A stretch of DNA of 64,000 bases, taken from Thiocapsa bogorovii (lineage in GTDB: Bacteria > Pseudomonadota > Gammaproteobacteria > Chromatiales > Chromatiaceae). Made by a program: the position numbers and the translations under genes. Below are positions 1 to 64,000 of this stretch, one piece after another. The notes under the pieces are model-generated. The model searched no databases. It was not told the DNA's origin and saw nothing but the letters and a program-made list of their open reading frames with translations. The first letter of the stretch is position 1, and each line of letters starts with the position of its first letter. The stretch covers positions 558,001 through 622,000 of the forward strand of contig NZ_CP089309.1 of assembly GCF_021228795.1 (NCBI RefSeq), given 5' to 3'.

Positions 1-1
1 G

Positions 2-721
2 CGCATCGGGCGTATCAACGAGTCGCTGACCCAGATCGACTACAACCCGGGACGCTACATTGCGCTCGAATCCCAGACCAGCCCTGACGCCGAGATCCGC
101 GACTTCCAGTCCGAGCTGCGCGCCTGCACCGAGGGCGCCCTTACCGGCTCCGAGGATGCGCAGTACTCCGAAGCCAAGTTTCTGCAGGTCAAGACCATCA
201 TCGAGCGCTTCCGGGGACGCGAGGGTCAGACCGACCAGGACAGGCGCTGGACCGCCAAGGTCACCGACGTGCGCAACTGGTTCCTATTCGCCGCGAGCGA
301 GCGCTGGCGCGAGGACGGAACCGAGTTCGAGCACTATTCGGACTCAGGCGGCAAATCCGGCGGCCAGAAGGAGAAGCTTGCCTACACCATCCTGGCCGCC
401 AGCCTCGCCTATCAATTCGGGCTGGAATGGGGCGCCGTGCGCTCGCGATCCTTCCGCTTCGTCGTGATCGACGAGGCCTTCGGGCGGGGCTCGGACGAGT
501 CGGCCCAGTACGGTCTACGGCTCTTTCAACAGCTCAACCTGCAACTGCTGATCGTCACGCCGCTGCAGAAGATCCACATCATCGAGCCCTTCGTCTCGGC
601 CGTGGGCTTCGTGCACAACGAAGGCGGTCGCGAGTCCAAGCTGCGCAATCTGACGATCGAGGAATATCGCGAAGAGTCCAGGGCGCGCAAGGCCGAGTCG
701 GGGGCAAGCGTGGCGGCATGA
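2..721 (+). CDS. jetC: JetC-like SMC/MukB-family ATPase of a Wadjet system, C-terminal part
   Basis: The gene is open at the left edge; about 239 codons remain. The visible part is the C-terminal ATPase lobe of a condensin-like protein. It has an ABC signature (SGGKSGGQKEKLAYTILA, near 345-400) and a Walker B segment (FRFVVIDEAFGRGSDE, near 455-500). JetC is the MukB-like subunit of JetABCD, which extrudes loops on small circular DNA so that JetD can cut it. The stop codon overlaps the ATG of the next gene (ATGA, 718-721), and that gene is a clear JetD, so the assignment rests on both sequence and order. jetA and jetB should lie upstream, outside the window. A MksF/EptC name would describe the same family. 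Confidence 0.85.
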   Translation, partial: RIGRINESLTQIDYNPGRYIALESQTSPDAEIRDFQSELRACTEGALTGSEDAQYSEAKFLQVKTIIERFRGREGQTDQDRRWTAKVTDVRNWFLFAASERWREDGTEFEHYSDSGGKSGGQKEKLAYTILAASLAYQFGLEWGAVRSRSFRFVVIDEAFGRGSDESAQYGLRLFQQLNLQLLIVTPLQKIHIIEPFVSAVGFVHNEGGRESKLRNLTIEEYREESRARKAESGASVAA

Positions 722-1983
722 GCTGGACAACGGCGGCGGATCTCAAGGCGCAGCTGAACCGACTCTGGGAGCGCGGCGATCTGCTGCGCCCTCTGGTCAC
801 GGACGACGTGGCCGGCGCGAGCGGATTCCCGCTGCGTCTGCGATTGAAGGGACCCGGCTCCGCAGATCTGGCCGATCGGTTCGAGGCGGTGCGGGCTTGG
901 ATCGCCGAGCTGACGGCCGTCCCGCGTCTGCGGATCGAATGGCGCGCGGTCAATCATCGCGTGCTCGGCCCTCAGCGTCTGCCCGAGACCCTCTGGGTCG
1001 ACCGACTCGAGGACGCGCTCGCCCTGATCGGCCGACGGGGCGATGCGGCCCGGTTCAGGCGTTGCCTGGAGATGACGCGATCGCGACAGCCGGCGCTGCT
1101 CGATTGGCTCGCCAAACGACCCTTGCAGGCCATCGCGCTCGCCGAGGACTGGGAACGCCTGCTGGCGGTGGTGGACTGGCTGAGCCGCCACCCGCGCCCG
1201 AGGATCTACATCCGGCAGGTCGACATCCCCGGCGTCCACAGCAAGTTCATCGAGGCGCACCGCGGCGTCCTCTCGGAGCTTTTCGATCTTGTCCTGCCGG
1301 CGACCGCGGTCGATGCCGAACGCGTCGGCGTCGGTCGGTTCGCCGCCCGCTACGGCTTTCTCGACAAGCCCAACCGGATCCGGTTTCGCCTGCTCGATGA
1401 CGCCGTTCCCTTGCTGCCTGGACCGGTGCGAGCCGACATCACACTGGATGCCGAGGGTTTCGCCCGGCTCGCGATCCCGATTCGGCACGTCTTCATCACC
1501 GAGAACGAGACCAACTTTCTCGCCTTCCCCTACGCGGCCGCCTCGCTGGTCGTCTTCGGTTCCGGCTATGGGTGGGAAGCGCTATCCCGGGCCGAGTGGC
1601 TCGGGGCCTGCACCCTGCACTACTGGGGCGACATCGACACCCACGGCTTCGCCATTCTCGACCAGCTCCGCACCCGATTCCGCAAGGTCGCCTCCTTCCT
1701 GATGGACCGCGACACCCTGGTGGCGCACGAGGCCTTCTGGGGCGAGGAGTCCGATCAGGTCATGCACGATCTGCCGCGCCTCTCGGCGTCGGAGCGGCCC
1801 CTGTTCGATGATCTGCGCGATAACCGCATCCGCAAAGGGCTGCGTCTGGAGCAGGAACGGATCGGGTTCACATGGGTGGAGACGGCGCTCGCGGATGCGC
1901 TGCTCGACAACAGCGGCCGGGCGGTGGAGGAGATCGACACGATCGCCGCACCGATCAGGCGTTGTTCATCATCCCTGCCGTAG
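718..1983 (+). CDS. jetD: JetD, Toprim-type nuclease subunit of Wadjet defence
   Basis: The 421-residue protein matches the two-part JetD layout: an N-terminal DUF3322-like region (about 1-190) and a C-terminal DUF2220/topoisomerase VI-like Toprim region. The Toprim acidic residues are visible as ITENETNF and, about 45 residues later, YWGDIDTHGFAIL with the DxD pair. JetD is the nuclease that cleaves plasmid DNA once the JetABC condensin has stalled on it. The ATG at 718 was chosen because it overlaps the jetC stop as ATGA; an upstream in-frame ATG at 427 lies deep inside jetC and is not credible. Length is normal for the family, and I see no lesion. It is the last gene of the operon: the next gene is on the other strand. 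Confidence 0.9.
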   Translation: MSWTTAADLKAQLNRLWERGDLLRPLVTDDVAGASGFPLRLRLKGPGSADLADRFEAVRAWIAELTAVPRLRIEWRAVNHRVLGPQRLPETLWVDRLEDALALIGRRGDAARFRRCLEMTRSRQPALLDWLAKRPLQAIALAEDWERLLAVVDWLSRHPRPRIYIRQVDIPGVHSKFIEAHRGVLSELFDLVLPATAVDAERVGVGRFAARYGFLDKPNRIRFRLLDDAVPLLPGPVRADITLDAEGFARLAIPIRHVFITENETNFLAFPYAAASLVVFGSGYGWEALSRAEWLGACTLHYWGDIDTHGFAILDQLRTRFRKVASFLMDRDTLVAHEAFWGEESDQVMHDLPRLSASERPLFDDLRDNRIRKGLRLEQERIGFTWVETALADALLDNSGRAVEEIDTIAAPIRRCSSSLP

Positions 1984-2130
1984 GACGAGCGAGAGCGAAG
2001 TCCACCGGCCCCCGCGCCGGCGCTGGGGGACTGTGCTGCGCGTGTCCACCCTACGGCGACGACCGGCGACGTGGCCGAGCTCATGAGCACGCCCACCGAT
2101 CAACTCACTCGGGACGCGGTTTCGGATCGT

Positions 2131-3528
2131 CTACCGGAGCGGCACCGTCTTGCCGTTGACGGTCAAGAGCCCGTCGCCCAGACGCAACGCCGAGGAGATC
2201 CGGGTATCGCGCCGGGTGACCCAACCCTCGCGGATCCATCCTTCGAGCAGGGTCTCCGCCTCCTGGCGCCCGGCTTTCTCGGCCGAAGGCTCCGACGTCG
2301 GGAGAGCCCGATCCTCGATGTCGGGTCCGAGCACGCGGGCGATCCAGTCCAATGCGACCGCTTCGGGAAGCTCCAGGTCACCGTCGGCTCGCAGGAGGAC
2401 CAGCCAATCGACGACACCCGAGGTCAGCCGGCTCTGTGAATCGTTGCCTGGGTCCAAACGCAGATCCAGGCGCCCCAAGGCAAGGCCGTCGGGGGTCTCG
2501 ATCCGGATTGGCTCGACGCCGATCCGGGTCCCGCTTGCTACGAAACGCGGTGCCAGACGCGCGATCAGCCCGCCCGCAATCAGACCGCGCATCTCTTGCC
2601 CGACCTGGTCGGAGGCCAGCAGGCGGATGCCCTTTCCCAGATCGGCGAGGGCCTCGGCGTCCAGACGCTCGGCCGAGAGGCCGAGCTCCGATCGACCGTA
2701 GGTCATGGAGGCGGTGGCGAGTTGCTGGGCGGCGAGTCCGAGGCGCAGATCCAGGAGACCCTCGCGAAGCGCGTGCGATAGGGTTGCCGAGAGGCCCTCA
2801 AGCCGCAGTGCCGGCGGTGCAGATGTCGCCGAGACCACCGCGCCCGCGGCACCCTCGAGCTCGACCGATGCAACCTGCAAGCGACCCGTGCCGGAAGCAG
2901 CATCGGGCCGATCGGCCTTGAATCGGAGATCGGACAGGCGGACGAGCGGTCCCGTCGGCGTCGTCAGGACACCCTCGGAGAGCATCAAACGAAACTCGAT
3001 GGCCTCCTGACCCGGCGCAACAAGCAACTCCCCGTCGAGCGATCCGTAGCGCAGCCCCATCACCTGCGACGTCGCTAGGGTCTCCCCCGGCGGCACCCGC
3101 AGCTGCATCCGACCCGAACCGTCCGCATACAGATCGATACTCACCGGCAGCACCGGCAGGGCAACCGGGAACCCCTGGACCTCGATCCGGGTGTGGACAC
3201 GACCTAGGACGGGGGGAAGGCGCGTGGTGAGCCAGGTCCAAGGCCCTTGCTCGATGCGACTGTCCAGTCGAATCCGAGTGGGGCGCAGCGGCGCTTGGGA
3301 CGCCGAATCAGGCGGGATCAGCACCTCGAATGCGGCGCTGGAGTCAAACCAGCCTCGATGGAAGCTGTTCTCCAAGATCTCCCGGTCCGGCAGATCTTTC
3401 ATGAGATCGGCCAGGAGATCCTCGTAGCCGACCTTGGCGAGATATCCGAGCGCCAGAGGTCCGACCGCGAGAACGAGGCCGAGCAGGATCGCGACCGTGA
3501 GGACCGTCCCGCCGAGAAATCGCCTCAT
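2131..3528 (-). CDS. DUF945 (YdgA-type) envelope protein
   Basis: This 465-residue protein starts with one hydrophobic segment (about 6-30, [20 protein letters not shown]) that should act as a signal anchor. The rest is a long beta-rich periplasmic region with alternating hydrophobic residues, typical of the DUF945/YdgA family of proteobacteria. The family has no firmly established biochemical role. The ATG overlaps the dxs stop by four bases (3525-3528), so it is probably co-translated with dxs. There is no catalytic motif to point to. The family assignment comes from overall pattern (N-terminal anchor, EQGPWTW-like segment, length), so the exact name is less sure than the gene itself. Confidence 0.75.
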
Positions 3529-5510
3529 GCGGCGCCGGCGCCCTGGTGTCTGACCCGTGCGCCGCCCGCGGACTTCGCGTCCGCGACCGCCGACAGGTCA
3601 CGATCGGGAAACCGAACCCCGTAGGCGTCACGCACGGAGGCAAGAATTCCGTCGGCATCCAAACCGCACGCGGCGAGCTGTTGGGCATGCTCGGCATGAT
3701 CGATATAGCGATCCGGCAACCCGAGATGCACGCACGGGATATCGATGCCCTCTGCAGCCAGCCACTCGGCCACGCCACTCCCGGCGCCTCCGGCGATGCT
3801 GTTCTCCTCGACGGTCACCAAGAGATCATGGCCCTCGGCCAGCGCCCGGATCAGCGGACCATCGAGCGGCTTGACGAAGCGCATATTGGCCACTGTCGCG
3901 TCCACGGCCTCTGCTGCCGTCAACGCGGGCGTCACCATGCTGCCGAAGGCGAGCAGGGACACCCGGCTCCCCTGCCGGACGACCTCGCCGCGACCGATCG
4001 ACAGGGCCGGCGTCTCGGGGTCGATCGCCACACCGGGCCCGTTGCCGCGCGGATAGCGAACCATGGCGGGCCCCGGATACTCATACGCGGTCCGAAGCAT
4101 GGCGCGACACTCGTTCTCGTCTGCCGGGGCCATAATGACGAGCTTGGGAAGCGGCCGGCCGAAGCTCAAATCGAAGCTGCCGGCATGGGTCGCCCCGTCC
4201 GCGCCGACCAAACCGCCGCGGTCGACCGCGAAGGTGACGTCAAGACCCTGCAGACAAACGTCGTGGATCAGCTGATCGTAGGCGCGCTGCAGGAAGCTCG
4301 AATAGATGGCGACCACGGGTTTAACGCCCTCGCAGGCCATTCCCGCCGCCAGGGTCACCGCGTGCTGCTCGGCGATCCCGACATCGAAAAAGCGCTCGGG
4401 AAAGCGTTTCGAAAAGACCGTTAGGCCGGAGCCTTCGCACATCGCCGGAGTGATGCCGACCAGGCGCGAATCCGCCTCGGCCGTGTCGCAGAGCCAGCTC
4501 CCGAAGATCTGCGTGTAGGTCGGGCCCTTGGAGGCACCCTTGCGCAGCTCGCCGGTGCGTCGATCGAACGGGGTCACCCCGTGATAGGTGACCGGCTGGC
4601 CCTCGGCAGGTTCGTAGCCGTGGCCCTTCTGGGTCACCACATGAAGGAAGCGTTGACCGCGCATCCCCTTGATGTTGCGAAGGGTCTTGACCACCGAATG
4701 CACGTCGTGGCCATCGATGGGGCCGATGTAGTTGAACCCGAGCTCCTCGAACAGGGTACTCGGCATCAACATGCCTTTCATGTGCTCTTCCCAGCGACCG
4801 ACCAGATGACGCAGCTGCGGCATCCCGCGCAGGGCGGTCTTGCTGCCCTCGCGCATGGTCGTATAGATCTTGCCCGAAAGCAGCCGCGCGAGATGGTTTG
4901 TAATGGCGCCGACGGGCGGCGAGATGGACATCTCGTTGTCGTTGAGAATGACGACCAGATCGATATCCATCGAGCCCGCGTGGTTCAGTGCCTCGAATGC
5001 CATGCCTGCACTCAAGGCCCCATCGCCGATGATGGCGACTGCGTCGCGGCCTTCGCCTTGTTGTCTCGCAGCCAACGCCATCCCGAGCGCGGCACTGATG
5101 GAGGTGCTGGAATGGCCGACGCCGAAGCAGTCGTAGTCGCTCTCGCAGCGCTTGGGAAAGCCGGAGAGTCCGTCTTTCTGGCGCAAGGTGGGCATGCGAT
5201 CGCGCCGCCCGGTCAGGATCTTATGCGGGTAGGCTTGGTGGCCGACGTCCCAGACCAGCCGGTCGTCGGGGGTGTCGAAGACGTAGTGCAAACCGACCGT
5301 CAACTCGACCACGCCGAGACCGGCAGCAAGATGACCGCCGGTTTGCGAGACAGTGTCGACGAGAAAGCCTCGCAGTTCGTTGACGACCGAAGGCAACAGA
5401 TGCTCCGGCAAGGCGCGAAGGTCCGCCGGGGAGTTGATCGAAGCCAGCAACGGATAGCGGTGCAGGGTGATACCGGTGTCACTCGAAGGGCGGTCGGGCA
5501 TGGTCGGCAT
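3525..5510 (-). CDS. dxs: 1-deoxy-D-xylulose-5-phosphate synthase
   Basis: DXS condenses pyruvate and glyceraldehyde 3-phosphate to 1-deoxy-D-xylulose 5-phosphate, the first step of the MEP isoprenoid pathway. In a phototroph this feeds carotenoid, bacteriochlorophyll tail and quinone synthesis. The 661-residue protein has the thiamine diphosphate binding signature [18 protein letters not shown] followed by [10 protein letters not shown] in the N-terminal third. The transketolase-like pyrimidine-binding region ([16 protein letters not shown]) and C-terminal domain follow. Length is slightly above the usual 620-640 because of a short N-terminal extension before [17 protein letters not shown]4 is a possible alternative start. 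It is followed by the DUF945 gene with a 4-base overlap. Confidence 0.97.
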
Positions 5511-5676
5511 TCGCGCATAGCTGAGACGGTCGGCTAGTTTAGACGAATCCCCGCGCGGCTGCGAAGCGGCAGATCCTTTTCACCCCCTGTCTTATCGTGG
5601 TAGCGAGCGGGCAGACGCAGACGGTCAACGACCGAACCACGGCGCCGATCGACGGGATCCGACCAACCCACCGGTC

Positions 5677-7080
5677 TCAAGCGGCGGTCTTACCGAAGAT
5701 GACGACGAGACTGGTCGTCCCGAGTGCGAACAGCAGCAGAAGTATGCCGACGCCCGGATGGACGAGCATCTCGGGGGCAAGGAGCATGACAGCCCCCAGC
5801 CCCAGCATCATCAGGCCCGAGAGAAGCTTCAGGATTCGCCCCTGGCGCTCGGTGAGTTTCTTTGCCCCCAGCGTGAAGGTAAAGACAAGAACGATGGCCA
5901 GAAGCGGCAGAACGTAGATCAGATTGTAGAGTGCCAGATACCCGTAATAGGCGGGCGCGGAAAGGTCATGTAGCGTCAGCACCCGCGTGTAGACCATCGG
6001 GAACCCCGCGGTGCAGAGCAGCTCGTAGCTGTTCGCCGCCAACGCCAAGACGAGCGTTCCGATCAACATGGCCCCGAGCCGATCCGCCGCCAGCAGAACG
6101 CGCATCCGCGCGAAGAGTCCGGGCTTCGCATGGTCGGGGATCGACAGGCTCGGTCCCCGGCGGAAGAAGAAATAGTCCTTCACGTTCAGCCCGCCGACCA
6201 GCAGCGCGACCAGCCCGGCGACCGTCGTCACCACCGCCGCCCCGCCGACGACCAGGAAGAGATTCAGCCAAGCGGCCATGAACAGGAAATAGACCAAGCC
6301 GGAAAAGAGCACGAAGGTACCGCCGATCAACAGCATCCGCGTCCGGCTGCGGGCATGGACCATCAGACTGAGCAGGAAAAAGAGGACAAAGAAGGCGCAG
6401 GGATTAAAGGCATCGAGCCCTGCCAGCAGCAGCGTAAAGACCGGCACCGACATGGCCCCGGGATCGAGATCTCCCAAAAGCGGCACACGGATGCCGTCGA
6501 ACGGCGGCGACACGGGAGCCTCGGCATCGAGCGCGCCGCCCTGACCCGCGACCTGACGACAGACGCGCGCCAGACCGACCAGCTGCGCCCCGACCCCTTC
6601 GGCGTCGTCGAATCCAGTCAACATGCGCCCGCACACGAAGAAGGCCGGCACCGAGCGAGCCTCTTCGCCCAGAGCGGCCGCCATCTCGACATAGCGCCGG
6701 ACATGCGCGCGATCGGCCGCAAGCTCGTAGGAACGGACCTGGATCCAGGGCGTCTCCTGGCGCAACCTGTCCAGAAAAGCGAGGGCCGCTTTGCAATGCG
6801 GACAGGTCCGGGACCAATAGACGTAGAGCGGTACCCGGATTTCGCCTTCGGCGTCGGTCACGACCCAATCCGGGACGGGATCGGGGAGCGGATCGGCGTG
6901 CCGATCGGACGATGCGGCAAAGACGATGCTCGGCACCACCGACAGCGAGGCCAGAAAAAGAATCCGCAAGAAGCCCGACAAGAACTTCCTCAGCACCGGA
7001 CATGGGACCCGCGGCGCGGGTCCGCCGCGGCCTCGTGCCCAACGGAAGACCTGCTTTTTCACGCATGTCTCAGGCGGCAT
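5677..7080 (-). CDS. Periplasmic thioredoxin-fold domain fused to polytopic membrane domain
   Basis: The 467-residue protein has a hydrophobic export segment near residues 36-56 and a thioredoxin-like domain with a CPHC motif (VYWSRTCPHCKAALAFLDRL). A membrane domain with about six helices follows; it contains conserved cysteines (NPCAFFVLFFLLSLM and LLCTAGFP) reminiscent of the DsbD/CcdA transmembrane thiol carrier. I infer a role in moving reducing equivalents across the membrane to periplasmic thiols, perhaps for cytochrome c maturation or sulfur metabolism. The ATG at 7080 overlaps the cbbR stop (TGATG), with GGAAGG about 9 bases upstream, so translation is probably coupled to cbbR. A GTG at 6996, just before the signal segment, is an alternative start. 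Confidence 0.7.
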   Translation of the reverse strand: MPPETCVKKQVFRWARGRGGPAPRVPCPVLRKFLSGFLRILFLASLSVVPSIVFAASSDRHADPLPDPVPDWVVTDAEGEIRVPLYVYWSRTCPHCKAALAFLDRLRQETPWIQVRSYELAADRAHVRRYVEMAAALGEEARSVPAFFVCGRMLTGFDDAEGVGAQLVGLARVCRQVAGQGGALDAEAPVSPPFDGIRVPLLGDLDPGAMSVPVFTLLLAGLDAFNPCAFFVLFFLLSLMVHARSRTRMLLIGGTFVLFSGLVYFLFMAAWLNLFLVVGGAAVVTTVAGLVALLVGGLNVKDYFFFRRGPSLSIPDHAKPGLFARMRVLLAADRLGAMLIGTLVLALAANSYELLCTAGFPMVYTRVLTLHDLSAPAYYGYLALYNLIYVLPLLAIVLVFTFTLGAKKLTERQGRILKLLSGLMMLGLGAVMLLAPEMLVHPGVGILLLLFALGTTSLVVIFGKTAA

Positions 7081-8015
7081 CAGGCGCCACCTTCCGACAG
7101 CCGAGAAAGGCTTTTGGGCGCGGCGATGAGTGCGGCCTCCGTCAGCACGAACTCCCGAAAGGCGTTGGCCGCAGGCGAGAGGCGCTTGCCCCGGCGATAG
7201 ACCAGATACCACTGCCGCTGGTCCGGGAAGCCCTGCACATCCAGCATGACCAGCCGCCGGGTCTCGAGCTCCAGCTCGATGGTATGGAGCGACACGACAC
7301 TCAGCCCCAGCCCGGAGCGGACCGCCTGTTTCACGGCCTCGTTGCGGGTCATTTGCATCCCGTGGCGGATCGCTAGACCGCGCTCGCCGAAGAAGCGCTC
7401 CATCGTCTGCCGCGTACCCGAGCCGGGCTCGCGCATCACGAAGACCTCCTCGGCCAGCTGCGCGAGACTGATCGCCGGCTCGCTCGCGAGCGGATGACCG
7501 GGCGGCGCGATCACCACCAACGGGTTTGCCATGAATGCCTCGGACTCGACATCCATGTCAGTCGGAGGCACCCCCATCAACACGAGATCGACCGTGTTGT
7601 CGCACAGCATGCGCACCAGTTGCTCGCGATTGGTGACGTCGAGCTGCAAACCGATCCCCGGGTAGCGCTGATGGAAGATCGCCAAGAGGCGCGGCGCAAA
7701 GTAGTTGACCGTGCTCGCGACCGCAAGGTGCAGCCGACCTCGGCTGACCCCTTTCAGGGACTCGAGCACCTCCTCCATCTCCTGCAATGCGCTGTTGATG
7801 GTCCGGCCGTAGTCGTAGACCTCCCGACCGGCCTCGGTCAGCAGGATGCGATTGCCGAGACGCTCGAACAGGGACAATCCGGCCTCCTCTTCGAGCTGCC
7901 GCACCTGCATCGAGACTGCCGGCTGACTCAAATGCAACTCCTCGGCGGCTCGCGTGTAACTGAGGTGGCGCGCCACCGCCTCGAAGACCTTAAGTTGCCG
8001 GAGCGAGACGTGCAC
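7080..8015 (-). CDS. cbbR: LysR-type activator of the Calvin cycle operon, CbbR
   Basis: The 311-residue protein has a LysR helix-turn-helix at the N-terminus (LRQLKVFEAVARHLSYTRAAEELHLSQPAVS) and a C-terminal effector-binding domain starting near residue 90. The divergent position before cbbL is the classic CbbR arrangement; the family senses Calvin-cycle metabolites and activates cbb transcription. I chose the GTG at 8015, which gives VHVSLRQL and has AGAGGA about 10 bases upstream. The longer reading frame from 8114 would add 33 residues unlike any LysR N-terminus and would run into a repeat. Its stop overlaps the start of the thioredoxin/membrane gene. Confidence 0.93.
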   Translation of the reverse strand: MHVSLRQLKVFEAVARHLSYTRAAEELHLSQPAVSMQVRQLEEEAGLSLFERLGNRILLTEAGREVYDYGRTINSALQEMEEVLESLKGVSRGRLHLAVASTVNYFAPRLLAIFHQRYPGIGLQLDVTNREQLVRMLCDNTVDLVLMGVPPTDMDVESEAFMANPLVVIAPPGHPLASEPAISLAQLAEEVFVMREPGSGTRQTMERFFGERGLAIRHGMQMTRNEAVKQAVRSGLGLSVVSLHTIELELETRRLVMLDVQGFPDQRQWYLVYRRGKRLSPAANAFREFVLTEAALIAAPKSLSRLSEGGA

Positions 8016-8037
8016 GAGTAGTGTCCTCTTTCGACTG

Positions 8038-8153
8038 AGCCGTCTGCCGCCTGCCGTGATCCTTGAGCCCCGCGCACGGCTGAGCCCGGACCGTGGAAGC
8101 CGGTCGCATGCCATCTGCTGGCGGCTGGCGGCTGGCGGCTGGCGGCTGGCGGA
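8038..8153. repeat. Inverted heptamer-array element, empty form, in the cbbR-cbbL gap
   Basis: The left arm holds three degenerate 7-bp units (AGCCGTC, TGCCGCC, TGCCGTG; 8038-8058). The right arm is a clean tandem of CTGGCGG, five copies at 8118-8152, which on the other strand reads AGCCGCC. Both arms fit the consensus AGCYRYC seen in the two other elements of this locus, and they face each other. The left arm is weak, so the outer limit on that side is uncertain. It lies between cbbR and the AT-rich promoter region of cbbL. Confidence 0.55.
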
Positions 8154-8160
8154 CGAACCA

Positions 8161-8220
8161 TAGACATAAGTCTATGCTTATGACGACTATAAGCAATATT
8201 AACTAGTAATTATAGGGTTT
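8161..8220. promoter_or_regulatory. AT-rich cbb control region with candidate CbbR sites
   Basis: This is a sharply AT-rich stretch in a GC-rich genome. It contains two inverted repeats: CATAAG-N6-CTTATG at 8165-8182 and CTATAA-N17-TTATAG at 8187-8215. The first fits the T-N11-A type of site bound by LysR regulators such as CbbR. The cbbL start is about 110 bases downstream. The role is inferred from position and symmetry; no -35/-10 pair is clear enough to call. Confidence 0.5.
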
Positions 8221-8331
8221 TTGCATATACTGCCGCCTCAAGTTCCAAGCGCGCAGCGCATCATGCGGGACTGCGGACCAGCACAGAACTGGACCGGCGA
8301 ATTTCTTCACAATTTCCGAGGACAAGCGAAC

Positions 8332-9750
8332 ATGGCAAAGACCTACAGCGCGGGCGTCAAAGAGTATCGCGAAACATATTGGATGCCGGAATACACCCCG
8401 TCGGAGACCGACCTCCTAGCCTGTTTCAAGATCACCCCGCAAGCCGGCGTTCCGCGTGAAGAGGCCGCTGCCGCCGTTGCCGCCGAGTCGTCCACCGGCA
8501 CCTGGACCACGGTCTGGACCGACCTGCTGACCGACATGGACCACTACAAGGGCCGCGCCTACGCCATCGAGGACGTCCCGGGGAACGACGACGCCTTCTA
8601 TGCCTTCATCGCCTACCCGATCGACCTCTTCGAAGAAGGCTCGGTCGTCAACGTCTTCACCTCGCTGGTCGGCAACGTCTTCGGCTTCAAGGCCGTGCGT
8701 GCCCTGCGCCTGGAAGACGTGCGTTTCCCGATCGCCTATGTGATGACCTGCAACGGCCCGCCGCACGGCATCCAGGTCGAGCGCGACATCATGAACAAGT
8801 ATGGCCGCCCGATGCTCGGCTGCACCATCAAGCCCAAGCTGGGTCTGTCGGCCAAGAACTACGGCCGTGCCGTCTACGAGTGTCTGCGCGGCGGTCTGGA
8901 CTTCACCAAGGACGACGAGAACGTCAACTCGCAGCCCTTCATGCGCTGGCGTCAACGCTTCGATTTCGTCATGGACGCGATCGACAAGTCCGAGCGCGAG
9001 ACCGGCGAGCGCAAGGGCCATTACCTGAACGTCACCGCACCGACCCCGGACGAGATGTTCAAGCGTGCCGAGTATGCCAAAGAGATCGGCGCGCCCATCA
9101 TCATGCACGACTACATCACCGGCGGCTTCTGCGCCAACACCGGCCTGGCCCAGTGGTGTCGCGACAACGGCGTGCTGCTGCACATCCATCGCGCCATGCA
9201 TGCCGTGCTCGACCGCAACCCGAACCACGGTATCCATTTCCGTGTGTTGACCAAGATCCTGCGCCTGTCCGGCGGCGACCATCTGCATACCGGCACCGTC
9301 GTCGGCAAGCTCGAGGGCGACCGCGAGTCGACCATCGGCTGGATCGACCTGCTGCGTGAGTCCTATGTCAAGGAAGACCGTTCGCGCGGCATCTTCTTCG
9401 ATCAGGACTGGGGCGCCATGCCCGGTGCCTTCGCGGTCGCCTCCGGCGGCATCCACATCTGGCACATGCCTGCGCTGGTCAGCATCTTCGGCGACGACGC
9501 CGTCCTGCAGTTCGGCGGCGGCACCCTGGGCCATCCCTGGGGCAACGCAGCCGGCGCCGCGGCCAACCGTGTCGCGCTCGAAGCCTGCGTCGAGGCCCGT
9601 AACCAGGGCGTCCAGATCGAGAAGGAAGGCAAGGAGATCCTCACCAACGCCGCCAAGCACAGCCCCGAGCTCAAGATCGCCATGGAGACCTGGAAGGAGA
9701 TCAAGTTCGAGTTCGATACCGTCGACAAGCTCGACGTGTCGCATAAGTAA
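8332..9750 (+). CDS. cbbL: RuBisCO large subunit, form IA
   Basis: The 472-residue protein is a complete form I large subunit. Catalytic signatures are present: TIKPKLGLS, the carbamylated-lysine region [23 protein letters not shown], and loop 6 [10 protein letters not shown]. It starts [17 protein letters not shown], typical of proteobacterial form IA. The downstream cbbQ and cbbO place it in the type found without carboxysome genes; no cso gene is seen. The ATG at 8332 is the conserved start, preceded by GAGGACAAGCGAAC, although the frame is open from 8221. The enzyme carboxylates ribulose 1,5-bisphosphate in the cytoplasm. The last base of its TAA stop is the first base of a heptamer repeat. 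Confidence 0.98.
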
Positions 9751-9836
9751 GCTGTCAGCGATTAGCTGTCAGCCATCAGCTACGGGCTATCGCCGCGAAG
9801 CGCCGGCCTTACGCTGAGAGCTGACGGCTGAAAGCT
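9750..9836. repeat. Inverted heptamer-array element, empty form, between cbbL and cbbS
   Basis: The left arm reads in exact 7-bp register: AGCTGTC, AGCGATT, AGCTGTC, AGCCATC, AGCTACG, GGCTATC (9750-9791). The right arm is the same kind of unit inverted: TTACGCT, GAGAGCT, GACGGCT, GAAAGCT (9809-9836). The outermost right unit, GAAAGCT, is identical to that of the cargo-bearing copy ending at 11660. The RNA could fold into a long stem between the two RuBisCO genes. The element begins inside the cbbL stop codon. Confidence 0.75.
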
Positions 9837-9907
9837 CGACGCCAGCGACGCTTGCGATCGACGTTCCAACCGATTTTCACCACGAACCCAGTTTCGGAGC
9901 CACACCC

Positions 9908-10264
9908 ATGAGCACCATGCAGGACTATCAATCCAGCCTCGACGATCCGAGCAGCCGTAAGTTCGAGACCTTCTCCTACCTGCCCGAGATGGACCAGGCC
10001 CGCATTCGCAAGCAGGTCGAATACATCGTCTCCAAGGGCTGGAATCCGGCCATCGAGCACAGCGAGCCGGAAAACGCCTTCGACCACTACTGGTACATGT
10101 GGAAGCTGCCGATGTTCGGCGAGACCGACGTGGACACCATCCTGGCCGAGGCCGAGGCCTGCCACAAGGCACATCCCGACAACCATGTGCGTCTGGTCGG
10201 CTACGACAACTACGCCCAGTCCAAGGGCGCGGAAATGGTCGTCTTCCGGGGCAAGCCGGTCTGA
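9908..10264 (+). CDS. cbbS: RuBisCO small subunit
   Basis: The 118-residue small subunit has the family core [20 protein letters not shown] followed by [15 protein letters not shown]. It caps the octameric core of large subunits in the L8S8 holoenzyme. The first ATG (9908) was taken; a second ATG three codons later would give [10 protein letters not shown] and cannot be excluded. It lies 157 bases after cbbL, more than usual for this pair, because a heptamer-array element sits between them. A hairpin and a terminator follow directly, so cbbLS mRNA can be made in excess of cbbQO. Confidence 0.98.
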
Positions 10265-10266
10265 GG

Positions 10267-10294
10267 ATCGGTTTTCGCTTGGGCGAAAACCGAT
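10267..10294 (+). promoter_or_regulatory. Perfect 12-bp hairpin just after cbbS
   Basis: ATCGGTTTTCGC at 10267-10278 pairs with GCGAAAACCGAT at 10283-10294 across a TTGG loop, two bases after the cbbS stop. No T-run follows, so it is more likely a 3'-end stabilising structure for cbbLS mRNA than a terminator. This role is inferred. Confidence 0.6.
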
Positions 10295-10318
10295 GATCCA
10301 ACAACGGATTGACGGAAG

Positions 10319-10355
10319 AAGCCCCTGTCCTGACGTGCGGGGCGGGGGCTTTTTT
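10319..10355 (+). terminator. Probable intrinsic terminator between cbbS and cbbQ
   Basis: AAGCCCC (10319-10325) pairs with GGGGGCTT and is followed by six T residues (10350-10355). It lies between cbbS and cbbQ, so partial readthrough would lower cbbQO expression relative to cbbLS. Confidence 0.7.
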
Positions 10356-10386
10356 GTCGTCGGCTTGTAAACGAGAGAGCAATGAA

Positions 10387-11193
10387 ATGAGCGAGATCGA
10401 CCGCAACCAATATCTGATCAAGGACGAGCCCTATTACCGCCCCGTGCAGAACGAGGTCGTCATGTACGAGGCGGCCTACGACGCCCGCATGCCGGTGATG
10501 CTCAAAGGACCGACCGGATGCGGTAAATCGCGCTTCGTCGAATACATGGCCTGGAAGATCGGCGCCCCGCTCATCACGGTTGCCTGCAACGAGGACATGA
10601 CCGCCTCCGACCTGGTCGGGCGTTTTCTGCTGGACATCAACGGCACCAAATGGCAGGACGGCCCGCTCACGGTGGCCGCACGCATCGGCGCCATCTGCTA
10701 TCTGGACGAGGTCGTCGAGGCCCGCCAGGACACCACGGTCGTCATCCATCCGCTAACCGACCATCGCCGCCAGCTTCCGCTCGAGAAGAAGGGCGAGCTG
10801 GTGCACGCGCACCCCGATTTTCAGATCGTCATCTCCTACAACCCCGGCTACCAGAGCCTGATGAAGGATCTGAAGCAATCGACCAAGCAGCGTTTCGGTG
10901 CCCTGGACTTCGACTACCCCTCGGCCGATATCGAGACCGAGATCGTCGCCCACGAGGGTCATGTCGACAAGGCGACCGCCGAGAAGCTGGTCCAGGTCGC
11001 CCAACGCAGCCGCAATCTCAAGGGTCACGGGCTCGACGAAGGCATGTCCACCCGCCTGCTGGTCTATGCCGCCCAACTCATCGGGAAGGGCATCGATCCA
11101 CAATCCGCCTGCCGGATGGCGTTGGTCCGACCGCTGACCGATGATCCGGATATGCGCGATACGCTGGATGCGGCGGTGAGTACATATTTTTAG
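10387..11193 (+). CDS. cbbQ: CbbQ, MoxR-type AAA+ RuBisCO activase component
   Basis: The 268-residue protein is a MoxR-family AAA+ ATPase. Walker A is GPTGCGKS at 41-48 and Walker B is [10 protein letters not shown] at about 103-112. CbbQ assembles with CbbO and uses ATP to remodel inhibited RuBisCO and release tight-binding sugar phosphates. The ATG at 10387 gives [20 protein letters not shown], the conserved N-terminus; the frame open from 10309 runs through the terminator and is not used. The TAG stop at 11191-11193 is partly formed by the first heptamer of the element inserted downstream. CbbO normally follows directly but here comes 477 bases later. Confidence 0.96.
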
Positions 11194-11240
11194 CTATCAG
11201 CTATCAGCTATCAGCTATCAGCTATCAGCTATCAGCTATT
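11192..11240 (+). repeat. Left heptamer array, seven tandem AGCTATY units
   Basis: Six exact AGCTATC units and a seventh ending in T, without gaps. The first unit contributes the AG of the cbbQ stop codon TAG. Confidence 0.95.
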
Positions 11241-11274
11241 GGAGCTCAGCTTCGGGCGGTTAGAAGTTTAACTC

Positions 11275-11637
11275 ATGCAGGATTTCCGCGACCTCTTGGT
11301 CTGGGTGAAGGCGCATGACGCGACGCTCGCGGTCTATCGTTACACGCAAACCTTCCCATCGGATGAGCGGTTCGGGCTCACATTTCAAATTAGACGGGCC
11401 GCCGTTTCGGTAGCTTCCAATATCGCGGAGGGTTCCGGAAGGCGAAGCGACGCAGATTTCGCGCGTTTTCTTTCGATTGCGTTCGGCTCTGCCTCGGAGG
11501 TGGAGTACCAAGCACTACTGGCAAGGGATCTAGGCTATATGAGCGATTCCGAGCATCAGGAAATCCGCGACCGACTCTCGGAAGTCAAACGAATGCTCTC
11601 ATCTTTGATCAAGCGGCTAACCACTGAAAACCGATAG
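11275..11637 (+). CDS. Four-helix-bundle protein of the S23/IVP family
   Basis: This 120-residue protein belongs to the family first found inside 23S rRNA intervening sequences and is related in fold to Avd of diversity-generating retroelements. Family landmarks are FRDLLVWVKAHD, FPSDERFGLTFQIRRAAVSV, SNIAEGSGR, DFARFLSIAFGSASEVEYQ and RDLGYMSDSEH. It forms a helical bundle, generally a pentamer, that binds nucleic acid; its cellular role is not established. The ATG at 11275 is the only sensible start. The TAG stop at 11635 lies inside the first unit of the right heptamer array. It is not a Calvin-cycle gene: it interrupts cbbQ-cbbO and is flanked by repeats on both sides. Confidence 0.92.
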   Translation: MQDFRDLLVWVKAHDATLAVYRYTQTFPSDERFGLTFQIRRAAVSVASNIAEGSGRRSDADFARFLSIAFGSASEVEYQALLARDLGYMSDSEHQEIRDRLSEVKRMLSSLIKRLTTENR

Positions 11638-11660
11638 CTAATAGCTGATCGCTGAAAGCT
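11633..11660 (-). repeat. Right heptamer array, four inverted units
   Basis: GATAGCT, AATAGCT, GATCGCT and GAAAGCT in register. On the minus strand these read AGCTTTC, AGCGATC, AGCTATT, AGCTATC and mirror the left array. The cbbO start is 10 bases downstream. Confidence 0.9.
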
Positions 11661-11670
11661 CAATCAAATC

Positions 11671-14049
11671 ATGATCGACTTCTCCGAATACCTCTCCTGC
11701 CTTAAGGCCGACGTGGATCACCCGCACACCCAGGCGTTGGAAGCGAGCTACCACGAAGCCGCGCGCGTCATGTCGCCGCGCGGACTGGAGCATTACCTGA
11801 CCGGCATCAAGGCGATGTGCGGCCTCAATAAAGGCGCCGATCTGGTCCTGACCTATGTGCAGGAGATGCCGCGGGTCGCCAAGGAGGTGGGCGAGGACAT
11901 CACCCCCGAGGTGGTGAGCGCACTGATGAAGCTGGCATCGCACACCTCGGGAACGGTGGTGGCACTGATCATGGCCAGCATGCCGCTGGCCGCGAGCCGG
12001 CTCGGGGATGCGGAGGTGCTGCGCGGGTATCTCAACCTGCTGCATCAGCTCTCGGGCAAGTCGCCGCGGGGCCTGCGCCCGATGATGGAGAACATGGACG
12101 AGCTGCTCTCCAAACTCACGCTCGGCGGTTTGCGACGTTGGGCACTCTGGGGCGCTCAGGCCCATGCACGCGATCTTGACGGTCAGATGGCCTATTTCGG
12201 TCTTCAGACGGAGTCCTCGCGCGCGGTGCTTCAGAAGGAACGGCGCGGGACCCTGCTCGTCGACAACCAACGCAAGCTCAACTTCTATCTTCGCGCACTC
12301 TGGGCCCGGTCGTTCTTCATGCGCCCGACCTCGGGCGACTTCGAGTCGCGCCAAGGACTGCGACCCTTCATCGAAGACTTCCAGATCCATCTGCCGGACG
12401 CCTTCGACAGCTTCCGTGGCATCTCCGGGATCGAGACCTACCGCGCTGCCGCCGCCCACTGCGCGGCCCACATGGTCTACGGCACCCGTGCAATCAGCGC
12501 CGAACAGCTGATGCCGGCACAGATGAAGCTGATCGAGATGTTCGAGGACGCGCGTGTCGAGGCCCTGGCGATCCGGGATTTTCCGGGACTCAGAAAGCTC
12601 TGGCTGTCATTCTTCACGGCGCAGCTCGGGCCGATGGACGACGCCGTCGATCCGCATCCCATGATGGATCTGATGCTGCGCCAGGCGCGCGCCCTACTGG
12701 ATCCGGACTATGTCGACGGACTCCCGCTCATCGACGACACCGCCGTCGCCTTCCGCGCCGCACTGGCCGAGCGTCCGCACGACAACCGCATCAGTTGGGA
12801 CGCCGGCGTCACCTTCTACAACCAGGCCATCAAGACCGTCGCGCTGCCCAATTTGCGCATCCTGGAAAGCTGGCCAATCCCCTATCGGGACGACAATCGC
12901 TATGTTTGGAACTGTGGCGAGAACCTCTTCCTGAGCCGCGGCGTCGACTATCTGCCCGCCTCGCAGCAACAGGTGCGCAAGTACGTCTCGGCGACGGAGA
13001 TGGCGAACGAGGTCGATGTCGAGACCGCCGGGGACGACGCTCAGGAGATCTGGGTCTGCGCGACGGAGTTCTTCCCCTACGAAGACGAGGGCGTCTCCTT
13101 CAACGCGATGGAGGGCAAGGAGCCCATCTCGGACCCCTACCACTATCAGGAGTGGGACTATCAGGTCCAACTCTTCCGCCCGGATTGGGCGACCGTCATC
13201 GAACGGCGTCAAGGCCGCGGCGACCCGGCGCTTATGGACGAGATCCTCACCAAGCACAAGCCGGTCGCGAGCCGCATCCGCCGTCTGATCGACGCACTCC
13301 AGCCGCAGGGCAACGTGCGCCGACGCGGCTACGAGGAGGGCGAGGAGCTGGATCTGAACGCCGCCGTGCGCGCCATGATCGACGTGCGCCGCGGCACCAT
13401 GCCGGATCCAAGGATCAATATCCGCATCACCCGCCATGTCAGGGATCTCGCCATCGTGGTGCTCATGGATCTCTCGGAATCGACCAACGAGAAGGTCGGG
13501 GTCAAGAAGGACGACCCGGATTACGCAACGGCACCGAGCATCCTCAGCCTCACCCGCGAGGCGACCGGGCTTCTGGCCTGGGCGATCGACGGCATCGGTG
13601 ACCGCTTCGCCGTGCATGGCTTCGCCTCCGACGGCCGACACGACGTCCAGTACTATCGCTTCAAGGATTTCGACCAGTCCTACGACGACAACGCCAAGTC
13701 ACGCATGGCCGGCATGAAGGGCGGACTCTCGACCCGCATGGGTGCGGCGCTGCGCCATGCCGGCTGGCACCTCACGCGCCAACCGGCCCAAAAGCGCTTG
13801 GTCCTGGTGATCACCGACGGCGAGCCCGCGGATATCGACGAACGCGATCCGCAATACCTGCGCCACGACACCAAGAAGGCCGTCGAGGAGCTGCGCATGC
13901 AGGGCATCCACAGCTACTGCCTCACGCTCGACCCGCAGGCCGACCGCTATGTGGCCCGGATCTTCGGCGAGAACCAGTACTCCATCGTCGATCATGTGGA
14001 GCGCCTGCCCGAACGGCTACCGGCAGTCTTCGCTGCGCTCACCGGATAG
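11671..14049 (+). CDS. cbbO: CbbO, von Willebrand factor A protein of RuBisCO activase
   Basis: CbbO is the adaptor that links the CbbQ ATPase ring to RuBisCO. The 792-residue protein has a long alpha-helical N-terminal region (about 1-580) and a C-terminal VWA domain. The metal-site motif DxSxS is visible as VVLMDLSES near residue 600, followed by LVLVITDGEP near residue 710 as the domain's second landmark. Length matches the family. The start is ATG at 11701-30 (11671), with little upstream room because a repeat array ends at 11660; GAAAGCTCAATCAAATC offers only a weak ribosome-binding site. The element may therefore have altered translation of this gene. A second ATG is not obvious nearby. 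Confidence 0.95.
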   Translation: MIDFSEYLSCLKADVDHPHTQALEASYHEAARVMSPRGLEHYLTGIKAMCGLNKGADLVLTYVQEMPRVAKEVGEDITPEVVSALMKLASHTSGTVVALIMASMPLAASRLGDAEVLRGYLNLLHQLSGKSPRGLRPMMENMDELLSKLTLGGLRRWALWGAQAHARDLDGQMAYFGLQTESSRAVLQKERRGTLLVDNQRKLNFYLRALWARSFFMRPTSGDFESRQGLRPFIEDFQIHLPDAFDSFRGISGIETYRAAAAHCAAHMVYGTRAISAEQLMPAQMKLIEMFEDARVEALAIRDFPGLRKLWLSFFTAQLGPMDDAVDPHPMMDLMLRQARALLDPDYVDGLPLIDDTAVAFRAALAERPHDNRISWDAGVTFYNQAIKTVALPNLRILESWPIPYRDDNRYVWNCGENLFLSRGVDYLPASQQQVRKYVSATEMANEVDVETAGDDAQEIWVCATEFFPYEDEGVSFNAMEGKEPISDPYHYQEWDYQVQLFRPDWATVIERRQGRGDPALMDEILTKHKPVASRIRRLIDALQPQGNVRRRGYEEGEELDLNAAVRAMIDVRRGTMPDPRINIRITRHVRDLAIVVLMDLSESTNEKVGVKKDDPDYATAPSILSLTREATGLLAWAIDGIGDRFAVHGFASDGRHDVQYYRFKDFDQSYDDNAKSRMAGMKGGLSTRMGAALRHAGWHLTRQPAQKRLVLVITDGEPADIDERDPQYLRHDTKKAVEELRMQGIHSYCLTLDPQADRYVARIFGENQYSIVDHVERLPERLPAVFAALTG

Positions 14050-14071
14050 GCCGGGAGCGCGAAACCGAAGG

Positions 14072-14707
14072 CTATTCCAGTTGCGCCGCGAACGACACGA
14101 CGGCATCGGCCGCCATGCTCAGATTCTGCTCAAGTGTGACCCCGGATGCCCGACGCGGCTTGAAGCTGTGCTCTCCGTCCGTGATCCAGACGATCTCGAT
14201 CGACGGGCTCAAATCATAGCGAACGATCTCCTCCCGGCTCCCGAAAGGATCGCGCTCGCCTTGGCAGATCAGCGTCGGCGTGCGCAGCCCGGACAGATGC
14301 GCGACTCGCGTGCGCTCCGGGCGACCCGGAGGATGAAAGGGATACCCCAGACAGGCCAGACCATTCACGCCGGCCTCGTCCGCAATCAGACTGGCGATAC
14401 GCCCGCCCATCGATTTGCCGCCGATCAGCAGGCGTCGATCCGCGCCATGGGCAGCTTTTTGCTCGGCGATCACCCGCAGCCAGGTCTCGATCAGGATCGG
14501 CTCGCGATCGGGAGGACGCCGCCGTCCGTCCACCTCGCTTCGCACCATATAGGGGAACGAGAAGCGAACGACGTGCAGCCCGGCGGCTGCCAACGCATGG
14601 GCAACCGCGCTCATGAAGGGGGAGTCGGCGCCCTGCCCTGCCCCGTGTGCCAAAATCAGACGGCAAGACGCATCGGCCGGACCATCGACCAGCAGAGGAT
14701 CCATCAT
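14072..14707 (-). CDS. Small alpha/beta hydrolase (KANL3/Tex30 type)
   Basis: The 211-residue protein shows the alpha/beta hydrolase core: oxyanion region LAHGAGQGADSPFM, nucleophile elbow GKSMGGR, acid residue in CQGERDPFG, and the catalytic histidine in ITDGEHSFK. The sequence type is the KANL3/Tex30-like group (dienelactone-hydrolase-like clan), for which substrates are unknown. The start is ATG at 14707 or 14704; both fall in CATCATG, which also contains the ATG of the divergent DUF2177 gene at 14706. It is convergent with cbbO, 22 bases apart. Confidence 0.88.
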   Translation of the reverse strand: MMDPLLVDGPADASCRLILAHGAGQGADSPFMSAVAHALAAAGLHVVRFSFPYMVRSEVDGRRRPPDREPILIETWLRVIAEQKAAHGADRRLLIGGKSMGGRIASLIADEAGVNGLACLGYPFHPPGRPERTRVAHLSGLRTPTLICQGERDPFGSREEIVRYDLSPSIEIVWITDGEHSFKPRRASGVTLEQNLSMAADAVVSFAAQLE

Positions 14708-15119
14708 GCAAGCCCTCTTTTTCGCAAAGCTCTATCTCCTGACCGTTCCGGTCTTCTTCGCCATCGATCTGCTCTGGTTGGGCGTCGTCGCGAAGACCTT
14801 CTATCGCGACAACCTCGCCCACGCCCTGAGCCCGACGGTGAACTGGCCGGCCGCATTGAGCTTCTACCTCATCTATATCGCCGGCATCCTCTATTTTGCC
14901 GTCGCTCCTGCGCTCGCGCAGGACTCGCTCGGCCGGGCCTTCCTCAACGGCGCACTCTTCGGCTTTTTCACCTACATCACCTACGAGCTGACCAACATGG
15001 CCACGCTCCCGAACTGGCCCATCAAGGTGGTGATCGTGGATACACTCTGGGGCATCGCGCTCTGTGCCAGCGTCGCCGCCGGCAGCTTCATGATCGGGAA
15101 ATGGCTCGGTGGGGTCTGA
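14706..15119 (+). CDS. DUF2177 membrane protein
   Basis: The 137-residue protein has about four membrane segments (YLLTVPVFFAIDLLWLGVVAK, ALSFYLIYIAGILYF, GFFTYITYELTNMA, VDTLWGIALCASVAAGSF) and matches the small DUF2177 family of unknown function. ATG 14706 begins MQALFFAKLYLL; upstream in-frame residues lie antisense to the hydrolase gene and are unlikely to be translated. Its start codon overlaps that of the divergent hydrolase gene. The 3' half of this gene is repeated in decayed form at 15909-16119, on the far side of a toxin-antitoxin pair. Confidence 0.9.
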   Translation: MQALFFAKLYLLTVPVFFAIDLLWLGVVAKTFYRDNLAHALSPTVNWPAALSFYLIYIAGILYFAVAPALAQDSLGRAFLNGALFGFFTYITYELTNMATLPNWPIKVVIVDTLWGIALCASVAAGSFMIGKWLGGV

Positions 15120-15196
15120 TGGTCCAACCGGGTATACAGCACCGCCTTCGAGCGCCCGCCCGGTCTATGCTTTTCGCCGAACTGCTGCGCCAAGAG

Positions 15197-15583
15197 TCAC
15201 CAAATCACCTCCACGTCATAAGGCCCCATAGCCGCATCAGCGGTGACCAGCGCCATGCCTTCGAACTGAGCCTGAGCAACCAGCATCCGGTCGAAAGGAT
15301 CGCCATGATGCATCGGCAGTTGGCCGAGTTGCACGATATGGGGCAAAGAAACCGGCAATATCCGCAAGCCATTCTGCGCCTGTTGCACATTCAACATCTG
15401 TTGCCAGGATACCTTGAGATCACGCTTGCCCAGCTGATGCTTGATCTGGAGCTCCCACAGGGAAATCAGGCTGAGAAACAGGGGGTTTTTCGGATCCCGG
15501 CAGGCGTTCAACGACACGGCGCCTAGCTTCTCAGGCTGACCGTTGAGCCAGAGAAAGCAATGGGTGTCGAGCAAGAGCCTCAT
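15197..15583 (-). CDS. vapC: PIN-domain toxin (VapC-like)
   Basis: The 128-residue PIN-domain ribonuclease toxin carries the expected acidic residues: Asp6 in MRLLLDTHCFLW, Glu in SLWELQIK, Asp in GDPFDRMLVAQA and Asp in LVTADAAM. The type resembles the short PIN toxins with a DTHxxLW start. It overlaps the upstream antitoxin gene by four bases (15580-15583), so the pair is co-translated. It looks intact and probably functional. The pair lies between the DUF2177 gene and a decayed duplicate of its 3' half, which suggests it arrived with, or after, a local duplication. Confidence 0.93.
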   Translation of the reverse strand: MRLLLDTHCFLWLNGQPEKLGAVSLNACRDPKNPLFLSLISLWELQIKHQLGKRDLKVSWQQMLNVQQAQNGLRILPVSLPHIVQLGQLPMHHGDPFDRMLVAQAQFEGMALVTADAAMGPYDVEVIW

Positions 15584-15840
15584 GGATGGCCTCCCAGCCA
15601 GAAATCATCCGGCAAGGGCGCATCGAAGTCATCGCTCATCCAGATCTGGCTGCGAAACTGACCGAATTCCCTGGATGACTTGGCGGCATCGTGTTGAGCC
15701 GGAATGTCCCGGTCGGTCGCAGACTCGGCCTCCTCGTACAGCACCACGACCCTGGCCTTGCGCGCCCGGATCGCCTCCGGCAGTTTCAGGCGGATCTCGT
15801 GGTTTTCGTCGATTTCGGTCTCGAGTTCGATGGCTTGCAT
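15580..15840 (-). CDS. Antitoxin partner of the PIN toxin
   Basis: This 86-residue acidic protein (MQAIELETEIDENHEIRLKLPEAI) has the small beta-strand start typical of DNA-binding antitoxins and a C-terminal half that should wrap the toxin (IWMSDDFDAPLPDDFWLG). I chose the ATG at 15840 because GGAG lies 8 bases upstream of it. An ATG three codons earlier (15849) has the same GGAG only 3 bases away. Antitoxin first, toxin second, with a 4-base overlap, is the standard order. It probably represses its own promoter. Confidence 0.85.
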   Translation of the reverse strand: MQAIELETEIDENHEIRLKLPEAIRARKARVVVLYEEAESATDRDIPAQHDAAKSSREFGQFRSQIWMSDDFDAPLPDDFWLGGHP

Positions 15841-15908
15841 GGCATTCACTCCACTGGGTTGGTTGGCGGCTGACCGAGAGAATCGGCAGAAAACCAGGAG
15901 AGGAACAG

Positions 15909-16119
15909 GGTTTCCTGCAAGGCTCGCCCGGCCGCGCCCTGCTCAACGATGCACTCTTCGGCCTACTCACCTAAATCACCTTCGAGCTGACCGGCACGAC
16001 CACGCTCCCGGCCTGGCCCGTGTAAGGTCGAGATCATCGACACACTCCCCGGGGTCGCAATCTGCGGCAGTATCGCCGCCGGCAGCTTGATGATCGGGAA
16101 ATCGCTCGGCGGGGTTTGA
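15909..16119 (+). pseudogene. Decayed duplicate of the 3' half of the DUF2177 gene
   Basis: Bases 15909-16119 align without large gaps to the last ~207 bases of the DUF2177 gene (14913-15119). Shared blocks include GCACTCTTCGGC, TTCATGATCGGGAA (TTGATGATCGGGAA here), GCCGCCGGCAGC, and the same end (CTCGGCGGGGTTTGA). It has no start, an in-frame TAA at 15972-15974, and a small insertion after GGCCCGTG that breaks the frame. It is therefore a non-functional partial copy in the same orientation as the parent. The toxin-antitoxin pair lies between the two copies. Confidence 0.8.
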
Positions 16120-16336
16120 TGTTCCGGTCGACATGCTAAACGCTGCGCAGCGAAAACGCCGGCGCATGAAATTGCCGGCTTTGTGGTTACCAGCGCCGCC
16201 TATGGCCGGTAACCGAACCTCGTCTTTCGTCGATGGTCTCGGGTTTGAGGGATTCGTACCGAGGCCCCAAGACTCACCGATTGCCCCGCCTGTTACCCCA
16301 TTTCAGAATCGAGGTCTTGCTGGGCCGTCGGCAACT

Positions 16337-16660
16337 TCATCCAACGGCGCCGTCGTGGACGAGTTTCTTCAGTGCCTCAGGAGCCTCTTTTTCGATGCAG
16401 GCATCCGCGACTGACGAAAACTCGGACGCATAATCCCTGAGTCGAATCAGCTCCGCTTTCGCGGTGGTCTGCTGTACGAGCTTGAGTGATTGTGCTCTGA
16501 ATGTCCTGTGGGTGCTGACATAATCCGAGATGTGCCGAAGGCAATCGTCCAACTTCTCCTTGCGCTTTCGATTGAGCTGGTCCCGAATATTGAGGCCAAG
16601 GATTTCGATCGTCTGCTTGGCCCGGATGCGATCCTGGTCGTCGTTCCCTAAGGCGGGCAC
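16337..16660 (-). CDS. Unrecognised short reading frame, possibly a gene fragment
   Basis: About 107 codons from a possible GTG at 16660 encode a helical, charged protein (AKQTIEILGLNIRDQLNRKR and similar) with no family I recognise. The same frame is open further upstream but only through the GC-rich insertion that broke the neighbouring PIN gene. Codon choice looks protein-like and less GC-rich than the insertion. It may be the surviving 3' end of an older gene. It overlaps the end of the broken PIN gene by 13 bases. Confidence 0.3.
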   Translation of the reverse strand: MPALGNDDQDRIRAKQTIEILGLNIRDQLNRKRKEKLDDCLRHISDYVSTHRTFRAQSLKLVQQTTAKAELIRLRDYASEFSSVADACIEKEAPEALKKLVHDGAVG

Positions 16661-17195
16661 GGCGCGGCAACCGTCCTCGTCGTCTCTTGGCTGAAAGCAA
16701 GAAACGACTCCAGTTGACGTCGGGCGTCCCGGTGCCGCAGGCCGCTGAGGATCTCGTAGTAGGTCCGGAGAGTCGCGTGTCGCTCGTGAATCCGTCCGGG
16801 GGCTCCTGCGGCCGGACGGACTCGCTCCTTGGCGACGACCTGTTTTGGCCCCGGTTCGCCCCGCTCCGGGCCGCGCTGCGCCACGACGTGCGCCCGAGGG
16901 GCGCGGTCGGGCTGCGCACGGCCCTGCGACGAATGGCTTGACGGCGTGTCCGATGCGCTTTGCATACCGCCTCCGCGGCTTCGCGACCACGGCCGCTTCG
17001 CCACTACGGCGCCACGCACGCGCCGACGCCTACCGGGGGCCGCTCGGCCTCGCTCCGCTCTCCATGCCTCGCGGAGACGATACTGAACGTGACGATGTCG
17101 TATTGTGCGGTGTAGTCGCCGAACCGCTTGACGACCTGTCCGTGTCCTCGAAAGAACCGCGAGAGGACGTCGGTATCAATCAGCGCCGGTTTCAT
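16648..17195 (-). pseudogene. PIN-domain toxin gene broken by a ~308-bp GC-rich insertion
   Basis: The first 41 codons (17073-17195) read MKPALIDTDVLSRFFRGHGQ and onward to YDIVTFSIVS, a normal VapC N-terminus. The continuation TYYEILSGLRHRDARRQLES appears only at about 16764 and below, in another frame. The 308 bases between are very GC-rich, encode nothing recognisable, and contain a GERSEAERP-type low-complexity stretch. TCTCCG occurs at both junctions and could be a target duplication. After about 20 more residues the 3' part is lost, including the last PIN acidic residue. The intact partner antitoxin overlaps the start by 20 bases. Confidence 0.8.
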
Positions 17196-17436
17196 CGCGA
17201 CGCCTCGATGCGAATGCCGCGTGCCGGCGCTGGCGCAGCTCGGCCTCGACTCCATCCGGATCCTCCATGTCCTCCCAGGCACCGGCAAAACGCATGACGT
17301 TGGAAACGGTTGTCGTAGGCTCGCGCTCCAAGCCGAGTCGAAAAAAATGAATGATGTCGAACACCTCTTGTAAGTGCGAATCGAGAAGCTCCCGGATCTC
17401 GTCTCGCAGTTTGTTGCGTAGCTCGCTTGTCGTCAT
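17176..17436 (-). CDS. Antitoxin of the broken PIN toxin
   Basis: The 86-residue protein reads MTTSELRNKLRDEIRELLDS and onward, a small helical antitoxin of the kind paired with MDTDxLS-type PIN toxins. ATG at 17436 has GAGG about 9 bases upstream. It overlaps the toxin start (17195), as expected for a co-translated pair. The toxin downstream is inactive, so this gene may survive only as an orphan repressor or be on its way to loss. Confidence 0.78.
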   Translation of the reverse strand: MTTSELRNKLRDEIRELLDSHLQEVFDIIHFFRLGLEREPTTTVSNVMRFAGAWEDMEDPDGVEAELRQRRHAAFASRRRDETGAD

Positions 17437-17488
17437 GGTTTGAACCTCGCAAATCGGGTCTAGGCCGTGTCGCGATACAGGCGATGCT

Positions 17489-19491
17489 CTAGCTCGCTGA
17501 GAGCCTCGGTAAATTTGTCGGGCCGGCCGAAGACCCGTCGCCGAATCTGTGTTTTGCTGCCGAGCCGACTGAAGGGCGGCAGCTCCAACACTTTGGGTCT
17601 TCGATCTCGGTGATGCCGTGGTCGGCATACTTGTCCAGCAGAGCCTCCAGGACGGCGCGCGCGTCTTCGCCATACTTGCCGAAATAGTTGCGTTTGCGCA
17701 CCTTGTCTGCACGTTCCTTGCGTCTCAGCGGCGGCTGGTCGAAAGCAATATGCGCAGCTAGATCGAAGGCGTCGAGATCGTCGCCGCCCGGGACCGCCTC
17801 TCGCAAGACGGCCAAGGGAACGCCGATCTCTGCCAGTTCATCGATTAAGGCCTGCTTTCGCTCGGATCCGTTCCAGCGGCGCAGGAAATCGTCCAACGAT
17901 GCGAACTCGTGCCTGAGGCTGCGCTTGAGCTTGTTCTAGAGTGGAGTCCGATAGTACTCGGTCACCAGCCTGCCGTTGGCATCGAGATACTGACCCCGTT
18001 CGATCGCCGTCCGACCCTCGACATCTTCAATGGTGTCGCGGAGGCCTGCGGGCGGCGACTGGGGGTTCTCAGGCTGACCTTCGGGGCCAGACTGGGTCGT
18101 AGCACCCTCGTCCCCAATCCCCTGACCGTCGAACACCCCTGTCTCCTCGATCTCGGCGGCGTCTGCGCTCCGGTCCTCTGGCGGTACGATCGGCTCGCTC
18201 GGCTTCGGTTCATAGACCGTGATCGGTTCACCGTCGAACTCCGGATCCTGGAAAAGACGAGTCGCGTTCTTGAAGTCCACGATGGTGAAGTAGAGCTTGT
18301 TGTAGTCCTCGCGAATACGCGTGCCCCGGCCGATCACCTGCTTGAACTGAGTCATGGAATTGATGGTCTGGTCCAGCACGATCAGCTTGCAGGTCTTTGC
18401 GTCGACCCCGGTCGAGAGCAGCTTGGATGTTGTGGCGATGACCGGAAAGGGCTCGTCGTTGTCGATGAAGTAGGCGAGTTGGGCCTTACCTTCCTTGTCG
18501 TCGCCGATGATGCGCACGACATAGCGCCGGTTGGCGGCGGCCTCCGGAAACAGGTTGACCAGGGCCTGGCGCATGCGCTCGGCATGGGTTTGATCGTCGC
18601 AGAAGACGATGGTCTTGGCCATCGGGTCGGTCGCCTCGAGGTACTCCCAGACCCGTCGAGCGACCAGTTCGGTGCGTTTGGTCAGGATCAGTGTCCGGTC
18701 GAAGTCCTTCGTGTTGTACTGACGCTACTCGAAGAGTTGGCCGTCCTTGTCGCGCTTGTTCTGCTCCGGCGTGTAACCCAAGGCATCGGCGTCCGTCACG
18801 ACCCGGATGACCCTGTAGGGCGCGAGGAACCCGTCTTCGATCCCATGTCTCAGCGAGTAGGTATAAATGGGGTTTCCGAAGTATTTCAGGTGGCCATGAC
18901 CAGCAGGATTCGCTGTTGTCCGCGGGCAATCGCCTCGATCGTGCGGTTGATCGCGACGCGCTGATAGTAACGGGGCTCTTTGCCGCTTCCGTCAGTGTGG
19001 TAGGGCTGGGCGACGAGCGCGATCTGAGGTACGGACTGGATTCCTTTCCACTGACGGTAGATGGCCCAGAGATCGTCGAAGGCGGGAAACTCGTCAAGTC
19101 CGAGCTCGCGTTCAGCAGGCTGGGTGATGCCGGTGCGGTCGTGGCGTAGAAATCCCTCGCCGTTGGAGCTGATGGCGATCGGGGCGTCGAGCATCTCGGC
19201 ATACTCGAGCGCCTGTTACATGCCGGCGCCGATCGCATAGACGGCGCGCTTCACCTCGATGACGGCGATCGGGATGTTCCCTCTGGCGTAGATCACGAAA
19301 TCCGCGCGTTTTGGCCCGCCTTTGGCCGTCGCCTTACTGATGCGGTAGGCAATCTTGCCGCGCACGATGACACGCCCGGCGGAAAGTCGGACCTCCTCGC
19401 GGATTTGGCCCTGAGTCCATCCGGCGGTCAGAAGTGCCGGGGTGATGAGCTTGGTGCAGATGTCGCGCTCGCTAAGATCCTTCTTGTTCAC
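17489..19491 (-). pseudogene. hsdR: hsdR pseudogene, type I restriction endonuclease subunit
   Basis: Pieces of one HsdR protein lie in order on this strand. The N-terminal nuclease region (19491 to 18889) has the PD-(D/E)xK-like stretch ADFVIYARGNIPIAVIEVKR. The second half of the helicase follows (GIEDGFLAPYRVIRVV, TSKLLSTGVDAKTCKLIVLD, QVIGRGTRIREDYNKLYF), then the C-terminal domain (17489-17940). Lesions are a TAA at 19216-19218 (expected Gln), an internal deletion near 18888 that removes the Walker A and DEAD-box region together with a frame change, a TAG near 18727, a TAG at 17938-17940, and an altered C-terminus. No hsdM or hsdS is seen here, so the system is dead. Confidence 0.9.
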
Positions 19492-19721
19492 AAGACCGGC
19501 ATCCTCCGGGTATCGCCGAACACGGCAGATGAGAACAGGGTCGCCAACGCGACCGGCCTCGGTTAGGGCTTGAGGCTAGCCGCGGAGCGGGGGCCGGTCA
19601 ATCCAGCAGTGACGAGACTCAAAGAACACCCGGATGAGGAGTTTCGAAACCCGGAGCCAGGCGCGTAAACGGCTCGGGTAAGATCGGCGAACCCGGGCGG
19701 CACTTACCGCCCGGTCCTTTC

Positions 19722-20381
19722 TTAGTCCTTGTTGCCTTTAAACATCTGCATCGGGTTCGGCATCATCTTCATCGGGTTCATGCCGCTTCCGCCGCGATCA
19801 TCCTCGCCGGGTCCGTAGCCGGGTCCGTATTCGGGGCCATAACCCTGCCCGTAACCCGGTCCGTATCCCTGCCCGACGCCAGGGGGCGGGGCATAGCCCT
19901 GGTCATAGCCTTGGCCGTAACCTGGCGCGTAACCCTGGCCATAACCGGGCGTGTAACCCTGGCCGTAGGCAGGAGCGGGCGGATAGCCTTCTGCGTTGCC
20001 TGCTCCGTAACCGGGGACTTGTCCGTAACCCGGCGCTCCGCCGTATCCCTGCGGGGGAATTTGCTGCATCGGAGCAGCCCCCGCTTGCGGGTCTGCGTAG
20101 CCGGGCGGAGGCCCGTAGCCTTGGCCGGGTGCGACGCCGTAACCCGGCTGCGTGGATCCGTAGCCCGGTGCCGTTCCGTACCCCGGCGCACCACCGTAAC
20201 CGGGTCCGCTTTGCGGGTAATAACCCTGAGGCGGCGGATAGTCACCCTCCCCGCGGCGTTCCTTGTTGCCGCCCATCCATTTGGATGGATTCATCATGTC
20301 GCCCATGTCGACTGCGACGGCTGGTCCGTTCAGGACCAAGCTCGCAATCCCGGCTGTCACTGCTGCCTTGATGATGTTCAT
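19722..20381 (-). CDS. Secreted Pro/Gly/Tyr-repeat protein
   Basis: The 219-residue protein has a signal peptide (about 1-23, ending PAVAVD). A short conserved-looking segment MGDMMNPSKWMGGNKER follows, then about 140 residues of degenerate GYGxxPGYG-type repeats, and a C-terminal tail (MNPMKMMPNPMQMFKGNKD) that echoes the N-terminal MNPxKxM segment. The repeat region is nearly free of charge and rich in Tyr, Gly, Pro and Gln. Such regions tend to be disordered and self-associating. I infer a periplasmic or surface location. ATG 20381 was chosen because it gives the signal peptide; the open frame extends to 20555. I do not know a function. Confidence 0.75.
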   Translation of the reverse strand: MNIIKAAVTAGIASLVLNGPAVAVDMGDMMNPSKWMGGNKERRGEGDYPPPQGYYPQSGPGYGGAPGYGTAPGYGSTQPGYGVAPGQGYGPPPGYADPQAGAAPMQQIPPQGYGGAPGYGQVPGYGAGNAEGYPPAPAYGQGYTPGYGQGYAPGYGQGYDQGYAPPPGVGQGYGPGYGQGYGPEYGPGYGPGEDDRGGSGMNPMKMMPNPMQMFKGNKD

Positions 20382-20639
20382 AGCTCTTCGATGCGCTCCT
20401 CGTCTGTTGTCGTGATGTTGTCGTCCCACGAGACAATTATGGACCCCGCGAGACCGGATGCCATCACCCGTCCACGGGCTCGGCGCTGTTTGCTCCGCCG
20501 TCATGGTGCGACTCGCGGGAAGCTGGGGTACGATTGCCCCGTCTGAAAAGGGCAATGGGAAACGCCTTGGCTCGGCCGCGTTCGAGATGCCGGCTCAAGA
20601 CACCATCGACCGGCCCCAATCACCCGAGGATCCGACACG

Positions 20640-21701
20640 ATGAGCAACGTACTGAGCGGTTTCAGTCCACCCGCGCGCGGACTCCTCGTCGCGGGCGCCT
20701 TCGCGCTGGTGGTCGGCCTCATGAAGATCTCGGCGCCTATCCTGGTGCCGCTCCTGCTGGCCGTATTCATTGCCATCGTCGCCACGCCGGCGCTCAAATG
20801 GATGCGGCGGCGCGGTGTCCCGAAATGGGGCGCGCTGGCGATCATCGTCTTCGTGCTGCTGGATGTCGGGAGTCTCCTGGCTCTCGTCACCACGGGGGCG
20901 ATAGAGGGGTTCCGGGACAGCCTGCCGACCTATCAGGAGCGCTTCATGCTCCTGAGCGATCAGCTCGGAGGCTGGATGGAGGGCGTCGGCGTCGGCGGCT
21001 CGCGCGAGGCGATCCCGGATTTGCTGGACCCCAACAAGGTTGCGATCGCCGTTCGGTATCTCTTGTCCAACGCCAGCGGGTTCTTCGCCACCGGGCTTCT
21101 GGTGCTGCTCGCCGTCGTCTTCATTCTGCTCGAGGCCAATGCACTTCCGGCCAAGCTGCAGGTCGCCTTCCGGATGACGGAGGCAGGCAATGCGCGCCTG
21201 AAACGGCTGTTGGACGCGATCAAAGGCTACATGCTGATCAAGAGCCTCACCAGCCTGGGGACAGCCGTGTGCGTCTGGCTCTGGCTGTGGTTTCTCGGCA
21301 TCGACTTCGCCATCCTCTGGGCCGTGCTGGCCTTCTTCCTGAACTTCATCCCCGTTGTCGGCAACATCGTGATGATGATCCCGGCGGTTCTGCTCGCCCT
21401 GGTGCAGGTGGATGTGTCCACCGCCATCTGGGTGGCGGTGGGCTATCTCGTCATCAATACGGTCATCGGCAATGTCCTGGAGCCGCGGATCATGGGCAAA
21501 GGGCTGGGGATCTCGACGCTGGCCGTCTTCATCGCCTTATTGTTTTGGGGTTGGTTGTTCGGCACGGTCGGCATGTTCCTGGCTGTACCGCTCACCGCTA
21601 CCCTGATCATCGCCCTGGACGCGAGCCCGCATACGCGTCCGATTGCCATCCTGCTCGGTCCCGATATCGAGACCGCAGCCGAATCGGAGTCAGAACGCTA
21701 G
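20640..21701 (+). CDS. AI-2E family permease
   Basis: The 353-residue membrane protein has the AI-2E/PerM architecture: two helices near the N-terminus, a central soluble helical part (about 75-165), then four to five helices. The family signature FFLNFIPVVGNIVMMIP lies near residue 240, and GNVLEPRIMGKGLGIS near residue 280. Members are often annotated as autoinducer-2 exporters, but many are ion or small-molecule transporters, so the substrate is unknown. It is convergent with degQ, 57 bases apart. Confidence 0.9.
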   Translation: MSNVLSGFSPPARGLLVAGAFALVVGLMKISAPILVPLLLAVFIAIVATPALKWMRRRGVPKWGALAIIVFVLLDVGSLLALVTTGAIEGFRDSLPTYQERFMLLSDQLGGWMEGVGVGGSREAIPDLLDPNKVAIAVRYLLSNASGFFATGLLVLLAVVFILLEANALPAKLQVAFRMTEAGNARLKRLLDAIKGYMLIKSLTSLGTAVCVWLWLWFLGIDFAILWAVLAFFLNFIPVVGNIVMMIPAVLLALVQVDVSTAIWVAVGYLVINTVIGNVLEPRIMGKGLGISTLAVFIALLFWGWLFGTVGMFLAVPLTATLIIALDASPHTRPIAILLGPDIETAAESESER

Positions 21702-21758
21702 CGCACACCGCCCCCGAGACGCTCTGCCGATCGGCGCGCAAAACGCGGTCGGATACCC

Positions 21759-23177
21759 TCAAGGTAACCTTATCGCGTGGAACATGCGTCCGTCGCCGCG
21801 TTGAACCAAAACCGCCACCGATCGACCGGACGGTATCGCCTCGAGGATCCTGTTGAAGCCCGCCAAATCCTGCACCGGCTGGTTGTCGAGCATCAGGATC
21901 ACATCACCGGAGGTCAGCCCCGCCTGCTCCGCAGGCCCGCGCTCGACGCCCTCCACCAGCACGCCACCGCCGGTGACGGACAACTCTTCGCGCTGCTCCG
22001 GTGTGATCTCGCTGACGAAGAGACCGATCCGATTCGCAGACGCCTTCTCCGGCTCGCTCGGCCGCGCGGCGAGTTGATCTTCCTCGGGCAGCTCGCCGAT
22101 CTCGACCTCGAGATCGACCAGCTCGCCGCCCCTGAGCACTTGCAGCGTCACCCGATCGCCGACCGGCGTAATCCCCACCATCGGAGGCAATGCGCTCGAG
22201 GTCAGAATGTCGCGTCCGTTGTAGGTGACGATGATATCGCCGGGACGGACCTTCGCCCCCTCGGCAGGACTCCCCGGAAGGATCTGGGCCACCAATGCGC
22301 CGCGGGGCTGCTTCATACCGAAACTCTCGGCCAGCTCGCGGGTCACGTCCTGAATCAACACGCCGAGCCAACCGCGACTGACCCGACCTTTGGTCTGCAA
22401 CTGGTCGACCACGTCCATCACGACGTCGATCGGGATCGAGAACGAGAGCCCCATGAAGCCTCCCGTGCGGCTGTAGATTTGGCTGTTGACACCGACCACC
22501 TCGCCGTCGAGGTTGAACAGGGGCCCGCCCGAATTTCCCGGATTGATGGCCACATCGGTCTGGATGAACGGGATATAGTTCTCGCTCGGGAGGCTGCGGC
22601 CCTTGGCACTGACAATGCCGGCCGTGGCCGAGGATTCGAACCCGAAAGGCGAGCCGATCGCCAGCACCCACTCGCCGACCTTGAGGTCTTGAGCGGCGCC
22701 GATTTTGACCGCCGGGAGCCCCTCGCCCTCGATCTTGAGCAATGCAATGTCGCTGCGCTTGTCGGTTCCGACCAGGGAGGCCACGAATTCGCGCCGATCG
22801 CTGGTGCGCACGATGATCTCTTCGGCACCCTCCACGACATGGGCGTTGGTTAGGACGAATCCGTCGGTCGAGACGATGAACCCGGATCCGAGCGAGCGCG
22901 ACGGGAGGCTATCGTTCGGCAGCTCGCCGTCCTCGCCGAAGAAATGCCGAAAGAAATCCTGCAAGGGGCTCTCTTCCGGGAGGTCGGGAACGGAAAACTC
23001 CGGCAACTGCTCGACCGTCACCTGCGCCTGTTTCGTACTGATGTTGACGACGGAGGGGGCGTTCTCGGCGACCAGATCCACGAAGTCGGGAAGCATACGG
23101 CTGGCCGCAAGACCCGGCATGAGCGCGCCGCAGACCAATGCCGCGAGGGCGAAGGAGAAGGTTGGTATGGGACGCAT
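21759..23177 (-). CDS. degQ: DegP/DegQ-type periplasmic serine protease (MucD)
   Basis: The 472-residue protein has a signal peptide (about 1-26). The trypsin-like domain shows His in LTNAHVVEGAEEI, Asp in SDIALLKIEG and Ser in NPGNSGGPLF. Two PDZ domains follow (about 275-365 and 385-470). It degrades or refolds damaged envelope proteins. As the last gene behind rpoE-rseA-rseB-rseC it corresponds to mucD in the algU-mucABCD order of pseudomonads. A 176-base gap separates it from rseC, so it may have its own promoter. No lesion is seen. Confidence 0.95.
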   Translation of the reverse strand: MRPIPTFSFALAALVCGALMPGLAASRMLPDFVDLVAENAPSVVNISTKQAQVTVEQLPEFSVPDLPEESPLQDFFRHFFGEDGELPNDSLPSRSLGSGFIVSTDGFVLTNAHVVEGAEEIIVRTSDRREFVASLVGTDKRSDIALLKIEGEGLPAVKIGAAQDLKVGEWVLAIGSPFGFESSATAGIVSAKGRSLPSENYIPFIQTDVAINPGNSGGPLFNLDGEVVGVNSQIYSRTGGFMGLSFSIPIDVVMDVVDQLQTKGRVSRGWLGVLIQDVTRELAESFGMKQPRGALVAQILPGSPAEGAKVRPGDIIVTYNGRDILTSSALPPMVGITPVGDRVTLQVLRGGELVDLEVEIGELPEEDQLAARPSEPEKASANRIGLFVSEITPEQREELSVTGGGVLVEGVERGPAEQAGLTSGDVILMLDNQPVQDLAGFNRILEAIPSGRSVAVLVQRGDGRMFHAIRLP

Positions 23178-23353
23178 GAATGCTCCGGGATCAGTGGATT
23201 CGATCGGCTGGCCGCCTCGATGACGGCGTTGCCGGACGTGGCGGAAAAAGGATTTGGAGGGTATCTAAACACGCTCGACCGCCGGGCCGGACCGGCCCTG
23301 CGTTTTGTGTCGCCGAACGCTCGCGTCGACGGTCGTCTCGGGGTCGATTCGGA

Positions 23354-23836
23354 TCAGGGCCCCGGAAGGATCTGTACCGGCACGCCCTGCTCGATCCGGG
23401 ACACCACCGCTTGCTGCTCCGGACGGCTCCATGAGCGCGCACTGTAGCCGCGCAGCCAGAACAACGCCAGACCGAAGCCGAGTGCAGCACCGACCAGAGC
23501 CCCCGCATCCGTCCAGGCGCCTTCGGCGACTCCGGTAAGCAGGGCATCTCCCGCGAACGCACCGCCGAGCAGACCGACCAAGGGTGCAAAGTAGACCGCG
23601 AAAGACGCCGAAAGAAGGCCACGCTCCGAGATCGCGAGCATCACCCGCTCGCCGACCGATGCGTCCACCTGATTCAGCGCTCGAACCTGCATCGAGCCGC
23701 GCCCGAAAAAGCGCTCGATCAAAGATGTACCGCAGGCGCCGTTTGCGGCGCAACCGCCGCAGACCGAGCGCCGCGTGATACGGACCCAGGCATAACGGCC
23801 TTCGGTCGAGACGACGACACCTGATTCCTCGATCAT
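23354..23836 (-). CDS. rseC: RseC/MucC family regulator of sigma-E
   Basis: The 160-residue membrane protein has a cysteine-rich N-terminal part (RRSVCGGCAANGACGTSLI) and two membrane helices (LLSASFAVYFAPLVGLLGGAFAG and AGALVGAALGFGLALFWL), the standard RseC layout. In enterobacteria RseC is a positive modulator of sigma-E and has been linked to Fe-S/redox functions. ATG 23836 starts MIEESGVVVSTEG, 7 bases after the rseB stop; the longer open frame runs back inside rseB and is an artefact. Confidence 0.93.
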   Translation of the reverse strand: MIEESGVVVSTEGRYAWVRITRRSVCGGCAANGACGTSLIERFFGRGSMQVRALNQVDASVGERVMLAISERGLLSASFAVYFAPLVGLLGGAFAGDALLTGVAEGAWTDAGALVGAALGFGLALFWLRGYSARSWSRPEQQAVVSRIEQGVPVQILPGP

Positions 23837-23843
23837 CGGCGGA

Positions 23844-24812
23844 TTAGTCCGACGGATCGTCGACGCGCCGTACACTGAGCACGGCCGCTTCGACGGTCTC
23901 GGGCGGAACCTCCCCGACGGCCGTAATCTGGTAGCCGTCGATCTGCCGCCCGGCCGCATGTACGGCACCGATGTGGGTCGATCCACGCAGCCCGTCGCGG
24001 GTGTCGTCTTCGATATAGATCGAGTACGCGGAAAGCCGATCGGTAAAGAGGAAGTGCTCGACCAGCGCGCCACTCGGATTGTCCATCACGCCCTGACTCA
24101 CCAATTGAAATCCCACCGGAGGCTCGTCGAAGCGCCAGCGGCCTTCGACGGGGGCCACGGGGGCGCCCCGCAGTCCGGATTCCTCAACCCGCGCAGATAC
24201 GGTCGGGGTATTCCCGTCGACTGTGATGGCGGTGAACATCAACTGCTCCAGCGATGCACCGTTGCTGTCGATCAGATCCGACTTCAGCGGAAGAAAGGTT
24301 TCCTGATCGACATAAAACCGGTACCCGTACCTCAAATCATCGCGCGGAATAATACCGACCACCTCGGTATCACGACCGGCGACCCGCGCGATACCCTGGA
24401 TCTCGATGCGATAGTGATCACCGAGATGCTCCGGGAATATTCCGTCGGTATTCAAGAGTCCGCCTGCGCCGGATGGACGTTTGACCGAGATCGGATGCCC
24501 GTCGGGCAGCACGCACATCACCCGGTCGGGTTCGCGGGTCACGGCCCGCACCGGGCCGTTCAGGGAGAGTAACCGCTCTTGAACCTGTCCCTCCTCGTAG
24601 CGGTGGACCAGGTGAAGGGCTTCGAGCCGGTTCTCGTGAGAGTAAACCAAGGTTCCTTCGTAGTTGAGCGACTTCAGCGCATCGGCCATCCTTTGAAGCA
24701 GATCACTCGCGCGCTGGATCACGTCATCCGCAAGGCTCGCCTGGACCACGAGCGCGAGCAAGAAGAATATGCCCAACCGGGCCGGGAGCCATGAATCAGC
24801 GACCCGCTTCAT
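23844..24812 (-). CDS. rseB: RseB/MucB periplasmic sensor of the sigma-E pathway
   Basis: The 322-residue protein has a signal peptide (MKRVADSWLPARLGIFFLLA, cleavage near LADD) and the MucB/RseB fold: an N-terminal LolA/LppX-like domain (LKSLNYEGTLVYSHENRLEA) and a smaller C-terminal domain. It binds the periplasmic part of RseA and protects it from proteolysis until mislocalised lipid or LPS signals release it. ATG 24812 overlaps the end of rseA by 17 bases and gives a good export signal; an ATG at 24830 is possible. Confidence 0.93.
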   Translation of the reverse strand: MKRVADSWLPARLGIFFLLALVVQASLADDVIQRASDLLQRMADALKSLNYEGTLVYSHENRLEALHLVHRYEEGQVQERLLSLNGPVRAVTREPDRVMCVLPDGHPISVKRPSGAGGLLNTDGIFPEHLGDHYRIEIQGIARVAGRDTEVVGIIPRDDLRYGYRFYVDQETFLPLKSDLIDSNGASLEQLMFTAITVDGNTPTVSARVEESGLRGAPVAPVEGRWRFDEPPVGFQLVSQGVMDNPSGALVEHFLFTDRLSAYSIYIEDDTRDGLRGSTHIGAVHAAGRQIDGYQITAVGEVPPETVEAAVLSVRRVDDPSD

Positions 24813-25353
24813 AACCGACAAAGGTCGCATAAGGCAGCATGCCCTTGGCCCCGGTCGTCGGGGCGGTTTCTTGGTGGGTAACGAGGAAAAGATCGAGCTT
24901 GTTGGCCAATTCGGGGTGCTCCAAGTCCCAGCGCTGCGCCGGTATCGCCACAACTCCCGGTTGCGCAGCGAGGGTCGGCGCCGTGCGGACGCTCGGGAGT
25001 GGACTCACGCCGTCGAACAGCCCGGGGACGACGAAAACCGCGAGAAAGGCGGCTGCTGCCGCGAGCGCCACGGCTGCGACCGGCCTCTTGGCCTTCGGCG
25101 GCTTCGCATCGCCGCGGGGCGGGGCCAAGACCGTCGGCTCATGCGCGATGCGTTCGCGAACCACATCGGCAACACCTCGACGGGTTGCGTGAACGGACTC
25201 GCCCCGAATCGCCAGACCAATCGTATGGTAGCGCTCCCATGTACCTCGCAGGCCCGGATTGCCTGCCATGGCATCGACCAGTCGCGCGGTGCCGGCGGGA
25301 TCGAGCTCGCCGTCCTGAAGCTCGGAAATGCGTTGTCGTAGCTCGTCGCTCAT
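24796..25353 (-). CDS. rseA: RseA/MucA anti-sigma-E factor
   Basis: The 185-residue protein has an N-terminal cytoplasmic sigma-binding domain (MSDELRQRISELQDGELDPA with WERYHTIGLAIRGE), one membrane helix (VAAVALAAAAAFLAVFVVPGLF, about 93-114) and a periplasmic tail. That is the RseA/MucA plan. It holds sigma-E at the membrane until regulated proteolysis. ATG 25353 was chosen; the frame extends upstream but with unrelated residues. It lies 151 bases after rpoE. Confidence 0.93.
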   Translation of the reverse strand: MSDELRQRISELQDGELDPAGTARLVDAMAGNPGLRGTWERYHTIGLAIRGESVHATRRGVADVVRERIAHEPTVLAPPRGDAKPPKAKRPVAAVALAAAAAFLAVFVVPGLFDGVSPLPSVRTAPTLAAQPGVVAIPAQRWDLEHPELANKLDLFLVTHQETAPTTGAKGMLPYATFVGYEAGR

Positions 25354-25504
25354 TGCTTCATGCCTGGGCTGAGAAGTCGTGTCGTTGGGATGGCCGTCGT
25401 CGCGCCCGGATCTCGAGATCGCGGGCCCGGCGAGCTGGCCGATGAGGAAACCGCACCGCATCTGGAGCAATCGTCCTCGCTGCCTGTTTGACGCGTCGGG
25501 ATCA

Positions 25505-26083
25505 TCATGGTTCGAGGAGCGGCCTCAACCGCTTGTCGATTGCGTCGCGGGCCCGGAAGATGCGTGAGCGCACTGTACCGATCGGGCACGCCATTGCGGT
25601 CGCGATCTCTTCGTAGCTCATACCCTCGAGCTCGCGCAGAACAATGGCCGTGCGCAGATCGTCGGGGAGGTCGTCGAGCGCGCGCTGAACCGTTTGTGCG
25701 ATCTCTTCGGTCAGAGCGAGCCGTTCGGGCGTCCCCGAGTCACGAAGGCGAACGCCCATATCCATTTGCTCGGCGACCTCGGCCTCGACATCGTCTCCCG
25801 GAGGACGACGTCCCTGTGCCACTAAGTGATTCTTTACCGTGTTCACCGCGATGCGATACAGCCAGGTGTAAAACGCACTCTCGCCGCGAAACGCAGGGAG
25901 TGCGCGATATGCCTTCAGGAAGGCATCCTGACTGACGTCCATCACCTCGCTCGGGTCGCGGACGTAGCGGGAAATCAGGTTTGCCACCCTCTGCTGATAC
26001 TTCAACACCAGCAAGTCGAACGCGCGCTTGTCTCCGTTCTGGGCGCGCGTCACAAGCTCCTGATCGGCGGTGCGCTCAGACAT
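25505..26083 (-). CDS. rpoE: Extracytoplasmic stress sigma factor, RpoE/AlgU
   Basis: The 192-residue group 4 sigma factor has region 2 (DLLVLKYQQRVANLISRYVR, FRGESAFYTWLYRIAVNTVKN) and region 4 (DLRTAIVLRELEGMSYEEIA, CPIGTVRSRIFRAR) close to E. coli RpoE. It directs transcription of envelope-stress genes, including in most species its own operon. ATG 26083 gives MSERTADQELV, the conserved start; a GTG two codons upstream is less likely. It heads the rpoE-rseA-rseB-rseC-degQ set. Confidence 0.96.
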   Translation of the reverse strand: MSERTADQELVTRAQNGDKRAFDLLVLKYQQRVANLISRYVRDPSEVMDVSQDAFLKAYRALPAFRGESAFYTWLYRIAVNTVKNHLVAQGRRPPGDDVEAEVAEQMDMGVRLRDSGTPERLALTEEIAQTVQRALDDLPDDLRTAIVLRELEGMSYEEIATAMACPIGTVRSRIFRARDAIDKRLRPLLEP

Positions 26084-26125
26084 GGACACGAGCCTTGGCG
26101 CTGCTGACCAGCAATCCCGTTGGCA

Positions 26126-26152
26126 TGGACAATTCCCCGATTCGGAAGTTCG
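26126..26152 (-). promoter_or_regulatory. Candidate sigma-E promoter of rpoE
   Basis: On the minus strand GAACTT (26151-26146) is followed after 16 bases by TCCA (26129-26126). This is close to the sigma-E pattern GAACTT-N16/17-TCTGA. It lies about 45 bases upstream of the rpoE start and would provide autoregulation. The -10 match is imperfect. Confidence 0.4.
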
Positions 26153-26357
26153 TGAGCCTCCTCAATTGCGGCCGAGGCCCCCTAAAAAAAGCGACAAACC
26201 TTGATCCCGCCCATGAAATGGGCGAGTTTACGGCGAACCGCGCCGATCACCCAAACTCAACCCGATCACGTTGGGGATCGAAGGGTCGCCAAGACGTCGA
26301 ACCTCAACACGTCGCCGACCTCGACGCCCGTGAGATCCCCAAACGAAGGTTCCGATC

Positions 26358-27986
26358 ATGCCAACCACGCCTTACCGCCACGACGTCCTGATTCTCGGCA
26401 GCGGCGCCGCGGGACTAAGCCTCGCACTGCGACTGCACGAGGATCTGTCGGTCGCCGTCATCTCCAAGCGCGAGCTCAAAGAAGGAAGCACGCTCTATGC
26501 GCAAGGCGGCATTTCGGCCGTGCTGGATGCGACGGACTCGATCGAATCGCACGTCCAGGACACCCTCAAGGCCGGCGCCGGGCTCTGCGACCGTCGCGTG
26601 GTTAAGCACATCGTTGAGCGCGGACCGGACAACATCCGCTGGTTACTCGATCAGGGCGTGGAGTTTACACGCGATGAGGCAAGCGCATCGACAGGCGGCT
26701 ATCACCTGACCCGCGAAGGGGGCCACACCCATCGCCGCGTCATCCACGCCGCCGACGCAACCGGCCGAGCAGTGTCGACGACGCTCGAGGCACAGGTGCG
26801 TAACAAGCCGAACGTCACGCTGTTCGAGGAGCACATCGCGGTCGATCTCATCACCTCCAAACATCGCCCCGGCAAGAAAGACCACCGCTGTCTAGGCGCC
26901 TACATCCTTGATCTGGGCACGGGACAGGTCGAAGTCCACCTTGCACGTTTTGTCGTCTTGGCGACCGGGGGCGCAAACAAGGTCTATCTCTACACCAGCA
27001 ACCCCGATGTCTCAACCGGCGACGGCATCGCAATGGCCTGGCGAGCCGGGTGTCGGGTGGCGAACATGGAATTCATGCAGTTTCACCCGACCTGCCTCTA
27101 TCACGCCGAGGCGCGTTCCTTTCTGATTACCGAGGCGCTGCGCGGGGAAGGCGCACGTTTACTGTTGCCCGACGGAGAGCGCTTCATGCCCCGGTTCGAC
27201 CCACGTGCCGAGCTCGCCCCGCGCGACATCGTGGCACGCGCCATCGACCATGAGATGAAGCGGCTCGGGACCGCTTGTGTCTATCTCGATATCTCGCATC
27301 GTCCCGCCGATTTCGTCATCGAGCACTTCCCGACCATCCACCGTCGCTGCCTCGAGCTCGGCATCGACATCACAACCGACCCCATACCGGTGGTCCCGGC
27401 GGCACATTACACGTGCGGCGGCGTGATGGTCGATGACCGAGCCCGTACCGATCTACCCGGCCTCTACGCCAGCGGCGAGACCGCCTACACGGGCCTGCAC
27501 GGGGCGAACCGGATGGCGAGCAATTCCCTTCTCGAGTGCCTGGTGTACTCCGAGCTGGCGGCCGAAGACATCGCACGCCTGATGAACGACATTCCGCAGC
27601 CGCCCGAGGTGCAGCCCTGGGACGAGAGCCGGGTCACCGAGCCGGATGAAGAGGTCGTGGTAACACACAACTGGGACGAGCTGCGTCGCTTTATGTGGGA
27701 CTACGTCGGCATCGTGCGCACCAACAAACGCCTGCGCCGCGCCAAGCGCCGTGCGGACTTGCTCCAACAGGAGGTCATCGAGTACTACAGCAAGTTCAGG
27801 GTCAGCAACGACCTGATCGAGCTGCGCAACCTGCTCGAGGTCGCGGACCTGATCATCCAATCGGCGCTGCGCCGACGCGAGAGTCGCGGGCTGCACTACA
27901 CCCTGGATTTTCCGGACAAGGACACGACCCAGCGCACCCCGACCATTCTGATCCCGGACACTTACAGACCACGACACGGCGAGTGA
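26358..27986 (+). CDS. nadB: L-aspartate oxidase
   Basis: NadB oxidises L-aspartate to iminoaspartate in de novo NAD synthesis. The 542-residue flavoprotein has the FAD-binding start [18 protein letters not shown], the substrate-capping and active-site region ([42 protein letters not shown]), and the signature [16 protein letters not shown]. The C-terminal helical domain is complete. ATG 26358 lies 274 bases from the divergent rpoE start. nadA and nadC are not in the window. Confidence 0.97.
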
Positions 27987-28390
27987 GCAAAAAGCCACCG
28001 CCGAGCTGTTGACTGAACCGTTTGTGTCACCCCGACGCGCCCTGCCGGGGCCGTGATGTGGATGTGGTGACGAAGGAACCGCTCCGATGCCCGGTGCGGT
28101 CGTCGCACTACCCGTTGAGCACGGTGCGGTTCGTACCTCACCGCACCTACGCGCTGAGTCAATCCTCAAGATTGACCCAGGTCGAAGGCGGCCGTTTTCG
28201 AACTAGGCTATATTGCCTCGTTACGTCGGAACGATTACAGAGTCTGGCGCGCACCGGGTTTCGCTGTCCAAATGACGATGCGCCATCCCGGATCGAACGT
28301 CGAGCACCCGCGGCACAACGGCACTGCCCGGCCCCGAAGCGGTTCCTAGGAGTTCCGCCCGACATCCTCTGAAACTGGAGAACGATCAAG
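27987..28390. other. Non-coding gap between nadB and ppsA
   Basis: 404 bases without a supportable gene. GAGGATTGACTC-like and GTGCGGT repeats give weak self-complementarity (28090-28160), and a TATATT box at 28212-28217 could be part of the ppsA promoter. No clear -35, riboswitch or terminator. Confidence 0.4.
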
Positions 28391-30769
28391 ATGACCGACT
28401 ATGTCCGCTGGCTGAGCGAGCTCGGAATGGACGACGTCCCCGTCGTCGGCGGCAAGAACGCGTCGCTCGGCGAGATGATCCAGAACCTCACCGACGTGGA
28501 CGTTCAGGTGCCGGGCGGGTTCGCGACGACCGCCGACGCCTACCGCGAGTTTCTCGCCAAAGACGGACTGGACGAGCGCATCCAAACGGTCCTCGACGCA
28601 TTGGACGTCGACGACGTCACGGCGCTCTCCCAAGCCGGTCCACGCATCCGCGGCTGGGTCATGGAGCAGCCCTTCCCGGCGGCACTGGAAGCGGCGATCG
28701 ACGACGCCTTCGCCCGCCTCACCGCAGAAGCCGGCACCGCTGCGGTCTCCTGGGCCGTGCGCTCTTCGGCCACCGCCGAGGATCTGCCCGACGCCTCCTT
28801 TGCGGGTCAGCAAGAAACCTTCCTCAACGTCGAGGGTCTGGACAACATCAAACACCGGATTAAGGAGGTCTTCGCCTCCCTGTTCAACGACCGGGCCATC
28901 TCCTATCGCGTGCACCAGGGCTTCGAGCACCGCAATGTCGCCCTCTCGGCCGGCATTCAGCGCATGGTGCGCAGCGATCTGGCCGCCTCCGGCGTCATGT
29001 TCACCCTGGATACCGAATCGGGCTTTCGCGACGCCGTCTTCATCACCTCGAGCTACGGACTCGGCGAGATGGTCGTACAGGGCGCGGTCAACCCGGACGA
29101 GTTCTACGTCCACAAGCCGACGCTGGCTGCCGGCCGTCCCGCGATCCTGCGACGCAGTGTCGGCGACAAGGCGATCCGAATGGTCTACGACGACGCAGCG
29201 GGCGCCAAAAGCCCGGTGCGCACCGAAGACGTCCCGGATGCCGACCGCCCACGCTTCAGCATCACCGACGCCGAGGTCGAGCAGCTCGCGCGGCAAGCCG
29301 TTCTGATCGAGCAGCACTACGGCCGCCCGATGGACATCGAATGGGCGAAAGACGGCAACGACGGCAAGCTCTACGTCGTGCAGGCGCGTCCCGAGACCGT
29401 CCAGAGCCGCTCGGGCAACATCATCGAGCGCTACGTCCTGCGCGAGAAGGGTCCGGTGCTCACCACCGGACGCAGCATCGGCAGCCGTATCGGCGCCGGC
29501 GCGGCCAAGATCGTCTCGAGCATCGCCGACATGCATCGCGTCGAGGCCGGCGACGTCCTTATCACCGACATGACCGATCCGGATTGGGAGCCGGTCATGA
29601 AGCGCGCGGCAGCGATCGTTACCAACCGCGGCGGGCGCACCTGTCATGCTGCCATCATCGCCCGCGAGCTGGGTGTACCCGCCGTGGTCGGCTGCAACGA
29701 CGCGACCGAGGTGGTGAAGGATGGCCAGCTCGTCACCGTCAGCTGCGCGGAGGGCGACACCGGCCTTATCTACGACGGCAAGCTGGCGTTCGACTACAAG
29801 ACCGTGGAGCTCTCGGCCATGCCCGAGATCCCGGTCAAGATCATGATGAACGTCGGCAACCCGGACCGCGCCTTCGCCTTTGCGGCGACGCCGAACGCCG
29901 GTATCGGTCTTGCGCGTCTGGAATTCATCATCAATAACATGATCGGAATCCATCCAAAGGCGCTGCTCGAATTCGACCAGCTCCCGGCAGACCTCAAGGC
30001 CAAGATCGCGCCACGGATCGCCGCCTACGCGAGTCCGCGCGAGTTCTACATCGCCAAGCTTGCCGAGGGCATCTCAACCTTGGCAGCCGCCTTCGCTCCC
30101 AACACGGTCATCGTGCGCATGTCGGACTTCAAGTCCAACGAGTACGCCAACCTGGTCGGCGGAACCCGCTACGAACCCGAGGAAGAGAACCCGATGATCG
30201 GGTTCCGCGGGGCCGGACGCTACGTGGCGGAGAACTTCAAGGACTGCTTCGAGCTCGAGTGCGAGGCGCTCAAGCGGGTGCGCGACGACATGGGTCTGAC
30301 CAACGTCGAGATCATGATTCCGTTCGTGCGGACGCTCAAACAGGCCAAAGCGGTCGTCGAGGCGCTCGCCGAGCAAGGCCTGGAGCGCGGCAAGAACGCG
30401 CTGCGCCTTATTATGATGTGCGAGCTACCCTCCAACGCCGTACTGGCCGATGAGTTTCTTGAATATTTCGACGGTTTTTCGATCGGCTCCAACGACATGA
30501 CCCAGCTCACGCTGGGCCTGGATCGCGACTCGAGCCTGGTCGCCGAGAGCTTCGACGAGCGCGACCCGGCCGTGAAGAAGATGCTCTCGATGGCGATCGC
30601 CGCCTGCCGCGCCCAAGGCAAATATGTCGGCATCTGCGGTCAGGGTCCGTCGGATCACAAGGACTTCGCAGACTGGCTCCTCAAGGAAGGGATCACCAGC
30701 ATCTCGCTCAACCCGGATACCGTCATCGATACCTGGATCTACCTCGCGGAACAGGCAAAGACGCTCTGA
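28391..30769 (+). CDS. ppsA: Phosphoenolpyruvate synthase
   Basis: PpsA makes PEP from pyruvate and ATP (giving AMP and phosphate), a gluconeogenic step. The 792-residue protein has the N-terminal ATP-grasp region ([34 protein letters not shown]), the phosphohistidine domain with the catalytic His near 419 ([21 protein letters not shown]), and the C-terminal TIM-barrel PEP/pyruvate domain ([42 protein letters not shown]). ATG 28391 is preceded by CTGGAGAACGATCAAG. A family 2 repeat begins four bases after its stop and could act at the 3' end. Confidence 0.97.
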
Positions 30770-30772
30770 GGC

Positions 30773-30858
30773 TGAACCGCGTCTCGTTGCGTGCATGCCG
30801 GTGCCGAGGTCGATAGAGCCTCGGTCAACTCCTGCGACCTCGAGCGGACGCGGTTCAG
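30773..30858. repeat. Family 2 inverted-repeat unit after ppsA
   Basis: 86 bp bounded by TGAACCGCGTC and its complement GACGCGGTTCA, starting four bases after the ppsA stop. The ends match the units at 42427, 45131, 45238, 53955, 62441 and 62547. The ends carry a GAACC variant of the usual AAACC. Confidence 0.8.
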
Positions 30859-31082
30859 GACGTCGGGGCGGATGAGCGATCGCGTCATCCGCCGCACGCC
30901 CTCGGCGGTCCGTGACGCCAACATGTAGGCCGGGGTGAGCTTGCGAACCCCGGCAGGTCACCGACGCCGCGGATTCCGGCGTTTGCTCTGCTCACCCGGG
31001 CCGACCCGTCGATCAAAGGTGTTCACCTTATTTGCGAATCGTTACCGAATTGCTTGCCGGGCTGCACGATGAATAGGACCGG

Positions 31083-31850
31083 TTACCTGCGGGCACGCAC
31101 CTCGACCTTGACCAGCGGATGCGCCGCACCATCGCGCACGACGGCGCGATTCCAAGGCACCAAGGCCGTCTGAATCGCCTCGCGAAATCGCGCGCGCTCG
31201 GAGCTGTCCAGATCCACGGTGATTAGACAGCGATAGCCGCGAATCCCGAAGCCGTCGTCCGGACGCAACTTCAGATCAAAGCCTGCGGCCGGGATGATGC
31301 CTTCCCGACGACAGTCTGCGATGACTTGAATGATGCAGGCCGTCATCGTCTCGGTGTTCAGCTCGGCGTTATGCCGAGAACCCGTCCATCCGAGTGCTCT
31401 CGCGCGCATTGCCTCGTCGGGCGCCTCGAGAAGCTGCTGTCGCCGCTCCGTGATCCACTCCCCCGCCACCAACTGCACGGCCACCGAGGCCACGCACTCC
31501 GACGCAAACCGTTGACCTGCCAGCGCAACAACCGGGCGCGGAACAAAGGTGCCGTAGAGACGCATCGTCCGATTCATGCACGGCGCCCCGGCCCCGCGAT
31601 CGGCCAGCACATACCAACGCCGGGCCTCGGCCATCGCATGGGTGTCGCGCACCGCCACCTCGCCGCCGGCACCGAGCTCCCATCCGTCGGGCCAGAGTGC
31701 GACCTGATAGGCCGGTAAGGCCGCGACGACACGGGCGGCCCGATCCGGGTGCCCTCCCGCGCTGGCGCCCGCGACCGATCGCTTGAGCCGCAACGGCGAC
31801 AGGGACGCAAACAGTCTCGACGGACCGGCCGCGAAGGATCGGCTCGGCAC
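31083..31850 (-). CDS. Hypothetical protein downstream of pckG
   Basis: About 255 codons on the minus strand encode a protein I do not recognise. It has a central block VALWPDGWELGAGGEVAVRD and FVPRPVVALAGQRF, and ends VPWNRAVVRDGAAHPLVKVEVRARR. No signal peptide or membrane helix is evident. The start is unsure: the frame is open to 31913, inside pckG, and no ATG lies after the pckG stop. I placed it at the GTG 31850, five bases after that stop. It probably shares the pckG transcript. Confidence 0.5.
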   Translation of the reverse strand: MPSRSFAAGPSRLFASLSPLRLKRSVAGASAGGHPDRAARVVAALPAYQVALWPDGWELGAGGEVAVRDTHAMAEARRWYVLADRGAGAPCMNRTMRLYGTFVPRPVVALAGQRFASECVASVAVQLVAGEWITERRQQLLEAPDEAMRARALGWTGSRHNAELNTETMTACIIQVIADCRREGIIPAAGFDLKLRPDDGFGIRGYRCLITVDLDSSERARFREAIQTALVPWNRAVVRDGAAHPLVKVEVRARR

Positions 31851-31854
31851 CCGC

Positions 31855-33717
<1,863 letters not shown>

Positions 33718-34205
33718 GCCGGACTCCTCATTGTTGAAAAGGTGCGCGGAACGGGTGCGAATCGGGGTGAGGATACCTTCAGGACGACCACCGCGCATCG
33801 TCGAATGCTCGGAGGAACGGTTTTTCCGATCTCGGCATCGACTCGGACTGAATCCTGCGCACGGTGCCTCGAGGGTTCGGCAGCAGTCTTCCTTCGGCAT
33901 ACGCCGGTGCTCGGCTCGGATGCTGGAACCTCATGACGAGCACGCGTAAGATCGAGATCGATCGCGGCAATTTCCCGACGTCCCTGCCACGGCCGGACCC
34001 GTGATGCGTCATGGGCAATAGCGAGACTCCTAAGGTTATGAGGGACCTTGTTCAACCCTGATTCGGCGACGCTGCTCACACTGCGCGACCGCCGGAATCG
34101 ACGTACCGAGATCATCTTCGACGGTGCCGGACTCGACCGACCCGGCGCGGATTTCACCTCGAGACCGGGATGAAACCTAGCTCATCACGGCAATCAGGAT
34201 GCGAC
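33718..34205. other. Non-coding gap between pckG and the cytochrome module
   Basis: 488 bases between divergent genes, so it must hold promoters for both. I see no convincing promoter, repeat or conserved reading frame. AGGATGCGAC before 34206 gives the ribosome-binding site of the first cytochrome. Confidence 0.4.
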
Positions 34206-35261
34206 ATGAATGCCTCACGCGACCGGGTGGCCCGACAGGGAGCCCAACTTCACCCCGATCAATCGCGACCGGCCTCGACAACCGGCCCTGCATCGACGAC
34301 AGTCCGGGCTGTCCGCCTCGGCTGGTCGCTCGCCCTGTGGCTCTGTCTATTCGCGTTCGGGGCGAGCGCCGCCCCGGCCCCCGAGGCGATCGCCGAGCCG
34401 GTCGGCGATGCCCTGGACATTGATCGCGCCGAAGCCTCGGCGGATCGGCACGCCTGCCTGCGCTGCCATGCCATGTCGACCCTTGCGTACCGCGATCCCG
34501 ATGACGGGGAGATCGTCGATCTCTCGATCGATCGCGAGGGCCTCGCGCACTCGGTCCACGGCGAGCTGGCCTGCATCGACTGTCATCGCCGCAGCTATCG
34601 ACGCTACCCGCACCCGAACCGGCCTGCTCCGGGCGATCTGGACTGTATCGGCTGTCACGAAGACGACGACCACGACCTGAGCCGAGGGTGGATCGACATC
34701 GATGCCGAGTTCAAACGCAGCGTCCACGCCGTGTCGGACGCACCGGAGGCCTTGGGTTTCAGTTGCCACTCCTGTCACGATCCGCATCGTTTCCGCCCGG
34801 CGGTGGTAGGAGAGCCCATCGCCCGGATCGTACGGAACCACAACGAGGTCTGCCTGTCTTGCCATATGCAGCTGGTCGGGCCGTCGAGTACAAGCCACGA
34901 CTGGCTGCCGAACCGAGACGCTCACTGGACATCGGTGCGTTGCGTGGACTGTCACACGCCCGTCGCCGTGTTTGCGCATCATGAAATTCTGCCCGCCGAG
35001 GACAGCGAGCAGAATTGCGTGAGCTGTCACTCCGCCGACCCGCAGCTCCTCGCGCGGCTCTATCAATTCCGATCGGAGGAGGATATCGCCCGCCGCGGCT
35101 TGCTCGCCAAGGCCGTATTCAACGAGGCCTATGTGGTCGGAATGAGCAAAAGCCCGGCGCTCGACCGACTCAGCTTGGTGATCATGGGCCTGATGGTCCT
35201 GCTGCTTGCGGCGCACGGCCTCGGTCGCTATCTCGCCCGTCGGGCAAACAGGAGGGCATGA
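34206..35261 (+). CDS. Membrane-anchored heptaheme c-type cytochrome
   Basis: The 351-residue protein has an N-terminal export segment (LGWSLALWLCLFAFGASAAP) after a long polar leader. Seven CxxCH heme sites follow (CLRCH, CIDCH, CIGCH, CHSCH, CLSCH, CVDCH, CVSCH), then a C-terminal membrane helix (LSLVIMGLMVLLLAAHGLG). The hemes should lie in the periplasm. ATG 34206 has AGGA 7 bases upstream; the frame opens at 34170. It overlaps the cytochrome b gene (ATGATG at 35258-35263), so the two and the following octaheme gene form one translated unit. I infer electron transfer between the quinone pool and periplasmic partners; the substrate is unknown. Confidence 0.85.
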   Translation: MNASRDRVARQGAQLHPDQSRPASTTGPASTTVRAVRLGWSLALWLCLFAFGASAAPAPEAIAEPVGDALDIDRAEASADRHACLRCHAMSTLAYRDPDDGEIVDLSIDREGLAHSVHGELACIDCHRRSYRRYPHPNRPAPGDLDCIGCHEDDDHDLSRGWIDIDAEFKRSVHAVSDAPEALGFSCHSCHDPHRFRPAVVGEPIARIVRNHNEVCLSCHMQLVGPSSTSHDWLPNRDAHWTSVRCVDCHTPVAVFAHHEILPAEDSEQNCVSCHSADPQLLARLYQFRSEEDIARRGLLAKAVFNEAYVVGMSKSPALDRLSLVIMGLMVLLLAAHGLGRYLARRANRRA

Positions 35262-35920
35262 TGACATCGCTGTATCTCTATCCGGCTTGGCTGCGGCTTT
35301 GGCACTGGATAAACGCGCTCTTGTTCCTGGCCTTGATCGCCTCCGGGGTCAGCATGCATTACGCCGGGGCCGATTGGCTGATGCCCTTCGCCACCGCACG
35401 CGTCGTGCACAATACAGCCGGGATATTGCTGACCATCGCTTGGATCGGATTCGTCGTGACGAATGCCCGAAGCGAGAATGCACGCCACTATCGCGTCCGG
35501 TTTCGCACACTCATCGGGGATTTGATCGCCCAGACGCGCTACTACATGATCGGAATCTTCCGGCTTGAGCCGCATCCGTTTCACGTCACCGAGGCCATGA
35601 AGTTCAACACACTTCAACAACTCAGCTATCTCGGCGTCATGTACGGCCTGATGCCGATCCTCCTCATCAGCGGCTGGGCCTTCCTCTATTCGGTCTATCT
35701 GCCGGAGACCCTATTCGGCCTCGGAAGCGTTTGGGTCGTCGCCATGACCCATGTCGTCGTCAGCTATCTTCTGGCACTCTTCCTCTTGGTGCACATGTAC
35801 ATCATTACCACCGGCGAGACGGTCTTTTCGAATCTCCGCGCGATGATCACCGGATGGCATCGCGAAACCGACCCTCCCCGTCCCGAGACCCCGGCTTCAG
35901 CCCCGCGTGAGACGCCATGA
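35261..35920 (+). CDS. Di-heme-type membrane cytochrome b
   Basis: The 219-residue protein resembles the cytochrome b subunits of Ni-Fe hydrogenases and thiosulfate/formate reductases. It has about four membrane helices with histidines suited to heme b: RLWHWINALLFLALIASG, VVHNTAGILL, and VAMTHVVVSYLLALFLLVHMYIITTG. It would connect quinone to the heptaheme partner. GGAGG ends 5 bases before the ATG at 35261; an ATG at 35258 overlapping the upstream stop is the alternative. It overlaps the octaheme gene by four bases. Confidence 0.88.
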   Translation: MTSLYLYPAWLRLWHWINALLFLALIASGVSMHYAGADWLMPFATARVVHNTAGILLTIAWIGFVVTNARSENARHYRVRFRTLIGDLIAQTRYYMIGIFRLEPHPFHVTEAMKFNTLQQLSYLGVMYGLMPILLISGWAFLYSVYLPETLFGLGSVWVVAMTHVVVSYLLALFLLVHMYIITTGETVFSNLRAMITGWHRETDPPRPETPASAPRETP

Positions 35921-38124
35921 ACGCATTCGCCAAAACCCTGTTGACACCCAAGAACGCACGCCGGCTTCTCGTCACGGTTGCGGTGGGACTGCTCGTCTTG
36001 TTCGTGCTCTACAAGGTCGTCTATCCGATCGCTTTCGACGCCTACGTGGGGAAATCAAACGCACCTTTGACCTATGCCAACAGTCAGCCGATCACGGAGG
36101 AGGAGCTCGAGGCGATGGCGAACGAGCTCTCTATGAGCGCTCGCCGCGCGGCCGCCGAGGCCATCGTCGGGCAAGACGACAACGCCTTCGCGCGACGGGT
36201 CAAGGTCGAGATGCTGATGAACACGCAGTCCTTCATGCGTGAGCACGAGCCGACGCACATCAAGTATTTTCGTGATGCGAAGATTCTGCAGTACGAAGGA
36301 CCCGAGACCTGCCTGCAGTGCCACGCCACCATCACCGTCCGGCATCACGACGGGCGTCTCTCCGAGGTCGACACCCTCGACGACATCGTCAACTCGGTCC
36401 ATTTCAAGTTTCAAAGCGACGGCGGCGGCGGATTCTCGACCTACGGCTACGACGGACGCCAGGTGAACGCAGAGGGCAGCCGTCCGATCCCGGTCGGCAA
36501 GATCAACCGCGCCTGCGGCATCCCCGGCAGCTTCTCCTGGACCGGCTGGGCGGCGCTGGTGGAGAGTAGGCCAGAATCAACGCATGGCGAGGTTGAGTTA
36601 CGCAGCGAAGGCTGCGGCCAATGCCATATCGGCGGGAACTATCAGCCGGCGACCGAAAAGATGATGCCGATCGGCGACGTGCCCGATGTCGCCAAAGAGG
36701 GGATCGACTGTTTGATCTGTCATTCCAGCAAATACGACATGAACCAGCGATACGTGATCCGCGACGATGTCGGACTGCGTTGGAATCAGGACCGCACGAT
36801 GCGAGCAGCACTCACCGTGGGGCGCTCGACGACCAAGAACTGTCTGAACTGTCATCAGCACAATATGGGCGGGGATGCCTATCTGCACAACGAGGCCGCA
36901 AAGGCACTCGGAGACAAGCACCAGCGCCTGCTGCATACGGGCGCCAAACGCGGCAACCCCTTCAGCCCGCAGGACGACGTGCATGCCGCGGCCGGTCTGC
37001 AATGCACCGATTGCCATGTCCCGGAAGGCCACAAGATCCCGCGCGGCCGAATGGGTGTCGATCTCGTCGCCAACGACCTGCCGAATGTCGATGTCTCCTG
37101 CATCACCTGTCACAGCGTCGCACCGCACAACCGCTCCGAGCACAAGGCGCTGCTCAACGGGCATCTTGATCGGATCGCCTGCGAGACGTGTCATATCAGG
37201 GAGCTCCAGGAGAACAACGTCGTGCTCCGCGACTGGGTTCACCCGACGTGGGATGCGGAGGAAGGCATCTTCACGCCCACCGACATCTATCGCTCCGGCG
37301 AGGTCAACAAGGGCTTCACCTTCCTCTGGTTCAACGGCAACGGAACCTTCCTGGCGAACGCCCTGGGCAACAACCCCAATGGCTCGACCGAATACAATCC
37401 GCTCATGCACCAACTGGCCCGGATCGATGACCCGGAGGTCGTCGCCGCTGTACGCGAACGAGCGATCGAGCTGAAGAAGACCTATCCGGATATCGATGTG
37501 GATGCCTATGTCGAAGCCGCGACCGATCCGCTCTCCCAACTCACGCCCGAGCAATTGGACGAGCGGCGTCGAATGCTGGACGAAAACCTGCGTGCGCACA
37601 TGAACAACGGGGAGAGCCGTATCTATCCCTTCAAGCTCTTCAACGCCATGATGTACGAGGATATGGGGAATCAAGGTCCGTTCGGCGCCATGATCCTGCC
37701 GTTCGATTACGCGACCTACTACGAGACGGGAGACACGACCGCGTCCGTGAAGCAGGCGATCCGTGACCCCATCGTCCAGCGCATGTACCAAGAGCCGTTC
37801 AAGCTCTACATGATGGACGAGTTCATGGCCTACTTCGGGGTCAGCGGCGGATGGAAGACCGATTACCCGCTGGTCGACGGCACCCTCGAGAACGTCGAGC
37901 CTAAATGGATGCGACAGATGGGCTCGCTCATGGTCAATCACGGCATTCAACCCGTGGGCCGCGATTGCGTCGAGTGCCATTCGCCCGACGGCATCCTCGA
38001 TTATCGTGCCTTGGGCTATTCGGAGGAGCGTGCAGCTGAGCTCGAGACTCTCGACATGGTCGAGAATCTCCGCCCCGCGGCAAAGCTCTCCGCAAAGGGC
38101 GACGGGTGGTCCCGAATCCGGTAA
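35917..38124 (+). CDS. Membrane-anchored octaheme c-type cytochrome
   Basis: The 735-residue protein has one N-terminal membrane helix (LLVTVAVGLLVLFVLYKVV, about 17-36) and eight CxxCH sites (CLQCH, CGQCH, CLICH, CLNCH, CTDCH, CITCH, CETCH, CVECH). Long heme-free stretches, notably about 450-680, suggest a catalytic or docking domain. The family resembles octaheme tetrathionate reductase/HAO-like cytochromes in size and heme number, but I see no CxxCK active-site motif, so I do not assign a reaction. It follows cytochrome b with an ATGA overlap. The eighth heme is near the C-terminus, far from the other seven. Confidence 0.85.
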   Translation: MNAFAKTLLTPKNARRLLVTVAVGLLVLFVLYKVVYPIAFDAYVGKSNAPLTYANSQPITEEELEAMANELSMSARRAAAEAIVGQDDNAFARRVKVEMLMNTQSFMREHEPTHIKYFRDAKILQYEGPETCLQCHATITVRHHDGRLSEVDTLDDIVNSVHFKFQSDGGGGFSTYGYDGRQVNAEGSRPIPVGKINRACGIPGSFSWTGWAALVESRPESTHGEVELRSEGCGQCHIGGNYQPATEKMMPIGDVPDVAKEGIDCLICHSSKYDMNQRYVIRDDVGLRWNQDRTMRAALTVGRSTTKNCLNCHQHNMGGDAYLHNEAAKALGDKHQRLLHTGAKRGNPFSPQDDVHAAAGLQCTDCHVPEGHKIPRGRMGVDLVANDLPNVDVSCITCHSVAPHNRSEHKALLNGHLDRIACETCHIRELQENNVVLRDWVHPTWDAEEGIFTPTDIYRSGEVNKGFTFLWFNGNGTFLANALGNNPNGSTEYNPLMHQLARIDDPEVVAAVRERAIELKKTYPDIDVDAYVEAATDPLSQLTPEQLDERRRMLDENLRAHMNNGESRIYPFKLFNAMMYEDMGNQGPFGAMILPFDYATYYETGDTTASVKQAIRDPIVQRMYQEPFKLYMMDEFMAYFGVSGGWKTDYPLVDGTLENVEPKWMRQMGSLMVNHGIQPVGRDCVECHSPDGILDYRALGYSEERAAELETLDMVENLRPAAKLSAKGDGWSRIR

Positions 38125-38190
38125 CGACCTTGCCGACTCGGAAGCCCGCGATGGCGAGCCGTCCGGTCCAATTGAGTCGAGGAGCAACGC

Positions 38191-38541
38191 ATGGGACTCG
38201 CCCTGAGATTGTACGAGAACCTGACCGAGGCGCCGGACGACGCAACGCGCTTTAGGCTGATCGTCGAGACGATCGATGCCTTGGAGCAACAGTGGCCGCG
38301 CGCCGGCGATGTCGCCCTTCGGTCGGATGTCCGCGAGTCCGAGCTGCGGATCCAAAAAGAAATCGCCGAGCTTCGGGCCGAGGTAAAACGGGATATCGCC
38401 GCGCTTCGGGCCGAGGTCCAAAAGGATATCGCCAATGTCCATGCCACCATCGAGCGAACAAAGGTCGATCTGCTGAAGTGGATCGTACCCTTGATGCTGG
38501 GCCAGGTGGCCGCCCTCGCGGCATTAGTCAAGCTCCTCTGA
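38191..38541 (+). CDS. Small coiled-coil protein with C-terminal membrane helix
   Basis: The 116-residue protein has a central coiled coil with near-perfect repeats (EIAELRAEVKRDIAALRAEV, then KDIANVHATIERTKVDLLKW) and a C-terminal hydrophobic helix (IVPLMLGQVAALAALVKLL). This layout matches the DUF1640/CCDC90-like group of small membrane coiled-coil proteins with no firm bacterial function. It lies 66 bases after the octaheme gene, with GAGGAGCAACGC before the ATG, so it may share the transcript. A role as a membrane organiser is only a guess. Confidence 0.8.
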   Translation: MGLALRLYENLTEAPDDATRFRLIVETIDALEQQWPRAGDVALRSDVRESELRIQKEIAELRAEVKRDIAALRAEVQKDIANVHATIERTKVDLLKWIVPLMLGQVAALAALVKLL

Positions 38542-38623
38542 ACAGACCGCAGGACTCCTGCTGTACCACGTTCCCCCAGGTCCGACAGCCCCGCCGAGCA
38601 CGCCGGTGACTTCCGTGCCCGGC

Positions 38624-39178
38624 CTATAGACAGGCATCCCTCAGCGCCTTCATGTATTCAAGTCCCTTCTGGCGGGCGAATGCAATATTACGTTCGGGGA
38701 TGCCATCCGGATCGGGATAGTGTTGCAGCACGCTCTCGATGCTCTCTTCGCGGAGCAGATGCAACATCGGATACGGGGATCTGTTCGTATAATTTGCCGG
38801 ATCATCCGCGGGCGCATCCGCAAACCGATAATCGGGATGGAAGCCGGCAACCTGATAATGACCTTCATAGCCTTCCGCTTCCAGAAGCCCTTCCGCCAGC
38901 GCAACCAAGTCCAGATAGGCCTCGAAATCCGGAAAGGCTCCCGGCAGGATCAACAGTGTTGTTTCAATCGACGGAGTCGTATCAAGGCGGCGGCATTCCG
39001 AAAAAAACGCTTTCAAGCAGGATTCCTGATCGGAGGCGTCCCCGACTTGGTAATGTATCGCGCCGCGATTGAACTCTCGTGCCGCAAAGGGACATAGACG
39101 ACACCCGATCACGACCTCTGAGATCCATTTTTTGGTCCGCACGATCGCGTCCTCGGATTCACTCATCATCTGTTCCAT
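38624..39178 (-). CDS. DUF1415 protein
   Basis: The 184-residue protein matches the DUF1415 family of gammaproteobacteria: WISEVVIGCRLCPFA, LLILPGAFPDFEAYLDL, VAGFHPDYRFADAP, YTNRSPYPMLHLLREESI. Function is unknown; the conserved Cys, His and Asp residues suggest a small-molecule or metal site. Start choice is open between ATG 39178 and the ATG pair at 39169/39166. It is divergent from hupS, leaving a control region of about 380 bases between them. Confidence 0.88.
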   Translation of the reverse strand: MEQMMSESEDAIVRTKKWISEVVIGCRLCPFAAREFNRGAIHYQVGDASDQESCLKAFFSECRRLDTTPSIETTLLILPGAFPDFEAYLDLVALAEGLLEAEGYEGHYQVAGFHPDYRFADAPADDPANYTNRSPYPMLHLLREESIESVLQHYPDPDGIPERNIAFARQKGLEYMKALRDACL

Positions 39179-39366
39179 TCATTCCGGCGAGTCGGTATCT
39201 GTATTCGGCGCGGCTCGGGAACCCGCGAGACACGGGTGCAGTATACGCATGCCCCGGCACACTCGATGGAAATCCATCGCAGACGGGCTCGACGACGCTG
39301 AAGGGCGCGATCTCCCGCAGTCCCATGCGCGGCTAGGATGGCCGCGACGAGCGGATACGGGTGAAC

Positions 39367-39383
39367 TGCAAGGTTTCCTTGCA
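39367..39383. promoter_or_regulatory. Palindrome upstream of hupS, candidate activator site
   Basis: TGCAAGG-TTT-CCTTGCA is a perfect inverted repeat about 100 bases upstream of the candidate -24/-12 promoter. That distance suits an NtrC-type activator such as HupR. Binding by HupR is inferred. Confidence 0.45.
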
Positions 39384-39479
39384 AGCCGTCACCGGAAATG
39401 CCTGAAAACTTTGCAGTTAGGATTGAGCGCATGCCCAAGAACACACCTAAAATACTGTTTTGATGGACTATAAAGCATG

Positions 39480-39495
39480 TGGTACAGCGATTGCG
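39480..39495 (+). promoter_or_regulatory. Candidate sigma-54 promoter of the hup operon
   Basis: TGGTACAGCGATTGCG matches the -24/-12 pattern TGGCAC-N5-TTGCW, with the invariant GG and GC at the right spacing. The expected transcript start would be about 50 bases before the hupS ATG. HupR in this cluster keeps the GAFTGA loop that contacts sigma-54, which supports the call. Confidence 0.55.
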
Positions 39496-39557
39496 TTGTA
39501 TCGCCTCGACCGTCCGGCTCCATTCAGGCGCCGACGCACAGCGGGGACGACAACCAG

Positions 39558-40640
39558 ATGCCAACCACCGAAACCTATTACGAGGTCATGCGGCGCCAGG
39601 GGATCACGCGCCGCAGCTTCCTCAAATTCTGCAGCCTGACGGCCACCGCGCTCGGGCTCGCGCCGACCTTCGCCGGGAAGATCGCGCACGCCATGGAGAC
39701 CAAGCCGCGGATTCCGGTCGTTTGGCTGCATGGGCTCGAATGCACCTGCTGCTCCGAGTCCTTTATCCGCTCCGCCCATCCGCTGGTGTCCGACGTGATC
39801 CTCTCCATGATCTCGCTCGATTACGACGATCTCATCATGGCGGCGGCCGGGCACCAGGCGGAGGCCATCCTGGAAGAGGTGCGCCACAAGCACGCCGGGA
39901 ACTACATCCTCGCCGTCGAGGGCAATCCGCCCCTCAACCAGGACGGGATGAGCTGCATCATCGGCGGGCGTCCCTTCCTCGAGCAGCTCCTGGAGATGGC
40001 CGACAGCTGCAAGGCGGTGATCTCCTGGGGCTCCTGCGCCTCATGGGGCTGCGTTCAAGCGGCCCGTCCCAATCCGACACGCGCGACCCCGGTTCACGAG
40101 GTCATCCGGGACAAACCCGTGATCAAGGTCCCGGGCTGTCCGCCAATCGCAGAGGTCATGACCGGGGTCCTGACCTACATCCTGACCTTCGATCGGCTGC
40201 CCGAGTTGGACCGCCAGGGTCGGCCGCTGATGTTCTACGGTCAGCGCATCCACGACAAGTGCTACCGACGACCGCACTTCGACGCCGGCCAGTTCGTCGA
40301 GTCATGGGACGACGAGGGTGCGCGGCGCGGCTACTGTCTTTACAAGGTCGGATGCAAGGGACCGACCACCTACAACGCCTGCTCGACGATCCGATGGAAC
40401 GGCGGGGTGTCCTTCCCGATCCAGTCCGGGCACGGCTGTATCGGCTGCTCCGAGGACGGTTTCTGGGACAAGGGCAGCTTCTATCAGCATGTCACCGACA
40501 CCCACGCCTTCGGTATCGAGGCCAATGCGGACCGCACCGGCATCGCCGTCGCCACCGGCGTGGGCGCCGCCATCGCGGCGCACGCCGCGGTCAGCGTCGT
40601 CAAACGCGTTCAACAGAAGAAGGAAGAGGACCAGTCATGA
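39558..40640 (+). CDS. hupS: Uptake [NiFe] hydrogenase small subunit
   Basis: The 360-residue precursor has a twin-arginine signal ([20 protein letters not shown]) and the Fe-S cluster cysteines of group 1 hydrogenases: [27 protein letters not shown], then [21 protein letters not shown] and [15 protein letters not shown]-terminal hydrophobic stretch ([21 protein letters not shown]) anchors it. It passes electrons from the NiFe site to cytochrome b (HupC). ATG 39558 gives the known [14 protein letters not shown] start; the frame from 39477 is too long. It overlaps hupL by four bases. Confidence 0.97.
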
Positions 40641-42427
40641 GCGTCACCACGGCCAACGGCTTCGAGCTCGATACCGCCGGGCGACGCCTCGTCGTCGACC
40701 CGGTCACCCGCATCGAGGGGCACCTGCGCTGCGAGGTGAATCTCGACGAGAACAATGTGATCCGCAACGCGGTCAGCACCGGGACCATGTGGCGCGGACT
40801 CGAGGTCATCCTGCGCGGCCGCGATCCGCGCGACGCCTGGGCCTTCACGGAGAGGATTTGCGGCGTCTGCACCGGGACCCATGCCCTGACCTCGGTGCGC
40901 GCAGTCGAGGATGCACTCGGGATCCCGATCCCGGAGAACGCCAACTCCATCCGCAACATCATGCAGCTCACGCTCCAGGCACACGATCACCTGGTGCACT
41001 TCTATCATCTGCATGCGCTGGATTGGGTGGACGTGGTCTCCGCACTCGGGGCCGATCCCAAGGCGACGAGCGCACTCGCGCAGAGCATCAGCGACTGGCC
41101 CAAGTCCTCCCCGGGCTATTTCCGAGATGTTCAGAATCGGCTCAAGCGCTTCGTGGAGTCGGGTCAGCTGGGACCCTTCATGAACGGCTACTGGGGCAGC
41201 CCGGCCTACAAGTTGCCGCCCGAAGCCAACCTCATGGCGGTCACGCACTATCTGGAGGCGCTCGATTTCCAAAAAGAGATCGTCAAGATCCACACCGTCT
41301 ACGGCGGCAAGAACCCGCACCCGAACTGGCTGGTCGGCGGGATGCCCTGCGCCATCAACGTGGACGGCACGGGCGCGGTCGGCGCGATCAACATGGAGCG
41401 GCTGAACCTGGTCAGCAGCATCATCGACCAGACCATCGCGTTCATCGACAAGGTCTATATTCCGGACCTGATCGCGATCGCCTCTTTCTATAAAGACTGG
41501 ACCTACGGGGGCGGACTGAGCAGTCAGGCGGTGATGTCCTACGGGGACATTCCGGATCATGCCAACGACATGTCCTCGAAGAATCTGCTCCTGCCGCGCG
41601 GGGCCATCATCAACGGCAATCTCAACGAGATCCACGAGATCGATCTGCGCAACCCCGAGGAGATCCAGGAGTTTGTCGACCACTCCTGGTTCAGCTACAA
41701 AGACGAGACGCGTGGCCTCCATCCCTGGGACGGGGTCACCGAGCCCAATTTCGTGCTGGGGCCCAACGCCGTCGGCAGCCGCACCCGGATCGAGGCGCTC
41801 GACGAGCAGGCCAAGTATTCCTGGATCAAGGCCCCGCGGTGGCGCGGCCATGCGATGGAGGTCGGTCCGCTGGCGCGCTACGTCATCGGCTACGCCAAGG
41901 GCATCCCCGAGTTCAAGGAACCGGTCGACAAGGTGCTGACCGATCTCGGACTGCCGCTCGAGGCGATTTTCTCGACCCTCGGGCGCACTGCCGCACGTGG
42001 CCTCGAGGCCTCCTGGGCGGCCCACAAGATGCGCTATTTCCAGGACAAGCTGGTCGCCAACATCAGGGCCGGCGACACCGCAACCGCCAACGTCGACAAC
42101 TGGGATCCCAAAACCTGGCCGAAGGAGGCGCGTGGTGTGGGCACGACCGAGGCCCCGCGCGGCGCGCTCGGACACTGGATCGTCATCAAGGACGGCAAGA
42201 TCGACAACTACCAGGCCGTCGTTCCGACGACCTGGAACGGCTCGCCGCGCGACCCCGCCGGGAACATCGGTGCCTTCGAGGCCTCGCTGCTGAACACGCC
42301 GCTGGCCAAGGCGGACGAGCCATTGGAGATCCTGCGGACCCTTCACAGCTTCGATCCATGTTTGGCCTGTGCGACACACATCATGGGGCCTGACGGGGAG
42401 GAGCTCACTCGCATCAAGGTCCGCTGA
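40637..42427 (+). CDS. hupL: Uptake [NiFe] hydrogenase large subunit
   Basis: The 596-residue subunit carries the NiFe site ligands: [12 protein letters not shown] near the N-terminus and DPCLACATH near the C-terminus. The C-terminal extension after that His ([15 protein letters not shown]) is the peptide removed by the HupD protease during maturation. It oxidises H2 at the periplasmic face after export with HupS. ATG 40637 overlaps the hupS stop (ATGA). A longer open frame back to 39479 lies over hupS in another frame and is not coding. A family 2 repeat begins at the third base of its stop codon. Confidence 0.98.
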
Positions 42428-42508
42428 AACGCGTCTCGAGGTCGCTTGACGGCCTCGGGGTAAGTTTGGCCTCGACACCGCATGCGGACCTGGCGGGGAC
42501 GCGTTTCA
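42427..42508. repeat. Family 2 inverted-repeat unit between hupL and hupC
   Basis: 82 bp bounded by AAACGCGTC and GACGCGTTT. It starts with the last base of the hupL TGA. A run of seven T lies about 10 bases beyond it (42517-42525 region), so the folded RNA could slow or end transcription before hupC. Confidence 0.75.
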
Positions 42509-42652
42509 GGTGATTATTTTTTTGTGAGAGAAGGGGATCAACGGGGTTTGCATGCTCGCGAGACCGTTCCTGCGATGTCGCGAGCTGCGTCGCGCCTCGC
42601 GCCGGGTGCGCCGACAGCCGAGATCCGCCTGACCAACATCCGGGACAACGCC

Positions 42653-43345
42653 ATGAACACCAGCCTTCCCAACGTCAAACAGACCGCGGTCTATGTCTAT
42701 CAGGCGCCGCTGCGAGCCTGGCATTGGATCAATGCACTCTCGATCACGATCCTGGCCATCACCGGCTACCTCATCGGCAGCCCGCTTCCGACATTGCCCG
42801 GAGAGGCGAGCGATCACTATGTCATGGGTTATATCCGATTTGCGCACTTCGCCGCGGCCTATGTCTTCGTGATTGCCTTCATCTTCCGGATCTATTGGGC
42901 ATTCGTCGGCAATCGCTATTCTCACCAATTGTTCACCCTGCCCTTCTGGCGTGCGAGCTTCTGGCATGAGCTGATTCACGAGGTCCGCTGGTATGCCTTC
43001 AAGGAGACCGAGCCCGCGAAATATATCGGCCACAATCCGCTGGCTCACCTCTTCATGGTGGTCATCATCACCGTCGGCGGTTTGGTGATGATCGTCACCG
43101 GCTTCGCTCTCTATTCCGAGCAGACCGGCCTCGGCACTTGGCAAGACCAGCTGTTCGGCTGGGTCATCCCCTTCGTCGGTCAGAGTCAGGACGTGCGTAT
43201 GTGGCACCACTGGGGCATGTGGGTCATCGTGATCTTCGTGATGCTGCACGTCTATACGGCGATTCGCGAGGACATCATGTCGCGTCAGAGTCTGATCAGC
43301 ACAATGGTCAGCGGCTGGCGGATGTTCAAGGACGATCGGCCATGA
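42653..43345 (+). CDS. hupC: Hydrogenase cytochrome b subunit
   Basis: The 230-residue membrane protein has four helices and the heme b histidines typical of HupC/HyaC (APLRAWHWINALSITILA, YIRFAHFAAAYVFVIAFIFRIY, NPLAHLFMVVIITVGGLVM, MWHHWGMWVIVIFVMLHVYTA). It accepts electrons from HupS and reduces quinone. ATG 42653 gives the conserved MNTSLPNVKQTAVYVYQAP start. The upstream 225 bases hold a repeat unit and an AT-rich patch, an unusual gap within a hup operon. It overlaps hupD by four bases. Confidence 0.96.
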   Translation: MNTSLPNVKQTAVYVYQAPLRAWHWINALSITILAITGYLIGSPLPTLPGEASDHYVMGYIRFAHFAAAYVFVIAFIFRIYWAFVGNRYSHQLFTLPFWRASFWHELIHEVRWYAFKETEPAKYIGHNPLAHLFMVVIITVGGLVMIVTGFALYSEQTGLGTWQDQLFGWVIPFVGQSQDVRMWHHWGMWVIVIFVMLHVYTAIREDIMSRQSLISTMVSGWRMFKDDRP

Positions 43346-44052
43346 GCCCCGTTGGCATGAGCCCCGACGCGACGGGGCCTGAGTCGATGCGATCCGATCC
43401 GGAGATCCTTGTCCTCGGCATCGGCAATCTCCTCTGGGCCGACGAAGGCTTCGGCGTGCGCGCGGTGGAGGCCCTTCAAAGACACTGGGTGATGTCGTCC
43501 AACGTGCAGCTGCTCGACGGCGGGACACAGGGGATCTACCTGGTTGATCGGGTGCGCAAGGCCGATGTACTGGTGGTCTTCGACGCGGTCGACTACGGGC
43601 TGCCGCCGGGCACCATGAAGCGGGTCGAGGACGACGAGGTGCCGCGCTTCCTCGGTGCCAAGAAGATGAGCCTGCACCAAACCGGCTTTCAGGAGGTGCT
43701 CGCGCTTGCCGCCATGCTCGGCGACTATCCGAAGCATCTCCTCCTGATCGGCGTTCAGCCTGTCGAGTTGGATGACTTCGGCGGTAGCCTCCGCCCGCAG
43801 ATCAAGGAGCGGATCACCCCGGCGATCGAGATGGCATTGGAGTATCTGGCGCAGTTCGGTGTCGTCGCGCGGCGGCGAGAGGATTCGACTGTCGACTCCC
43901 CTCATCTGCCACACCCGTCGCTCGATTTGATCGCGTACGAATCCGGCCGACCGGGACCCGAGATCGCCTGCCGCATCGGCGACGAGCGCGTCCTGACGAG
44001 CCTGTCCGCCCGGACCGTCCAACCCGGAAATCCACACGGAGATCGTCAATGA
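43342..44052 (+). CDS. hupD: Hydrogenase maturation endopeptidase
   Basis: The 236-residue HupD/HyaD protease removes the C-terminal peptide of HupL after nickel insertion. Signature segments are ILVLGIGNLLWADEGFGVRAVE, LLDGGTQGIYLVD and VVFDAVDYG, with the metal-binding Glu, Asp and His (KKMSLHQTGFQEVL). The ATG at 43342 overlaps the hupC stop; internal ATGs at 43357 and 43387 would remove a 5-15 residue leader. A C-terminal tail of about 40 residues after VVARRRED is longer than usual. It overlaps hupH by four bases. Confidence 0.95.
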   Translation: MSPVGMSPDATGPESMRSDPEILVLGIGNLLWADEGFGVRAVEALQRHWVMSSNVQLLDGGTQGIYLVDRVRKADVLVVFDAVDYGLPPGTMKRVEDDEVPRFLGAKKMSLHQTGFQEVLALAAMLGDYPKHLLLIGVQPVELDDFGGSLRPQIKERITPAIEMALEYLAQFGVVARRREDSTVDSPHLPHPSLDLIAYESGRPGPEIACRIGDERVLTSLSARTVQPGNPHGDRQ

Positions 44053-44909
44053 CCACACCGATAGACCTCACCGAGACGCGGCGGATGCCGGGAACGACCT
44101 TCAGTGTCGTGGTCGACGACGGCCCTGACTATCTCTCGATGCCCAAGGGGATGGCGACCTATCAAGCCCCGCTGCTGCCCGAGCCGGAGTTGCTCGAGGG
44201 CTGCACGGCCGGACTGGAGCTGTTGCGGCAACTGCAAAGGTCCCTGTCGCGACATCGCGTCGGCCGGCCGGCCGATGTCCTGGATCTGGGCCCACTCGAC
44301 CTCGTGAATCGCCGGCTTGTCGACCAGACCCTCGGCGAGGGCGAGGTCAGCGTGATTGAGCAGGGTCTGCAAGGAACCCGCGCGCAGGAAACACGCCTGG
44401 CCGGGGTCTGGCGGCTAGAGGTTCCCGCCTCGGGCGACTGCGCGGGACGCGAACTGATCGAGGTGGCGGAGATCCCTCGCTTCGTGCGGGAGAGCGCCTT
44501 TATCGGCACAATCGAGACGATCGGACCCGTCGCCGATCTCGCGGACGGTGTCATGAACGCGCCGGCGCTGATCGCCGAGATCGAGGCCAAGGTCGCCGAA
44601 TGGCGTCCCGGGGACTCGGCCCACATCATCAATCTGACCTTGCTCCCCATGACGGAGCAGGATCACGCCTATCTCGACGAGCGCCTCGGCCGAGGGCACG
44701 TGACCATCCTCTCGCGCGGCTACGGGAGTTGTCGGATCGTCGCGAGCGGCATTCGACAGGTCTGGTGGGTGCAGCACTTCAACTCCGACGATCGTCTCAT
44801 CCTGAGCACACTCGAGGTCACGGATGTCCCGATCGCCGCGCTCGCTGCACAGGAGGACATCGACGACAGCCGCGACCGGTTGGCGGAGATTCTGGAGGCA
44901 TTGGGTTGA
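44049..44909 (+). CDS. hupH: Hydrogenase accessory protein HupH/HyaF
   Basis: The 286-residue protein belongs to the HupH/HyaF family (conserved C-terminal half: SAHIINLTLLPMTEQDHAYL, GHVTILSRGYGSCRIVASGI, VWWVQHFNSDDRLILSTLEV). The family helps assemble or protect the hydrogenase small subunit and its Fe-S clusters, especially in air. It overlaps both neighbours (ATGA with hupD, TTGA with hupI). Confidence 0.95.
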   Translation: MTTPIDLTETRRMPGTTFSVVVDDGPDYLSMPKGMATYQAPLLPEPELLEGCTAGLELLRQLQRSLSRHRVGRPADVLDLGPLDLVNRRLVDQTLGEGEVSVIEQGLQGTRAQETRLAGVWRLEVPASGDCAGRELIEVAEIPRFVRESAFIGTIETIGPVADLADGVMNAPALIAEIEAKVAEWRPGDSAHIINLTLLPMTEQDHAYLDERLGRGHVTILSRGYGSCRIVASGIRQVWWVQHFNSDDRLILSTLEVTDVPIAALAAQEDIDDSRDRLAEILEALG

Positions 44910-45133
44910 ATCCTAGCCGAGGCATCGACGGGCCGGATAGGGATCCCGTTGATGATGGTGAACGCGACGGCGATCCGCGCATGGAATGCCGGATCTGCTG
45001 GTCCATCTATGACCCGGCCGCGGGAGATTCTGTCGGCGAGGTGCCGCCAGGCACCGCCTTCGACGGCCTTCCGGACGCTTGGCGATGCCCCCGTTGCGAC
45101 AGCGATAAGTCCTATTTTCTGCCCGTCACCTAA
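44906..45133 (+). CDS. hupI: Rubredoxin of the hup operon
   Basis: The protein carries one rubredoxin domain with the two Cys pairs MECRICWSIYDP and WRCPRCDSDKSYF, binding a single iron. Rubredoxins in hup operons work with HupH-type proteins in oxygen-tolerant maturation. I chose TTG at 44906 (75 residues) because GGAGG lies 8 bases upstream and it overlaps the hupH stop; an ATG at 44981 (50 residues) has no ribosome-binding site. The TAA stop is also the first three bases of a family 2 repeat. Confidence 0.9.
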   Translation: MNPSRGIDGPDRDPVDDGERDGDPRMECRICWSIYDPAAGDSVGEVPPGTAFDGLPDAWRCPRCDSDKSYFLPVT

Positions 45134-45324
45134 ACCGCGTCCAGAGCGAGATGCTCGCTTTCGGGGGAGCCGGACCCTTGTTGCGTCCCTGGCCCTTAGC
45201 GGGGACGCGGTTTAAACTTTTTATATCTTTTAATATCTTAAACCGCGCCGACTCCAACGCTCGTCAAGGCTGCCGGGGCCGATCCGATCCAAAAACATCC
45301 CATACATCGCTGGGCGCGGTTTAG
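45131..45324. repeat. Composite pair of family 2 units after hupI
   Basis: Unit A (45131-45215) is bounded by TAAACCGCGTCC and GGACGCGGTTTAA. Unit B (45238-45324) is bounded by TTAAACCGCGCC and GGCGCGGTTTAG. An AT-rich link of 22 bases with several T-runs joins them. The same A-link-B composite recurs at 62441-62633, with matching internal text such as GACTCCAACG. Unit A supplies the hupI stop codon. Confidence 0.88.
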
Positions 45325-45579
45325 TCCTGAAGGCCGGATCAGCGCAGTGCATCTCGACAGGCGAGCGCGTAACCTTCTGCCGGCGTCGATGCCGGGTGTC
45401 GAGGCGCACCGGCTTTGACGTTAACCCGATGCGGGAACCGGCGCGCGTCATCCGACCCGTACCACGATCACCGAGAGACCTTGCGCGCTAGGCTCCTTTC
45501 CGGTTCAAATCCAGGTCGAACCCTCATCGACCGCGACGGAATCCCCACCCGGAACGATGCCCAAACCCGAGACTCCGGC

Positions 45580-47022
45580 ATGAGCGCCGCCCGCCCGACC
45601 GTCCTGCTGGTCGACGACGAGCCGCTGTCGCTCGAGACCCTCACCCGGACGCTCGACGAGCCGTTCGAGGTCCTGACGGCGACCAGCGCCGCCGCCGCCG
45701 AGGAAATCCTCGCGGAGGAATGGGTCCAGGTCGTCGTCACCGATCAGCGGATGCCCGAGACCACCGGAGTGGAATTTCTCTCACGGGTCAGGGAGCGTTG
45801 GCCGGACGTCGTGCGCATCATCATCTCGGGCTACACGGATCCTGGAGACATCATCGACGGTATCAACCGCGCGGGCATCTATCAGTACATCACCAAACCC
45901 TGGCATCCCGACACTCTCCTGCTGACCGTCGGGAACGCCTGCCATCTTTATCGCCTCCAGCGCGAGCATGAGCTGCTCTCGCTCGAAACCCGCCTCACCG
46001 CCGCGACCCTGGAGCAGAAACTCGCCGCACACCGCGCGCGACTGAAACGGACCTTTCGGCTCGACGCCATCGTGCGCAGTCCCGGCGGCCCTCTCGACGC
46101 GGTGTGCGACCTGGTTGAACGTGTCGCACCCTACGACATCCCGGTGCTGTTGACCGGCGAGTCCGGCACCGGGAAGGAGCTCTTTGCGCGCGCCCTGCAC
46201 TACAACAGCCACCGAGCCGACAAGCCTTTCGTCGCGGAGAATTGCGGCGCCATGCCGGATCAACTCCTCGAGAGCGAGCTATTCGGCCACAAGAAAGGCG
46301 CCTTTACGGGCGCCGTGAACGATCGAATCGGTCTCTTCGAGCAGGCGGACGGCGGTACCATCTTTCTCGACGAGATCGGCGAGGTCTCGCGGGCGTTTCA
46401 GGTCAAACTGCTGCGGGTCCTGCAGGAAGGCGACGTGCGCCCGCTCGGAAGCAACCAGCGTCGCCGCGTCGACGTGCGTGTGGTGGCAGCCACGAATCGG
46501 TCGCTGGAGACCGAGATCGGCGAAGGCCGCTTTCGGGAGGATCTCTATTACAGGGTCGCCGCGGTGCGCCTGCATCTGCCGCCGCTGCGCGAACGCCCGG
46601 ACGACATCCCGGTGCTCGCACGTCATCACCTCGCGGCGGCCATGACGGCTTTCGGAAAGCCCGTGACAGGACTCAGCGACGATTTGATCGACCGCCTCCA
46701 ACGCTATCATTGGCCGGGAAACGTGCGGGAGCTGCAGAACGAAATCCAACGAATGCTGGTCATGTGCGACGGCAACCAGCTCGGAGCGGACTTGCTCGAT
46801 CCCGGCATCCCGGGTGCCGATTCGCGCTCCAGGCCCCCGATCCCGGAGCCGTTCCCGGGCCAAACCCTCAAGGCCCGAATCGAAGCCCTCGAGGCCGGCG
46901 TCCTCGTCGAGACACTCGAACGCAATCGCTGGAACAAGTCAAAGACGGCCGTCGAGCTCGGCCTGTCGCGCGTCGGCCTCAGTGCAAAGATCGAGCGTTA
47001 CGGGCTGGAGAAACCGCCGTAG
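45580..47022 (+). CDS. hupR: NtrC-type response regulator of hydrogenase genes
   Basis: The 480-residue regulator has a receiver domain with phosphoacceptor Asp55 ([10 protein letters not shown]) and Lys in YQYITKPW. The AAA+ domain has Walker A GESGTGKE and the sigma-54 contact loop [17 protein letters not shown]-terminal Fis-type helix-turn-helix follows ([20 protein letters not shown]). ATG 45580 gives [15 protein letters not shown]. It should activate hupS from the upstream palindrome and -24/-12 promoter. The partner kinase (HupT type) is not in the window. Confidence 0.95.
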
Positions 47023-47178
47023 AAGGCTCGACGCGATCCGCACTGAGAGACCGCCGGGCCGGTCGTAGAACCCGTCTCGAAGGTCTGCCCTGTCGCCCGC
47101 GAACGCTCGGCGTCAGCAAAGAAGGCATGCTTCGCCCTGGTGCGCGTCGGGCAGTTCACTGCCCGACGCCCGTCTCCG

Positions 47179-47340
47179 CTAATGCGTATGTGCCTTCATC
47201 ATCAGCTTCAGAATCTTTAGATTGATGACGATGAAGCGATAGAACTGCCAGACGAGCGATGTCCGCATGTATCGCGTGAAGCCTGTAGGCACCGGCGGAT
47301 AGTAAGCCTGTTGATAGGGCTCTCGGTTCTTGGCGGTCAT
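47179..47340 (-). CDS. 53-residue protein next to sulfide:quinone oxidoreductase
   Basis: A short frame reads MTAKNREPYQQAYYPPVPTG, then FTRYMRTSLVWQFYRFIVIN, ending LKILKLMMKAHTH. It has a proline/tyrosine-rich N-terminus and an amphipathic or weakly membrane-associating helix with basic residues. It lies 90 bases after the sqr gene on the same strand, so it is probably co-transcribed. I infer a membrane-associated partner or anchor for Sqr. GAAACACGTCC lies before the ATG, so no strong ribosome-binding site. I do not recognise the family. Confidence 0.6.
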   Translation of the reverse strand: MTAKNREPYQQAYYPPVPTGFTRYMRTSLVWQFYRFIVINLKILKLMMKAHTH

Positions 47341-47430
47341 GGACGTGTTTCCTCGACGATCTGAAGGTTGTTACCGAGCGCGCCCGGGGCTTTCGCCGCA
47401 TGCGCACCCGGGGCAGGCCTGCTCGGTCCA

Positions 47431-48888
47431 TCAATCGGGCAGCATCGACCAACCGGGCCTGAGCTTCGCCTGATAGATAAAGACGTGGTGCAGGATGTAT
47501 TTCATCCAATGCCCCGCCAAGCCGATCTCGCCGAAGGTCAGATCCATGTCGCGACCGTATTCCGGGTATTTGTCGTAGTCCGGCACCACCGGAAACACGG
47601 TCATGGTGGCTGCAGTCCCTTTGAAGATGTCCGATCCGGTCGAGGCCACGCAGGCCGCACCGATCTCGGCCATAGACGCCGTCTGCGTGGGAGCGGATGC
47701 ACCCTTGATCATGTCCCGAATGCTTGTGGCTACAGCCTTTCCGATCGCGGCTGACGGCATGCCCGTCCGTGGCGGCGTCGGGTTGATCGGGGTGCCGTTT
47801 GCGCTCTTCATGGGCTTGCTGATCAGGTGCGGGGGCGCAAAGGCGATCCCCACGGCGAACATGTTCTTGTACAGCGGGGTTTGATAGGTCTTCGGCCAGT
47901 CCTTCGGACCCCAATCCTCGTAGGGCTTCGGCTCGTAATCGGCGTCCACCTTCATGAAGCCGTTCGGCGCGAAGATCTTGCTCGTGATGTCCTCGCCGGA
48001 TTTGTCGAACGCCTTCAAGGGCTGTCCGGCAAACGGCGGGATCAGCATGGCGAAATCGAAGTCGATCTCGTGGAAGCTGCCGTCGAGCATTTCGTAGTGG
48101 ACCTTACCCGGCTCGACCTTCGAAACGGCCGCGCGCGTGATCCATTCCATGCCGCGCTCGACCATGAGCGATTCGGCGAAGACCTTGCCGTTCGTGACGT
48201 AGCCGCCGCGGTGGATATGCACGCCGCCCATGCCGAAGTCGCCGAGCTCGTACTCGTTGCTGATCCAGATCAGCCGCCCCTTATCGCGCACGCCGGCCTC
48301 GCGCAAGGCGTGGTCGACGTTGTAGATGTATTCGAAGGCTGCGCCCTGGCAGGTGCACATACCATGACCGGTGCCGACGACAAAGGTCTTGGTGGCGCCG
48401 GCCTTCATCTCCGCGATCATCTTCTGCAGATGTTCGTTGGCCTCCTTTGCATGGTCCGGGGTGCAGACCGAAAGGCTATGGCCGCCGTCCGGGCCGAGAC
48501 CCGGGGTCGCGCCGAAGTTCAGCTTCGGACCGGTCGCGTTGACCAAGTAGTCGTATTCGACCGCTTCGGTCTGACCGGCTCGCTCAGCGTCCGTGTACTC
48601 GATCGTGACATAAGGATCGTTATGCTCGGCACCACCCTCGGGATGGATCGAAACAGCACCCGCCTGGCGAAAATCGACACCGAGCTTCTTGTAGATGGGG
48701 GCCAGCTCGAAGGTCACCTGCTTCTCGGTCATCTCCCCGACGCCGACCCAGATGTTGGACGGGATCCAATTCCACTTCGGTTTGGGCGAAACGACGGTAA
48801 TCGAATGCGACTTGCCGAGCCATTTTCCGAGATATCGGGCAACCGTGTGCCCGGAGATTCCCGCTCCGAGGATAAGGATTCGTGCCAT
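47431..48888 (-). CDS. sqr: Sulfide:quinone oxidoreductase
   Basis: The 485-residue flavoprotein has an FAD-binding start (ARILILGAGISGHTVARYLG), a second dinucleotide region (YDYLVNATGPKLNFGATPGL), and redox-active Cys residues (TGHGMCTCQGAAFEY and IGAACVAST). A C-terminal amphipathic segment (WMKYILHHVFIYQAKLRPGW) would dock it to the membrane. It oxidises sulfide and reduces quinone. The length and C-terminal form suggest the SqrD-like long class rather than the short class. A 53-residue gene follows it and a SulP gene precedes it on the same strand, 90 bases away. Confidence 0.92.
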   Translation of the reverse strand: MARILILGAGISGHTVARYLGKWLGKSHSITVVSPKPKWNWIPSNIWVGVGEMTEKQVTFELAPIYKKLGVDFRQAGAVSIHPEGGAEHNDPYVTIEYTDAERAGQTEAVEYDYLVNATGPKLNFGATPGLGPDGGHSLSVCTPDHAKEANEHLQKMIAEMKAGATKTFVVGTGHGMCTCQGAAFEYIYNVDHALREAGVRDKGRLIWISNEYELGDFGMGGVHIHRGGYVTNGKVFAESLMVERGMEWITRAAVSKVEPGKVHYEMLDGSFHEIDFDFAMLIPPFAGQPLKAFDKSGEDITSKIFAPNGFMKVDADYEPKPYEDWGPKDWPKTYQTPLYKNMFAVGIAFAPPHLISKPMKSANGTPINPTPPRTGMPSAAIGKAVATSIRDMIKGASAPTQTASMAEIGAACVASTGSDIFKGTAATMTVFPVVPDYDKYPEYGRDMDLTFGEIGLAGHWMKYILHHVFIYQAKLRPGWSMLPD

Positions 48889-48978
48889 CTGTGCAGCCTC
48901 GTTATGGTGGTCAAGCCACGAACGCTAGCAAGACGGTCGAGACCTGACAAAGACCTGGATCAATGGAATCGACATCCG

Positions 48979-50760
48979 TCAGGGGCTCGCCGAGGGCTTG
49001 CCCCGATTAGCCCCGCACTCGATAAAGATCGGCTTCGGACAGGTCGCGCAGATCGACTTGTCCAGTTTCTGGTAGATCGCGCGAATGGCCGCGTTCTTGG
49101 CCTGAAAGACATTACGTCCGCCGGTCGCGTCGATACAGCCGCAGCGCTCGAGCGCCTCCCAGAGGCCGGCCTTGACATTGATCAGATAGAGCCCGCCGCC
49201 CTCGGCTTGGCGCCGCTTGGCCTCGCGCACCAAGGTCTCGCCGCCCTGCAGATCGACAAAGTTGATGCCGTCGGCGAGGATCGCGAGATGCTTCTGCTCG
49301 GGATGGGTCGCGCGCAGGCGATCGAAGGCGCTCTCGACATGCGCGACCGAACCGAAGAAGAGCGAGCCGTCGATCCGCATAATGCGCAGCTGCGGGCATT
49401 GCGCGACGTCCGGCTCGGAGGAGAAGGCTCGATTGGGCAGACGCGAATCCGGTGCCAGCTGGACGATGCGCGGCTTGGATGTACGATCCAGATAGAGGAC
49501 CAGCGATAGCAAGACACCGGCGAAGATCGCAAACTCGAGCTCCAAGAAGAGCGCCGAGAAGAAGGTGACCGCCAAGACCGAGGTCTCGCGCTTGGAGGCC
49601 TTGAGGATATGCCCGATCTCCTTGAAATCGACAAGCCCCCAAGCGACCAGGAAGAGCAATCCGGCCATCGCCGCCTTCGGCAGATAACTGGCATAGGGTG
49701 CAACCAAGGGCACGATCCCGATCAGCAGCACGCCCGCGAAGATAGCCGCCAACGGCGTTCGTGCGCCGGCGGCATAGTTCACGCCGCTGCGGTTGAAGGA
49801 ACCGGTCGCAACGTAGGCCGAAAAGAAGGAGCCGGCGATGTTCGATAGGCCTTGGCCGATAAACTCTTGGTTGCCGTCGATGCGGTAACCCCCGCGCGCC
49901 GCGAGAGAGCGGCCGATCGACACCGCCTCGGTGAGTGCGAAAAGGGTGACCGCCAAAGCGGTCGGAGCCAACTCCTTGATGTGGTTAAGCTCCAAGTCAG
50001 GGACCGACAGCGGCGGGAAGCCCGCAGGCAAGGCCCCGACGGTCGCGATCCGCGTGACCTCGTTGCCGAGCCAGGCGTCGAGCCCGACGGCGATCAGACT
50101 GCCGCCGAGCATGGCGGCGATCATGTAGGGAATCTTCGGCAACCAAAGTTTGAAAGCGATGCCGATCAGCAGGGTCGAGACCGCCACCAGGGTGGTCGCC
50201 GGGTTGATCTCGAGCGCGTGATGACCGAACTGGATCAAGATGTCGTGCAAGTGTCCCCCGCTGTCCATCTCGATACCGAAGAAATGCTTGAGCTGCTTGG
50301 CCGCAATCAAGAGCGCCGCGCCGGCGGTGAAGCCCACGACCACCGAATGCGAGATGAAGTTGACCAAGGTCCCCATCCGCGCGAGACCGAGTGCAAGCTC
50401 CATGAGGCCAACCATGAAGGTCAAGGTCAAGGCAAGGGTGACATAGTCCGGCGAGCCGGGCATCGCCATCACCGACAAGGCCGAGAACAGGACGACCGAG
50501 GCCGCCGTCGTCGGCCCGGAAACCAGGTGACGCGACGACCCGAACAGCGCCGCGATGATGGCGGGCACCATCCCGGCATAGAGTCCATATTCCGGTGGCA
50601 TGCCTGCGATGGTCGCGAAGGCCACTGCCTGCGGCAGCACGACCAGGGCACCGATGGCGGCAGCGAGCGCATCCGCCTTCATCTCCGCGCGCCCGACCGC
50701 GGGCAGCCAGGACATGAAGGGGACGAGCCAAGACCAGCGATGCGAGACCGAGTACGACAT
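48979..50760 (-). CDS. SulP-family anion transporter with STAS domain
   Basis: The 593-residue protein has the SulP membrane core (about 1-420; MKADALAAAIGALVVLPQAVAFA, PEYGLYAGMVPAI, GPTTAASVVLFSA, GNIAGSFF-type ATGSFNRSGVNYAAGARTPLAA) and a C-terminal STAS domain (about 470-560). A short Cys-containing tail (DKSICATCPKPIFIECG) follows. Substrates of the family include sulfate and bicarbonate; next to sqr, sulfate export is plausible but not shown. ATG 50760 gives MSYSVSHRWSWLVP; the upstream open frame is not conserved in character. Confidence 0.9.
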   Translation of the reverse strand: MSYSVSHRWSWLVPFMSWLPAVGRAEMKADALAAAIGALVVLPQAVAFATIAGMPPEYGLYAGMVPAIIAALFGSSRHLVSGPTTAASVVLFSALSVMAMPGSPDYVTLALTLTFMVGLMELALGLARMGTLVNFISHSVVVGFTAGAALLIAAKQLKHFFGIEMDSGGHLHDILIQFGHHALEINPATTLVAVSTLLIGIAFKLWLPKIPYMIAAMLGGSLIAVGLDAWLGNEVTRIATVGALPAGFPPLSVPDLELNHIKELAPTALAVTLFALTEAVSIGRSLAARGGYRIDGNQEFIGQGLSNIAGSFFSAYVATGSFNRSGVNYAAGARTPLAAIFAGVLLIGIVPLVAPYASYLPKAAMAGLLFLVAWGLVDFKEIGHILKASKRETSVLAVTFFSALFLELEFAIFAGVLLSLVLYLDRTSKPRIVQLAPDSRLPNRAFSSEPDVAQCPQLRIMRIDGSLFFGSVAHVESAFDRLRATHPEQKHLAILADGINFVDLQGGETLVREAKRRQAEGGGLYLINVKAGLWEALERCGCIDATGGRNVFQAKNAAIRAIYQKLDKSICATCPKPIFIECGANRGKPSASP

Positions 50761-50959
50761 GATGGCAGCATCTCGAAAGGCGTATCGAAAGCGGCGGCCG
50801 GCAGGCGCCGCGCAAGTGGCCGCAGCGACTGAACCGCGGCTCGGCGATCGGCACAGGCCACATGCGCCGCGCACCAACCCCCCGGATTGTACGCGATTTA
50901 CCACCGGCACCGTCGCGCCGATCGCGTCGAGCCGGCGAACCGACGCGCGCTCTGCTTCA

Positions 50960-51404
50960 TGTGCCGACCAGCGCGAGCTCGCGCTGGTCGGCTATCGATT
51001 GGCGAAGGACACGCACGTGGTGATGAAGCGGCGCGATGCACTGCGCCTCTCGAAGAGCGCGCGAGCATAGGCGGTTCTGCGCGTGAAACACCTGGTCGAC
51101 ACCCTGGAGCTAGCCGGTCTGAAGGCGGACGACGACGTGTATCTCATCGCGGACCCGGCAGAGCTCGCCGAGCTGGGTCGGCTCTTCATCGCGAGCGCAG
51201 CACCCGCGCGCTCGTCGAATCAGGTCTTCTTCGGGGAGTACGTTCTAAACGGCGAGTCGCGGTTAGGCGATCTTGCGGCCGCCGACGGACTGGATCTACC
51301 CACGTCGGACCATGCCCTTGATTCGGATGTAATCGGCCGGCGCGATTTGGACATGGCTCACCCGGTCGTGGGCGACAGGCTCCGACTCAAGTCGGTCGAA
51401 GCCC
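50960..51404 (+). pseudogene. Decayed C-terminal part of a K+/H+ antiporter (NhaP2/CvrA-like)
   Basis: One frame reads ELALVGYRLAKDTHVVMKR, a TAG at 51068, then LELAGLKADDDVYLIADPAE, and then NGESRLGDLAAADGLDLPTS and HPVVGDRLRLKSVE. This resembles the cytosolic TrkA_C/CorC-type tail of CvrA-like antiporters. The membrane part is absent, a stop interrupts the frame, and the end is lost where the ferredoxin gene begins. The family call is by pattern only. Confidence 0.45.
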
Positions 51405-51408
51405 CGCC

Positions 51409-51672
51409 TCACCAGTCAGACGACGCATTCAGTGCGGCCCGGGCCTCCTCGCTCGGAAACAGGACCACGCCCGCCTCGTCGATCAGCGAGATCGCCAAGG
51501 TGGGACAACCCTCTGCAGCAGCACGCATGATGTGCTGGTCACCCAGCCCGCCCGTCGGGAGTGCCTTGAGGTCGTCCCCGATATCGTGCTCTTTGAAGGC
51601 TTGGGGGCAAGCGACCCAGCAGGTCCCGCAGCCGATGCAGGCGACGTCGATAACCTCGATTTTACTGATCAT
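51409..51672 (-). CDS. Small [4Fe-4S] ferredoxin
   Basis: The 87-residue protein has the binding motif ACIGCGTCWVACPQAF and a further EGCPTLAISL Cys, fitting one [4Fe-4S] cluster with an atypical second half. ATG 51672 gives MISKIEVIDVACIGC. Such small ferredoxins donate electrons in the cytoplasm; the partner is not evident here. It stands alone on the minus strand between a decayed antiporter tail and an unknown gene. Confidence 0.88.
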   Translation of the reverse strand: MISKIEVIDVACIGCGTCWVACPQAFKEHDIGDDLKALPTGGLGDQHIMRAAAEGCPTLAISLIDEAGVVLFPSEEARAALNASSDW

Positions 51673-51855
51673 AAGTGCGAGCAATCCGTATTCAGAGTCG
51701 TTGGGCGGCCCGGGCCGCGCGCGTCGGGCGGAAAGATTACGCCGCACGCCGCCATGGCGCAACGATGCAGGGTAAGGACCTGAGCCTGACGAATCACGCC
51801 CTTCGGTGTACCTTACGCGATCCTCAAGATTCAGACGAAACCCAGGAGACGCTTC

Positions 51856-52341
51856 ATGTCAGATGCCCCGTTCGAGCTCGTCGATGCCAAAGACAGCTTC
51901 GTCGACAGCGACTGGTTCCATCACTGCCGCGAAACCCGCACACCCTTCGTCGTCGTGCGCAGCGGCGAGCACTCTGCCGATGTCCTCTGGGATTACATCA
52001 CGTTGCCGCCCGAGTGCGACGCGGCGCTGCAGGAGAACCTGCCCGCATTGGAGCGTGACGCCCGCGCGATTTTCGATCGCTACGCCATTCCCGAGTCCTA
52101 TCTCCGCGTCAAGGCGACCCTGATCGGCTTCGATCGCCTGCCGTTCGATCGTGCAAAAAGCGCCGCGGCGGATCTCTACTCACTCATCGCCGCCTACCTT
52201 CCGGCCGCAGAGGCTGGGGGCGTCGCTGCCGCCGGCGCGCCGCCCGACCGACACACGGAAAACGACCCGCGGGGCGACGCTCCTGCGTCGACATCGCTCC
52301 GACTCTGGGTCGAAGCGGTCAGCACTCCGTCCGCAGCCTGA
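51856..52341 (+). CDS. Hypothetical protein before nrdB
   Basis: The 161-residue protein is acidic with a compact N-terminal part (DSFVDSDWFHHCRETRTPFV, LWDYITLPPECDAALQENLP) and a low-complexity Ala/Pro/Asp-rich tail. There is no signal peptide or membrane helix. AGGAGACGCTTC precedes the ATG. It lies 212 bases before nrdB, and the link is uncertain. I do not recognise the family. Confidence 0.6.
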   Translation: MSDAPFELVDAKDSFVDSDWFHHCRETRTPFVVVRSGEHSADVLWDYITLPPECDAALQENLPALERDARAIFDRYAIPESYLRVKATLIGFDRLPFDRAKSAAADLYSLIAAYLPAAEAGGVAAAGAPPDRHTENDPRGDAPASTSLRLWVEAVSTPSAA

Positions 52342-52553
52342 GATCCATGAGGTGCGCGTGAGCACAACATAGGGTCTTTGGCTTCCGATTCGCCCACAAG
52401 ATCTTGTGTCCTGGTACTGGACATCCGTGACGAATGCCCTAAACTCACGAGTCACGAACGGACGAGACCGACCACCGACATTTTCGGCCGACGGCCGTCG
52501 GCAGCCGCCCGAATGCCGATCAGGTCAACCGAATCCCATCGAGGAGACACACG

Positions 52554-53957
52554 ATGCTGAACTGGGACGATCCACTCGCCACGACCGGACCCGCCGCCCG
52601 TGATCAGGGAAGGGCATTCATCGTCGATCCGACCGAAACGCCCGACGACTGGGCCGCCGACCGGCAGCCCGACATCGACACCGCGACCCCGGCTCGTGCG
52701 ACCCTCGAAACCGCGCATGTGCGCCCAGGCCACGGCCTGGTCAGCAATGCCGACCTGATGTCTACCGCCGGCGCGGCCCCGGTCGTCGACCCCAACCCCT
52801 TCCCCGCATCCGCCTCGCTCCAGAGCGAGCTGCCGATCGGGGACACCCTGGTGCCCACCGAGCCCCGGCTGCAGACGCAGCATTCGGACGAGGGCATCGT
52901 CGGCGGCGCCACCGGTCTCGAGTCGCTTGAGATGGGCGCGGGGCGGGTGCGCGTCGACGACAAGAAGATCATCAACTGTCACGCCGATCTGAACCAGCTC
53001 GTCCCCTTCAAATACGAGTGGGCGTGGCAAAAGTATCTCGACGCCTGCGCCAACCACTGGATGCCGCAAGAGATCAACATGAACGCGGATATCGCGCTCT
53101 GGAAGGACCCCAACGGACTGACCGAGGACGAGCGCACCATCATCAAACGCAACCTCGGCTTCTTTTCCACGGCCGACTCCCTGGTCGCAAACAACCTGGT
53201 GCTCGCGGTCTATCGCCACATCTCCAACCCCGAGTGTCGGCAATACCTTCTGCGCCAAGCCTTCGAGGAGGCGCTGCATACCCACGCCTATCAGTACGTC
53301 GTCGAGAGCCTTGGCCTGGATGAAGGCGAAATCTTCAATATGTACCGAGAGGTCCCCTCGGTGGCGCGCAAAGCCGAATGGGCCCTACCCTATACCCAGC
53401 ACCTTGCCGACCCGCACTTCAAGACCGGAACGCCCGAGAACGACCGCAAGTTGCTGCGCGAGCTGGTCGCCTTCTACGTGATCTTTGAAGGCATCTTTTT
53501 CTATGTCGGATTCGTGCAGGTCCTGAGCATGGGCCGGCGCAACAAGATGACCGGCACCGCCGAGCAGTTCCAATACATCCTGCGCGACGAATCCATGCAC
53601 ATGAACTTCGGCATCGACGTGATCAACCAGATCAAGATCGAAAACCCCCATCTGTGGAGCCCGGAGTTCAAGCAAGAGCTCATCACCATGATCCGCGATG
53701 CGGTGACCATGGAATCGCGCTATGCCCACGACACCATGCCGCGCGGTGTCCTCGGGCTCAACGCACCCATGTTCGAAGAGTATCTGCAATTCATCGCCAA
53801 TCGGCGTTGCGCACAGATTGGTCTGCCTGAGCAATATCCTGGCGCATCCAACCCCTTCCCTTGGATGTCCGAAGTGCTTGACCTGAAGAAGGAAAAGAAC
53901 TTCTTCGAGACCCGGGTGACGGAATATCAGACGGGTGGTGCGCTGAACTGGGATTAA
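52554..53957 (+). CDS. nrdB: Class I ribonucleotide reductase beta subunit with N-terminal extension
   Basis: The beta subunit holds the di-iron/tyrosyl centre that drives reduction of ribonucleotides in the alpha subunit. Ligands are visible: Asp179 (NADIALWK), Glu239 and His242 ([10 protein letters not shown]), Glu312 ([10 protein letters not shown]), Glu346 and His349 ([10 protein letters not shown]), with the radical Tyr246. The body resembles chlamydial-type beta subunits, but those have Phe at the radical position. At 467 residues it is about 120 longer than the usual 340-370, because of an N-terminal extension. That extension begins MLNWDDP, echoing the C-terminal GALNWD that should dock to the alpha subunit. 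nrdA is not in the window. GAGGAGACACACG precedes the ATG. Confidence 0.95.
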
Positions 53958-54040
53958 ACCGCGTCTTAGTGGCCACTCGCCGGGTATGAGCGGACACCAG
54001 CCACAGGAGCATCAATAGACCTTGGCGTCACGCGGTTTAA
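53955..54040. repeat. Family 2 inverted-repeat unit after nrdB
   Basis: 86 bp bounded by TAAACCGCGTC and a near-complement ending CACGCGGTTTAA. Its first three bases are the nrdB stop codon. A further single end, TTAAACCGCGTC, lies at 54165-54176. The interior differs from the other units. Confidence 0.8.
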
Positions 54041-54251
54041 GATTTTAAAATGCAGTGATGGGCCTCGCTCATTAGACCAGCCACACAAGAGTCAAGGGAC
54101 TCGTGACACCCGCTTCGCGGTGTCACGAATGCCCGGAGTTGCGGACAAGACACCGTTTGAGGACTTAAACCGCGTCTGCTCCGAGAGTGGCTGGTTTCTA
54201 TGGCGCTCACCCGGCGCGCATCGGGCGCATATCAAAGGGAGACGGGGGTTA

Positions 54252-54755
54252 ATGCGCACTGAAACGAGCGTTTATGTCTCGATGACGGACGAGGAGAATC
54301 TGCTCTCCGCCGTATCGCCTCGACCCTTCTCCCTCGACGGCGCCGAATGGCCGACAGCCGAGCATTATGTGTTGGGCATGCTGTTCGAGGATCCCGCGCT
54401 TAGGGCAGAGATCCGCTCGGACCCCGACCCGCAGCAAGCCCGCAAGCTCGCCAAGCGCCACAAGCGCAAGATCCGCAGCGACTGGGACTCGGTGCGACGC
54501 GTCTACATGACCCGCGCCATCTATACCCTTTGCCGGAGCCACCCCGCGTCCGCACAGGCACTCCTCCAAACCAGCGACAAACGCATCGTCGAGAGCAGCC
54601 TCTATGATTACTACTGGGGCTGCGGCCGTGACGGGCGTGGACTGAACACCTATGGGGAGGTGCTCATGGATGTACGGCAGAAGCTCAGGTCGGCGAAGGT
54701 GGACTCTCCGGGCTTATCGAACGGTCAAGCTCTTGATTCACCGAGGCAAACTTGA
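54252..54755 (+). CDS. NADAR (YbiA/RibX-type) domain protein
   Basis: The 167-residue protein matches the NADAR family (DUF1768): FSLDGAEWPTAEHYVLGMLF, TRAIYTLCRSHPAS and WGCGRDGRGLNTYGEVLMDVR. Members hydrolyse N-glycosidic bonds in reactive riboflavin intermediates or remove ADP-ribose from guanine bases, so roles in metabolite repair or in reversing DNA ADP-ribosylation are possible. ATG 54252 follows GGGAGACGGGGGTTA; the upstream open frame covers a repeat end and is not used. No DarT-like toxin is next to it. Confidence 0.85.
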   Translation: MRTETSVYVSMTDEENLLSAVSPRPFSLDGAEWPTAEHYVLGMLFEDPALRAEIRSDPDPQQARKLAKRHKRKIRSDWDSVRRVYMTRAIYTLCRSHPASAQALLQTSDKRIVESSLYDYYWGCGRDGRGLNTYGEVLMDVRQKLRSAKVDSPGLSNGQALDSPRQT

Positions 54756-54871
54756 CCGAGGGTATCCACAGTATGCTCATTCAACGACGGAGCTGATGCA
54801 GCATCGCGAGATGCAAGAACCGATGCTCGCCGAGAAGCGTTCAGGAGCTCAGTTTCCCGATATGGCCCAAA

Positions 54872-55654
54872 ATGATCACACTTGAATCGATGGAGCTCGG
54901 TCTGAGACGGGGTGAGTTCTTCCTCGAGTATCTACCTACGATTTCCCTCGCGAATGGACGCTGTACAGGTGCCGAGGCCCTCATCCGCTGGCGGCGTCCC
55001 GATCACGTGATCATGCCTCCCGGGGACTTTATCCCCATTGCCGAGAATACCCGCGTTTCCGGGCTCCTCACCTATTGGGTGGTCGAGACCGTTGCAGCGG
55101 AATTGAGCGACTGGCTCAGGGCCAACCCGGACGCGAATCTCGGGATCAACGTACCGCCTGAAATCGTGGGCCGCGGCGGGATACGTTATGCCGCAGATCG
55201 CAGCGGCCTCAGCGAATTCACCAAGCAAATCATCCTGGAGATAACCGAGCGGGGCATACCGGACATGATGGCGGTCACGGCGATCAACGACTATTTGTCG
55301 ATCGGCGGTCGCGTTGCCCTCGACGACGTCACCTTGGTCGGCGGCGGCAACCTGGCCGTCCTCGCGCGCTGCAGCATCAGCATCATCAAGCTCGACCGGT
55401 CCCTCGTCTCCCAAATCGTCGAACAAAACCCGGCGCCCGCTTGGCTGGATAGCGTCAGGGCCTTGCTGGGTTCCTCGCAACTGAAGGTCGTCGCCGAAGG
55501 GGTCGAAACGCAGTTTCAGCTTGCCTCAATCCGGACCGCCGGCATTCAAGAGGCACAAGGCTTCTATTTTTCCCGCCCCATCCCAGCGGCTGAATTCGTG
55601 GCCTTTCATCATAAGACTCGCGGTTATGAGTCACTTGACCGCTGGGCTCAATGA
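54872..55654 (+). CDS. EAL-domain protein
   Basis: The 260-residue protein is a stand-alone EAL domain. Metal and catalytic residues of c-di-GMP phosphodiesterases are largely present: GAEALIRWRRP (EAL at 35-37), Asn in GINVPPE, Glu in LEITERG, Asp pair in VALDD, Lys in IIKLDRSLV, Glu in VAEGVET and Gln in AQGFYFSRPI. Loop 6, usually DDFGTGYSS, reads DDVTLVGGG here, so activity or dimer control may differ. There is no sensory domain. It lies 116 bases after the NADAR gene on the same strand. Confidence 0.88.
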   Translation: MITLESMELGLRRGEFFLEYLPTISLANGRCTGAEALIRWRRPDHVIMPPGDFIPIAENTRVSGLLTYWVVETVAAELSDWLRANPDANLGINVPPEIVGRGGIRYAADRSGLSEFTKQIILEITERGIPDMMAVTAINDYLSIGGRVALDDVTLVGGGNLAVLARCSISIIKLDRSLVSQIVEQNPAPAWLDSVRALLGSSQLKVVAEGVETQFQLASIRTAGIQEAQGFYFSRPIPAAEFVAFHHKTRGYESLDRWAQ

Positions 55655-55790
55655 CCTTGACCGAGATTTCTCAACGCACGAGATTCGCATGGTCCTCCGG
55701 CGGATCGAACAGGTCGGGACAGACCATCCCTTCCGAGCGCTCGATCCCGACCTCGGATCGGCCGTTTTAGATTCGATCCGGGATCTCTGA
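55626..55790 (+). CDS. Possible 54-residue protein after the EAL gene
   Basis: A short frame starts at ATG 55626, inside the end of the EAL gene, and reads MSHLTAGLNDLDRDFSTHEI, then RMVLRRIEQVGTDHPFRALD. Composition is protein-like but there is no recognised family or strong ribosome-binding site. It may be a remnant. Confidence 0.3.
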   Translation: MSHLTAGLNDLDRDFSTHEIRMVLRRIEQVGTDHPFRALDPDLGSAVLDSIRDL

Positions 55791-56053
55791 ACTTAAAGCC
55801 CGACCGCGATCGCGAGCAAGACCCCGACCTAGGGCAAGACCGAGGCCATCGCCGCCACCCTGGCCAACAACAACGACAACGACTTCAATGACGCCACTGG
55901 TCTGGTCGTCGAAAACGGGTCCCGTGACTCATGACCGCCCTGCTCCCAAGCCCCTCCGCACGCGACTCAGCCTGTGCGGCTTTCTGTACCGACCGGACGA
56001 AAAGGGCCGCCCGGCTCGGGCGGCCCCAATGCCCGCTTCCGCGAGCAGCGCTC

Positions 56054-58701
56054 TCAGTCCTCGCCGCGAGTCAGGCTCAACCCCCGCTCCGGCCGCGAGA
56101 AGTTGTGACAGGCGGAACAGTCCTTGCGCTCTTCCTGGACATGGCGGCTGTGCACGGACGCAAAATCACGATCTTCGGATTCATTCTCATGACACTGGGT
56201 ACAGATCGTGTTGAGGGAGCCGTTGAGCGCGGCCCTGCGCGTCCCGATCACGACGCTCGGCAAGGTCCGCAAACCGTAACCGAGCCCCTGCATATCCAGC
56301 CGCGTCGGACCGCCACGGAGCGCGCCATGGCAGGAACCGCAACCCGTCGCCTCTCCGCCCAAGGCGTTGGAGTCGGGTTCGACCCCATGGTTGATGGTCT
56401 GGTAGGTGAAGACCGGGACCGTGGTCGTTCCGACGGGCATCTCGGTATCGCCCGGGGTGCCGTTGCAGGCGAGGTCGGGATCGTCGCCGAGACCAACCGC
56501 CACCGCGCGGCAGAAGCTGCCGGTTCGGAAGAACTCGAAGGTCGAGTGTCCGACCAGGCTTTTTTCGGGGTCATTGCGGTCATTGCGCGCCAGTTTTCCC
56601 CAGTGCTTCTTCATGGGATAAAGTTTGGCGGTCGCGCTCGTGACGTCGCCATTGGGCATCCCGAGGGCGTAAGCCGGGCTGCCGGCACTGAAGCCGCCGA
56701 CGAAATTGGCCGCCACCGCGGCATCCAACGGGACCGTAGGCACGCCGGCGAGCGATTCTTCCAGATAGACCACCTCGGAGGTACCGTCGAACCAGGTGTA
56801 GCTGGGGATGAGCGACGTGGCCCCCAGGCCACCCTTATCCTCGCGGGGGAGCCAGCCGCCGCGGCCGTTGCAGGCCGCATCCGACGGATGTGGATCCTGC
56901 CAGTCGCGAGCGATCTCGGTGCCGACCGCCGCCTTGGCATAGCTCGGGATGTGGCATGTCTGGCAGGCGACCTTCATGGCGTGCTTGTCCTTGCTGGAGC
57001 CTCGGGTGTTGCTGAAGTCGCCATGCGGACGGGTGTCGTGGCAGCCGCCGGTCTCGCAGGTGAAACGCTCGGCCACGTCGTTGGGCCGCAGGTCGAGTCC
57101 GCGACCGCGTATGCGATGGCTCTCGCCGTTGTTTCCAATGGCGCTGTGGCAATCCGAGCAGGTCAGATCGGCGCCGTCCGGACTCATATGCAGGTCGTGC
57201 GTGACGCTCGGGTTGATGTTTTCCTTCGACAGATCGCCGCGCTTGGCGCCATCCGCCCCGGCCGCCCCGGCATGGCAGTTGAGACAGGACTGGCGGGTGG
57301 TGGCATGGACGTTCTGCGCCGCCGCCAGGGTGGTCAGCGGCATCGGCGTCATCGGGACGGACGCGGGCAGTGTGTCGAGGCCCGCCGGCTTGAACAGGAA
57401 GTCGCCCGCCGGGCTCACATTCGGGATGCCCTGGAAGCCGGTACGCAGCACCGAGTTGCCGTCGGAGCGGATCAACGCACCGGTCGTGTCCTCGGCCAGG
57501 TTGAGCAAGCTGAAATCGCTGAAGCCCTCTCCCGAGGCGGTCCAGTCCGGGAAGCGTTTGTAGACCTCCTGATGGCAGGTTAGGCAGTCGATGTTGGCGA
57601 GTTGCGCGTGGGCCCCCGCGGACGCCGGATCAAGCTGCTCGAACAGCGACTGGGCCATCGGAAACCGCCCGTTCCCGACATGACAGCCGGCGCAGGTGAA
57701 GCGCGGCGAGTTCTCGTGTGTCCCGCAGTAGGTATTGACGCCGGTCGCAACCAGATCGCCCGCCGCCTTGGCGGGTCGCTCGCCGGCCGCCGCGAAGTCG
57801 ACCGGGATGTTGGTGACGAAGTCGAAGGCCCCGCCCTGCTGGTAATGCACCGAGCCGTGCATGTCGCGCGCCTCGTCCCGGTGGCAGGCGACGCAGACCT
57901 CGGGGCCGCTATAGGCGGTGATGTCGCAGTGATCCTGGATGGGCGAGGTACATCCGACCTGGGGTGAATCCGAGATGGTGGCGGTCGTGGTCGAGGGCGC
58001 GGACGTCGCGCCTGCGTTGTCGGTCACCGTCAGGGTGACGCTGTAGCTGCCGACCGCCGCATAGACATGGCTGGGATTGGCCTGAGTGCTCGTCGCGCCG
58101 TCGCCGAAGGTCCAGGTGTAGCCGGCGATGCTGCCGTCCGGATCGGTCGAGCCGGCGCTGCTGAAGCTGATCGCCGTGCCGAGAAGGCCGCTGTAGGGGC
58201 CGTTGGCGCGTGCCGAGGGGATTTGGTTCCCGCCACCCGGCGCCTTGGGTGCACAGTCGGATGGCGCCTTGTCCACCGCACGCTCGGCCGTCTTTCCGTC
58301 CCTTTGGACGGCGCGCACCCGGCAGGGCACCGGCCTGGGCCGCTCTTCACGGATGGACCAGGCACCGTCGCGTTCATCGGCTTCGTCGTCGTCGAGCTTT
58401 TGGGCAGGGCATACGCATTGACCAGGGTCACCTTCGCTCGGGGCGTGCCATGCCCGGAGACGCGCAGGCGTCGCTCGCGGCTGTCCCAGGAAGCACTGTC
58501 GATGCGTAGCGGCGATGGGGAGGAACCACGCTCGTCATCGTCCTCGCCGTGACGATCCCGGTGGTCGTCCGCCAGGACGAGACCGGCGGCGAAGAGGCAG
58601 ATCGCGCCCAAGAGGCACGCGCTCGTCCAGCCGTGCCGCATCTGTCCAGGATCGCGTATCGGGGGTGCGCCAAGGGCGCTCGGCGGTTCGAACGGTGTCA
58701 T
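56054..58701 (-). pseudogene. PKD-domain decaheme cytochrome with a single frameshift
   Basis: The protein starts with a leader (RHGWTSACLLGAICLFAAGL ending VLADD), an N-terminal beta region (LRIDSASWDSRERRLRVSGH), a PKD domain (GSTDPDGSIAGYTWTFGDGA, VGSYSVTLTVTDNAG), and a heme domain with nine CxxCH sites and one Cx4CH site (CETGGCH). The frame changes at a run of four A on the coding strand (plus 58398-58404). Before it the text is VTLVNAYAL; after one added A it continues KLDDDEADERDGAWSIREE. Everything else is intact, so this may be a recent mutation, an assembly error or a rare bypass. Periplasmic or surface location is inferred. ATG 58701 has GAGGG 7 bases upstream. Confidence 0.8.
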
Positions 58702-58947
58702 CGCTTACCCTCTTGCTGAAAGGCATCGGGCGAACATGCGCGCGCGCCTTGCGTTCATCGAGCCGACTGACCCGACGGAGCGCCCCGGCAAGCCCAAAGG
58801 GCCGGCCCGGTCGAAGAAGTGGACACGGCGGTTCGGGAAAGCGGGGCTTATTCCACCCCGACACTAACCCGCCATGCCTTAAGCGAACCTTAAGGCGGCC
58901 TTCCGCCCGGGAAGGGAAAATGCAGTTTTGTGACCGACGTCTCACCC

Positions 58948-60291
58948 CTACGCCACCTTGCGAAAACGCACCTCGACGCGCAGGCCCGGCCCATCCCGGG
59001 CGTCGAGCAACTCGATCCCGGCGTCATGCAGCTCACAGATGCGCCGCACGATCGCCAGACCGAGCCCGGCGCCGCTCTCGGTCTGACCGGCGGGGCGATA
59101 GAAGCGATTGAAGACCCGCGTCCGGTCCGCGGGCGGGATGCCGCGCCCCGCGTCCTCCACGCAGAGCAGGACGCCATCGCGCAGCGCACTGACCGTCACG
59201 GAGACACGCCCGCCCGCCGGGCTGAATTTGATCGCGTTATCCAGAAGGTTGCCGATCAAGATCGCCAAGGAATCCGCCGCGACCTCGGCCAGACACGGTT
59301 CGCCTTCAGGGATTTGGCACACTAGTTCGACGGCTTTGGCGCTCGCCGTGCTCCGTCTCTCCGCCACCAACTGCTGCGTCGCCTCGGCCAGCGAGGAGGT
59401 TGGGTGCCCGCTGCCGTCCGCCCGCGGTTGCAGCCGGGACAGGGTCAGCAGCTGGGCGATCAGATGCGTCGCCCGGTCGACCCCGCGGATGAGCGCATCG
59501 AGCGCCGCCGCGCGTTCGCCGCGGTCGGTGCTGCGTCGCGCAATCTGGGCGTGGGTACGGATGATGGCGAAGGGGGTCCGTAGCTCATGCGAGGCATCGG
59601 CGGCGAAATGCCGCTCCGTGTCCAAGGCGGATTCAAGCCGATGCATCAGTCCATCGAGCGCCTCGATCAATGGTTGGATCTCGGTCGGCGCCCGGCTCGC
59701 GTCGAGCGGCGCCAGTTGGTCCGCCGAACGCTGCCTGATCGCGTAGGCTAGCCGGCTCAAGGGGCGCAGTCCGTCCGTCACCGCGAGCCAGATCAGCAGC
59801 ACCGTGAGCGGCAGCGACCAAAGGATGGGTTGCAGCGCATGGAGGGTCAGGTATTCGCTCAACTCCTGCCGGATCCCGTGATTCTGCGCCACATAGACTA
59901 TCTCGCCGGAGCGCCCCGTCGGGAGCCCGAAGACGCGCCACCGAGTCGTTCCGATCGTCTGATCCGAGAATCCCGGCTGCACTGCCAGCGGTTCCGGCGG
60001 CGCCGCCCCGAAGCTCCCGATAAGCACCCCGTCCCGCCAGAGCTGGAAACTGATCATGGATTCGTAGGGATGACCGATAGGCGAAAGGGTTTGGGGCGTG
60101 CCGGCGATGGTGGGCAGGTCGCCGGCCAGCGTGATTTGACGCAGCACATGGGCGGTCTGCGCCAATTGCGCATCCATCAATTCACCGACCTCATGCCCCG
60201 AGCGGTTCCAGGCAATCAGGGCCACCGCGATCCAGATGACGGTCCAGACGACGCTGAGCGAGAGCAGCAGACGACTGCGCAGCGAGCTCAC
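58948..60291 (-). CDS. QseC/PmrB-type sensor histidine kinase
   Basis: The 447-residue kinase has two membrane helices (about 8-28 and 153-172) around a periplasmic sensor of about 125 residues. A HAMP-like linker follows, then the phosphoacceptor His235 (FAADASHELRTP), N box (IGNLLDNAIKF, 346-356), and ATP lid motifs (DAGRGIPP, GAGLGLAIV). It overlaps its response regulator by four bases. The signal is unknown. It lies next to the PKD/decaheme cytochrome on the same strand and may control it. Confidence 0.93.
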   Translation of the reverse strand: MSSLRSRLLLSLSVVWTVIWIAVALIAWNRSGHEVGELMDAQLAQTAHVLRQITLAGDLPTIAGTPQTLSPIGHPYESMISFQLWRDGVLIGSFGAAPPEPLAVQPGFSDQTIGTTRWRVFGLPTGRSGEIVYVAQNHGIRQELSEYLTLHALQPILWSLPLTVLLIWLAVTDGLRPLSRLAYAIRQRSADQLAPLDASRAPTEIQPLIEALDGLMHRLESALDTERHFAADASHELRTPFAIIRTHAQIARRSTDRGERAAALDALIRGVDRATHLIAQLLTLSRLQPRADGSGHPTSSLAEATQQLVAERRSTASAKAVELVCQIPEGEPCLAEVAADSLAILIGNLLDNAIKFSPAGGRVSVTVSALRDGVLLCVEDAGRGIPPADRTRVFNRFYRPAGQTESGAGLGLAIVRRICELHDAGIELLDARDGPGLRVEVRFRKVA

Positions 60292-60956
60292 GGCTGCGGA
60301 ACCGAGACCAGCCGATAGCCGACCCCGCGGACGGTGAGGATGCGGTGTTTCCCGAGCTTGTTGCGTAGATTGTGGATATGCACTTCCAGTGCATTGCTCC
60401 CGATCTCGTCGCGCCAGCCATAGGCCGTTGCCGCCAACCGCGCGCGCGGCGCCACCCGGTCGGCATTGGCGATCAGCGTTTCCAGCAGGGCGTACTCCCT
60501 GGGCGACAGGGATAGCGGTCGATCGCCGAGACTGACCTCGCGGCGCACGGTGTCCAACGCCAGGTCGCCGGCCAGCAACCGGGGGGTCGCATGGCCGTCG
60601 CGGCGACGCGTCAGCGCACGAATCCGCGCGCTCAGCTCATCGAGATCGAAGGGTTTGACCAGATAGTCGTCTGCGCCCGCGTCCAGCCCCGCCACCCTAT
60701 CCGCCACCGCATCGCGCGCGGTGAGAATCAGAATCGGCAGATCGATCCCCTGGCTGCGCAGAGCGCGCAGCAGCGAGAGACCATCGCGTCCCGGCAGCCC
60801 CAGGTCGAGCAGCAGGACATCGAAGTGCTCCGCCCGCAGCGCGTGCTCGGCCGGGTCGGCGCTGTCGACCCAGTCTGCCCGATAGCCGTCCTGACAGAGT
60901 CCGGTGCGCAGGCCCGCGCCGAGGAGCGGGTCATCTTCGACGATCAGGATGCGCAT
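60288..60956 (-). CDS. OmpR-family response regulator
   Basis: The 222-residue regulator has a receiver domain with acidic residues 8-9, phosphoacceptor Asp51 (LLLDLGLPGRDG) and Lys101 (YLVKPFDLDEL), then a winged-helix DNA-binding domain (about 130-220, LEVHIHNLRNKLGKHRILTV). ATG 60956 gives MRILIVEDDPLLG; the longer open frame reads through a simple repeat. It is the first gene of the pair, followed by the kinase and 246 bases later by the cytochrome gene. Confidence 0.95.
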   Translation of the reverse strand: MRILIVEDDPLLGAGLRTGLCQDGYRADWVDSADPAEHALRAEHFDVLLLDLGLPGRDGLSLLRALRSQGIDLPILILTARDAVADRVAGLDAGADDYLVKPFDLDELSARIRALTRRRDGHATPRLLAGDLALDTVRREVSLGDRPLSLSPREYALLETLIANADRVAPRARLAATAYGWRDEIGSNALEVHIHNLRNKLGKHRILTVRGVGYRLVSVPQP

Positions 60957-61001
60957 GAATCCGTCAGCCGAGTGCAGCACGGCAGATGTGTCGAGACCGC
61001 T

Positions 61002-61069
61002 CGTTGTCGTTGTCTTTGTCGTAATCGACCATCGATACGACCACGATTGCGACAACGACAACGACAACG
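61002..61069. repeat. Inverted hexamer array upstream of the response regulator
   Basis: Two 26-base arms (61002-61027 and 61044-61069) built of GTTGTC-type hexamers face each other across 16 bases. Twenty-four of 26 positions are complementary. The design, short tandem units in inverted arms, parallels the heptamer elements of the cbb locus with a different unit. Confidence 0.85.
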
Positions 61070-61172
61070 TGAATGATCTCGGATGGTCTCGGATTCTCTG
61101 CACTGCGCCACTAGGCCGCTTCCCGCCTGTCGTGATCACCCCCGGAGAGCGCCCGGAGAACGCACTTCGGAC

Positions 61173-62318
61173 CTAGGCCGCCCGCGGCCGCTTCCAAGTG
61201 TAGACGGCCGTCACCGCATAGTTCCAAACCGCGCCGACCAGGATCCCGGCGAGCGCCGAGAGGAACCAGCCGGAGTGCCCGCCTTGGAAGAGATAGTCCG
61301 CGATGCCGACATTGGCCAGTGCACCGACGCTGCAGGCGGCGACGAAGGACAGCCACCCTCGGATCAACTGGCGACCGCGCAGACGCATGTCGCGATAGGT
61401 CAGGATGTTGTTCAGAAAGAAGTTGCTGGTCATGGCAACCAGTGTCGCAACGGACTGGCCGATCAGGAAGGCGTCCGTCCCGAGCAGGGTCAGCATGGGC
61501 CAGAGCACGGCCATGTGCACGAAAACACCGAGCCCGCCGATCGCCGAGAAGGCGATGAAGCGCACCGGGATCACCGGGCCGATCAGCTTCTGAGTCAGCA
61601 TCAGCAGGTATTCCCACAGGACCGCGTTGTCGAGCTTGCTGCTGCCGGCCTCGCGCGCACGGAAGGTATAGGGCAGCTCGCGAAAGCGCAGGGGCTGCTC
61701 GGCTTCGGCGAAGATGTCGAGCAGGATCTTGAAGCCGACCCCGCTGAGACGCCGCACGCACCCCTGAACAACGGAGGCACGCACCAGAAAGAACCCGCTC
61801 ATCGGATCCTGCAGGTCCGCATGGATCAAGTACTGGCCGATCCGCGTCGCGAACCGGCTCATGGATTGGCGACGGGCATTCCAGTCACCCATGCCGCCGC
61901 CGGAGACGTAGCGACTTCCGACCACGATGTCCAGGTTTTCCGCCTTGATGACCTCGAGCATATTGGGCAAAAGGGTCTCGTCGTGCTGGAGGTCGCCGTC
62001 CATCACTGCCATAAAGGGTGCGGCGGTGGACATCATGCCTTCGATACAGGCCGACGAGAGTCCGCGTCGACCGATTCGCTGAACCAGCCTGACACGCGAA
62101 TCCCGTCGCGCAATCGCGCGGACCCGGTCCGAGGTCCCGTCGGGCGAGTCGTCGTCGACGAAGATCAACTCCCAGTCGATCCCCTGCAACACCGCCTCGA
62201 CCCGCCGGACGACCTCGTCGACCATATCCGACTCTTGGTAGGTCGGTACGATGACGGCTAACTCGGGCGGAGGGCAGTTGTGTTGGGGCATCGGCTGATC
62301 GGAGATCCTGTTGGCCAT
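61173..62318 (-). CDS. GT2 glycosyltransferase fused to GtrA domain
   Basis: The 381-residue protein has an N-terminal dolichol-phosphate-mannose-synthase-like GT2 domain (LAVIVPTYQESDMVDEVVRR, FVDDDSPDGT, VMDGDLQHD, SGFFLVRASV). A C-terminal GtrA-type membrane domain of four helices (about 250-375) follows. It should load a sugar onto a polyprenyl phosphate and may also flip it. ATG 62318 gives MANRISDQPMPQHN; the open frame to 62462 covers a repeat. It is divergent from a GT39-like gene, a natural acceptor partner. Confidence 0.9.
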   Translation of the reverse strand: MANRISDQPMPQHNCPPPELAVIVPTYQESDMVDEVVRRVEAVLQGIDWELIFVDDDSPDGTSDRVRAIARRDSRVRLVQRIGRRGLSSACIEGMMSTAAPFMAVMDGDLQHDETLLPNMLEVIKAENLDIVVGSRYVSGGGMGDWNARRQSMSRFATRIGQYLIHADLQDPMSGFFLVRASVVQGCVRRLSGVGFKILLDIFAEAEQPLRFRELPYTFRAREAGSSKLDNAVLWEYLLMLTQKLIGPVIPVRFIAFSAIGGLGVFVHMAVLWPMLTLLGTDAFLIGQSVATLVAMTSNFFLNNILTYRDMRLRGRQLIRGWLSFVAACSVGALANVGIADYLFQGGHSGWFLSALAGILVGAVWNYAVTAVYTWKRPRAA

Positions 62319-62440
62319 GAGCGAAGGGTCGATTCGTCGCGGGAAGGAACGTGCGGGGCGCGCCTTTGAAGTAGACTGCCGCCCGCGGACGCCGGAACGG
62401 TGACGAGAGCGCAGAGCCGTGCTCCGAAGTCGTTCTATTC

Positions 62441-62633
62441 TAAACCGCGTCCAGAGCGACATGCGTCATTTTCATGTTGTGTTGGGCTTAGTGATTTTTC
62501 CGACCTTTGCGGAGACGCGGTTTAGAATTTAATATTTTTTAATCTCTTAAACCGCGCCGACTCCAACGAAAGTCAAGTCTGCGGGCGCCGATCCCATCCA
62601 AGAACGTCGCATACCGCGCTGGGCGCGGTCTAA
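62441..62633. repeat. Second composite pair of family 2 units
   Basis: Unit A (62441-62525) is bounded by TAAACCGCGTCC and GACGCGGTTTAG. An AT-rich link of 21 bases follows. Unit B (62547-62633) is bounded by TTAAACCGCGCC and GGCGCGGTCTAA. Order, lengths and ends match 45131-45324. It lies between divergent glycosylation genes rather than at a stop codon. Confidence 0.88.
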
Positions 62634-62710
62634 CGCGATCGCGTCCCCTGCACCTCGACCGATCGCGACCGAGCTCCGCCGCATCAGATCACCGACCGAG
62701 TCACTGGACC

Positions 62711-64000
62711 ATGGAAACGACCCGAGGCATCGATACACCCCGTCAAGCATGGGGCCTACTGCTCGCCCTGATCGCGGCCATGACGGCTTGGCGGATGGGC
62801 GTCGCCGGAATCCTGCCCGTTACGCAGGACGAGGCCTATTATTTCGACTGGGCCCGCAGCCTTGCCTGGGGCTATTTCGATCATCCCCCAGGTGTGGCCC
62901 TGCTCGGCATCGGCACCTGGCTCGCCCCGGGGTCCGCGCTCGCAGCACGCACGGGGACACTGATCGCCGGCGCACTGACCCTGCTCATCCTTGCACGCTT
63001 CTTCCGCAACTGCGGCCTCACGGCGACGCGCGACCTGGCCTTGGCGTTGGTCCTGGTCTTCGCGACCATTCCCGGATTCGTCGGCGGCGTCATCACGACG
63101 CCCGACACCCTGCTGGGCCTGGCCTGGGCGCTCGCCCTGCACGAGAGCGAGCGCGCGCTCGCAGGTCAGAGTCGGCGCTGGCTCACCGCCGGGGCAGCGG
63201 TCGGTCTCGGTCTGCTCGGGAAATACACCATGGTCCTGATCGGGCCGGTGCTACTGTTGGCCATCCTTTTCAGCGACCCGCATGCGCTGCGCACACGTTG
63301 GCCTTACCTCGGCGGGCTCGTCGCACTGCTGGTCTTTGCGCCGAACATCCTTTGGAATCAGCAGAACGAGTGGCTCACCATGCGCTTTCAGTTCGGCCAC
63401 GGCTTCTCGACCGAGGTCGGGGCGCTGCCAGTCGGCACGCCCGGTTCCATCGAAAACGCCGGCCCCCAATCGGTCGGAGAGCGTCTCGGCAGCCTTTCGG
63501 GTTATCTGGGCACCCAGCTCGCGTTTTGGGGATTGATCGCGATTCCCCTTCTTCTTGCGCCTTTTCTCAACCGGGCGCGAGGTAACAAACCTAGCCAGGA
63601 GATGACCGGGACACTCGCTCGACACGCCAAACCTCTGCTGTGGGCGGCGACACTCTTCCCCTTGGGATTCTTTGCGCTGGTCGCAACCGGCAGCGACGTG
63701 GAGCCGAACTGGCCGGCCGTCTATTTGATCTCGGCAGCGCCCTTGGCAGCGCTGCTGCTCCGCAATCTGCGCCCTTGGGCCATCGGCGCCGCACTGGGCA
63801 ATCTGCTGCTTCTGAGTCTCTACGCGTTCCATGCGGCAACCGCGGCACTGCCGCTCGGAGACAGCCAGAATCGCGTCCTGCGCGAGACCCATGGGTTTCG
63901 GGAGTTGGCCGAGATCGTCGCCACGCTGGGGGAGCCCGTCTTTGCCGACCGGTATCAGACGACGGCGATGCTGCGGTTTTATACGTCGGGCTTAGACACC
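62711..64000 (+). CDS. GT39/PMT-type membrane glycosyltransferase, 5' part
   Basis: The gene is open at the right edge; 430 codons are visible. It starts METTRGIDTPRQAWGLLLAL and has the acidic first-loop motif TQDEAYYFDWARSLAWGYFD, then HPPG, and GLGLLGKYTMVLIGP, as in the PMT_2/ArnT-like family. Many membrane helices follow. Such enzymes transfer a sugar from polyprenyl phosphate to lipid or protein at the periplasmic face. The divergent GT2-GtrA gene probably provides the lipid-linked sugar. Confidence 0.88.
   Translation, partial: METTRGIDTPRQAWGLLLALIAAMTAWRMGVAGILPVTQDEAYYFDWARSLAWGYFDHPPGVALLGIGTWLAPGSALAARTGTLIAGALTLLILARFFRNCGLTATRDLALALVLVFATIPGFVGGVITTPDTLLGLAWALALHESERALAGQSRRWLTAGAAVGLGLLGKYTMVLIGPVLLLAILFSDPHALRTRWPYLGGLVALLVFAPNILWNQQNEWLTMRFQFGHGFSTEVGALPVGTPGSIENAGPQSVGERLGSLSGYLGTQLAFWGLIAIPLLLAPFLNRARGNKPSQEMTGTLARHAKPLLWAATLFPLGFFALVATGSDVEPNWPAVYLISAAPLAALLLRNLRPWAIGAALGNLLLLSLYAFHAATAALPLGDSQNRVLRETHGFRELAEIVATLGEPVFADRYQTTAMLRFYTSGLDT

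Follow-up and report, generated by a model that had tools for sequence, protein, structure and literature searches.

S23 genes bounded by inverted heptamer arrays: a probable, widespread small mobile element between bacterial operon genes

The S23 element is a very widespread small mobile element that lies between bacterial operon genes and has no known transposase. It is mobile, insertion having been seen at empty plasmid sites, and positions 11192-11660 of the window (the whole 64,000-nucleotide stretch of DNA analysed) are probably one copy of it: a small S23-encoding unit ended by heptamer arrays, in whose mobility S23 itself would have a role. At this locus (Table 1), the cbbQ stop codon TAG occupies 11191-11193 and the S23 stop codon TAG occupies 11635-11637, inside the first right heptamer, so that both the upstream and the cargo stop codon draw on heptamer bases, the original prediction having placed both inside heptamers. 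The same prediction described two exactly registered arrays, seven units on the left and an inverted four on the right; the left array holds 6.9 perfect copies, and the right array keeps the phase but is degenerate in sequence, the inverted pair extending over 40 nt with 83% complementarity. Profile searches identified a CbbQ_C domain (E 1.2e-35) in the upstream gene and VWA domains in the downstream gene, which we take from its place to be cbbO; the element therefore sits between cbbQ and the VWA gene and not within a 23S rRNA gene. No transposase was found between the arrays, where S23 is the only ORF seen and no Pfam or NCBIfam transposase match was obtained. A scan of 400 kb of this genome for arrays scoring at least 14 returned five of period 7, three of period 6, one of period 8 and none of periods 5, 9, 10, 11 or 13, and the sole inverted pair of period-7 arrays was the cbbQ-cbbO S23 element. 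The gene-less element listed in Table 1 (units AGCTGTC AGCGATT AGCTGTC ... GCTGAGA GCTGACG GCTGAAA), absent from the original prediction, lies at the cbbL stop codon itself, ahead of the next gene (9908).

Table 1. Features at and near the S23 element, in window coordinates
Feature	Position	Strand	Remarks
Lone array, upstream of cbbL	8117..8152	+	GCTGGCG x 5.1
Gene-less array-bounded element	9750..9840	+	AGC-type unit class; read by eye
cbbQ, upstream host gene	10393..11193	+	the last two bases of its stop codon begin the left array
Left heptamer array	11192..11239	+	AGCTATC x 6.9, perfect, 48 bp
S23 gene (23S rRNA IVP, four helix bundle protein), 120 aa	11275..11637	+	PF05635, TIGR02436, fold model, 2GSC match
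Right heptamer array	11633..11660	-	four degenerate units running opposite to the left array
Downstream host gene (VWA protein, at the place of cbbO)	11671..14049	+	starts 10 bases past the right array

The gene between the arrays belongs to the S23/IVP family, as had been read from the sequence, its product matching PF05635 with 134.4 bits (cut-off 33.8, E 2.1e-39) and TIGR02436 with 133.1 bits (cut-off 24, E 4.2e-39). The predicted structure (pLDDT 94.6) is a four-helix bundle as in solved S23 structures, and the model matched 2GSC (E 4e-8, TM 0.84/0.90) and another S23 structure, 2RLD. The suggested kinship with Avd, the partner protein of diversity-generating retroelements, is borne out in fold, with Foldseek query TM values of 0.76-0.80 against the Avd chains 4DWL and 8UB7 (weaker than against S23 structures), but not in family membership, the protein reaching 26.9 bits against NF033474 (Avd, cut-off 80) and 25.5 bits against bAvd (cut-off 40). 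One face of S23 carries a row of invariant polar residues: Q, R, S, N and E in helix 2, plus an E in helix 3. With respect to a defence role, the protein gave no PADLOC match at E 0.1, and no match was found among 50,697 phage records.

Heptamer arrays are present at many other S23 genes. Among 146 genomes of the same bacterial family, PF05635 matches were found in 60, 53 of which were above the cut-off, and 92 S23 loci were collected after the weakest PF05635 rows had been left out. With a flank counted as arrayed at a score of at least 9, arrays stood on both sides of 44 of these loci and on one side of 25, and period-7 flanks numbered 113/184 against 9/178 background windows; among best-scoring arrays (score at least 12), 34 upstream and 44 downstream were of period 7, and any other period from 4 to 12 accounted for at most three. 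The left and right arrays of an element resembled each other in inverted orientation (0.758 against 0.496 when partners were shuffled, a value reached in 0/10000 shuffles). The direct-orientation comparison was also above its shuffles, though by less (0.485 against 0.412), and six or so elements showed a better left-right match in direct than in inverted orientation; both points count against the reading proposed below. The architecture extends to other phyla, as seen in a set made of the best 80 of 521 confirmed relatives (2/80 duplicating loci already collected), which by record title come from Nitrospirota, Bacteroidota, Chloroflexota, Acidobacteria, Planctomycetes, candidate phyla and others. 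In these best 80, an array was found on at least one side at 51 loci and on both sides at 38, arrayed flanks amounted to 89/160 against 7/149 background windows, and inverted similarity was 0.808 against 0.520 in shuffles (0/10000). On the other hand, 23 of the 92 family loci and 29 of the other 80 had no array at the threshold, which counts against that reading. The heptamer unit differs between elements, the left and right arrays of one element matching as inverted repeats, and the predicted unit AGCYRYC thus describes the local version and not a general one. An AG core is nevertheless common to the aligned units (199 arrays, 3.40 bits against a null maximum of 2.60 in 10 trials), and heptamer similarity tracks S23 protein similarity (n=64, r 0.20, 0/2000 permutations). 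A few of the best 80 have period 8 or 9 in place of period 7; in all, such arrays, replacing period 7 or accompanying it, were noticed at ten S23 loci.

The cbbQ-cbbO slot, where an empty site had been proposed to exist in related genomes, is empty or otherwise occupied at some of the 53 junctions examined: S23 elements, with AGC-type units in every case, are present at nine, another nine are nearly empty (gap 28-43 bp), and the junction of genome G031 holds a remnant consisting of the end of S23 only. With arrays also present around many other S23 genes, neither of the outcomes that the original prediction had named as refuting it was obtained. Between genome G000 and its congener G023, cbbQ is 98.1% identical and S23 58.1%, and between G049 and G087 the values are 91.4% and 94.8%, with no correlation between cbbQ and S23 identities over all 36 pairs. 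The discordance in the first pair implies that the slot has probably been filled more than once, or that one S23 has been swapped for another. Eight of the nine S23 proteins from this slot cluster in the tree (support 92/67). Other genes were seen at the same junction. GxxExxY genes occur at L135, L149 and L155 (and at L151 and L157, recognized by their ends), the two tested (L135 and L155) matching TIGR04256 with E 1.9e-40 and 3.2e-40; the inverted repeats that enclose these elements, AACCGCAGAGACGCAGAGG, are of a different kind. Judged on L149 and L155, which have such other boundary repeats and no strong period 7, the GxxExxY elements were set aside as kin of S23 elements. Fic-type genes occur at three junctions, one identified by PF02661 (L140) and the other two (L131 and L134) by resemblance.

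Insertion itself is seen in cyanobacteria. Plasmid C of Trichormus variabilis carries S23 between two genes, adjoining a trb gene, and in six plasmids 97.2-97.8% identical to it the corresponding span is 1673 bp against 2101 bp when filled, 428 bp shorter. The four empty plasmids that were read (Nostoc linckia, Aulosira laxa, Tolypothrix PCC 7601 and Nostoc carneum) have AAAAAGTAATTAAC, and the filled plasmid has AAAAAGTAAT, 423 bp and GTAATTAAC; compared with these four, the insert is flanked by 5-bp repeats, GTAAT, that contain the upstream stop codon. The idea of a mobile unit that lands at a stop codon and has no transposase gene of its own is thereby supported, with the target duplication of 5 bp documented at this one empty site. 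The same slot holds a short gene-less array-bounded element in Brasilonema and a truncated S23 copy in Nostoc C052. Presence and absence also alternate in cas operons, S23 lying between cas10 and cmr3 in Picosynechococcus PCC 7003 and not in PCC 7002, at a site too diverged for a target duplication to be judged, and between cas6 and cas4 in Pseudanabaena galeata and Anabaena sp. 90 and not in Pseudanabaena ABRG5-3. In a four-gene Nostoc operon, elements occupy different gene gaps in different plasmids, and two other Nostoc junctions, one with a 3-bp overlap and one with none visible, are not clean duplications. Inverted heptamers were present on both sides of the first six plasmid S23 loci read by eye.

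Gene-less copies and exchange between slots are seen in one genus (g21), over which AGGTGAC arrays are scattered. A query made from the S23 locus of genome G138 found 43 matches in G138 itself, 57 in G120 and 17, 13, 9 and 9 in four other genomes of the genus, flank matches included in all of these counts. At 18 places in this genus, the elements, where complete, measure about 120-280 bp; their interior is conserved and their right array is inverted. The first part of this gene-less interior is similar to what follows the array at the start of the S23 element in G138; likewise, three cyanobacterial places have both ends of the S23 element and no gene. In G120, despite its many AGGTGAC arrays, no S23 belonging to that type was detected, a point against the reading proposed below. 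At the S23 locus of this genus, flanks are 88-96% identical between six species and the S23 genes fall into three classes (95-98% identical within, 67-71% between), each with its own heptamer; S23 alleles have been swapped here together with their arrays. Ten further slots examined across the six species yielded 57 of 60 cells, every one an array-bounded insert, and the element found at an orthologous slot varies with the species. AGGTGAC-type inserts occupy 9/10 slots in G138 and 6/9 in G120, the other four species having mostly AAAGGTT-type inserts, a share of the AGGTGAC family that is biased because the ten slots were picked on AGGTGAC arrays in G138 and G120. Hybrids were recognized by eye, with the left array of one family joined to the interior of another or an AGGTGAC array abutting AAAGGTT units. 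No empty site was found for the gene-less elements of this genus, nearly all flank pairs having an insert. Gene-less interiors inverted between species at one slot were observed at five loci.

In the reading that we propose, the ends of the element are the inverted heptamer arrays with their AG core, and S23 is its only gene. Such elements insert, as the empty sites show, where operon genes are separated by a short gap, and the junction often includes the stop codon of the upstream gene. Gene-less derivatives retain the element ends, and different elements replace one another in the same slot, as shown by the exchanges in g21 and by the discordant S23 at cbbQ-cbbO. S23, as a toroidal four-helix bundle with an Avd-like fold, may bind heptamers both at the element's own ends and in arrays at target sites, and may perform or recruit strand transfer. 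A stronger version, in which the S23 toroid would itself catalyse a new kind of transposition, or be the only component of its machinery that the element encodes, and would read tandem heptamers as both ends and targets, with the polar row on one face as its working site, is put forward as a doubtful conjecture; we know of no catalytic activity of S23, which counts against a reading in which S23 drives the element. The exchange between slots could also come from host recombination between dispersed arrays, by cassette exchange or gene conversion between inverted arrays, which would shift interiors from slot to slot with S23 as a passenger and with no transposition today. The swapped and inverted interiors at orthologous slots and the hybrid elements, both read by eye, are what such recombination would leave; however, it makes no new slots, and pre-insertion sites without an array exist (L378-L381), and it leaves unexplained why S23 is the recurrent gene inside the arrays, so that we consider it possible, if on the unlikely side. 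That the arrays are regulatory sites grown by slippage and S23 an ordinary host gene of the cbb operon appears very improbable: the recurrence of S23 at nine of the 53 junctions and the grouping of eight of these proteins in one tree group fit such a view, but most junctions have no S23, S23 diverges where cbbQ is nearly identical, and the same architecture is found in unrelated operons such as cas10-cmr3, cas6-cas4 and trb.

A further alternative places the element at the RNA level, in the manner of rRNA intervening sequences, with the paired arrays cut by RNase III and an RNA copy spread by a reverse transcriptase in trans. The element RNA is predicted to fold with its arrays paired (z -3.09, 0/100 shuffles), S23 has an Avd-like fold, rRNA intervening sequences are cut by RNase III according to the available text of PMC4990558, and RVT_1 matches are more frequent in family genomes with S23 (41 of 53) than in the remaining ones (45 of 93), by a hand tally in which genome size is not factored in. 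Mismatches between the arrays on the sense strand, on the other hand, are not richer in G-U than in A-C (11.9 against 19.0; a Wilcoxon test on 67 of 81 elements gives p 0.03 for the opposite direction), and selection for RNA pairing of the arrays is not supported by this test. By the same hand tally, 12 of the 53 S23-bearing genomes have no RVT_1 match; a reverse transcriptase in the same genome is therefore not always present, which weakens it as a required partner. We regard this RNA-level account as unlikely. The genome studied here has 13 RVT_1 matches, and among the 12 matches listed none lies in the window. The original prediction had also raised an RNA-guided system, for which the analysis gave no support, no sign of a guide being found.

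The closest known system to the mobile S23 element proposed here is the 23S rRNA intervening sequence with an S23p ORF, known from Coxiella and Leptospira. In the available text of Warrier et al. 2016 (PMC4990558), the Coxiella intervening sequence is 428 nt long and carries S23 with three heptameric repeats upstream, and mobility of rRNA intervening sequences is a proposal cited to Burgin 1990 and to Ralph and McClelland 1993. As described there, such an intervening sequence shares with the S23 element a size of about 430 bp, inverted ends and a single S23 gene, and its heptamers (GACAGAT, in tandem shortly before the start of S23) recall the upstream heptamers of the cbbQ-cbbO element. S23 elements differ from it in their place between protein-coding genes and in having an array on either side, the unit varying by element; gene-less derivatives, slot exchange and empty sites that point to a short duplication are further differences. 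TAACTGA heptamer repeats have been reported by MacGregor 2015 (PMC4679880, available text) in Beggiatoaceae, cyanobacteria and Bacteroidetes with no mechanism evident; read on the other strand and rotated, TAACTGA becomes AGTTATC, one base off AGCTATC, and these repeats are likewise intergenic, overlap stop codons and are thought to be horizontally spread. Unlike for the S23 element, inverted arrays around a gene are not described in that text, and the words S23, four helix and intervening do not occur in its main text. In the open-licence literature, under part of the possible synonyms, we found no paper linking S23 genes outside rRNA to heptamer arrays, and none in the open-licence literature joining S23 rRNA intervening sequences with TAACTGA-type arrays. 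The S23 element shares with MITE and REP/RAYT-type elements its short copies without a gene, which have inverted ends and probably rely on help in trans. Like elements with terminal inverted repeats, MITEs included, it has inverted ends, an empty site with a target duplication (GTAAT, at one site) and gene-less copies with those same ends; unlike MITE and REP/RAYT elements, it ends in tandem heptamers that vary in sequence and number, and its related copies that hold a gene carry S23 and not a known transposase. As for Avd, the likeness is one of fold, below both family cut-offs.

If correct, this reading would give a common cause to the origin of S23-bearing 23S rRNA intervening sequences and to the abundance of ever-changing heptamer arrays in bacterial genomes, and would provide a testable role for the very common orphan family annotated as 'four helix bundle protein'. 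It would also explain S23 genes inside cas, trb and cbb operons, where neighbourhood surveys may mistake them for parts of the system. A CRISPR survey (PMC10910872), in its available text, includes 23S rRNA IVP in its list, which may be because S23 sits in cas operons. S23 genes inside cas operons (cas10-cmr3 and cas6-cas4) were observed at three loci.
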